Below are positions 1 through 33,114 of a stretch of DNA of 33,114 bases, in pieces. Location of the stretch: IMG/VR virus record IMGVR_UViG_3300036785_000212, positions 1 to 33,114 of that record; one strand, 5' to 3'. Position numbers and translations under genes: made by a program. Every line of letters starts with the position of its first letter. Within the stretch, counting starts at the first letter, position 1. The notes beneath the pieces were generated by a model that was given only the letters and a program-made list of their open reading frames with translations, did not search any database and was not told the origin of the DNA. The stretch is from a virus.

Positions 1-2
1 GC

Positions 3-56
3 GTGCTGCACGCGCAGGCGCTCGCTGACTATCTGCGGGCCACGCATCGTGCTTGA
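3..56 (+). CDS. C-terminal end of an unidentified gene (cut by window start)
   Basis: Frame 3 is open from the first base and encodes 17 residues (VLHAQALADYLRATHRA) before a TGA at 54-56. The composition looks like the helical end of a real protein. The stop overlaps the TTG at 53 that can start the HNH gene, an arrangement typical of coupled phage genes. Too little is visible to say what the protein is. The piece could also be non-coding sequence. Confidence 0.4.
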   Translation: MLHAQALADYLRATHRA

Positions 57-430
57 CTGAGCGCGTGCCCCGTGCCGCTCCGCATGCGTGTCGTGTCCCC
101 GGTTGCCCGGTGTTGCTGTATCCCGGCGAGCGTTGTCCAGTGCATGCGCCGCCGTCGTTCGGAACGAGCACGTACCGCGATCGTTCGCAGTACCCCCGCA
201 TCCCGGCCCGTTTGCGTGCGTTCATCCTGCGCCGGGACGGGCGACGTTGTCAGCGATGCGGCGCGCCGGGCAACGAGGTCGATCACGTTGTCGAACGTGC
301 GGACGGCGGCATGACAAGCCCGGCGAATCTGCAAACGCTGTGCGCGACGTGTCACGCGTCCAAGACGGGCCGGGCTGCACTGCGGCGGCGCAACGAGACT
401 GTGTACGGGTATCGCAGTGAACGGGGCTGA
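53..430 (+). CDS. HNH endonuclease
   Basis: A 125-residue protein with a C-terminal HNH nuclease domain. An N-terminal Cys/His segment (CRVPGCP...CPVH, about residues 13-31) is followed by CQRCG, then VDHVV (first His), ANLQTLC (Asn) and CATCHASK (second His with the paired cysteines), which is the zinc-supported HNH core. Such proteins nick or cut DNA. In phages with cohesive ends they often assist terminase, although here the terminase lies about 9.5 kb away. The start is TTG at 53, overlapping the preceding stop; GTG at 65 in the same frame is an alternative. The stop codon lies inside the first copy of the GGGGCTGACCGG repeat family, so the repeat dictates the last residues. The domain call is strong; the biological role is inferred. 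Confidence 0.85.
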   Translation: MTERVPRAAPHACRVPGCPVLLYPGERCPVHAPPSFGTSTYRDRSQYPRIPARLRAFILRRDGRRCQRCGAPGNEVDHVVERADGGMTSPANLQTLCATCHASKTGRAALRRRNETVYGYRSERG

Positions 431-866
431 CCGGGCTGTACGGTTGAACGGGTCAGGCCGGGCTGCTCCATTCGGGCGTTGCTGTCAACGTGGATCGACG
501 CAGCGTCCGGCGTACCTCACACGACGGGGCTGACCGGCCTGACCCGTTCGGAAGGCTCATGTGCAGGCCCGCGAATCGGTGTAGACCGGCCTGACCCGTT
601 CGTTCTGTTCGTGTTCGTTCGTCGTCAGGCCCGGCGCGCCCGGCGCGTTCGACAGCACACAACGAGGCACGTCCGCCGGGCCTGACCGGGTTGACCCGTT
701 GTGCGCACGCCTCGCAGGTCGCAGCGAACGGGGCTGACCGGGTTGACCCGGTTGCGTGCGCACGCGTCGCTCGATTCGCGCCAGGTGGTCCGAAGTCGAG
801 TGCGAATGGGGCTGACCGGCTTGACTGGCCCGGAGGTCGCACGGGAGGCAGGCCGGTCAGCCCCGT
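421..866. repeat. Dispersed GGGGCTGACCGG repeat family, left cluster A
   Basis: At least six related copies of a roughly 22-bp element occur here: GGGGCTGACCGG followed by a YTGACCCG-like half. Copies start near 422, 524, 585 (partial), 680, 731 and 806, and one in reverse orientation lies near 850. Each good copy is itself a direct repeat of a TGACC core spaced 9-10 bp apart, close to one helical turn. The copy at 806 and the reversed copy near 850 could pair as a large hairpin. The same family recurs at 1070-1440 and 7705-7992. Confidence 0.8.
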
Positions 867-1069
867 TTGTAGTACCTACGCCCAATAAGGCACAGGTCGC
901 GCTCAATGGGGCGGCCAAAATCGGTAATACCCCGGCTCCCGCCCCCAATGGATCAGCCAAACCTCCCCAATGACGAGCCTGGGAAGGGGGGGGTGAGGGT
1001 AAATGCCGACGGGAATCAAAGGTCCGGCGAACACAGCGCGTCCCCGCAGCGTCAAAATGAGGGCGTGCA

Positions 1070-1440
1070 AACGGGTGAGGCCGGTCAGGCTCCCGTGCGC
1101 TCTCGCCCAGCCGCCGACGCTCCGTGTCAATACCCCGCAGCGTCCGGCTGGCGCGCTGGCTGGCGGGGTCGAGATCGCATTACGGGCCGGGGATCGAGAG
1201 TTCTGCGCGTTTCTGGCGCGGGACTGATGACGGCTGGCGACTGACAGCCGCCTGTCAGCCGTCCGTCTCGAGCAACGCAACCCGGTCAGCCCCGTGCCCG
1301 AGGTCGTCGAGGCGCTCGCAGTGCGTCAGGGCGTCAGGGTCGCAGGCTGTCTCGCAGGCGTCGAAGCCCTCCCGATCAGGCCGGGCAGCCCCGCCCGATC
1401 CAGCCCGAGCGACGGGTCAACCCGAGCAGCCCCGTTTGCT
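1070..1440. repeat. Dispersed GGGGCTGACCGG repeat family, left cluster B (mostly reversed)
   Basis: Copies in reverse orientation, read on the plus strand as CCGGTCAGCCCCGT or close variants, occur near 1076 (GGTCAGGCTCCCG variant), 1277, 1372 and 1418. They face the mostly forward copies in cluster A, so the two clusters form a broad inverted arrangement. Between them, about 900-1060 is free of the motif. Confidence 0.65.
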
Positions 1441-1669
1441 GCGAATCGAGCGATGCGAACGAGGTCAGGACAGGGCGTCTGACCTGCTGTTTCGCGATCG
1501 CAGGGCGGGAGAGGGCATTTTAGGCGCCTCTCAGACAATCCAGCGTATAAGTCCAGGTCAGAGGCTTGCAGGGGTATGGACCCCGCGCCCTACCTGGACG
1601 GGAGCCTCCTGCGAGCTTTGGGGGGGTCCTGGGGGGACTAGGCAGGTCCAGGTCAGGGCGTCAGGGCGT

Positions 1670-1736
1670 CCCTGGACCCTGGACAGGGCGGGAACAGGGC
1701 GTCCAGGGTCCAGGGTCCAGGGTCCAGGGTCCAGGG
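1670..1736. repeat. 15-bp inverted repeat running into a 7-bp tandem array
   Basis: CCCTGGACCCTGGAC at 1670-1684 is the exact reverse complement of 1701-1715, separated by 16 bases, so a long stem can form. The right arm is the beginning of five head-to-tail copies of TCCAGGG (1702-1736). Nearby CAGGGCGTC units match, in reverse orientation, the GACGCCCTG array at 7648-7682. Confidence 0.85.
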
Positions 1737-1758
1737 CGGGACAGGGCGTCAGGGCGGG

Positions 1759-1870
1759 CAGGGTCCAGGGTCCGACAGGGTCCAGGGTCCGACAGGGTCC
1801 AGGGTCCGACAGGGTCCAGGGTCCGACAGGGTCCAGGGTCCGACAGGGTCCAGGGTCCGACAGGGTCCAG
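1759..1870. repeat. 17-bp tandem array, six full copies plus a partial
   Basis: Six identical, uninterrupted copies of CAGGGTCCAGGGTCCGA lie at 1759-1860, followed by ten bases of a seventh at 1861-1870. Each unit holds two CAGGGTC half-units. There are no spacers between copies, so this is not a CRISPR array. Perfect identity points to recent expansion or to selection for exact sites, as in iterons. The array lies upstream of the terminator of the minus-strand cassette and outside any credible gene. Confidence 0.9.
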
Positions 1871-1978
1871 CGCGTGACGCGTCAGGATCGAGCGCGCGGC
1901 AGTCCGCGTCTCCTGCCCCGTGCGCGGGCTGTCGCGTGCATCGAGGTCGCAGTTCCGGCGCCGCAGCTGCGACAGCCC

Positions 1979-2028
1979 AAAAAAAAACGCCCTGTCCTGT
2001 CCGCGCTGATCGCGGACAGGACAGGGCG
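1979..2028 (-). terminator. Intrinsic terminator of the minus-strand cassette
   Basis: A perfect 18-bp stem (CGCCCTGTCCTGTCCGCG at 1988-2005 with its complement at 2011-2028) closes a 5-base loop. Read on the minus strand the hairpin is followed by nine T residues (A-run at 1979-1987). It starts 13 bases beyond the stop of the last minus-strand gene at 2041, which is the right place and direction to end the cassette transcript. In the plus direction no T-run follows the stem, so it should act in one direction only. Confidence 0.95.
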
Positions 2029-2040
2029 CGTGATGCGCGG

Positions 2041-2295
2041 TTACAGAATGACGTTTGCTTCGCCTGGGCCGAAACAGGCGACGCGATGTCCGCATGCAAG
2101 TTCATTGACTGCATACGGATCAGCGCCGCGCGTGGACGAGTAGCGGACGACGCGTTGCGCGCCGTGGATCGGACACGCGTCCTGATCCTCGTCCATGATG
2201 ATGCGCGTGCGCCGCGGCGCGTGCTCCGCTAGATACTCGTCGTGATCCTCGACAGGGATCGCGTCGAGCACCTGTTCCATTGTTGGACGTTGCAT
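2041..2295 (-). CDS. Small Cys/His protein, last gene of the minus-strand cassette
   Basis: An 84-residue protein of unknown function. It has an acidic N-terminal half and two possible metal-binding pairs, CPIH (about residues 41-44) and CGH (about residues 68-70), suggesting a small zinc-binding fold. The ATG at 2295 is preceded by AGAAAGG (plus-strand positions 2305-2311) at a spacing of 9, which supports this start. It begins two bases after the stop of the preceding gene, and the strong terminator follows directly. No family is recognised. Confidence 0.75.
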   Translation of the reverse strand: MQRPTMEQVLDAIPVEDHDEYLAEHAPRRTRIIMDEDQDACPIHGAQRVVRYSSTRGADPYAVNELACGHRVACFGPGEANVIL

Positions 2296-2297
2296 GT

Positions 2298-2441
2298 TCA
2301 GTTCCCTTTCTGTTCTGTGTTGTCCAGCTTGCGATGCGGGCCGTCGAGCACGCGGTATTCCTCCGCGTGCTTGTCGCAGTAGCCCTCGTTGTATTCAGTG
2401 TCGAGCACTGTTGCGAGTTTCGTACACATGCAGCAGTTCAC
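2298..2441 (-). CDS. 47-residue CxxC/CxxH protein
   Basis: A short protein beginning MNCCMCTK and carrying GYCDKH about 15 residues later, so four Cys/His ligands could form a compact zinc site. The GTG at 2441 is chosen because AGAAAGG (2451-2457) lies 9 bases upstream; an ATG at 2429 is in frame but badly placed. The stop of the preceding 46-residue ORF overlaps this start as GTGA. The last residues (NTEQKGN) are encoded by the ribosome-binding leader of the next gene. Function unknown; possibly a small metal-binding or regulatory protein. Confidence 0.65.
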   Translation of the reverse strand: MNCCMCTKLATVLDTEYNEGYCDKHAEEYRVLDGPHRKLDNTEQKGN

Positions 2442-2578
2442 TTTCTGTTTCCTTTCTGTTGTGTGTGAGTGTTGCGCGAGTCCGACCGCGAAGCTGATAG
2501 CGCCTCGCGGTCGAACTCGTCGTCCGTCCAGTCGCAAACGCGAGCAGGATCGGCGGGCTTGTGGAACTTGTTGCGCAC
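2438..2578 (-). CDS. 46-residue hypothetical protein coupled to the VWA gene
   Basis: The GTG at 2578 lies two bases after the stop codon of the VWA gene, so translation could be reinitiated there. The product is charged, with VCDWTDDEFDREAL in the middle, and ends in THTQQKGNRK because the CA-rich AGAAAGG leader of the next gene is read through in frame. The stop overlaps the next start (GTGA). No domain is recognised. The tight spacing on both sides argues for a real gene, but a chance open frame is possible. Confidence 0.5.
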   Translation of the reverse strand: MRNKFHKPADPARVCDWTDDEFDREALSASRSDSRNTHTQQKGNRK

Positions 2579-2580
2579 TG

Positions 2581-4521
2581 TCAGCGCGTCCACTGTGTCG
2601 CGATGCGCCGCGCCGCGATGTCGCGGAACAGTGCAGCGAGTCCAGCAGGGTCCGCGATGTCGCGCGCAGTCTGACATTCATGCGACTGCATGCCCTTGCT
2701 GTTCGCTGCGAACCACGCGTTTGCGGGCGGCGGCAAATAGGCGAGGGCAGTTGTGATTCCAGCCTGATTCATCTGTCGGATGATCGTTTCGGATGCGGGC
2801 GCGTCGCTCCAATCTCCGTCCGTCAGGATCAGCATGATCCGTATGGGCGATTGACTGTTCGCGAGTATGCGATACGTTTCCGTGAGTGCTGACTTTGGGT
2901 CCGTTCCGTCGCACGCGTCAGGAACGAGCATGCGATTGTCGGGCCGTTCGTCAGGTCCGGCGAGCAAACGATGAGGTCCAGAATCCCAAGTGATGACTGT
3001 GCAAGTGCCCTCGATGTCATCAACAGCGCGTCGAATGGCCCACGCTGCGCGTGCAAGTGCTTCGCAGTGCGTGTCCATGCTTCCGCTGACATCGAGCAAC
3101 AGAACGACTTCCATATCTGTAGCGTCCATCTGTCCAGGTTCATAACGATCGAACATGGAATCCAGATCAGCGGCGGGGTTCATCACGCGTGCTGCGTTCA
3201 GTCGTCCGCTGTCCACGCGTCGAATCCATGCAGGTTCGCTTTCGTCTTTGAGGTCGAGCAACGCGTCACCTGTTGAGTGATGCAAACGACGGGCTTCGTC
3301 GTCCGCTTCTGTCCAGGTTCCGGGCGTCTCGTCCGCACTGATCGGATCGCCGGGGCGTCCGTAGTCCAGCGCGTCCAACACGTCGTCAAGGTCTGACGAT
3401 GCGTCGTTCTCGTTGAGCGCGTCCTGCGCGGCGTCGCGCAGCTGATCCTTGATGTCTTTGGGCGGGCGCGGCTTGCCGCGTCGATTGCCGCGCGACGTTG
3501 ACGTAGTGCTGTCATCGTCTCCGTCGTCGTCGTCTCCGTCGTCGTCGTCTCCGTCTCCGTCTCCTGACGCGTCGTCGTCTCCGTCGTCGTCGTCTCCGTC
3601 TCCGTCTCCGTCTCCTGACGCGTCGTCGTCTGACGCGTCGCTGCGTCCAGGTTCTCCGTCGTCGCAGGGTTCTCCGTCAGCGGCGGCGGAATCGTCGTCG
3701 CTGTCGTCGTCGTCCTGCGCGTTCGGGTCATCCTCGTCCGCTGTTGGAATGTCCGTTCCCGCGTCAGTGTCCGTGTCAGGTTCCCCGTCGCGCGGAATGT
3801 TGCAAGGTTCGGGCATTGTGGGCAACGCGTCCGCAAACAGGTCGTGCAGTTCCGTTAGGACTCTCCACGCTTCATCGACCTCGGATTCGCCGGGGTCTGT
3901 GAGGCGCTGATAGTCGCCTACTAGTTGCGCAACCTGATCCGCGATCGCATCGCTGCGCGCGGCAACGAAACTCGCACGCGCCGCGGCGCGCACTGACCTC
4001 GCGATCCATGTGCGTCCGCACAACAGAATCCATGCAGACTCACTGTCCGATACAACATGCGCGTGCAGCGCGGCGACGAGCGAGCCTGTCCACGGGGCGA
4101 ACTGCGACAGGATCAAACGTTCCTGTCGCTGATCCTCCACGATGTTGTGCAGCTTCATTATGCCGCGCATGAATATCTTCTCAGCTTCCAATGCGCGACG
4201 GATCAGTGTGGACTCTGTGCGCGGCGTGTAGAGCACGTGGCCCAACTCATGCGCGTTCGTTCCGATCCACACTGCAACGTCGAAGCGTGTTTCGGGAAAC
4301 GGCATCTTGCTCATGTTGAAACTGATCGCGTCACCTTGCAAGGTTGTCCATGCGGCGGCGGGTCCATGCTGCGCGACGTTCACGCTGTCCAGGTCGGGCG
4401 AAATGATCTGATCCGTGATCCGTAGTTCGCGGATCAGACGCTCGATGCGGACGCGTTGCTTCGCTGTGTATTTCTTGTCATCGAGTTCGACACTCGATGT
4501 TCCTTGTCGTTTCGTGTTCAC
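2581..4521 (-). CDS. HELGH metallopeptidase-like / VWA-domain protein, CobT-like architecture
   Basis: A 646-residue protein. Residues 1-230 are helical and carry HELGH (91-95, an HExxH zinc motif) with HNIVEDQRQE about 30 residues on, whose Glu could be a third ligand. Residues about 245-340 are an extreme Asp/Ser/Gly acidic linker. Residues 470-640 form a von Willebrand A domain with an intact metal-binding MIDAS: DVSGS (477-481), GTD (539-541) and TDGD (567-570). N-terminal domain, acidic linker and C-terminal VWA is the layout of CobT and related partners of MoxR/CobS ATPases. The ATPase is the next gene upstream, so the two very likely work as a complex that remodels or loads metal into a target. 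The GTG start at 4521 has AGAAAGG (4532-4538) 10 bases upstream. A metallopeptidase activity is possible but unproven. Confidence 0.85.
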   Translation of the reverse strand: MNTKRQGTSSVELDDKKYTAKQRVRIERLIRELRITDQIISPDLDSVNVAQHGPAAAWTTLQGDAISFNMSKMPFPETRFDVAVWIGTNAHELGHVLYTPRTESTLIRRALEAEKIFMRGIMKLHNIVEDQRQERLILSQFAPWTGSLVAALHAHVVSDSESAWILLCGRTWIARSVRAAARASFVAARSDAIADQVAQLVGDYQRLTDPGESEVDEAWRVLTELHDLFADALPTMPEPCNIPRDGEPDTDTDAGTDIPTADEDDPNAQDDDDSDDDSAAADGEPCDDGEPGRSDASDDDASGDGDGDGDDDDGDDDASGDGDGDDDDGDDDDGDDDSTTSTSRGNRRGKPRPPKDIKDQLRDAAQDALNENDASSDLDDVLDALDYGRPGDPISADETPGTWTEADDEARRLHHSTGDALLDLKDESEPAWIRRVDSGRLNAARVMNPAADLDSMFDRYEPGQMDATDMEVVLLLDVSGSMDTHCEALARAAWAIRRAVDDIEGTCTVITWDSGPHRLLAGPDERPDNRMLVPDACDGTDPKSALTETYRILANSQSPIRIMLILTDGDWSDAPASETIIRQMNQAGITTALAYLPPPANAWFAANSKGMQSHECQTARDIADPAGLAALFRDIAARRIATQWTR

Positions 4522-4566
4522 TGTCTTGTTGCCTTTCTGTTGTGTGTTGTGTTGTGTGCTGTTTGC

Positions 4567-5460
4567 TTAGACAATCTCGTGAATGTCGTTCTCGATGTCG
4601 AGTTCCGCCGCGATGCGACCTGCGGCGGCGTCGATGTTGCGAGTGATCGCAGTCCGTTCCTCGGGCGCGAACCTGTTGACGAACATGCGACGGGCGATGC
4701 GCATGCCCATTCGCCGCGCGTGACGCTCAAACTCTTTGAGTGAGTTCGTGCTGATCGGGGTGCGGATGTCTGCGAGTGATCGCGCGTTCTCCGCAATCTC
4801 CAACAGTGACGCGCTGTCGAGCAGTGTTGCTTCGACATCGTGATCGTAACCCCACTCAAGCTGCATCGCGAACTGATTCAACAGTGCTTCGTTGAGTCGC
4901 GACGTACCCTGATACCTGTCGTTGTACGCGCCTCCGAGCAGGACAGGTTGCGGGGCACCTAGTCCGCCGCGTCCTGCCTTGATCGTTTCCGCGTTCTCGG
5001 GCAGTGTCATCATGCGCGTGATGCTGATTAGCGCCTTGAAAGCTGCCATCACTCTCGGGTGGGCCATGTTGATCTCGTCCAACAGGATCACGCCTCCGTA
5101 ACGGGCAACGAGCGTCAGGTCGCCGTCCATCCATCGCAGCATCTTGTTTGTGTCCTGCGTCAGCTTTCCGACGACTGTTCCGTGATCCATCGACGCGTGA
5201 CATTCGACGAGTGCGAACGGAAGCTGTCGTGCGGCGGCGTATGCGCGGAACACTGTCGTCTTTGACGAGCCTGTGTCTCCGACGAGCATGACGTTTTCCT
5301 GTTCCTCTGTTGCAACGTCGAACAGGTCGAAGTCGTCCATGCCCTCTATCGTGCGATGCACGTAGGCATCCGCGATGCGGGGATTCGGGATCATTCCTGC
5401 GATCCGCTCGCGATCCTCGCCTGCGGGCACAGTCTCGATGTCAAACGTAGGGATGCTCAT
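4567..5460 (-). CDS. MoxR/CobS-type AAA+ ATPase
   Basis: A 297-residue AAA+ ATPase. Walker A is GDTGSSKTT (61-69), a variant of the usual GxxGTGKT; Walker B is VILLDEIN (124-131); and GGAYNDR near residue 178 is the sensor-1 region. MoxR-family hexamers act with VWA proteins to remodel targets or insert metal ions, and the VWA partner is the next gene in the transcript. The ATG at 5460 is chosen because AGAAAGG (5471-5477) lies 10 bases upstream. An in-frame upstream ATG at 5535 would only add the CA-rich leader translated as THTHNLTHTTQQKG and is rejected. The leader between 5461 and 5530 is almost pure CA dinucleotide, hence unstructured. The substrate is unknown; calling it a cobaltochelatase subunit would go beyond the evidence. 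Confidence 0.87.
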   Translation of the reverse strand: MSIPTFDIETVPAGEDRERIAGMIPNPRIADAYVHRTIEGMDDFDLFDVATEEQENVMLVGDTGSSKTTVFRAYAAARQLPFALVECHASMDHGTVVGKLTQDTNKMLRWMDGDLTLVARYGGVILLDEINMAHPRVMAAFKALISITRMMTLPENAETIKAGRGGLGAPQPVLLGGAYNDRYQGTSRLNEALLNQFAMQLEWGYDHDVEATLLDSASLLEIAENARSLADIRTPISTNSLKEFERHARRMGMRIARRMFVNRFAPEERTAITRNIDAAAGRIAAELDIENDIHEIV

Positions 5461-5537
5461 TTCAGTGTTGCCTTTCTGTTGTGTTGTGTGTGTGAGGTTG
5501 TGTGTGTGTGTTGAGGTTGCTTGCTTGCGCGGCATGA

Positions 5538-6260
5538 TTACAGTCCGCGCAGGTCGCCTGCGGCGCCCTTGCTCGATGCTGCGGCGGCAGGCTTCGCTGT
5601 TTTCTTCGCTGCGACTGCGGGCTGCGCGGGCTTGTTCTTCTGTGCTTTCTTCGCGCGCAGCTTGTCAACGTGTGTCGCGACTGCCGCGAGTCCGCGTTGC
5701 AGTTTCGTCAGGTCGTTGAGGTCCGTTGACGCAGGGATGAACGCGATCAGCTTCGATCCGCCGCCTTTCAGGTCGTTGAGTGCGTCGCTCACTTGCGGCC
5801 CACTCGCGGGCTGTCCAGCGGACTTGTCGTTGCGTCCGCGCTGTGTCGTAACGGGCTTGCCTTGCAAGACCTGGACTGCGCGTCGGACCTCTGCTGTCGT
5901 GACCTTGCTTGCACTGCCCTGCTGTCGCGCTAGGCGCTCCAACAGTTTGACGGCGCCGTCGATGGACTTTCCGTCGAATCCGCGCATCGCTTCGCGGTGC
6001 GCACTGAATGAGACGCCTTTGACGCGCTTGCCTGCGGGCCACCTGACTGCTGTGTCGCGGTACTGACGCAGTGTTGACTTTGTCAGCTTGCCTCCGACGC
6101 CCTCGTCTGTTGCCTTGCGCATGAGGTCATCGAATCCGTTGAGTCCGGCGGGGATCGCCGCTTTCAACGCTTCCGCGAGTGTCCAACGATCGCTCTCACT
6201 TTGCAGTGATCGCATCGCGTCGAGGACGGGGCGGGCTTGCTGTGCGGTTGGGGTTGCCAT
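5538..6260 (-). CDS. Hypothetical protein with a Lys/Ala-rich histone-like tail
   Basis: A 240-residue protein of unknown function. The N-terminal two thirds are helical and include LTKSTLRQYRDTAVRWP followed by GVSFSAHREAMRGF, a pattern that recalls helix-turn-helix proteins of plasmids and phages. The last 40 residues are rich in Lys, Ala and Pro (AKKAQKNKP, AAKKTAKPAAAASSKG), like histone H1-type tails that bind DNA or RNA non-specifically. The ATG at 6260 has AGAAAGG (6271-6277) 10 bases upstream. Being directly before the MoxR-VWA pair, it may be a DNA-binding adaptor or a regulator of the cassette; this is inference. Confidence 0.75.
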   Translation of the reverse strand: MATPTAQQARPVLDAMRSLQSESDRWTLAEALKAAIPAGLNGFDDLMRKATDEGVGGKLTKSTLRQYRDTAVRWPAGKRVKGVSFSAHREAMRGFDGKSIDGAVKLLERLARQQGSASKVTTAEVRRAVQVLQGKPVTTQRGRNDKSAGQPASGPQVSDALNDLKGGGSKLIAFIPASTDLNDLTKLQRGLAAVATHVDKLRAKKAQKNKPAQPAVAAKKTAKPAAAASSKGAAGDLRGL

Positions 6261-6323
6261 TTCAGTGTTGCCTTTCTGTTGTGTGTTGCGTTGGATTGAT
6301 TGTGATGCAGGGTTGTGACAGGT

Positions 6324-6545
6324 TCACGCGTCGTTGTAGTCGCGCAGGGCGTCGATGTACTCGGACTGAATGTCGTCCAGTGTGGCGGGGTTGCAGACAG
6401 ACAGCTGACTGTCTGCGTAGCTGAATCGTTCCAGTGTGTCGCAGTCGCCTAAGCGAACGACTGTGACCTCTCCGAACGCGACGCGCAGGACGCGTCCGAC
6501 TAATCCATCCTCGTCCATGACGTAGGTGTTCCGTGTGATGCTCAT
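6324..6545 (-). CDS. Small hypothetical protein, 73 residues
   Basis: A compact acidic protein whose first half (GLVGRVLRVAFGEVTVVRLGD) looks like beta strands of a small barrel and whose last part (DDIQSEYIDALRDYND) is helical. The ATG at 6545 has AGAAAGG (6557-6563) 11 bases upstream within a long CA-rich leader. Third codon positions are GC-rich, as in its neighbours. No family is recognised. Confidence 0.75.
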   Translation of the reverse strand: MSITRNTYVMDEDGLVGRVLRVAFGEVTVVRLGDCDTLERFSYADSQLSVCNPATLDDIQSEYIDALRDYNDA

Positions 6546-6595
6546 GTTGTGTGTTGCCTTTCTGTTGTGTGTTGTGTGTTGCGTTGCTGTGTTGT

Positions 6596-6850
6596 CTAGC
6601 GCGTGTGTTCCTTGCGTCCGATGTAGTCGGCGGGCGCGCCCTCATCGACAAGCTGATCCGCTATCTCGTTCTCGACGTAGCGCATCGCGCCGCGGAATGT
6701 CATCTGCTCGCGTTCCAGCTTGCTCACTGGCCCGCTTGTGACGTGGACAGTGAACGTGTCTCCGTCCGAACTGATTAGGTACGTGCATCCGACGCCCTCA
6801 ATGTGGGCGATGTCGAACAGTTCACGCGCTGTGTTGTGTTGCTTGCTCAT
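6596..6850 (-). CDS. Small hypothetical protein, first gene of the minus-strand cassette
   Basis: An 84-residue protein with a central beta-rich segment (CTYLISSDGDTFTVHVTSGPVSK) and a helical C-terminal half ending in charged residues. No motif is recognised. The ATG at 6850 has AGAAAGG (6861-6867) 10 bases upstream. It is the 5'-most gene of the cassette; two overlapping hairpins (6881-6930) lie just upstream in its leader, so it is the gene most directly exposed to control at that site. Confidence 0.75.
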   Translation of the reverse strand: MSKQHNTARELFDIAHIEGVGCTYLISSDGDTFTVHVTSGPVSKLEREQMTFRGAMRYVENEIADQLVDEGAPADYIGRKEHTR

Positions 6851-6854
6851 TGTG

Positions 6855-6877
6855 ATGTTGCCTTTCTGTTGTGTGTT
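6855..6877 (-). promoter_or_regulatory. Shared CA-rich ribosome-binding leader (one example of a family)
   Basis: On the minus strand the sequence CAACAGAAAGGCAACA precedes the ATG at 6850 by 10 bases. Nearly identical leaders precede most genes of the cassette; the AGAAAGG core lies at plus-strand positions 2305-2311, 2451-2457, 4532-4538, 5471-5477, 6271-6277, 6557-6563 and 6861-6867, always 9-11 bases before the start. Related plus-strand copies precede the genes at 30028, 32077 and 32798. AGAAAGG can pair with CCUUUCU at the 3' end of actinobacterial 16S rRNA. The flanks are CA-rich and unlikely to fold. The structural genes do not use it. Confidence 0.85.
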
Positions 6878-6880
6878 GCT

Positions 6881-6930
6881 CCGTGCGGGCGCACGGACCT
6901 CAACACTGCACGCTGTCAGTGTTCAGGTCC
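6881..6930 (-). promoter_or_regulatory. Two overlapping hairpins upstream of the minus-strand cassette
   Basis: Hairpin A is CCGTGCG-GG-CGCACGG (6881-6896). Hairpin B pairs GGACCT plus AACACTG (6895-6908) with CAGTGTT plus AGGTCC (6917-6930), 13 pairs with one mismatch around an 8-base loop. They share bases 6895-6896, so they cannot both close fully. They lie 31-80 bases upstream of the first cassette start, in its 5' leader or promoter. They may be an attenuator-like switch, an RNA stabiliser or DNA operators. No T-run follows, so a simple terminator is unlikely. Confidence 0.6.
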
Positions 6931-7585
6931 GCTCGTCCGCGGGATTGCAGATAAGTAGGGACCCTGTCGTGTCGTCACTGCGACGTTGTGTGTCGTGCGT
7001 TTGCGAGACGCATAGGTGACGTGAATCTCACGACAGACGGGGCGGGGTGTGTTGCACGATGCGATTCATGCGGCGGCTGGCAGTTCGCCGCGCATCGTCT
7101 AACGACAGGTCGCAGCGGGCTTCGTTCCACATTTGCTCGGACCTGTCGTCGTACTTATGCAGTGACGCATCGTGTAGCGCGTCTCGATTGCGAACGACTG
7201 CGAGTGAAATATGTGGGCTGTTTTGTCCGTGTCAACGGCACCTGGACTACTCGGGCCTCACTCTGCGTTTCGCGTTCAGTGTTCCATTCCGTTAGGTCAG
7301 TCCGGCGGGCTTCGGGTCCGGCAGCAGTGTCGTGTTGCACCTGCGTTGTCGAACCTTGTTCCGTTGTGACGAGAACACTCTGCTGTTGTGTTCGCACACT
7401 GCGGCAAGTTGAAACAGTGTGTGGAGACTTTCCCGCGCACTGCGGCGCAACGTCTCGGGGAATCCTGCGACTAGGCGCTAACCCCTGTCATCACTTGAAC
7501 GAAATGTGTCGTTCGCAGGGTCGCTGTGAGTCTCGATGGACTGCCCTGTCAGGCGACCTCGCAGGGCGCCTCGCGTGACACATAG

Positions 7586-7615
7586 ATAGTACAGTCCAGT
7601 GAGAGCACTATGTAA
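7586..7615 (-). promoter_or_regulatory. Candidate promoter toward the minus-strand cassette
   Basis: On the minus strand a TACTAT -10 box (7586-7591) lies 18 bases after TTACAT (7610-7615), a weak -35. ACATAG (7580-7585) and CTATGT (7608-7613) form an inverted repeat that brackets it, as an operator might. It lies in the AT-richest patch of the region. The distance to the first gene (about 730 bases) is long, so another promoter closer to 6930 is also possible. Confidence 0.3.
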
Positions 7616-7628
7616 TCGCAGGTGGGAG

Positions 7629-7682
7629 GCCCTTTTTAGGGCATTTTGACGCCCTGGACGCCCTGACGCCCTGGACGCCCTG
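7629..7682. repeat. Short hairpin and GACGCCCTG tandem array
   Basis: GCCCT-TTTT-AGGGC (7629-7642) forms a small stem. It is followed by four near-identical GACGCCCTG units (7648-7682). The reverse complement, CAGGGCGTC, recurs several times at 1320-1710 on the other side of the cassette. A TCGCAGG-GGGAG-GGCATTTT block here (7616-7646) also resembles 1498-1521, but with the hairpin inserted. Confidence 0.7.
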
Positions 7683-7704
7683 CCCGACCCTGTCGGGGGG
7701 CGTG

Positions 7705-7992
7705 CTCACGGGAGCCTGACCGGCTTGACTCCCGTGGGAACGCTCCCAAACGGGGCTGACCGGCCGCGGCCACGTGATTCCCGAGCCTGCGGCGGCGGAC
7801 CTACGATGCAGATGGGGCTGACCGGCCTGTCCTATTGGAAATGCTTCGGAGCGCACCGAATCTCAATAGTCAACCCGGTCAGCCCCGTTTGGGTGCTCTC
7901 GAGGACGTAGGCTCAACGAGCCTGACCGGCTTGACCCGGTGTCGTGCCTCGTAGGGGTGTGCAGCGAACCGATCAAGCCGGTCAGCCCCGTG
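7705..7992. repeat. Dispersed GGGGCTGACCGG repeat family, right cluster
   Basis: Six more copies of the family found at 421-1440. Forward copies lie near 7712 (GAGCCTGACCGG variant), 7752, 7813 and 7918; reversed copies near 7870 and 7970. CTGACCGGCTTGA in the 7918 copy and TCAAGCCGGTCAG in the 7970 copy form a perfect 13-bp inverted repeat. The last copy ends just before the probable -10 box of the ParB-like gene, so a protein bound there could control that promoter. Confidence 0.75.
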
Positions 7993-8005
7993 TACGCTCC
8001 GCGCA
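7993..8005 (+). promoter_or_regulatory. Candidate -10 box for a leaderless ParB-like mRNA
   Basis: TACGCT (7993-7998) fits the actinobacterial TANNNT -10 consensus and ends 6 bases before the ATG at 8005, which would put the transcription start at the start codon. No Shine-Dalgarno sequence precedes this ATG. Leaderless mRNAs of this kind are common in actinobacteria. No clear -35 is seen; instead a copy of the dispersed repeat occupies the region just upstream. Confidence 0.45.
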
Positions 8006-8598
8006 TGACAGCTGTGACGATCCTGCCGGGCCTGCAATCGCTCGCTGTCGCGATCGACGACCTGCGCACGATGCCGGGGAACCCGCATCACGGAGACATC
8101 GCCGCGCTTAAACGCTCATGGAGCATGTTCGGGCAGCGGCGTCCGCTCGTCGGGCGCAAGGATGCAAAGGGTCCCGGCGGCGAGATCATCGCCGGGAATC
8201 ACGGACTGGAAACGGCGCGTGAACTCGGCTGGACCCATGTGGCGGTGTTGTGGGTGGACGACGACGACGTGCGAGCGAAAGCGTTTGCGGCGGCGGACAA
8301 TCACACGGCGGAACTCGGCTTCGACGACCCCGAACTGCTCGCCGATTGGCTGCTCGACGTGCGTGCCGCCGACGTGGACCTGTTCGACGCGACGACGTAT
8401 GAACCGGCGGACCTGCTCAAGTTGTTGGACCCCGACGCCGCCAAACGCGAGACGGGGAACGGGCAACGGGGCGCGCCGGTTCAGGAGATTGCGTCCAGCT
8501 GGGCCGTGATGGTCACGTGCGAGGACGAGACGAGCCAGGTTGAACTGTTGGAGCGGCTGACGGACGAGGGCTTCGATTGCCGAGCGTTGATCTCATAG
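8005..8598 (+). CDS. ParB/Srx-like domain protein
   Basis: A 197-residue protein with an N-terminal ParB-like nuclease/nucleotidase domain. NPHHGD (about 26-31) and GEIIAGNHGLETARELGW (about 59-76) match the conserved ParB box, where GxHRxxAxxxLG is usual; here the Arg after His is Gly. DNHTAEL follows. The C-terminal 40 residues (AVMVTCEDETSQVELLERL) form a separate small domain. There is no obvious helix-turn-helix, so this is not a classical centromere-binding ParB. ParB-like domains in phages often accompany DNA-modification enzymes, and the next gene, overlapping by 22 bases, is an ATPase-acyltransferase fusion. The ATG at 8005 is preferred because a -10 box lies at leaderless distance. 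Confidence 0.8.
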   Translation: MTAVTILPGLQSLAVAIDDLRTMPGNPHHGDIAALKRSWSMFGQRRPLVGRKDAKGPGGEIIAGNHGLETARELGWTHVAVLWVDDDDVRAKAFAAADNHTAELGFDDPELLADWLLDVRAADVDLFDATTYEPADLLKLLDPDAAKRETGNGQRGAPVQEIASSWAVMVTCEDETSQVELLERLTDEGFDCRALIS

Positions 8599-9677
8599 TC
8601 GAGGCGCCGGTCAAGCGTTCGCCACGCGTGCTCCAAGTCGAGGGACAGTTCGACCTCGCCCGAGAAACCCGGCGCACGTTCCAGGTGCAAGCTGACCTGC
8701 CGATCGAGGACAAGCCGTGGCAGATCGGCGCGATCATCGGCCCGTCGGGGTCGGGCAAGTCCACGATCCTGCGTGCGCTCTACGGCGCTCACGTGCCGCT
8801 GGACTGGGATGCCAGGGCGTCGATACTCGACGCGTTCCCGGCGAACATGACGGTGCAGGAAGTGACCGGCGTGCTTAGTTCGGTCGGGTTCTCCACGCCG
8901 CCGAACTGGCTCCGTCCGTTCCAGACGCTCAGCAACGGCGAGCAGTTCCGTGCGACAGTCGCCCGGCAGCTGTGCAGCGCCGCCGCACCCATCGTCATCG
9001 ACGAGTTCACGTCTGTCGTTGACCGGGTTGTCGCCCGCATCGGGGCGGCGGCAGTGGCGAAGTTCGTCCGCAGGGAGGCCGGGCGTCAGCTTGTCGTCGC
9101 GTCCTGTCACGACGACATCGTCGAGTGGCTGCAACCCGATTGGGTGTTCGACACGGGCGGCGGCATCTTCACGTGGAGGCATCTTCAACGCCGACCCCGC
9201 ATCACTGTCCAGCTATATCGCACTACCGCCGAAACGTGGGGCTGGTTCCGCAAGCATCATTATCTGAACGATCACGACATTCCCCGGTCGTCGTTCTGTT
9301 TGTGCGGGCTGATCGCAGGCAAGCCGGTCGTGTTCTCGTCGTCCCTGCCGCAGATCGGATACAAGGGCATGCAGCGAGGCGCCCGTGTCGTCGTCCTGCC
9401 GGACTATCAGGGCGTGGGCATCGGCATCGCCGTGCTGTCCTACGAGGCGTCTCTGCACAAGGCACTGGGCAAGCGGTGGCGGGGAGTCTCGTCGGCGCCA
9501 GCCCTGATCCACGCCGTCGCCCACTCGCCGAACTTCCTGATCGACCGGATGCCGTCGATGAAAGGGGCGCATGAGGGCCGGGTCAAGTACGGCTCGCAGC
9601 GCCGGATCACCGTCAGCATGGAGTACGTCGGACCCCCGGCGACGATCGCAGAGGCGGCGGCGTTCGGACTCGGCTAG
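8577..9677 (+). CDS. ABC-type ATPase fused to a GNAT acyltransferase
   Basis: A 366-residue, two-domain protein. The ATPase half has Walker A GPSGSGKST (55-63), an ABC signature LSNGEQFRATVARQL (118-132), Walker B PIVIDEFTSVVD (138-149) and a switch His in SCHDD (176-180). There are no membrane segments, so it is not a transporter. The second half has FRKHHYL (224-230) and VVLPDYQGVGIGIAV (272-286), the latter being the acetyl-CoA-binding motif of GNAT enzymes. The start is TTG at 8577 with a weak GAGGG upstream, chosen because VDLIVEAPVK-SPRV reads as conserved protein; GTG at 8628 is an alternative. It overlaps the ParB-like gene, so the two are probably co-translated. The likely role is ATP-dependent action on DNA coupled to acyl transfer, perhaps base modification; the substrate is not known. 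Confidence 0.85.
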   Translation: MPSVDLIVEAPVKRSPRVLQVEGQFDLARETRRTFQVQADLPIEDKPWQIGAIIGPSGSGKSTILRALYGAHVPLDWDARASILDAFPANMTVQEVTGVLSSVGFSTPPNWLRPFQTLSNGEQFRATVARQLCSAAAPIVIDEFTSVVDRVVARIGAAAVAKFVRREAGRQLVVASCHDDIVEWLQPDWVFDTGGGIFTWRHLQRRPRITVQLYRTTAETWGWFRKHHYLNDHDIPRSSFCLCGLIAGKPVVFSSSLPQIGYKGMQRGARVVVLPDYQGVGIGIAVLSYEASLHKALGKRWRGVSSAPALIHAVAHSPNFLIDRMPSMKGAHEGRVKYGSQRRITVSMEYVGPPATIAEAAAFGLG

Positions 9678-9737
9678 AACAGGCCGGGCTGACCCGGTGA
9701 CGTGAGTGAATGACAGCCATCTTCCCCGCGTCTCGGG

Positions 9738-9902
9738 TCAGCACCCGATCGCCGCCGGGTCGTAGTCGATCCCGGCGAGCCACGCCTGCTCGACGAGCGC
9801 ACGTGCCGCCTCGAGTTCGGAGGCGGGCGGCGGCGGCACGGGTCCGTCCTCGTCGAGTAGTTCCCCGGCTTCGTTGTAGGAGGGCTGTCCGGCGGCGGGC
9901 AC
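9738..9902 (-). CDS. 54-residue minus-strand hypothetical protein
   Basis: A short gene opposite in direction to both neighbours. The product is acidic and well formed (EAGELLDEDGPVPPPPASEL followed by the helix EAARALVEQAWLAGIDYDP). About 85% of third codon positions are G or C, strong evidence of coding. The GTG at 9902 follows an in-frame TAG three codons upstream, so the start is well bounded. No Shine-Dalgarno is visible. It diverges from the small terminase gene across 22 bases that hold the probable terminase promoter, so it might regulate it. No family is recognised. Confidence 0.6.
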   Translation of the reverse strand: MPAAGQPSYNEAGELLDEDGPVPPPPASELEAARALVEQAWLAGIDYDPAAIGC

Positions 9903-9909
9903 CAGGGTC

Positions 9910-9924
9910 TATTCTGCGCTCTCG
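9910..9924 (+). promoter_or_regulatory. Candidate promoter of the packaging/structural operon
   Basis: TATTCT (9910-9915) fits TANNNT and ends 9 bases before the ATG of the small terminase gene, so the mRNA would have a leader of only a few bases or none. No Shine-Dalgarno is present; AGGAGGG near 9878 is too far upstream. A CTGTCC about 19 bases upstream is a poor -35. This would be the first promoter of the long plus-strand structural block. Confidence 0.45.
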
Positions 9925-10407
9925 ATGGCAGGACGCAAACCCAAGCCCACTCAGCTGCACGTGCTTGACGGCACCCTGCGGCCCGATCGGCGGCACGGAC
10001 AGAACGAGCCGACGGCGGAACGGGGCGACTGCTCGCCGCCGGATCATCTCAGCGACGAGGTCCGAGTGGTGTGGGAGCGGCTGTCGCCCGAGATGATCCA
10101 AAAGGAACTGCTTGCACCCCGCTACATGGAGACGTTCGAGGCGTTCTGCATCGCCGTCGTGAACATGCGCCGGGCCGCGCTGCTGATCGACAAGATGGGG
10201 CCGGTGATCCGCAACGAGAAAGGGCAGCCCAAGACCAACCCGGCAAGCTGGGAGTTCGCCCGCTACACACGGATCATGCAGTCGCTCGGCGGCGACCTGG
10301 GACTCACGCCGGTCGGAACAGCTGTGATCGGACGGGGTGTGAACGCGTCGCTTGAATACCGCGATCGCGACCGGAGGAATCCGTCGGCGGCTCGGCTGTT
10401 GAGTTGA
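9925..10407 (+). CDS. terS: Terminase small subunit, P27 family
   Basis: A 160-residue protein beginning MAGRKPKPTQLHVLDGTLRPDR, the characteristic basic start of P27-type small terminases, and ending with GDLGLTPVGTAVIGRGVNAS, also typical. It recognises phage DNA and feeds it to the large terminase at the portal. The length is normal for the family. There is no ribosome-binding site; a -10 box 9 bases upstream suggests a leaderless mRNA. The large subunit starts six bases after its stop. Confidence 0.9.
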   Translation: MAGRKPKPTQLHVLDGTLRPDRRHGQNEPTAERGDCSPPDHLSDEVRVVWERLSPEMIQKELLAPRYMETFEAFCIAVVNMRRAALLIDKMGPVIRNEKGQPKTNPASWEFARYTRIMQSLGGDLGLTPVGTAVIGRGVNASLEYRDRDRRNPSAARLLS

Positions 10408-10413
10408 TGCCGG

Positions 10414-12039
10414 GTGGTAACCCCGGCGAAGCATCTGCCCGAGTGCGGGTTCACGTTCGACGGGCGGACCTGCCGCAAGCGAGGCGTGCATCGCTGTCAG
10501 CAACGCATCGGGCACGTCATCGCGTTCTTCACCGAACTGCTCGTCCACACGAAAGGTGACTTCGCCCGGCGCCCGTTCATCCCGGCCCAGTGGCAACGTC
10601 AGAAGATTCTCGCTCCGCTGTTCGGCGAAGTGGTGTGGGATGCGAAGCGACGGCGGTACGTGCGACGGTTCCGAGAGTTGTACCTGCTGGTGGCGCGGAA
10701 GAACGGCAAGACGGAGATTCTGGCGGGCATCTGCCTGTATCTGCTCTGCGCCGACGGAGAGGAAAGCGCCGAACTGTACGGATTGGCGCTCGACAAGGAT
10801 CAAGCGAGTCACGTGTTCCGCACGGCGGCGCGCATGGTGGAGTTGAACCCCCACCTGCGCCGCCGGATCGACGTGCTGCGGTCCCGCGACCGGCTTGTCG
10901 ATCCCGAGACGGCATCGTTTCTCGCCGTGATCGCGAGCGACGCGGCTGGCGCGCTCGGCACAAGCCCGCATGCCGCCTACATCGACGAGTTGCTGACACA
11001 GCCCGACCGGGAGTTGTACGACGCCCTGCGCACGGGGTTCGGCACCCGTGCTCAGCCGTTGCTGATGATGGCGACGACAGCGGAGAACGACCCGAACGGG
11101 TTCGCCGCCGCTGAACGCGAGGAATCCATCCGCGTGATGCACGATCAGCGGCTCAATCCCACCCGGCTCGTCGTGATCTATCAAGTGGACGAGGACGAGG
11201 ACTGGACGAGCGAAGTGAACTGGCGCAAGGCGAACCCGGCGCTCGGCGACTTTCTCGACATCGAGGTTCTGCGCTCCGAGTTCCGCAAAGCCACCCGCAT
11301 GCCCGCCGAAGAACGAGCGTTCCGGCAGTTCCGGCTGAACCAGCCGGTCAACGCCATCGGGCGGGCCATCGACCTGCCCACTTGGGATCGTTCTGCGGAT
11401 CTCGTCGTGGAATCGGACCTCGTCGGCTGCCGCTGTCACGGCGGGCTGGACCTGGCGACGACGACGGACATCGCCGCGCTGTGCTGGGACTTCCCGCAGG
11501 CTGACGGGACACACCGGGCGCTGTGGCGTCTGTTCTGCCCGTCGGCGGCGATGGAGACGTTCGACCGCCGGACGGCGGGTGCGGCGAGCGTGTGGGAGCG
11601 CCAGGGGTTCATCGAGGTCACGGAGGGCGACGTGATCGACTACGCCATCATCCGGCGGCGGATCAGCGCCGATGCGGAACAGTTCGAGGTCATCGACATC
11701 GCGTATGACCGCTGGGGCGCGACGCAGCTGGTGACGGAGTTGGAGAACGGCGGGCTGACGATGGTGGGCATGGGCCAGGGGTTCGGTTCGATGGCTGCCC
11801 CGACCAAGGAACTGCTGCGCCTCGTCGCTGCGGGGTGGTATCACCACGGCGGCAATCCGGCGCTGCGGTGGCAGGCGTCCAACGTCGTGACCCGCCAGGA
11901 CCCCGCCGGGAACCTCAAGGTGGACAAGGCCCGCTCCGTCGAGAAGGTGGACGGGATCGTGGCGGGAGTGATGGCGTTGGACCGCGCGATGCGCCACACT
12001 GAGCAGCGGAAACCGTCCTATTCAGCGGCTTCGTTCTGA
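10414..12039 (+). CDS. terL: Terminase large subunit
   Basis: A 541-residue DNA-packaging motor. The ATPase half has Walker A VARKNGKTE (93-101) and Walker B AAYIDEL (187-193). The nuclease half includes GGLDLATTTDIAALCW and AYDRWGATQLV, with Asp residues of the RNase H-like fold that cuts concatemers. A short N-terminal extension carries three cysteines (CGFTF...C...HRC). The GTG at 10414 is the only start consistent with the conserved N-terminus; an overlapping ATG at 10407 is in another frame. It is complete and of usual length. Confidence 0.95.
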   Translation: MVTPAKHLPECGFTFDGRTCRKRGVHRCQQRIGHVIAFFTELLVHTKGDFARRPFIPAQWQRQKILAPLFGEVVWDAKRRRYVRRFRELYLLVARKNGKTEILAGICLYLLCADGEESAELYGLALDKDQASHVFRTAARMVELNPHLRRRIDVLRSRDRLVDPETASFLAVIASDAAGALGTSPHAAYIDELLTQPDRELYDALRTGFGTRAQPLLMMATTAENDPNGFAAAEREESIRVMHDQRLNPTRLVVIYQVDEDEDWTSEVNWRKANPALGDFLDIEVLRSEFRKATRMPAEERAFRQFRLNQPVNAIGRAIDLPTWDRSADLVVESDLVGCRCHGGLDLATTTDIAALCWDFPQADGTHRALWRLFCPSAAMETFDRRTAGAASVWERQGFIEVTEGDVIDYAIIRRRISADAEQFEVIDIAYDRWGATQLVTELENGGLTMVGMGQGFGSMAAPTKELLRLVAAGWYHHGGNPALRWQASNVVTRQDPAGNLKVDKARSVEKVDGIVAGVMALDRAMRHTEQRKPSYSAASF

Positions 12040-12049
12040 GGGAGGACGT

Positions 12050-12277
12050 ATGGCACTCACGACGGCCCAGCGCAACCGGCTGCCTAGCTCGGCGTTCGTC
12101 TATCCGGCCCGGCGTGCCTACCCGGCGCCGACGAGGGCGCAGGCTCGAGCAGCGGGCATCTCGGAGGCCCAGCGTCAGCGCACGCTCAACGCCGCCAAGT
12201 CCTACGGGGCACGCCGGTCAACGTCCGGCACGCCCGGTCGGATCAACGCGACAGTGAACCGGCGGCGCGGCAGGTGA
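12050..12277 (+). CDS. Small basic protein between terminase and portal
   Basis: A 75-residue, strongly basic protein (MALTTAQRNRLPSSAFVYP at the start, VNRRRGR at the end). Short proteins with an LPxSAF-type segment are common at this position in actinophages and are probably minor virion or assembly proteins. GGAGG lies 5 bases before the ATG, a strong ribosome-binding site for this window. Its stop overlaps the portal start as GTGA. Confidence 0.75.
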   Translation: MALTTAQRNRLPSSAFVYPARRAYPAPTRAQARAAGISEAQRQRTLNAAKSYGARRSTSGTPGRINATVNRRRGR

Positions 12278-13764
12278 CGCTCGTTTTCTCGTCGTCCGCC
12301 GCACCGCCCACTGCCGAGTACATCGACGGCACCGTCACCTACACGAACGCTCCGAGTCAGCCGGACCCGCTTACATGGGTCGGCTTCCTCGGCAACGTGA
12401 TGACGCAGCGGTATCAGCAGACGATGTTGTTCGACACGTACTACCGCGGCGACCACCCGCTGCCCTATGCCGGGGTGTCAGCAGTGACCTCGTTGCGGCA
12501 TCACTATCGGCGGCTGCTCAAGGAATCCCGGTCGAACTGGGCCGAACTGATCGTCGATGCCGTGAACGAGCGGCTGCGGGTCGAGGGCTTCCGATTCAGC
12601 GGCAACGAGCAAGCGGACCTCGAAGTGTGGAGCAACGTGTGGCAGGAGAACTGCTTCGACGCCCGGTCGGACGAGGTCCATATCGAATCGCTGGTGTGGG
12701 GCTACAGCTACGCGATCGTGTGGCCCGATGACGACGGCGGCGTGAACATCACCGCGGAGCACCCGGCGGAAGTCATCTGCTATGCCCCGGCGGCGAACCG
12801 CCATCTCGTTTCGATGGCGCTCAAGCGGTGGCGCGACGACTGGGGCTACTGGCATGCCACGCTCTACACGCCGGGCGCGATCTACAAGTTCGTGTCGAAC
12901 AAAGCGGAGTCGTCCATGCTGCCGCCGCGCACGGTGGACAGCTTCGTCGAGCGTCAGCCGCCGGGGGAACCGTGGCCGCTTCCGAATCCGTTCGGCGTCG
13001 TTCCTGTTGTCGAGTTCCCGAACAACCCCCGCATGCTGACCGGCGGACGTTCCGAGCTTGCGGGCGGGCAGACGGACATCATGGATCGGATCAACGAGAC
13101 GGTGTTCAACCGCATGCTCGCCGCCCAGTTCGCCGCGTTCCGCCAGAAGTGGGTGACGGGCATGGAGATACCGCGCGATGAGAGCGGCAACCCCATCGAA
13201 CCGTTCAAGGTGGCTGTGGACAGGTTGTGGATGACGGAGAATCCCGACGCCAAGTTCGGCGAGTTCGACGAGGCCACGTTGCAGAACTACATCGGTGCCG
13301 CAGAGTCGGACATTCAGGCGCTCGCCTCGATCAGCCGCACGCCGTCGTACTACCTGCTGCCGCACGGGCCGATGCCGTCGGGTGAGGCGCTGAAAGCCGC
13401 CGAGACGGGTCTGGTCAACAAGGTCAAGCGGCGGCAGAGATTCTTCGGCGAGTCCTGGGAGCAGATGGTCCGGTTGGCGCTCCTGATGATGGGCGACCCG
13501 CGCTACGAGGACACAAGCTGCGAGACGATATGGGCCGATCCCGAATCCCGGTCGGACGCGCAGACCGCGGACGCGCTCGTCAAGCTGGCGCAGATCGGCG
13601 TGCCCGCCGAGATGCTGTGGGAGCGGGCTGGGTTCTCTCCGCAACAGATCAGCCGCATGCAGGCCCAGCGCGCCGACGAGGCGCTGTTGTTCGGTCAGCA
13701 GCAGCTTCTCCCGACACCCGTGCCGCTGCCCCCGGCTGCACCCACAGGAGGCACAGGAGCATGA
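12274..13764 (+). CDS. Portal protein, SPP1 gp6-like
   Basis: A 496-residue portal protein, close to the length of SPP1 gp6. It forms the ring at the capsid vertex through which DNA enters and leaves and to which terminase and connectors dock. Typical features are the early [33 protein letters not shown] stretch, the central PVVEFPNNP segment, and the helical [20 protein letters not shown] stem region. The GTG at 12274 overlaps the previous stop. The last bases overlap the next gene (ATGA). A Pro/Ala-rich tail is dispensable-looking. Confidence 0.93.
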
Positions 13765-14177
13765 CGACGACGAACGCCGCGCCGCCCCAGTCGGCGCTTT
13801 CTTCGCAGCGCGCACTCGCCACTCCGAGAGCGGGCACGGCAACGGTCAACGCGCAGCCGCCAGTCGTCAACCTGTTGCTCTATCAGGGCGACGATGTTCA
13901 TTTCGACCTCGTCGTGACGAACCCCGATGGGAGTGCCGCAGACCTGACTGGCATGACCCCGGCGGCGCAGATACGCGACAAGCCCAACGGCGCGCTGATC
14001 GCGACGTTCATGTGCTCGATCGCCACGAACGTCATCAGCTTGCACCTGCCCGCCACGGAGTCGGTGAAGTTGTCGGCGCCTGGTGTGTGGGACTGCCAGA
14101 TCACGTCGGCGACGCCCGAGGTCACGACACTCGCTGCGGGGACGGTGAGCACGGCACAGCAAGTCACGGCTCCGTGA
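13761..14177 (+). CDS. Virion protein with a baseplate/fibre-type beta domain
   Basis: A 138-residue protein. After a flexible N-terminus comes [39 protein letters not shown], then a strand-rich region ending in VWDCQIT and [14 protein letters not shown]. This pattern (a GDD entry strand, DLTG, a WD strand and a final VT) occurs in N-terminal domains of phage baseplate and fibre proteins of the BppU type. The next gene encodes a collagen-like fibre, so this may be its attachment partner on the capsid or neck. The ATG is at 13761, with ATGA overlap to the portal gene. Confidence 0.65.
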
Positions 14178-15760
14178 CAGAGGTTGACGTTGGCGGGCCG
14201 GATCGCGAGCAGATCACCGTTGCCGTCCCGGCACCGCGACGCGTCGTCGTCACTCCTGCGAGCGGGCACGCTGTCGCCGCCGGGCTGACAGGCGGCTACC
14301 AGGCGGGCGTGAGCGCGCCAGCTGCGGACACCGTCGTCACTGCTGCGCCGGGGTTGAGTGAGGTCGCCGTTGTCGGAGCGGGTCCGCAAGGTCCGCCGGG
14401 TCCGCCCGGTCCCGCGGGTCCGCAGGGTCCGTCAGGAGGTCCAGAAGGTCCGCCGGGTCCGACCGGGCCTGCTGGCCCGCCTGGCGCGGACTCGACTGTG
14501 CCGGGTCCGCAGGGTCCGAGTGGTCCGCCCGGCCCGCAGGGCAATCCCGGCCCGCAGGGCGTGGACGGCCCGACCGGGCCTGCTTCGACGGTGCCCGGCC
14601 CAGGCGGTCCACCCGGCGCTCAGGGGCCGCAGGGACCGCCAGGGCCGACAGGGGCGGACTCGACCGTGCCGGGTCCACCCGGAGCGACAGGGGCGGCAGG
14701 TCCGGCGGGTCCGCCTGGCGCCGACTCGACTGTGCCGGGACCGCAGGGTCCGGCGGGAGCGACAGGTCCGGCGGGTGCGGACTCGACTGTGCCGGGACCG
14801 CAGGGTCCACCTGGCACGACAGGTCCGGCAGGTCCGCCCGGTGCCGCCTCGACTGTTCCCGGTCCGGCAGGTCCGCCCGGTGCCGCCTCGACTGTGCCGG
14901 GTCCGCAGGGTCCGACCGGACAGACGGGCGCGCAAGGCCCGCAGGGCAATCCCGGCGCGACGGGCGCGACGGGTCCCGCATCGACGGTGCCGGGTCCGAC
15001 TGGGCCGCAGGGTCCGATCGGACTGACGGGCGCGACCGGCGTGCAAGGCCCGAAAGGCGACACGGGTGCGACTGGCGCCGCTTCGACTGTGCCGGGTCCA
15101 ACGGGTCCGACCGGGGCGACTGGCGCGCAAGGGCCGACAGGTCCCGCTGGCGCGGATTCGACGGTGCCCGGCCCGCAGGGTCCGGCGGGTGCGACTGGGC
15201 CGCAGGGACCTGCCGGTGCGCAGTACCCGTCGTTGCCCGCTCCGATACCGGGGGCGATGTCTACGTTCGTCGATCAGCTGGGCGACCAATGGGTCGCTAA
15301 GGGCGCCGTTGACAGCGGGAAGTGGCACCGGGCCACGGACGCCTTCGCCTGCATCTACCACCGCACCGGAGCGTGGACCCTTTCGAGTACGGCGAACCAG
15401 AGATGGGACTGGGACACCGTTTACAAGGACACCTACGCCCTGGCGAGCGCATCACCGTTCACTACGCCCTGCGCCGGACGCTGGCGCATCCGAGCCACCC
15501 TCGGCGTGAACTTCACCGCTGCCGGTCAAACACTCTCGGTCGGACTCACGGTCGGCGGCAACGTCAGGACCAACGCTCAGATCATCGTCGGTAGCGCCTC
15601 GACAACCGCCGACTGCTCCGTCGAGTGGGAAGAAAACGTCGCACTCGGCACGGCACTCGGCGTGGTTTGCAGCGGCACGAACGGACTGTCTGGACGGGTG
15701 GCTGCGTTCGGCGTCGCCACCTGTGTCGTCATCATCGAGTACATGGGCATCTCACTCTGA
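14174..15760 (+). CDS. Collagen-like fibre protein
   Basis: A 528-residue protein. Residues 1-70 are an anchoring region; about 71-350 are Gly-X-Y collagen repeats (GPQGPPGPP and similar); about 355-528 form a beta-rich tip resembling C1q/TNF-type heads. The collagen stretch is broken ten times by an STVPGP segment preceded by AD, AA or PA, at spacings of about 12-45 residues. The triplets predict a trimer. Its position between portal and MuF genes suggests a capsid or neck fibre, not a tail fibre. The GTG at 14174 overlaps the previous stop (GTGA). The DNA is highly repetitive, so copy number may vary between isolates. The long minus-strand frames here are shadows. Confidence 0.9.
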
Positions 15761-16365
15761 TGCCGCCGGGTCGAGTTTCGCCGTTCGCCCGGCTGTATCA
15801 GCAGCGTTCGGATCAGGTGCGCTCGCAGCTGTCGCGCATCACGGTCGGGCTGTTCAACGCGATGCCGAACTGGGACAACCCTGACGCGCTCGCGGTCCCG
15901 GCGGCAGCGATCTCCACGCGGGCACAAACGGTGCAGGCCGGGCTGCTTCGGGCGATGTTCACGACGATGAGCGGCGGCGACAGGCCCGATCTCGAGGTCG
16001 CCTCCGTGACCGGGGATGCCGTGCGGGGCGGGGACATCGTCGGGTCGTGGCGCATCCCGATTTACGCGCTGTGGCAGTCCATGAGCGACGGGTCCATGAG
16101 CCAGGTTGAACTGTCGGCGCAGGCGCAGAACGACGTGAGTGACCAGGCGCTCACCGACCTGGCGTACAGCCAGCGGGACGCCGCCGCCCAGCTGAGCGAG
16201 AACACCGACGGGGTCATCGGGTACTGGCGCGTGCCCAACGGCGGGTCGGCGTGTGACTTCTGCACGGAGATCGCCGATCAGCTGTACCACACCGAGGACT
16301 TGATGGAAGTCCATCCCGGCTGTCAGTGCTCCGTCGAACCCGCCTTTGCCGGTGAGGGAGGCTGA
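15760..16365 (+). CDS. MuF-like minor capsid protein
   Basis: A 201-residue protein of the SPP1 gp7/Mu F type, thought to associate with the portal and enter the procapsid. The conserved C-terminal zinc-binding end is clear: ACDFCTEIADQLY followed by HPGCQCSVEP. The N-terminal part is helical. The ATG at 15760 overlaps the preceding stop (TGATG). It is shorter than many MuF proteins and has no added toxin or nuclease domain at its C-terminus. Confidence 0.85.
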   Translation: MPPGRVSPFARLYQQRSDQVRSQLSRITVGLFNAMPNWDNPDALAVPAAAISTRAQTVQAGLLRAMFTTMSGGDRPDLEVASVTGDAVRGGDIVGSWRIPIYALWQSMSDGSMSQVELSAQAQNDVSDQALTDLAYSQRDAAAQLSENTDGVIGYWRVPNGGSACDFCTEIADQLYHTEDLMEVHPGCQCSVEPAFAGEGG

Positions 16366-16396
16366 TGTTTGACATAACGGCGCCGAAGGGAGAAAC

Positions 16397-17005
16397 ATGA
16401 CAGACGCAGGACCCCAAGCCGGGGGGCAAACCGGCGGCGACCCGAAGCCAGCGGGTGACGGTTCTGGCGATAGCCCCAAGCCGGGGGGAGACGGTTCCGG
16501 CGGCAGGTATTCACAGGAGCAGGTGGACGCGTTCGTCGCGGAGGCCAAGCGACGTGAGACGGCCCGGTTCTCGGACTACGACACGATCAAGTCCAAGCTG
16601 GCCGACCTCGAAGCCGCCGGGCAGACCGAACTCGAACGCGCTCAGGCCCAAGCGAAAGACGCCGATGCCCGAGCAGGAGACGCCGTCCGACAACGTGACC
16701 GGCTCATGGTCCGATCCGCCCTCACGGCGGCAGCGGCACGGGCGGGCGCGGTTGATCCAGATGTTGTCGTGGCACTTCTCTCGGACGACCTCAAGGTGGA
16801 CGGTAACGGTGCGATCGACGGCGACGTGGACAAGCTGGTCACGTCGCTGCTTGAACAGAAGCCATATCTCGTCAACGGCGGCGGCAAGCCGACCGGCGTT
16901 GGTTCCGCCGACCAGGGCGCCCACTCGTCTCGGCCCGCAGGCGCAGCGTCGGAGACGCCGCACACTCGCATGGACGACCTGTTCCGCCAGTCACCCACTC
17001 GGTAA
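16397..17005 (+). CDS. Head scaffolding protein
   Basis: A 202-residue protein with a disordered Gly/Pro/Asp N-terminus (GGQTGGDPKPAGDGSG), a long charged coiled-coil core (YSQEQVDAFVAEAKRRETARF to RAQAQAKDADARAGDAVRQRDRL) and a C-terminal domain ending in MDDLFRQSPTR. This is the profile of scaffolds that precede HK97-fold capsid genes and direct shell assembly before being expelled. A GGGAGA ribosome-binding site lies 5 bases upstream of the ATG. The major capsid gene follows. Confidence 0.88.
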   Translation: MTDAGPQAGGQTGGDPKPAGDGSGDSPKPGGDGSGGRYSQEQVDAFVAEAKRRETARFSDYDTIKSKLADLEAAGQTELERAQAQAKDADARAGDAVRQRDRLMVRSALTAAAARAGAVDPDVVVALLSDDLKVDGNGAIDGDVDKLVTSLLEQKPYLVNGGGKPTGVGSADQGAHSSRPAGAASETPHTRMDDLFRQSPTR

Positions 17006-17027
17006 CTAACGCAGACAGGAGGTCGCA

Positions 17028-18011
17028 GTGGTCACACTGGACTCTGCACTTATACCCCAGGAAGTACAAGCCGAAGTCATTCAAGGCGTCGTGCAGGCAT
17101 CGGTCGCGCTGTCGTTGGCGCAGACCCAGCCCATGCCGACCGGGTCGCAGGCGATCCCGGTTCTCGGCTCGCTGCCGACGGCAGGATGGGTCGGAGCGCC
17201 GGGCGGTCGTAAGCCCACAACGCAGATGAACTGGACGGCGCAGATTCTCAAAGCGGAGGAAGTCGCCGCCACGATCGACGTGCCGATTGCGTACCTCGAC
17301 GACGCCGGTTTCCCGCTGTGGGACAACATTCAGCCGCGCATGGTGGAATCGCTCGCAAAGGTGGTGGACGAGGCGCTGCTGTTCGGCGTCGGTGCCCCGG
17401 CGAGCTTCCCTGTCGGCGGCGTGATGGCGTTCTCGACCGCGGTAGCCCTCCCGGCTGCCCCCGAGGCCGACATCGCCGGACTGTTCAACGCTGCACTGGC
17501 AACGGTCGAAGCACAGGGACTCGCTCCGACAGGGCACGCCGCCGACATCACGGCGCGTGCGCTCGTCCGCGGTGCCCGTGACACGGTCGGTCAGCCGTTG
17601 TTCAATCCGCCGACGGTGGATTCGCCCGGCACGGTGTACGGCTACCCCGTGTCGTGGAGCACCGGGGCGGCGTTCGACACAACGCAGGCGATCGACTTCA
17701 CCGGGGACTGGACGTGCTTGCGCGTCGGCATCCGTCAGGACGTGACGATCGACCAGAGCGACGAGGCTGTGCTGGCCGACTCGACCGGCAAGGTTCTGGT
17801 GTCGGCGTTCCAAGACGACAAGCGGATCATGCGTGTCCACATGCGTCTCGGCGCCGTCATCGGCAAGCCCGTTACGGCGAAGGCTCCCAGCGGCGCAGTG
17901 CCGTGGGCGCACATTCCTCCCGGCCTTGTGACCTCGACCGCTGCTGTGCTTGCAGCCACTCCGTCCGAGGACGCCGCTCCGTCGAAGTCTGGTAACGGCG
18001 GCACGAAGTAA
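17028..18011 (+). CDS. Major capsid protein, HK97 fold
   Basis: A 327-residue protein directly after the scaffold. It begins LDSALIPQEVQAEVIQGVVQAS, continues with PVLGSLPTAGWVGAPGGRK and LKAEEVAATIDVPIAYLDD, and has VDEALLFGVG and GYPVSWS segments, all characteristic of HK97-type capsid subunits. No protease gene is nearby, so maturation cleavage is not indicated. AGGAGG (17017-17022) sits 5 bases before the GTG start, the strongest ribosome-binding site in the head module and fitting for a highly made protein. The stop overlaps the next start (TAATG). Confidence 0.93.
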   Translation: MVTLDSALIPQEVQAEVIQGVVQASVALSLAQTQPMPTGSQAIPVLGSLPTAGWVGAPGGRKPTTQMNWTAQILKAEEVAATIDVPIAYLDDAGFPLWDNIQPRMVESLAKVVDEALLFGVGAPASFPVGGVMAFSTAVALPAAPEADIAGLFNAALATVEAQGLAPTGHAADITARALVRGARDTVGQPLFNPPTVDSPGTVYGYPVSWSTGAAFDTTQAIDFTGDWTCLRVGIRQDVTIDQSDEAVLADSTGKVLVSAFQDDKRIMRVHMRLGAVIGKPVTAKAPSGAVPWAHIPPGLVTSTAAVLAATPSEDAAPSKSGNGGTK

Positions 18012-18574
18012 TGGCGGGACCTCCGGTCGCCTCGCTCACCATCGGAACGAACCCCACTGATCCCAGTGGAGCAACGGTTCGCTTCGACGTGAGCGGGGCG
18101 CCCGCAGGTGTCGAGGCGATCATGTGGCGCTTCGGCGACTGCACGGATCACGCGTCCGACGAGACGGGGATCGACCACACGTACAGCGCGCCGGGCGACT
18201 TCTCGGTGATCGCGGTCGTCGGCAAAACGGGGCAGCGCATCCTGGGCGATGCGACCGTCCCTGCTCCACCGATGACCGTAACCGGGATCACGCCAGCGAC
18301 AGCTGCCACCAGCACGGCCCCGTCGAACATTCCGATCACGATTCACGGCACGGGCTTGACCGGCGTGACGGCGGCGATGCTGACGGCTGATCCGGCGAAC
18401 GAGTACAACGACACGGGCACGATCGGTGGGCCGGTTGCCGTCGTCGATGATTCGACGGTAACGGGTGAGATCGCTGTCCCGGTTCACGCCGGGCCGTGGT
18501 ATGTCGGCGTCTTTCGAGCCGCCTCCGACGCTGATTTCACGTTCTCAGCCACCCCGATCTTCACGGCGACGTGA
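18011..18574 (+). CDS. Two-domain Ig-like protein, probable capsid decoration
   Basis: A 187-residue protein. The first half looks like a PKD domain (MWRFGDCTDHASDETGIDHTYSAPGDFSV, with the conserved W-FGD and HTY elements). The second resembles an IPT/TIG immunoglobulin-like domain (VTGITPATAATSTAPSNIPITIHGTGLTG). Such domains decorate phage heads or tails and may bind sugars. It starts within the stop of the capsid gene, so it is made together with it; a capsid surface protein is the simplest reading. Confidence 0.75.
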   Translation: MAGPPVASLTIGTNPTDPSGATVRFDVSGAPAGVEAIMWRFGDCTDHASDETGIDHTYSAPGDFSVIAVVGKTGQRILGDATVPAPPMTVTGITPATAATSTAPSNIPITIHGTGLTGVTAAMLTADPANEYNDTGTIGGPVAVVDDSTVTGEIAVPVHAGPWYVGVFRAASDADFTFSATPIFTAT

Positions 18575-18756
18575 TGTTGTTCGCCGCCGTCACCGCCAGT
18601 CCGAATACGGTTCAGATCCTCGCCCTGATCGCCGCCGTGCTGTTCGTCGTCGCCGCGCTCGTCGCGTTTCTGCGACCTGCGGTCATGGCGATCGCGCACG
18701 GATTGGTCGCAGCCGGGCTTGTTCTCGTCGCGCTCGCCATCATCTATCTCGTCTGA
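18574..18756 (+). CDS. Small two-helix membrane protein
   Basis: A 60-residue hydrophobic protein with two membrane-spanning segments (VQILALIAAVLFVVAALVAFL and the stretch near AIAHGLVAAGLVLVALAIIYLV). The ATG at 18574 overlaps the preceding stop; GTG at 18571 would add one residue. A membrane protein between capsid and connector genes is unexpected; it could be a holin-like protein, a virion component or a membrane anchor for assembly. No family is recognised. Confidence 0.7.
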   Translation: MLFAAVTASPNTVQILALIAAVLFVVAALVAFLRPAVMAIAHGLVAAGLVLVALAIIYLV

Positions 18757-18760
18757 CGAC

Positions 18761-19261
18761 GTGACGACGCCACTCGCGACTGAGGCCGACTACGAACTGC
18801 TGATCGGCCCGGTCGATCCGGCGGACGACGCTCGGTTGGGTTACCTGCTCGACGTGGCGAGTTCGACGGTCGTGACTGTCGCGCCGCTGCTCGGGGTGTG
18901 GTACTTCGACGACTGGCCGCTTGACCCGGTCGGTACACCCATCGACCCCGGCCCGGTGCCCTCGCCCGCCACGCTCGTCACCTGTCAGACGGCGGCGCGC
19001 TACATGGCGATCCCTGACGGGGGCGGCGGGCCGGTCACGATGGAGCGCGTCGGCCTGGCGCAGACGCACTACGACACGACCTCCTGGGACATCACGGTCG
19101 GCATGCTTCCGCCGGGCTGGCAGATCACGCTCAAACGGTGGCGCATGCCCGACTTCGCCTCCGTGCGACTGTTCGTGCCGCACCCGTCCGAGTCCCCGTG
19201 GCTGGAATGGTGGTGGTGGGGTCTGCCGCCGACAGACGACCCGGTCGTGAACCCGCTGTGA
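18761..19261 (+). CDS. Head-tail adaptor protein
   Basis: A 166-residue protein starting LATEADYELLIGPVDPADDARLGYLLDVASSTV, the helical signature of gp6/gp15-type head completion adaptors that dock beneath the portal. Position after the capsid genes and before the stopper gene fits. The GTG at 18761 is chosen because the conserved LATEADY follows directly; longer readings run through the preceding membrane gene. It overlaps the next gene by GTGA. The Trp-rich end (WLEWWWWGLPP) is unusual. Confidence 0.8.
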   Translation: MTTPLATEADYELLIGPVDPADDARLGYLLDVASSTVVTVAPLLGVWYFDDWPLDPVGTPIDPGPVPSPATLVTCQTAARYMAIPDGGGGPVTMERVGLAQTHYDTTSWDITVGMLPPGWQITLKRWRMPDFASVRLFVPHPSESPWLEWWWWGLPPTDDPVVNPL

Positions 19262-19596
19262 CGAACATCGCCTCTCTGCTCAAGCAAGCCGGGACGATCC
19301 GCTACTGGCAAGCCGGGCCGCTGGACTCGAGCGGCGTGGACCCGACGGACGACTGGGTGACGCTCGACGTGGCGTGCGCGCTGCAAGAACGCGCCCGGCA
19401 GGAGAACGCGGAATCCGGTCAGCTGTCGCAGACGACGTGGATCGCACTGCTGCCGCCGGACGTGACGCCGCCCAAAGCAGCGGATGAACTCGTCGTCGGC
19501 GGCGTGACGTATCAGTTCCGAGGCGATACGTGGTTGGCGTCGAGCACACGCGGCGGGGCCGACCACATCGAGGCCACACTGGCGAGGGCCGAGTAA
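19258..19596 (+). CDS. Head closure (stopper) protein
   Basis: A 112-residue small beta-barrel-type protein (CALQERARQENAESGQLSQTTWIALLPPDVTPPKAADELVVGGVTYQFRGDTW). The W-ALLP and VGGVTYQF elements are typical of the stopper ring that closes the connector after packaging. Start and stop overlap both neighbours (GTGA before, TAATG after). Assignment is by composition and gene order. Confidence 0.72.
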   Translation: MTNIASLLKQAGTIRYWQAGPLDSSGVDPTDDWVTLDVACALQERARQENAESGQLSQTTWIALLPPDVTPPKAADELVVGGVTYQFRGDTWLASSTRGGADHIEATLARAE

Positions 19597-19934
19597 TGCC
19601 CGCCGCAGCCGTCATCTACATCTACCCCGATGCGGCGAAGCGGGTGACGAACACGCCCGAGTGCCGCTCGTTGCTCGCCCGTGTCGCCCGTGCTGCGCTC
19701 AACGAAGCATACGGAGCAGCGCCGGTCTACACGGGGGAGTATCAAGCAAGCCTCATCGCCGCCGCTGATGACGGCGAACACGGCGAGCCGCGGGCGGTGC
19801 TCGCGTCAAACAGTTCGTTCTGGCACTTCGTCGAATACGGCGCGCTCAACACGCCGCCGTATCACCTGCTCGGCGAATCGGTGCGGCATCAGGCGGACGA
19901 GTACGAGGACTTGCCGAAGGGCAGCGGCGGGTGA
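19596..19934 (+). CDS. Neck/tail completion protein, HK97 gp10-like
   Basis: A 112-residue protein with PVYTGEYQASL and SFWHFVEYGALNTPPYHLL, the conserved core of HK97 gp10-type tail completion proteins (the F-E-G-PA pattern). It acts at the head-tail joint. The ATG at 19596 overlaps the preceding TAA. Its stop overlaps the next start (GTGA). Confidence 0.82.
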   Translation: MPAAAVIYIYPDAAKRVTNTPECRSLLARVARAALNEAYGAAPVYTGEYQASLIAAADDGEHGEPRAVLASNSSFWHFVEYGALNTPPYHLLGESVRHQADEYEDLPKGSGG

Positions 19935-20347
19935 CGGCGGCGCCGACTGTCCTGCTGCCCGACGCCGAGGCGCTGGTGATCGAGGCGCTGCTCACCTTGC
20001 CGGACCTCGCCCCGTTCGGAGGCCGCATCTACTCAGCCGTGCCCAAAGCCCGCACGTTCCCACTCGCCCGCATCTTTCGCTACGGCGGCGATCCCTGGTA
20101 CGAGGGGCATCCGTACTGGATCGACGCGCCATCCTTGCAGGGCGACGTGTGGGCCGACGGGCGCCCGCTGGCGCAGTCGCTCGCCGAGACGCTGCGGGCG
20201 TGCTGTGCTCAACACCTGCCGGGAATCTGGCCTCTCGGCACGATCCTCTCGACCAAAGTGAGCGCGCTCGTCAACAGCGACGACCTCACGTTCGACCCGC
20301 CGAAGAATCGTTTCCGATTCACCTTGACCATGATCGACCATCCGTGA
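19931..20347 (+). CDS. Tail terminator protein
   Basis: A 138-residue protein starting LLPDAEALVIEALLTLP, with PLARIFRYGGDP and a C-terminal strand RFRFTLTMIDHP. Tail terminators of this size form the ring that stops tube growth and joins it to the head; gene order (between gp10-like and major tail protein) supports the call. The GTG at 19931 overlaps the previous stop. A pair of strong hairpins follows before the major tail protein gene. Confidence 0.8.
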   Translation: MTAAPTVLLPDAEALVIEALLTLPDLAPFGGRIYSAVPKARTFPLARIFRYGGDPWYEGHPYWIDAPSLQGDVWADGRPLAQSLAETLRACCAQHLPGIWPLGTILSTKVSALVNSDDLTFDPPKNRFRFTLTMIDHP

Positions 20348-20361
20348 TGACCTGATAGCCG

Positions 20362-20415
20362 CCGCCGCGGGCTGTCACCCGAGGCGGTCTGAAACGGCGG
20401 GGCTGTCACCCCGCC
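20362..20415 (+). promoter_or_regulatory. Twin hairpins with the same loop upstream of the major tail protein gene
   Basis: Hairpin 1 (20362-20387) pairs CCGCC and CGGG with CCCG and GGCGG across one G/A mismatch. Hairpin 2 (20396-20415) is GGCGGGG paired with CCCCGCC, 7 perfect pairs. Both close the identical loop CTGTCA. They lie between the tail terminator gene and the ribosome-binding site AGGAAAGGA of the major tail protein. There is no T-run. They may stabilise or process the mRNA for the abundant tube protein, or bind a protein. Confidence 0.75.
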
Positions 20416-20430
20416 AGGAAAGGAAGCAAC

Positions 20431-21036
20431 ATGGCAGGACTCGATGCCTCAGAGATATATGTAGCGGGGACCGGGCACATTTACGTGGCGCCAGAGGACA
20501 CGGTGGTGCCCGCAACGCCGCCTCCCGCAACACCGTGGATCGACTTGGGCTACGCCACCGAGGACGGGGTGGAGTTCACGTTCGGCAAGACCACGACCCC
20601 GATCAAGGGCTGGCAGAGCTTCGACACGCTGCGCATGCTCACGACCGAAGCGCCGAAGTCGGTGAAGTTCGCACTCATGCAGGCGAACCTCGACACCTTG
20701 CAGCTGGCGCTGGGTGGCGGCACGATCGACGCTGGACCGCCGCAGGTGTACCACCCGCCGGACCCGTCCACACTCGATATGCGGGCGCTCTACATCGAAG
20801 CCGTAGACGGCGGCGAGACGTGGGCATTTTGGGCGCCGCGCGTGTTGCTGTCTGACAACGTCGTGATCCCGTGGAAGAAGTCTGCCGAGGCCGAACTGCC
20901 GCTCATCTTCGCGATTCAGGCGGCGACGCCGGACCCGTTCCAGTTCATTTTCCCCGACACGTTCACGTCGATGGCGGCTGATGTTGCTGGCGCGCCGTCG
21001 AGCACTCGCAGCGAGTCGCAGGAAGCCGCGGCGTAG
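20431..21036 (+). CDS. Major tail (tube) protein
   Basis: A 201-residue protein. The start GHIYVAPEDTVVP and the WIDLGYATEDGVEFTFGKTTTPIKGWQS segment are typical of tail tube subunits, as are the later ALYIEAVDGGETWAFWAPRV and the Asp-Pro-rich end. AGGAAAGGA precedes the ATG at good spacing, and it is one of the few structural genes with its own upstream gap and strong ribosome-binding site, fitting high expression. The next gene starts within its stop (TAGTG). Confidence 0.92.
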   Translation: MAGLDASEIYVAGTGHIYVAPEDTVVPATPPPATPWIDLGYATEDGVEFTFGKTTTPIKGWQSFDTLRMLTTEAPKSVKFALMQANLDTLQLALGGGTIDAGPPQVYHPPDPSTLDMRALYIEAVDGGETWAFWAPRVLLSDNVVIPWKKSAEAELPLIFAIQAATPDPFQFIFPDTFTSMAADVAGAPSSTRSESQEAAA

Positions 21037-21329
21037 TGGCGGAAGTCCTGGTGCTCACGCGCCGGGACGGCACAACCGAAGTCGCACATATCGGTTCGCC
21101 GTACCTGGCGGTCTTGTTTGAGGACGCGCATGCGCGGTTGCCCGAGGGCGCCGCGGATTCGGGCTGGATGGCGTTCGCTGACATACTCGGACACCCACCC
21201 GCCGACCGGGCCGAACTGATGGACTGGCTGAAACAGTTCGTCGCAACGGACCTGGCCGAGTACGAGCCGTCGGACCCTACGACGGCGACGGGCAACGGAA
21301 CGTCGCCGGACAACTCCTCGCAGAACTGA
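21036..21329 (+). CDS. Tail assembly chaperone, upstream frame
   Basis: A 97-residue protein (LVLTRRDGTTEVAHIGSPYL, then a helical acidic part and a Thr/Gly/Ser/Asn tail) between the tube and tape measure genes, the normal place of the chaperone pair that wraps the tape measure. The downstream ORF is in the -1 frame relative to this one and is open well upstream, so a programmed -1 frameshift near the end of this gene would join them. No perfect slippery heptamer is seen. GTG at 21036 is the start. Confidence 0.75.
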   Translation: MAEVLVLTRRDGTTEVAHIGSPYLAVLFEDAHARLPEGAADSGWMAFADILGHPPADRAELMDWLKQFVATDLAEYEPSDPTTATGNGTSPDNSSQN

Positions 21330-21334
21330 CGTTC

Positions 21335-21637
21335 GTGACCGGCCTCGCCCCGGCGCAGATGCTCGGCGGCGGCAGGCGCTACTTCGACGCGCTGCTCGAC
21401 AAGTCCGGGGAGCGGCGCGCCCTCGGGTACGACCCGACTGAACTGCTGGCCCAGCTACTCGAGGTCAGCTTCGCCAGTTACCGGGCGCTGCTCGCACTCG
21501 GCGGCGCAAAGGAAATACCGAAGCAGATCAACGTGCCTCGCCCAGCGAAGCCGGGCAGCCCCGGTGGAGCCTCGTCGAAGCCCGCTCCGGTGAACTGGCG
21601 CGTGCTCGCATCCCGATTGGGGGTGAGCCGTGGCTGA
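21335..21637 (+). CDS. Tail assembly chaperone, downstream frame
   Basis: A 100-residue protein if started at GTG 21335, though no ribosome-binding site precedes it. Read upstream, the frame gives AGQLLAELTFVTGLAPAQMLGG, which looks like continuous protein and favours production as a fusion by frameshifting from the upstream chaperone gene. It ends with a Pro/Gly/Lys linker and VNWRVLASRLGVSRG. The tape measure start overlaps its last 8 bases. Confidence 0.72.
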   Translation: MTGLAPAQMLGGGRRYFDALLDKSGERRALGYDPTELLAQLLEVSFASYRALLALGGAKEIPKQINVPRPAKPGSPGGASSKPAPVNWRVLASRLGVSRG

Positions 21638-24269
21638 ACAGGTCGGCAAGGGCTACGTCACCATCAGCGCCAACACGGCGAAGTTGCAGACGGACCTGTC
21701 CGTCCTGGGTTCCGAACTCGGCGCGAAGTTCGGCGTGTTGGGTCAGCTGCTCGGCGGCAAGCTGGGTGCGGGCCTCAAGAAGAACCTGGGCGGCGCCGAG
21801 GGCAGCGTGTCGGGGCTTTCGGGCCTGCTGGCGGAAACGGGTGGCGGCGGCGGGTTCGGACTGCTCGCGGCTGGCGCGGTCGCTGCGACCGCCGGGGTGG
21901 GCGTCGCGCTCTACAAGATGGGGAGCGACTTCGCTCAGACCAACCGCAACATCGCCCGGCAGACCGGGCAGACCGGGAAGAATCTCACCGACCTGCAAAA
22001 CGACTTCAAGAAAGTCGGGCAGGACAGCGCGTCGAGTTTCGGCGACATCGAACTGGCACTCGTCGGACTGCAACGCTTCACCGGCCCGTCATCGCAGCTG
22101 CTCGTCCCGCTGACGAAGCAACTGACGACACTGAGCCGGATCAGCGGCACCGATGTCAAGTCCAACGTCGAGGCGAGCGTCCGCGCGATGGAGCGGTGGA
22201 ACATTCCGGCAAAGGACGCCGGGAAAGCGTTCGATCAGCTGTTCACCGGCAGTCAGAGATCGGGCGTCAGTTTCGCCGACCTCAGTGGGCAGGTGACGAA
22301 GTTCGCTCCGCAGCTGACGACGATGGGGTACAACTTCCAACGCTCCGTCGGCGTTCTCAGTGCGTTCGGCAAGACGGGCGTGAACACGTCTCGGATCATG
22401 GCTGCCATGCAGATCGGCGCTTCCAACCTGGCGGCGGCGCAGACAAAGAGCGGCACCGCGGTTACGAAAGCCGCCGACGAGGTGTTCAAGTATCAGGACG
22501 CTCTCGGCAAAGCGAAGCCGGGCAGTGCGGCGTACAAGACCGCCGTGGACAACCTCGCCACGGCCCACACGAAGCTGTCGCTGGCGCAAGCTGTCGCCGC
22601 CAAAGCGTCAAAGACCACCATCCCCGAAGCGATGGCGTCAACGATCAAGTCGATCAAGGATGCCAAGACGAACACGGACGCGCTCAACATCGGGATCGGC
22701 GTGTTCGGCAAACGAGGCGCCCTCCAAATGGTGCAGGCCATCCGGTCGGGCAAGTTCAACTTCGACGAGATGAACAAGTCGATCGAGCACTCGGGCAACT
22801 CGATCACGACTACGGCGAAGAAAACGGAGACGATCGGAGCGGCGTTTCATCGTCTCGGCAATCAGGCCGCAGTGGCGTTCCAGCCGTTGTCACAGCGCGT
22901 GTTCAACGCGATCAGTCGTGGCCTCATCAACCTGGCGCACGACCTCGCTCCGGTCGTGAACTGGATCGGCAAGGAACTGCCCGGCGCCATTCGCAACGTG
23001 ACCGGGTGGGTGTCAGAGTTCGGTAAGCAGTGGGCGCAGAACTTCCGCGACATCTCGCACTGGATCAGGGTCGTCTACGAGGACATCACGCCCGCCCGGC
23101 ACCTGATCGGACAGACGTTCACCGTGGCGGCACGGCTGATCGAGGACGCGTGGCACGTCATCAGCCCCATCTTCAAGGCGTTGGGTGACGCGCTCGCTTT
23201 CGTTTCCTATCTGCTGAGCGGCAAGTGGGGCGAAGCGTGGAGCGCCGCCAAACGGTTCGTGTTCGACTTTCTCGACGCCATCAAGAATGTGCCGAAGCTG
23301 ATCTTCGACTTGCTCACGTCGCCGTTTACGTCGCTGTCGCCGAAGATTCAGCATGCGATGGACGACGTGTGGGCGTTCCTCAAGTCTGTGCCCGGTCGGA
23401 TCGGTAGCGCGCTCGCTCTCGTTGCTTCGTCCGTGTGGGACGCGTTCGTCGGAGCGTTCAAGTGGGCGACGGGCGCCGCGCAGACGGGGCTGAACGACAT
23501 TTGGGCGTGGCTCAAAGCCTTGCCGGGCAACATCTTCAACTGGCTGCTCGGACTCGGCGGCTCAATCTGGAACGCGTTCGTCGGCGGCTTTCGCTGGGCG
23601 CTCGGCGCTGCCGAGAGCGGGATCAGCACGATATGGGGCTGGCTCAAGAACCTGCCGGGCAACATCGTCGGCTGGATCGGCGATCTCGGAACGCAGATAT
23701 GGACCTTTGTGCAGCACGCGTTCAGTCGCATGCTCGACGGCGCGCGCAACGGCATCACGAACCTGTGGCAGTGGGCGCTCCATCTCGGCGAGAACGTCGT
23801 CGGATGGTTCGGTGACGTTGGAACGCAGCTGTTCGACTACGGGGTTCACATAATGTCGCGCATGGCGGACGGCGTTGCCGGGGCGGGAGCGAACCTCGTC
23901 AAGAGCGCGTTTTCGCACGCGCTCAGTTTCCTGGGTGGACTCGTTCCGCACAGCCCGGCGAAGGAGGGTCCGCTGGCGGGCAGCGGCGATCCGTTGTACT
24001 GGGGACCGGCGATCATAAAGCGCATGGCGGCGGGCCTGGATTCGAGCAAGGGCATACTGACGAACGCGTTCGCGAACGTGCTCACGCCGTCGAGCACAGG
24101 TCCGGCGGCGAGTGCGCTGTTGGGGTTGCCCGGCGCTCCTGCCGCGGTGAACTTCGGAGGAAGCAGCGGCCCGTCGGTCGTGATCCAGAACGCCACGTTC
24201 AACGATCCGATGGACGTGGAGACGTTCCTGCGGCAAGCGGCATGGGTCGTGCAGACTCGGAGGATATGA
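21630..24269 (+). CDS. Tape measure protein
   Basis: An 879-residue protein, the longest in the window, which sets tail length. At about 1.5 angstrom per residue it predicts a tail of about 130 nm. It starts GKGYVTISANTAKLQTDLSVLGSEL, has a hydrophobic Gly/Ala segment (GFGLLAAGAVAATAGVGVALY), long helices, and a Trp-rich region (about residues 600-745) made of roughly four 43-residue repeats with the core IWxWLKxLPGNI. The end carries PHSPAKEGPLAGSGDPLYWG, a common tape measure motif. The GTG start at 21630 overlaps the chaperone gene. Confidence 0.95.
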   Translation: MAEQVGKGYVTISANTAKLQTDLSVLGSELGAKFGVLGQLLGGKLGAGLKKNLGGAEGSVSGLSGLLAETGGGGGFGLLAAGAVAATAGVGVALYKMGSDFAQTNRNIARQTGQTGKNLTDLQNDFKKVGQDSASSFGDIELALVGLQRFTGPSSQLLVPLTKQLTTLSRISGTDVKSNVEASVRAMERWNIPAKDAGKAFDQLFTGSQRSGVSFADLSGQVTKFAPQLTTMGYNFQRSVGVLSAFGKTGVNTSRIMAAMQIGASNLAAAQTKSGTAVTKAADEVFKYQDALGKAKPGSAAYKTAVDNLATAHTKLSLAQAVAAKASKTTIPEAMASTIKSIKDAKTNTDALNIGIGVFGKRGALQMVQAIRSGKFNFDEMNKSIEHSGNSITTTAKKTETIGAAFHRLGNQAAVAFQPLSQRVFNAISRGLINLAHDLAPVVNWIGKELPGAIRNVTGWVSEFGKQWAQNFRDISHWIRVVYEDITPARHLIGQTFTVAARLIEDAWHVISPIFKALGDALAFVSYLLSGKWGEAWSAAKRFVFDFLDAIKNVPKLIFDLLTSPFTSLSPKIQHAMDDVWAFLKSVPGRIGSALALVASSVWDAFVGAFKWATGAAQTGLNDIWAWLKALPGNIFNWLLGLGGSIWNAFVGGFRWALGAAESGISTIWGWLKNLPGNIVGWIGDLGTQIWTFVQHAFSRMLDGARNGITNLWQWALHLGENVVGWFGDVGTQLFDYGVHIMSRMADGVAGAGANLVKSAFSHALSFLGGLVPHSPAKEGPLAGSGDPLYWGPAIIKRMAAGLDSSKGILTNAFANVLTPSSTGPAASALLGLPGAPAAVNFGGSSGPSVVIQNATFNDPMDVETFLRQAAWVVQTRRI

Positions 24270-24270
24270 G

Positions 24271-25200
24271 ATGACAGTCGCCACGCTGCCGCCTAGCCCC
24301 TACGAGCGCCAGGCCATGCTCGTTCTCGGCTCGCAGTCCGTCATGCTCGACGACGTGGACGGCGGCTGGCAGTGCGTGTCGCTCGACCTCGGCTACCCCG
24401 ACGTGCGCGCCGTGACCGACCCCATCCCCGGCATGCACGGCGTCATCGACCGCACCCAGTTCTTCGGCGGGCGCGTCATCACCGCGTCGCTGACCAGCTG
24501 GGACGGCGGACGCGTGCCGCTCGATCAGATCACAGCCCAGTTCGGCCCGTTCCTCGACGTGGGCGCCCGGCCCGAACTGCACTACACGACGAAAGGCAAC
24601 CCGACCGAACGCGTGCTCACGTTGCGGGCGTCCGCCTGGTCAGCGCCGATGCTGCAACCGAACTACGGCGCGAGCGGCCTGGGCAACGAGTTCCAGCTGT
24701 CGTTCGTCGCCGCCGATCCCATCCCCCGTTCGGCGGCGACCTCGCTCGCAACGGCATGGGCTGGGTCGTCCACGCTGACCGGACGGCTTTACAGTTGGAA
24801 GCCGCCGCGGCTGTACGTCTCGCTCGGCGGCTCACCTGCGAACGGAACACTCATCAGCCACGGCTCACTCATGTTCCGCCCGCTGTTGCGCATCTACGGT
24901 CCGATCACCGCGCCGGTCGTCAAGTTCGTGACGCAGAACTCGGCGCAGACGTTCATCGTCGCCGCGCTCAACACGTCTCGGATCGACGCCGGGAACTACG
25001 TCGAGATCGACACCGGCATGAAAACGGCGTTCCTGAACGGGCAGCACACACAACCCTGGCTGTCGAAACTGGACTGGACGCAGATGAACTGGCCCGTGTT
25101 GCCGGTCAGCCCCGATCAGACAGTGATGTCACTCACCGGGAACAACACGACCGGCGCGTCGCAGGTGCAGGCGACCTGGCAGGATCGGTTCTTCGAGTGA
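24271..25200 (+). CDS. Distal tail (Dit-like) protein
   Basis: A 309-residue minor tail protein following the tape measure. The N-terminal half (DGGWQCVSLDLGYPDVRAVTDPIPGMHGVIDRTQFFGGRVITASL) and a galectin-like C-terminal half (WKPPRLYVSLGGSPANGTLISHGSLMFRPLLRIYGPITAPVV) match distal tail proteins that connect the tube to the baseplate. The ATG at 24271 is one base after the tape measure stop. The end overlaps the next gene (GTGA). Confidence 0.82.
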   Translation: MTVATLPPSPYERQAMLVLGSQSVMLDDVDGGWQCVSLDLGYPDVRAVTDPIPGMHGVIDRTQFFGGRVITASLTSWDGGRVPLDQITAQFGPFLDVGARPELHYTTKGNPTERVLTLRASAWSAPMLQPNYGASGLGNEFQLSFVAADPIPRSAATSLATAWAGSSTLTGRLYSWKPPRLYVSLGGSPANGTLISHGSLMFRPLLRIYGPITAPVVKFVTQNSAQTFIVAALNTSRIDAGNYVEIDTGMKTAFLNGQHTQPWLSKLDWTQMNWPVLPVSPDQTVMSLTGNNTTGASQVQATWQDRFFE

Positions 25201-26480
25201 CGAGCGTTGACAGTTACCTGTTACCCCCGCCGTTCCCCATCCCGCCGGGACGTGGGCGCTGGCGACTCACGCTGCATGCTCGGCAGTTCACCGACACAGC
25301 CTGGTCGGCATCACTCATCACCGAACTCGTTCAAGCACGGGGGCGACTGCTCACTCAGCAACTCAACACTCCCGCCGAACTCACGTTCACGCTCGACGGG
25401 CGCAGTGCGGCGGCGAAGCTCGTCGTCGAACTCGAGACGGACGTTGTCGCGTGGCGCTGGGACGAGTACAGCGGCAAAGACGTGGCGTATTTCCGGGGGA
25501 TCATCGACCACTCCGAGGATCAGCTGACGGAAGATTCCCATGTGGTGACGTGGACGGCGCACGACTACCTGGCGATGATGGCTCGGCGCTTCGTCACGTC
25601 CACATTGAACTACAACGAGGATCAGGACTACGTCGCGGGCGACCTCGTCACCCGCTCCGTGAACGTCGTCTCGACGGCGGGCACCAGCTTCTCGCCGGGG
25701 TCGTACCTGCCGCTTGCCGCCGTGCGCGTCGGTCAGGACGGCTCGTCACGCCCGGCGCTGTCGGGGCAGACGCGGGTGCGCCAGTATCTCGGATCGCAGC
25801 AACTCGATACGGCGCTCGACGACCTGGCGCACGTGATCGGAGGCTTCGACTACGACTGCATCCCCGGCTGGCGCTACCCGGCTGGACCCGGCAACAGCAC
25901 CATGCACGACATCGTCCGCATCTTCTACCCGAATCAGGGCATCGCCCGGTCGGACCCGGTCCTCGAGTACGGGTCCGGTGTGGCGCAGGTAACGCGCAGT
26001 GTCGCCAGCACCGATTACACGAACTTTGACCGGGTGCTGGGCAACAATCAGTCGAGCAATCCCGGCGATCCGCAGGTGTATTCCGAGAAGTGGACGAGCG
26101 ACGCGAACAACATCGGCGTCAACCCGATCGGGCTGTGGATGAGCGCGGAGAACGCCGCCGACGTGATACTCAACGAAACGCTCGACGAACAGGCGCTCGG
26201 CACACTGAACCTGAACGGCCTCCTGATCCCTACCTACACGGTGAAGCTGCGGCCCAACCTGTTCACCGACGGGCTGTTCAACATGGGCGACACGATGCCG
26301 CTCATCATCAACTCGGGGCGGCTGAACGTGAGCGATCCGCAACGCATTGTCGGCATGACGTTCACCATCGGTGATGATGGGCAGGAGGACGTAGGGGTGA
26401 CGTTCGGGCGTCCGCTCAAGACGCTGCTCGGCCTCGTCTCGGCGGGGTGGGCGGACGTGAACGCACTGGCGAGAAGGTGA
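25197..26480 (+). CDS. Tail tip hub protein, ReqiPepy6 gp37-like
   Basis: A 427-residue protein with the pattern of gp27/Tal-like hub proteins of actinophages: GRWRLTLHARQFTDTAW, VVAWRWDEYSGKDVAYFRGIIDHSEDQ, then the hub-like TWTAHDYLAMMARRFV and a C-terminal LRPNLFTDGLFNMGDTMPLIINSGRLNV. It forms the central ring of the baseplate below Dit. The GTG at 25197 is in the previous stop (GTGA). There is no peptidase domain at the C-terminus. Confidence 0.82.
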   Translation: MTSVDSYLLPPPFPIPPGRGRWRLTLHARQFTDTAWSASLITELVQARGRLLTQQLNTPAELTFTLDGRSAAAKLVVELETDVVAWRWDEYSGKDVAYFRGIIDHSEDQLTEDSHVVTWTAHDYLAMMARRFVTSTLNYNEDQDYVAGDLVTRSVNVVSTAGTSFSPGSYLPLAAVRVGQDGSSRPALSGQTRVRQYLGSQQLDTALDDLAHVIGGFDYDCIPGWRYPAGPGNSTMHDIVRIFYPNQGIARSDPVLEYGSGVAQVTRSVASTDYTNFDRVLGNNQSSNPGDPQVYSEKWTSDANNIGVNPIGLWMSAENAADVILNETLDEQALGTLNLNGLLIPTYTVKLRPNLFTDGLFNMGDTMPLIINSGRLNVSDPQRIVGMTFTIGDDGQEDVGVTFGRPLKTLLGLVSAGWADVNALARR

Positions 26481-26486
26481 GGAACC

Positions 26487-27383
26487 ATGACACGACGTAG
26501 CCCACTGTGGCAGCAAAACGGGACGTACTCGGCGCTCTACGACCGCGGTGCGATCACTGCGCTGTGGCCCGCAGGAGGCGCGATCGGCGCCAAACTCACG
26601 ACGATCGCGAACACGCTCAACATCAACATTCCGCCGGGTCGCTGCGTCGTGCCGCTCTCGGACGGAACCTGCGAACTGTGCGTGTGGGACGCTGCCGAAG
26701 TCGTTCCGATCCAGACGCCCGTGCCGCCGTCAGGCAGTTCGCGCCGGGACCTGATCGTCTGTACGGTGCGCGACAGCGCCATCGACTCGGGGTCGAACGA
26801 CGACTTCATCTTTCAGACGATCCCCGGCGTGCCCGCCACGTCCAACCCGGTGTTGCCCGCACTGCCCGCGAACTCCTACAAGATGGGCGACATTCCGATC
26901 GGCGGCGCGATCGCCAACCTGAACGGACTGACGCCGAACGAAGCGCGTTCTCCGCTCCTGCCGGGCACGGGGGTTCACGGACGCGTGTATCGCAACGCTC
27001 CGTTTACGTTCGGGAGCGGCGCAGGCGGCGCGCTGATCCAGATGGACACGGTGGCGAGCGATCCCTATGGGCTGTATTGGTCAACGTGGGGCGGGATGAT
27101 CCTGCCGTGCCCCGGCTTGTGGCTCATGCGAGCGCGGATCGGCGGCAACCCGACCGGGACGGCTGAGGCGATGGTCGGGCGACTGCGCGTGAACCAGAAT
27201 GAGACGATCATCGACCAGAAGCATGCGAGTTCGGCGTGGGGGCTGACGGTCAATCTCGATCACGTCGGGCGCCAGGCCGCAGGCGACCTGATCGACGTAA
27301 CCATGATGAGTTCGGTGGGCACTCGCAACGGACAGCCCGGCATCTCTCAGACGTTCCTCGCTTGCACGTACCTCGGACCCTGA
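26487..27383 (+). CDS. Minor tail protein, probable receptor-binding protein
   Basis: A 298-residue protein. The first 130 residues form an attachment domain (NGTYSALYDRGAITALWPAGG with PPGRCVVPLSDGTCELCVWDAAEVV). The C-terminal half is beta-rich (GLYWSTWGGMILPCPGLWLMRARIGGNPTGTAEAMVGRLRVN), recalling C1q-like tips, and resembles the end domain of the collagen-like fibre in general style. It is the last tail gene before lysis, the usual position for host recognition. A GAGGAA site precedes the ATG. Confidence 0.75.
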   Translation: MTRRSPLWQQNGTYSALYDRGAITALWPAGGAIGAKLTTIANTLNINIPPGRCVVPLSDGTCELCVWDAAEVVPIQTPVPPSGSSRRDLIVCTVRDSAIDSGSNDDFIFQTIPGVPATSNPVLPALPANSYKMGDIPIGGAIANLNGLTPNEARSPLLPGTGVHGRVYRNAPFTFGSGAGGALIQMDTVASDPYGLYWSTWGGMILPCPGLWLMRARIGGNPTGTAEAMVGRLRVNQNETIIDQKHASSAWGLTVNLDHVGRQAAGDLIDVTMMSSVGTRNGQPGISQTFLACTYLGP

Positions 27384-27393
27384 AAGGACCCGC

Positions 27394-27735
27394 ATGAGCT
27401 ATCTCACCCAATGGCAGCTGACCTACGACCCCGAGTTCACGAACCGTGGCAGCGCGGCGGTCATCGCTCAGGCGGACATCTTCAAGGACGCCGCCGCCGC
27501 CGATCAGAAGGCGCTCGCCGAATCCGTGCTATGCGGTGAGGGCGCGCCGCTCGCGACGTTCCGCATCATGCTCGGCGCCTCACCCGGCTTCGCTGACAAG
27601 GTGGACAGCGGCGATGGCACGATCGACTCGTCGCTGGTCCTCGACGACGAAATACTCTCGACGATTCAAGGAGCATGGCCCACCGTCGCCGCGCTGTACT
27701 TTGACGTGGACGGCACACCGAAGAAAGGAAGCTGA
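27394..27735 (+). CDS. Hypothetical protein, 113 residues
   Basis: An Ala/Asp-rich, mostly helical protein starting MSYLTQWQLTYDPEFTNRGSAAVIAQADIF. The central part (LCGEGAPLATFRIMLGASPGFADKV) is tail-gene-like in composition. No family is recognised. GAAAGGA lies upstream of the ATG. It may be a small baseplate accessory protein or the first gene of the lysis block. Confidence 0.7.
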   Translation: MSYLTQWQLTYDPEFTNRGSAAVIAQADIFKDAAAADQKALAESVLCGEGAPLATFRIMLGASPGFADKVDSGDGTIDSSLVLDDEILSTIQGAWPTVAALYFDVDGTPKKGS

Positions 27736-27736
27736 G

Positions 27737-27898
27737 ATGAACGACGAAGAACGCCGGGACGACGAGGTCGAACCCACCACGGAGCCGCCGGACGAGCAGC
27801 AGACGCACAACGCCGACCCGTTGGGCAACCGGGAACCCGAGACGGACAACGGCGAGCAGGACACGGCACCCGAGAACGACGACGATGGCGCTCAATAG
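27737..27898 (+). CDS. Small highly acidic protein, 53 residues
   Basis: An almost wholly charged, disordered protein (EERRDDEVEPTTEPPDEQQ, ending ENDDDGAQ). The ATG at 27737 has AAGAAAGGAA upstream at good spacing, the clearest evidence that it is translated. Its end overlaps the endolysin start by 14 bases. Function is unknown; it may be a DNA-mimic-like or regulatory peptide, but nothing shows this directly. Confidence 0.65.
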   Translation: MNDEERRDDEVEPTTEPPDEQQTHNADPLGNREPETDNGEQDTAPENDDDGAQ

Positions 27899-28763
27899 GG
27901 TCTGGATACCGTCGCCCAACTACTCGAGCCGGGGCAGCAACGTTCGCCTCGTCGTCGTCCACACGACGCAGGGCGGCGGCAGCGACACGTTCCGGTCCCT
28001 CGGCAACTACTTCGCCAACCCCAACGCGCAGGTCAGTTCGCACACCGGCATCGACGACACTCCCGGCGAGATCGGTGAGTACGTTCGGCGTGAGAACAAA
28101 GCCTGGACGGCGGCGAACGCGAACCCGTACAGCGTGCAGGCCGAGTGCTGCGCGATGGCAGAGTGGTCGCCCGCCGAGTGGGCGAAACACCCGACGATGT
28201 TGTCGAACTGCGCGCAGTGGATCGCGGAGGAATGTGGGCGCTACGGCATCCCTGTCCGCAAGCTGTCCGAGTCGGAGGCTGCGGCGGGTCAGGCCGGTGT
28301 GTGCGGCCACGCTGACCTCGGGTTCGCCGGGAACGATCACTGGGACCCAGGCCCGAGTTTCCCGTGGGCAGACGTGATCCGAATGGCCCAAGGCGGCACG
28401 CCGCCGCAACCCGAGCCGCCCAAACCCAAACCACCGGAGGAAGAAATGGCACTGATCGCACCAACCTTCTACTTCAACGGGCAGAATCACATTTTCTCGT
28501 TGAGCAAGGTTTTCGGCAACGTGTGGCACAAGTGGTCGCACGACGGAATCAAGTGGAACGACGAGTGCCTGCTGGGTCCCGGCGGCACGGGCAAGGTCGT
28601 CAACACCGGGAAGAAGATCGTCGAGATCACCGCACCGAGTCAGACGACGATCGACGCGACGAACATGGCGGTCGTGACGATGGTGGACGAGGACTCGATG
28701 GTCTGGATATGCCGCCAGAACAAGGGCGAGACGACGTGGGATCGCCGCAAGATGCCTGCGTGA
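27885..28763 (+). CDS. Endolysin: N-acetylmuramoyl-L-alanine amidase
   Basis: A 292-residue lysin. Residues 1-170 are an Amidase_2/PGRP-type domain that cuts the amide bond between muramic acid and the peptide stem. Zinc ligands appear to be H26 (VVVHTTQ), H142 (CGHADLG) and D154 (DHWDPGPSFPW). Residues 171-187 are a Pro/Lys/Glu linker, and 188-292 a separate Trp-containing domain, probably for cell wall binding. A Met at 188 has a perfect GGAGG upstream in the linker codons, so a second product of 105 residues is likely. The ATG at 27885 overlaps the acidic gene. There is no signal peptide, so a holin is needed. Confidence 0.92.
   Translation: MALNRVWIPSPNYSSRGSNVRLVVVHTTQGGGSDTFRSLGNYFANPNAQVSSHTGIDDTPGEIGEYVRRENKAWTAANANPYSVQAECCAMAEWSPAEWAKHPTMLSNCAQWIAEECGRYGIPVRKLSESEAAAGQAGVCGHADLGFAGNDHWDPGPSFPWADVIRMAQGGTPPQPEPPKPKPPEEEMALIAPTFYFNGQNHIFSLSKVFGNVWHKWSHDGIKWNDECLLGPGGTGKVVNTGKKIVEITAPSQTTIDATNMAVVTMVDEDSMVWICRQNKGETTWDRRKMPA
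28436..28448 (+). promoter_or_regulatory. Internal ribosome-binding site and in-frame start inside the endolysin gene
   Basis: GGAGG (28436-28440) lies 5 bases before an in-frame ATG (28446-28448) that is codon 188 of the endolysin, exactly at the end of the Pro/Glu linker. Translation from here would give the C-terminal binding domain alone (105 residues). Known endolysins such as Lys170 use this device to build a holoenzyme of one full-length subunit with extra binding domains. The site is canonical, whereas the full-length start has no clear one. Confidence 0.65.
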
Positions 28764-28767
28764 ACAC

Positions 28768-28890
28768 GTGCTCGCTCTCACGACAACGCTGGCGGTCGGA
28801 GAGGGTTTCGTCGTGTTCGCGATCGGCGTGCTGGTCGGCGCCGTCTACGTGATCGTCCGGTGGCGCAAGCCTCCACGCGACGACGAGTAG
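28768..28890 (+). CDS. Small single-span membrane protein, holin candidate
   Basis: A 40-residue protein: short N-terminus (LALTTTLAVGEG), one membrane helix (FVVFAIGVLVGAVYVIV) and a basic/acidic tail (RWRKPPRDDE). The GTG at 28768 lies 4 bases after the endolysin stop. Directly downstream of the endolysin, a small membrane protein is a natural holin or antiholin candidate. It is too short for confident family assignment. Confidence 0.6.
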   Translation: MLALTTTLAVGEGFVVFAIGVLVGAVYVIVRWRKPPRDDE

Positions 28891-29183
28891 CGCGCGACAT
28901 CATCCTCGCGTTGCTGCTCGGCGTGGCGGGCGGGTTCTGGCTTTCGGGTGTGTACCCGTCGTCGTCAGATGTCAGCGTTCGCCGGGACTACGTGCCGCAC
29001 GTGCGGGTCCGGCTTCATCAACTCTGGACAGTCGAGCACCCAGTCATACGGTTGCCGACGCCGCTCGCGCAGACGTGCAACGAGCCACGGCACGCGCGAG
29101 TGTTGGAACATGACTTCGATCGTGAACGGTTCGGCGAACATGGCGTGACAGTAACGCTTGACGCTCGCCGGGTGTGGGACTAG
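28860..29183 (+). CDS. Membrane-anchored hypothetical protein (frame uncertain)
   Basis: A 107-residue reading with a basic N-terminus (STRRRVARD), a membrane helix (IILALLLGVAGGFWLSGVY) and a soluble part, overlapping the preceding gene by 31 bases. It could be a second lysis protein. The later half is doubtful: a nested plus-strand ORF (28969-29148, 59 residues with CRTCGSGF) has somewhat higher GC at third positions, and a minus-strand ORF (28965-29231) also reads well. The N-terminal part is the best supported. Confidence 0.45.
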   Translation: MAQASTRRRVARDIILALLLGVAGGFWLSGVYPSSSDVSVRRDYVPHVRVRLHQLWTVEHPVIRLPTPLAQTCNEPRHARVLEHDFDRERFGEHGVTVTLDARRVWD

Positions 29184-29254
29184 ACCGGGCGGTCCTATGA
29201 CAACAACAGTGAATCTCGCCCGACGTGTCACTACCGCCTGATAGCCCGGCGCCC

Positions 29255-29509
29255 ATGTGCGCGTGCGGATGCGGTGAACCCGTCAGTTCGGCTACGTCGG
29301 GCGTGTGGTCGCGCTGGCGACCGGGGCATCACACGCGCGGACTCGCCGCGGTGGTGCCCGACCGACTGTCCGAGATTCCGAACGTGATCGAGCTAGGCGG
29401 CGCCATCGGGCGCCGGGCGTCGGACGCGTGCCGCTTGGGGCATCACGACCTCTGCTCGGACGAGTCCTGCGAGTGCCGCCATCATGGACGGCTGTGGTAC
29501 GACCGATGA
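29255..29509 (+). CDS. Small Cys/His-rich protein
   Basis: An 84-residue protein that begins MCACGCGEPVSSATSGVWSR and continues with PGHHTRG, a pattern seen in small phage zinc proteins. A second cluster, CRLGHHDLCSDESCECRHHGR, lies at the end. Two small zinc sites are likely. The ATG at 29255 is preferred because the Cys motif normally sits at the N-terminus; GTG at 29225 is an upstream alternative. Function unknown, possibly DNA or RNA binding. Confidence 0.65.
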   Translation: MCACGCGEPVSSATSGVWSRWRPGHHTRGLAAVVPDRLSEIPNVIELGGAIGRRASDACRLGHHDLCSDESCECRHHGRLWYDR

Positions 29510-29622
29510 CGTTCCCCCTGCTCGCCGCCGGGCACTGGACCCCACCCCCGCCGTTTGCGGGCCTCCTGGGCGATCCTGTGCGGAGCAGCACCCATCCAGC
29601 GAGCCGGGTCAGGCCGGTGTGA
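29506..29622 (+). CDS. Possible 38-residue ORF linking two genes
   Basis: An ATG at 29506 overlaps the preceding stop (ATGA), and the ORF's own stop overlaps the next start (GTGA). The product (MTFPLLAAGHWTPPPPFAGL at the start) is Pro-rich and unremarkable. The double overlap is what coupled phage genes show, but the content gives no support. It may exist only to carry ribosomes to the next gene. Confidence 0.4.
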   Translation: MTFPLLAAGHWTPPPPFAGLLGDPVRSSTHPASRVRPV

Positions 29623-30011
29623 GCGGTTCAAGCCCGACCGCCCTGTCCCTGGCCCACCTGCGCTCCGACGGGTGGCTGGTCGATGTCTGCGAGCGGTGGG
29701 TGCCGCTGCACGGCGGCAAGATCAAGCGCGACCTGTTCGGGCTGATCGACCTCGTCGCTGTCCGGCCCGGCGAAACGCTGGGCGTGCAGACGACGAGCAG
29801 CGCCAACTTCAACGCCCGACTGAACAAGATGACCGACGACGATCACTACCCGGCGGTGTCCGCGCTGATGAGCGCCGGGTGGCAGGTCGTGATCCACGGG
29901 TGGCGCAAGTCCACACGCGACGGACACGCCTGTAAGCACGGGCATGCGCGCTGCGGTTGTCGCTGGGTGTTACACCGCGAGATCACACTGCATCCACGGG
30001 TCGAGCCGTAA
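29619..30011 (+). CDS. PD-(D/E)XK-like nuclease family protein
   Basis: A 130-residue protein. KRDLFGLIDLVAVRPGETLGVQTTSSANFNARLNKM has the form of a restriction-like core: an acidic residue after a Phe-Gly turn, then a strand ending in GVQTT, where Gln replaces the usual Glu of E-x-K. The C-terminus holds Cys/His residues (ACKHGHARCGCRW). Such proteins are common in actinophages near replication genes and may be resolvases or inactive derivatives. GTG at 29619 is the start (GTGA overlap). Confidence 0.65.
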   Translation: MSGSSPTALSLAHLRSDGWLVDVCERWVPLHGGKIKRDLFGLIDLVAVRPGETLGVQTTSSANFNARLNKMTDDDHYPAVSALMSAGWQVVIHGWRKSTRDGHACKHGHARCGCRWVLHREITLHPRVEP

Positions 30012-30027
30012 CAACAGAAAGGAACCC

Positions 30028-30465
30028 ATGACAGCAACGACAGACAACGGAGAACAGTTCCTCGCCAAAGCGGCAGGAGCGATCGAGGAAATGAGAACGG
30101 CGACGCGGGCGGCGCACGAAGTTCTCGCCGACCTGAAAGCGGAACGCCGGGGACTCGATCAAGCCGTAGCGCAAGCGAACGCACAGATGAACGCGTTGCT
30201 CAGCGACGTGGACGGCCTGGTGGTCGAAGCGGTGCAGATCAAGCTGAACGAGTTTGACGAGACGATCCGCCGGGCGATCACTGACTCGACCAAAGCCGTG
30301 AACGCCCGCTTCGAGAAGCTGTACGGGCTGTTGACCGGCGAGGGAACGGACCTGGACCTGAACGATCTCGCCGAGGCGTATGCGGTGGCGCACAAGCCCG
30401 GCGTGCCGCGAGGCAAGCACGCGCCGGAACTCGTCATCGTCATCGACCCGGAGAACGGCGCATGA
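30028..30465 (+). CDS. Coiled-coil hypothetical protein
   Basis: A 145-residue protein, helical for most of its length (AIEEMRTATRAAHEVLADLKAERRGLDQAVAQANAQMNALLSD), probably a coiled coil. It ends in a short strand HAPELVIVIDPENGA. CAACAGAAAGGAACCC before the ATG is a copy of the leader used in the minus-strand cassette. Function unknown; it opens a group of DNA-metabolism genes. The next gene overlaps (ATGA). Confidence 0.75.
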   Translation: MTATTDNGEQFLAKAAGAIEEMRTATRAAHEVLADLKAERRGLDQAVAQANAQMNALLSDVDGLVVEAVQIKLNEFDETIRRAITDSTKAVNARFEKLYGLLTGEGTDLDLNDLAEAYAVAHKPGVPRGKHAPELVIVIDPENGA

Positions 30466-30731
30466 CGGCGGCGAACTTCCGCAGCGGGTCCTGGCGCATC
30501 AATGGAACCTACGTGCGTGACTCGCTTGACGCGAACCGGCTTGAACTCGTCTGCTACTGGCAGTCCGAGAGCGACAACGGGTGGGAGCCGGTGCGACTGC
30601 ACTTCGCGCATCACGAAGAACTGCGCCAGTTCGTGCTCGACGTGCAGCGATACGCCCGGCGCTACGGCGTGCTGCCCGGTCAGCGCAACCGCAACACGTC
30701 CCAACAGCCGCCGAAACGGAGGAAGCCGTGA
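30462..30731 (+). CDS. Hypothetical protein, 89 residues
   Basis: A small protein with a beta-rich first half (GSWRINGTYVRDSLDANRLELVCYWQSESDNGWEPVRLHFAHH), a helix (EELRQFVLDVQRYARRYG) and a basic tail (PPKRRKP). The tail may contact nucleic acid. It lies between a coiled-coil gene and the exonuclease with overlaps on both sides. No family is recognised. Confidence 0.7.
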   Translation: MTAANFRSGSWRINGTYVRDSLDANRLELVCYWQSESDNGWEPVRLHFAHHEELRQFVLDVQRYARRYGVLPGQRNRNTSQQPPKRRKP

Positions 30732-32080
30732 GCATCGACCTCGGACAGCTGGACCCCGATCAGAAGTATCGCCGCGATCAGTGGCAGCGTTACCTCGTCG
30801 TGCCCATCCCCGGCGAGAAGCCGCACGGGTACACGCGCGTCACGACTGTCGCAAAGACGCTCGACAGCGGCGGCGGGTTGGGTCCGTGGAAAGCGGCGAT
30901 GACCGCGTGCGGCGTCATCAAGGCACCGGGCCTGCGAGCGAAGTGGGAGGCGCTGCTGGCCGAGTACGGCGGCAATCCCTGGTACGCCAGTCCGGCGGGT
31001 AAGGCGGCATGCAAGGCGCTGGTCGAGGAATGTGCGACAGCGGGCGGGGCTGACACCCGGCGCGATCAAGGTACGGCACTCCACTCGATCACCGCCGTCG
31101 TGGACGCGGGCGGCAAGCCCGAGTTCCTGACGCCCGAGACGAGCGCGCTGATTGCGGCGTACAAGGCGTGCCGAGACGAGGCGGGCATCACGATCATCCC
31201 CGACTACATCGAGACGATGGTGGTGCTCGACGAGTATCAGGTGGCAGGCATCTTCGACCGGCTCGCCTGCGTGCCGGGCTACAAGCTGCCGCTGATCGCT
31301 GACCTGAAAACGGGCGGTGACCTCGCGTACAGTTGGCAACCCATCGCGGTGCAACTTGCGGCGTACAGCAGGGCGAACGCGATCTATCAGCAGGGACCGG
31401 CGAAGAACGGGTCGCAGGACCGGCGGCTGGAAATGCCCGCCGTCGATCAACACCACGGGCTGATCTTCTGGCTGAACGCCGGGACGGGTGTGATGGAACT
31501 GCATCTCGTCGATCTGGACCGGGGCTGGGAGGCGTTCGGACATTCCATGTGGACGCGGGGCTGGCGTTCGACGGAGCCGCATGAGCCGTACACGCCGGGC
31601 GACCTCACGTCGCTGCTCGCGAAGTCGATCAAGTGCGAGCGTTGCGGCGCGGGACTCGTCGAGGATCAGGGCGCATCGTGGCCGCACTGCCCGGTGTGCG
31701 ATTGGTGCCCTGATTGCGGTGTGTCGCATGAGCCGCATGCTGATGCGCGTGTTCTGCCGCCGCAGGACGAGACGGACGCGTCGCTGCGGGAGTGGCTGCA
31801 AGACCGCATCGACAAGATCGGCGCCCATCCCAAAGCGCGTGCGGACCTCGGAGCGCGCTGGCCCGCCGGGCTGCCGACGGTCAACGGGTCGCTTTCGCAT
31901 ACCGAAGAACAGTTCGCTGAGATCGAACGCTTGCTCGATCTTGTCGAGGGCAGGTGGGGCATGAAGTTCCCGCCCGCCAAACCCCAGGAGGATGACGCGC
32001 GTGTCGTAGCGTTGTTCCCCGGCGCCGTCGAAGTGGCGGCACACCCATCCAACACACACAAGAGAGGAAACACACCATGA
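30728..32080 (+). CDS. RecB/Cas4-type PD-(D/E)XK exonuclease with a zinc cluster
   Basis: A 450-residue protein. The nuclease core has GTALHS (115-120), an acidic residue in DYIETMVV (159-166), VAGIFDRLA (172-180), IADLKTG (190-196, the D-x-K motif) and QLAAY (209-213, the Q-xxx-Y motif of RecB-like nucleases). A zinc cluster CERC...CPVCDWCPDC (303-330) follows and a charged C-terminal region ends the protein. Such enzymes trim DNA ends for phage recombination. The next gene looks like an ssDNA-binding partner. GTG at 30728 overlaps the previous stop. The tail THKRGNTP is encoded by the next gene's leader. Confidence 0.82.
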   Translation: MSIDLGQLDPDQKYRRDQWQRYLVVPIPGEKPHGYTRVTTVAKTLDSGGGLGPWKAAMTACGVIKAPGLRAKWEALLAEYGGNPWYASPAGKAACKALVEECATAGGADTRRDQGTALHSITAVVDAGGKPEFLTPETSALIAAYKACRDEAGITIIPDYIETMVVLDEYQVAGIFDRLACVPGYKLPLIADLKTGGDLAYSWQPIAVQLAAYSRANAIYQQGPAKNGSQDRRLEMPAVDQHHGLIFWLNAGTGVMELHLVDLDRGWEAFGHSMWTRGWRSTEPHEPYTPGDLTSLLAKSIKCERCGAGLVEDQGASWPHCPVCDWCPDCGVSHEPHADARVLPPQDETDASLREWLQDRIDKIGAHPKARADLGARWPAGLPTVNGSLSHTEEQFAEIERLLDLVEGRWGMKFPPAKPQEDDARVVALFPGAVEVAAHPSNTHKRGNTP

Positions 32081-32541
32081 CTGATTCCATCCCGCTGTCA
32101 GAACTCGGAACGAGCGCCGCTTATGCGAAGTTCGAGAAGCTGGGCGACAAGCACGCCGGACGTGTCACCGCCGTCGATCAGCGCCCGCAGACCGACCCGC
32201 AGACCGGCGCCGTCAAGACGTTCAGCGACGGGCGCCCGATGATGCTGTGGGTCATCACGATCGAGGATGGCAACGGCGACCTGGAAGCCCTGTGGGCCAA
32301 GGGCGGCAAGTTCCGTGCGGAACAGGGAACCGGCGAGTCCATGCTGGCGGCGATCTACTCCGCTGTCGTCGAGGCAGGAGCGGACGCGCTCGCTGTCGGC
32401 GGACAGCTTGCCGTCGCGCACACGGGGCTGGCTGAGCGCAAGCCCGGCATGAATCCCGCCAAGCTGTTCACCGCGCAGTACGTCCCGCCTGCACCGGCAA
32501 GCGTCCCGGTCGATCTGTTCTCGACGAGCGATGGCGCTTGA
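32077..32541 (+). CDS. Probable single-strand DNA-binding (OB-fold) protein
   Basis: A 154-residue protein. KHAGRVTAVDQRPQTDPQTGAVKTFSDGRPMMLWVITIEDGNGD has the shape of an OB-fold, and the Pro/Asp/Phe end (PVDLFSTSDGA) resembles the flexible tails of SSB proteins. It directly follows a RecB-like exonuclease, a common phage pairing. A CACACACAAGAGAGGAAACA leader precedes the ATG, which overlaps the nuclease stop (ATGA). OB-fold assignment is by pattern only. Confidence 0.65.
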   Translation: MTDSIPLSELGTSAAYAKFEKLGDKHAGRVTAVDQRPQTDPQTGAVKTFSDGRPMMLWVITIEDGNGDLEALWAKGGKFRAEQGTGESMLAAIYSAVVEAGADALAVGGQLAVAHTGLAERKPGMNPAKLFTAQYVPPAPASVPVDLFSTSDGA

Positions 32542-32704
32542 CGCGTCTGCCCACATCTGCGGTGCCGTAGGTGAGCCATACCGCGATGCGAACGAGCGCC
32601 TGCGCGACCCGGTCTGCAACCGCGTCCGCGGGCACGACGGATCGCATCGTGAGTACGAACCCGGCACGTTCGCTGTGCTGAGAGAGTGGGCACCTGAGCC
32701 GTGA
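32531..32704 (+). CDS. 57-residue Cys/His protein
   Basis: A short gene starting ATG at 32531, overlapping the preceding one by 11 bases. HICGAVGEP, then VCNRVRGHDGSH, give Cys/Cys/His/His spacing typical of tiny phage zinc-binding proteins. It ends just before a strong hairpin. Function unknown. Confidence 0.6.
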   Translation: MALDASAHICGAVGEPYRDANERLRDPVCNRVRGHDGSHREYEPGTFAVLREWAPEP

Positions 32705-32709
32705 TACGC

Positions 32710-32752
32710 ACCGGCCCTCGTCTCCGACCAGGGATCGGGAACGAGGGCCGGT
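32710..32752. terminator. Strong intergenic hairpin, probable terminator or mRNA stabiliser
   Basis: ACCGGCCCTCGT (32710-32721) pairs perfectly with 32741-32752; inside, CCGA and TCGG can extend the stem around a 7-base loop. There is no T-run in either direction. It sits 5 bases after a stop and 45 bases before the next ATG, so it separates two transcription or stability units. A factor-dependent terminator or 3'-end protector is likely. Confidence 0.65.
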
Positions 32753-32797
32753 GGCCTATGACAGCCTCAACACGTAGCCCGCACCAACAGAAAGGAA

Positions 32798-33114
32798 ATG
32801 CGAACCGTGGGCAATATACCCGGCATCGAGACGGAGTATCGAGGCGCCCGGTTCCGATCCAGACTCGAAGCACGCTGGGCTGCGTTTTTCGACCTGATCG
32901 GCTGGCACTGGGAGTATGAACCATTCGACGCACACGGCTACATTCCCGACTTTGTCATCGTCGGGGAGTACCCATTCCTGATCGAAGTCAAGCCCGCCGT
33001 CACGACCGCCGAACTTGAAACGCATATCGAGCGCATCGAAAAGGCGCTCGACGGTGCCTGGGAATCGGACGTGCTGTTACTCGGCGCCACGCCTCGCCCG
33101 GTTGCGACCGGGCA
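32798..33114 (+). CDS. PD-(D/E)XK nuclease, cut by the window end
   Basis: The first 105 residues of a nuclease. FRSRLEARWAAFFDLIGWHWEYEP is the conserved entry helix of a restriction-like family; GYIPDFVIVGEYPFLIEVKP supplies PD (50-51) and E-x-K (63-65), the catalytic set. CAACAGAAAGG lies just upstream. The ATG at 32798 is only 2 bases after it, and the in-frame GTG at 32807 is 11 bases after it, so GTG may be the real start given the 9-11 spacing in the minus-strand cassette. Confidence 0.82.
   Translation, partial: MRTVGNIPGIETEYRGARFRSRLEARWAAFFDLIGWHWEYEPFDAHGYIPDFVIVGEYPFLIEVKPAVTTAELETHIERIEKALDGAWESDVLLLGATPRPVATG

Follow-up and report, generated by a model that had tools for sequence, protein, structure and literature searches.

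A minus-strand phage cassette pairing a MoxR-type ATPase with a metallopeptidase-like VWA protein

The window analysed here, a virus record of 33,114 bases, carries on its minus strand, from position 6850 down to 2041, a gene cassette built around a MoxR-type AAA+ ATPase (g4) and an adjacent VWA protein (g5) that appears to bear a zinc-peptidase-like domain at its N-terminus. With moderate confidence, we read this cassette as an ATP-driven MoxR AAA+/VWA remodelling machine similar to NorQD, equipped with a peptidase N-domain, working outside the late structural operon and served by the product of the preceding gene, g3, as a partner. The gene order, the motifs, the conserved g3-ATPase-VWA trio and the shared leaders are read directly from the sequence. 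Pairs of a MoxR ATPase and a metallopeptidase-vWA protein have already been described in phages (Iyer 2021, PMC7824862), and the cassette is a variant of these.

MoxR-VWA pairs are common in phages and are often named vitamin B12 or porphyrin genes in databases, a label against which our family tests argue, and in the literature searched we found no functional test of such pairs from tailed phages. The zinc-peptidase motif is universally kept, and in one clade the pair and its dedicated third partner make up a compact genetic unit. Since the pair occurs in Gordonia and Brevibacterium phages that can be cultured, its function in phages is directly testable.

Layout of the cassette and its repeated leader

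The eight-gene minus-strand arrangement described by an earlier sequence-only reading is confirmed, with open reading frames, motifs and a terminator-like hairpin all present, seven of the genes being well supported and one (g6) doubtful. The first two, g1 (6596..6850, 84 aa) and g2 (6324..6545, 73 aa), are open reading frames with leaders; g1 gave no family match in Pfam and PHROGs searches, while g2 has a single relative (41-43%), located upstream of the cassette in the phage of locus L080. They are followed by g3 (5538..6260, 240 aa), defined by alignments of relatives and an AF2 model, by g4 (4567..5460, 297 aa), assigned through its AAA_5 match and a profile search against the PDB, and by g5 (2581..4521, 646 aa, GTG start). 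Next comes g6 (2438..2578, 46 aa), which we regard as doubtful because it is the sole gene lacking a leader, overlaps the leader of g7 and has no relative that we could find. The product of g7 (2298..2441, 47 aa) is Cys-rich (CCMC...CDKH) and, by its sequence, a possible zinc binder, and that of g8 (2041..2295, 84 aa) contains the Cys/His motifs CPIH and CGHRVAC. The small proteins had been described as Cys/His-rich metal-binding partners, a description that fits the appearance of g7 and g8 and of none of the other small genes. Directly past the last stop codon, a strong hairpin of 19 pairs, resembling an intrinsic terminator, is followed by TTTTTTTT (T8; 1987..2029, minus strand).

A 17-mer leader, ACAACAGAAAGGCAACA, stands ahead of g1 (6856..6872, minus strand) and is repeated on the same strand in exact copies at 6552-6568, 6266-6282, 5466-5482 and 4527-4543 and in variant copies at 2446-2462 and 2300-2316. 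Allowing up to three mismatches, the window holds eight copies where 0.04 are expected, and seven of them lie in the cassette, at a nearly constant distance 5' of the start codons of seven of the eight open reading frames; the single copy outside is on the plus strand at 30011. Because the copies concentrate in this way, the cassette is a unit beyond chance. For the ATPase, the ATG at 5460 is the most likely start, in preference to 5535, because the repeated leader runs up to that point. Conserved repeats that span the ribosome-binding site before several genes are also known as Start-Associated Sequences from cluster K mycobacteriophages (PMC3203893), but the cassette leader differs from them in sequence and is almost confined to one operon. 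Upstream of g1, a sigma-70-like promoter match (TTGACA-16-CATATT; 7208..7235, minus strand) is weak, with two such sites in the region against 1.5 expected.

The main block of the window lies on the plus strand and comprises ParB-like, ABC/GNAT, terminase, portal, protease, scaffold, capsid and tail genes, a lysin and an exonuclease; no Rfam family and no tRNA were found in the window. The G+C content of the cassette is 59.7%, that of the rest of the window 66.2%. The cassette core is also lower in G+C in two of the related genomes (G006 and G010) but not in most others, for which reason recent acquisition of the cassette is not shown by this comparison.

Several features around the cassette were noted in passing. 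It is flanked on either side (421-1435 and 7750-7991) by some 14 copies in all of ACGGGGCTGACCGG, after which NYTGACC often comes, and the element also flanks the cassette of the sister phage L014 (L180, 8931-9161 and 15259-15366); a search of other viral contigs for the element in a longer exact form gave no match. Tandem 17-bp repeats of CAGGGTCCAGGGTCCGA occupy 1725-1877, just outside the terminator. A single gene at 8577-9677 encodes an ABC-type ATPase half joined to an acetyltransferase-like half (phrog_11143, 1.2e-95), and it adjoins a ParB-like gene in the sister phage as well. Between portal and head protease, a collagen-like open reading frame of tail-fibre type spans 14012-15760, with a G+C fraction of 0.749 in 14001-15000.

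The ATPase and its VWA partner

By sequence, g4 is a MoxR-type AAA+ ATPase with Walker A (GDTGSSKT, residues 61-68, 5257..5280) and Walker B (VILLDE, residues 124-129, 5074..5091), both located from alignments. Its family matches are AAA_5 in Pfam (1.1e-17) and phrog_249 in PHROGs (2.4e-28), and a profile of five homologous phage ATPases searched against the PDB returned midasin at 7.5e-73, NorQ/CbbQ at about 1e-26 and CobS at 5e-12. The alignments place Gln196 of g4 (4873..4875) at the position of the Arg in the NRF motif, which is kept in nearly all close relatives and is presumed, by analogy, to be the arginine finger. The Gln may be a real change or an assembly or sequence error, and could mean weak activity.

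The neighbouring g5 product consists of three parts, namely a zinc-peptidase-like domain (residues 1-235, 3817..4521), an acidic, Asp/Gly-rich linker (residues 236-415, 3277..3816) and a VWA domain bearing a MIDAS site (2581..3276). The last is recognised by a weak match to Pfam VWA_2 over residues 472-569, at 7.6e-5 and under the curated cut-off, and by invariant columns that include the MIDAS residues D477, S479, S481, T540 and D568, the first three within the DVSGS motif at 477-481. A MoxR-type ATPase with both Walker motifs thus stands beside a VWA protein with the MIDAS pattern DxSxS-T-D, as in other members of the MoxR AAA+/VWA group.

In the N-terminal domain, the HELGH motif occupies residues 91-95, and H91, E92, H95, N126, E129, R132 and Y204 are invariant across 56 relatives of g5. 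This set fits the pattern of zinc peptidases of the HExxH...E type, with E129 as the likely third zinc ligand judging by its conservation. The domain was modelled by AF2 with a pLDDT of 91 over the 260 residues modelled, the confidence dropping from about residue 236 on, and the model looks zincin-like. The top Foldseek list consists mostly of zinc metallopeptidases (M1 aminopeptidases, abylysin/selecase, Wss1), with a best E of 0.11 that is not significant, and a Pfam search with the domain and its 56 relatives found no family. All 53 distinct VWA partners that were reached via their ATPase contain HExxH; the count was limited to these loci since the scan for VWA genes itself used HEL and EDQR peptide seeds. 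As every one of these partners has it, the peptidase motif appears to be kept by selection, and the invariant set as a whole favours the peptidase reading of the N-domain.

Conservation across phages and the third protein g3

The VWA gene lies directly after the ATPase gene in 105 of 115 non-redundant phage loci, which bears out the earlier view of a MoxR ATPase and an HExxH-VWA partner as one unit. The loci come from contig fragments, and the scans that yielded them depend on short exact peptides; scanning viral contigs with the single sequences of g4 or g5 found nothing, and profiles were needed. Among named phages, the pair occurs in Gordonia phages GMA6, ScarletRaider and DalanDe and in Brevibacterium phage Cantare, annotated as AAA-ATPase and CobT-like. 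These pairs are adjacent, their ATPases share 33-35% identity with g4, and they have the HExxH and EDQRIE-type motifs in common with the cassette, but they lack g3 and have other small neighbours and a longer ATPase C-terminus.

Within the clade of the window the ATPases are 45-61% identical, and g3 precedes the pair in every sufficiently long contig, whether reached via the ATPase, the VWA gene or g3 itself. A further 14 contigs have it ahead of the pair, and no contig with sufficient flanking sequence showed it apart from the pair. Phages beyond this clade lack g3, from which we infer that the machine works without it there. Whether the genes travel together had been set beforehand as the decisive question, and the answer is divided: the ATPase, the VWA gene and g3 stay together, while the small genes do not. 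Searches next to the pair in other phages gave no significant relatives of g1, g6, g7 and g8 (the sole match to g8, weak at E 0.017, lies upstream of the L009 cassette), and g2 has the one mentioned above, so that the proposal that the small genes belong to the functional unit is not supported. Since g3 is always with the pair and the small genes have no such relatives, the conserved unit, as read from these sequences, is g3-ATPase-VWA in the clade of the window and ATPase-VWA more widely. Another large phage group has different small genes beside the pair (clusters 6 and 7).

In the window, as in seven out of eight other genomes with which it was compared, the cassette and the structural genes are on opposite strands; in G011 both share one direction. 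In the Gordonia phages the pair sits beside helicase/primase genes. In a minority of loci (L061-L073) the VWA-like gene precedes the ATPase or lies on the other strand, and in Microbacterium phage Cece (L006, 4764-9247) a related AAA-ATPase gene lies directly before rIIA-like and rIIB-like genes.

The g3 protein, modelled by AF2 with a pLDDT of 79, is composed of a helical N-terminal region, a second helical region, a Lys/Ala/Pro-rich linker of low confidence and a C-terminal tail. In an alignment of 13 sequences, the window and twelve relatives, the linker varies and a tail close to GDLRGL is conserved (residues 235-240, 5541..5558, minus strand). Two modelled helices (43-52 and 61-73) suggest a possible helix-turn-helix at residues 43-73 (STLRQYRDTA; 6042..6134, minus strand). 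A Foldseek search against the PDB gave nothing significant, the highest probability being 0.30 for the ParB-family protein Noc (7ng0); BFVD returned uncharacterised phage proteins at E 0.01, and searches of PDB, Pfam and PHROGs weak, scattered matches. A DNA-binding role of g3 is a lead, suggested by this weak fold match of the model. Named phages yielded no match to g3, and in 84,980 prokaryote genomes no relative could be confirmed either for g3 or for the profile of the close-clade ATPases; these scans need exact short peptide patterns and hence do not prove absence.

Proposed mechanism and alternatives

A close counterpart is NorQ/NorD of denitrifiers (PMC9976466, PMC13036017), likewise a MoxR ATPase with a partner consisting of an N-domain, a long disordered linker and a MIDAS VWA domain. 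There, the VWA domain inserts a finger into the pore of the ring and contacts the post-sensor loop with its C-terminus, and as ATP is turned over, the linker that joins the VWA domain to the N-terminal domain is twisted and stretched (PMC13036017). Among MoxR partners the N-domains are said to differ and to confer specificity for the target (PMC9976466); that of NorD is not described as a peptidase in these two papers, and the target of NorQD is nitric oxide reductase. Because g5 has the same order of parts, we infer that the phage machine uses the mechanics of NorQD. By this analogy, g4 would form a hexameric ATP-driven ring into which the VWA end of g5 docks, holding a target via its MIDAS site, and the acidic linker would bear the predicted zinc-peptidase domain where NorD has its target-specific N-terminal domain. 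The motor would then pull on and twist the bound protein and, if the predicted peptidase activity is real, probably clip it. More speculatively, g3 may be a dedicated third partner, as adaptor or substrate, with a helical domain whose ligand is probably DNA or a nucleoprotein complex and a flexible tail whose GDLRGL end offers the motor or g5 a short peptide. The target of the cassette is probably a DNA-bound complex of host or phage.

The closest published pair, from group 2.2 jumbo phages (ASV44729/ASV44728), was proposed by Iyer et al. to serve virion assembly (PMC7824862). As judged from its published domain description, it shares with the cassette a MoxR gene beside a vWA gene with a fused N-terminal metallopeptidase domain, which in g5 is indicated by the invariant HExxH and E129 and the zincin-like model, with a fold match that is not significant. 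The cassette differs in residing in much smaller tailed-phage genomes (records of 28-40 kb) and in having g3 and the repeated leaders. A chaperone-protease that processes and remodels head or tail proteins would have this proposal for the same domain layout behind it, as well as an archaeal precedent in the tail development of Acidianus two-tailed virus (cited in PMC7824862 and PMC7911831). We nevertheless consider it unlikely, though the strongest of the alternatives. A separate head maturation protease is already encoded in the window, adjacent to portal and scaffold. As the cassette is equipped with leaders and a terminator of its own and is oriented against the late structural genes, an orientation that most g3-bearing relatives share, it most likely acts outside virion assembly. 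The antisense position to the late genes and the helicase/primase neighbours of the Gordonia pairs speak against a purely structural role.

Superinfection defence, raised by the sequence-only reading, found no positive evidence, and we judge a role in superinfection exclusion, defence or counter-defence, directed at another phage or a host immune complex, to be rather improbable. The cassette's own leaders and terminator, the variable small neighbours and the MoxR ATPase adjoining rIIA/rIIB in phage Cece are circumstantial points in its favour, but PADLOC returned no convincing match (best E 0.0055, a partial match of the ATPase to mad8), no VMAP-type third component was recognised, and all of the clade retains the core trio, which is not patchy.

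A more specific version of the remodelling machine was prompted by repeats in the g3-bearing relatives L012 (= L175/L176), L079 (= L181/L182), L013, L009, L014 and L081, in which a perfect 16-bp palindrome, TGATAGACGTCTATCA, or variants of it occur genome-wide, for instance in 19 copies in 34,031 b and 14 in 35,548 b. These palindromes are stoperator-like or parS-like. The sequence TAGACGTCTA occurs 128 times in 648 kb of g3-bearing loci, overlapping loci being counted repeatedly, against a single copy in the 2,053 kb of cassette loci that lack g3, and the phage of L080 has a different palindrome, TTGACATTCGAATGTCAA, in eight copies. If g3 bound the TGATAGACGTCTATCA sites specifically and its GDLRGL tail recruited the motor to remove or clip it, the cassette would be a genome-wide regulatory or segregation switch, an AAA+ protease machine acting on a DNA-bound protein. 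We give this idea an outside chance and keep it out of the main explanation because the window itself has no copy of the palindrome that is spread over the genomes of its relatives. The putative g3 helix reads TLRLYRD in L009, L012, L013, L015, L016, L079 and L161, whose phages have a palindrome of the GACGTC type; L080 and the window, both of which lack that palindrome, have TLRQYRD. The sample is small and confounded by descent.

To return to the remodelling machine, the same ATPase-VWA architecture is found in cobaltochelatase CobS/CobT, and Liu et al. (PMC8651126) proposed CobST for tailed viruses, calling the peptidase annotation a mistake; the pair would then load cobalt into the corrin ring with host CobN and raise vitamin B12 in favour of the phage, as database names also suggest (porphyrin biosynthesis for phrog_249, CobT-like in GenBank). 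This we hold to be very improbable, and metal loading of the cobaltochelatase type is unlikely because the CobS/CobT-like label of the sequence-only reading fails its family tests: the CobS equivalog model TIGR01650 gives 20.2 bits against a cut-off of 558.55, and no match to CobT PF06213 was obtained in the window, with a positive Caulobacter control. CobN is present in none of 27 cassette phage records, host CobN being conceivable, and ribonucleotide reductase exceeds its cut-off in one of the 27, outside the g3 clade. To our knowledge, the conserved HExxH has no role in cobalt chelation, and the domain that carries it sets the cassette apart from CobS/CobT. The phage ATPase profile is far closer to midasin, NorQ and CbbQ than to CobS.
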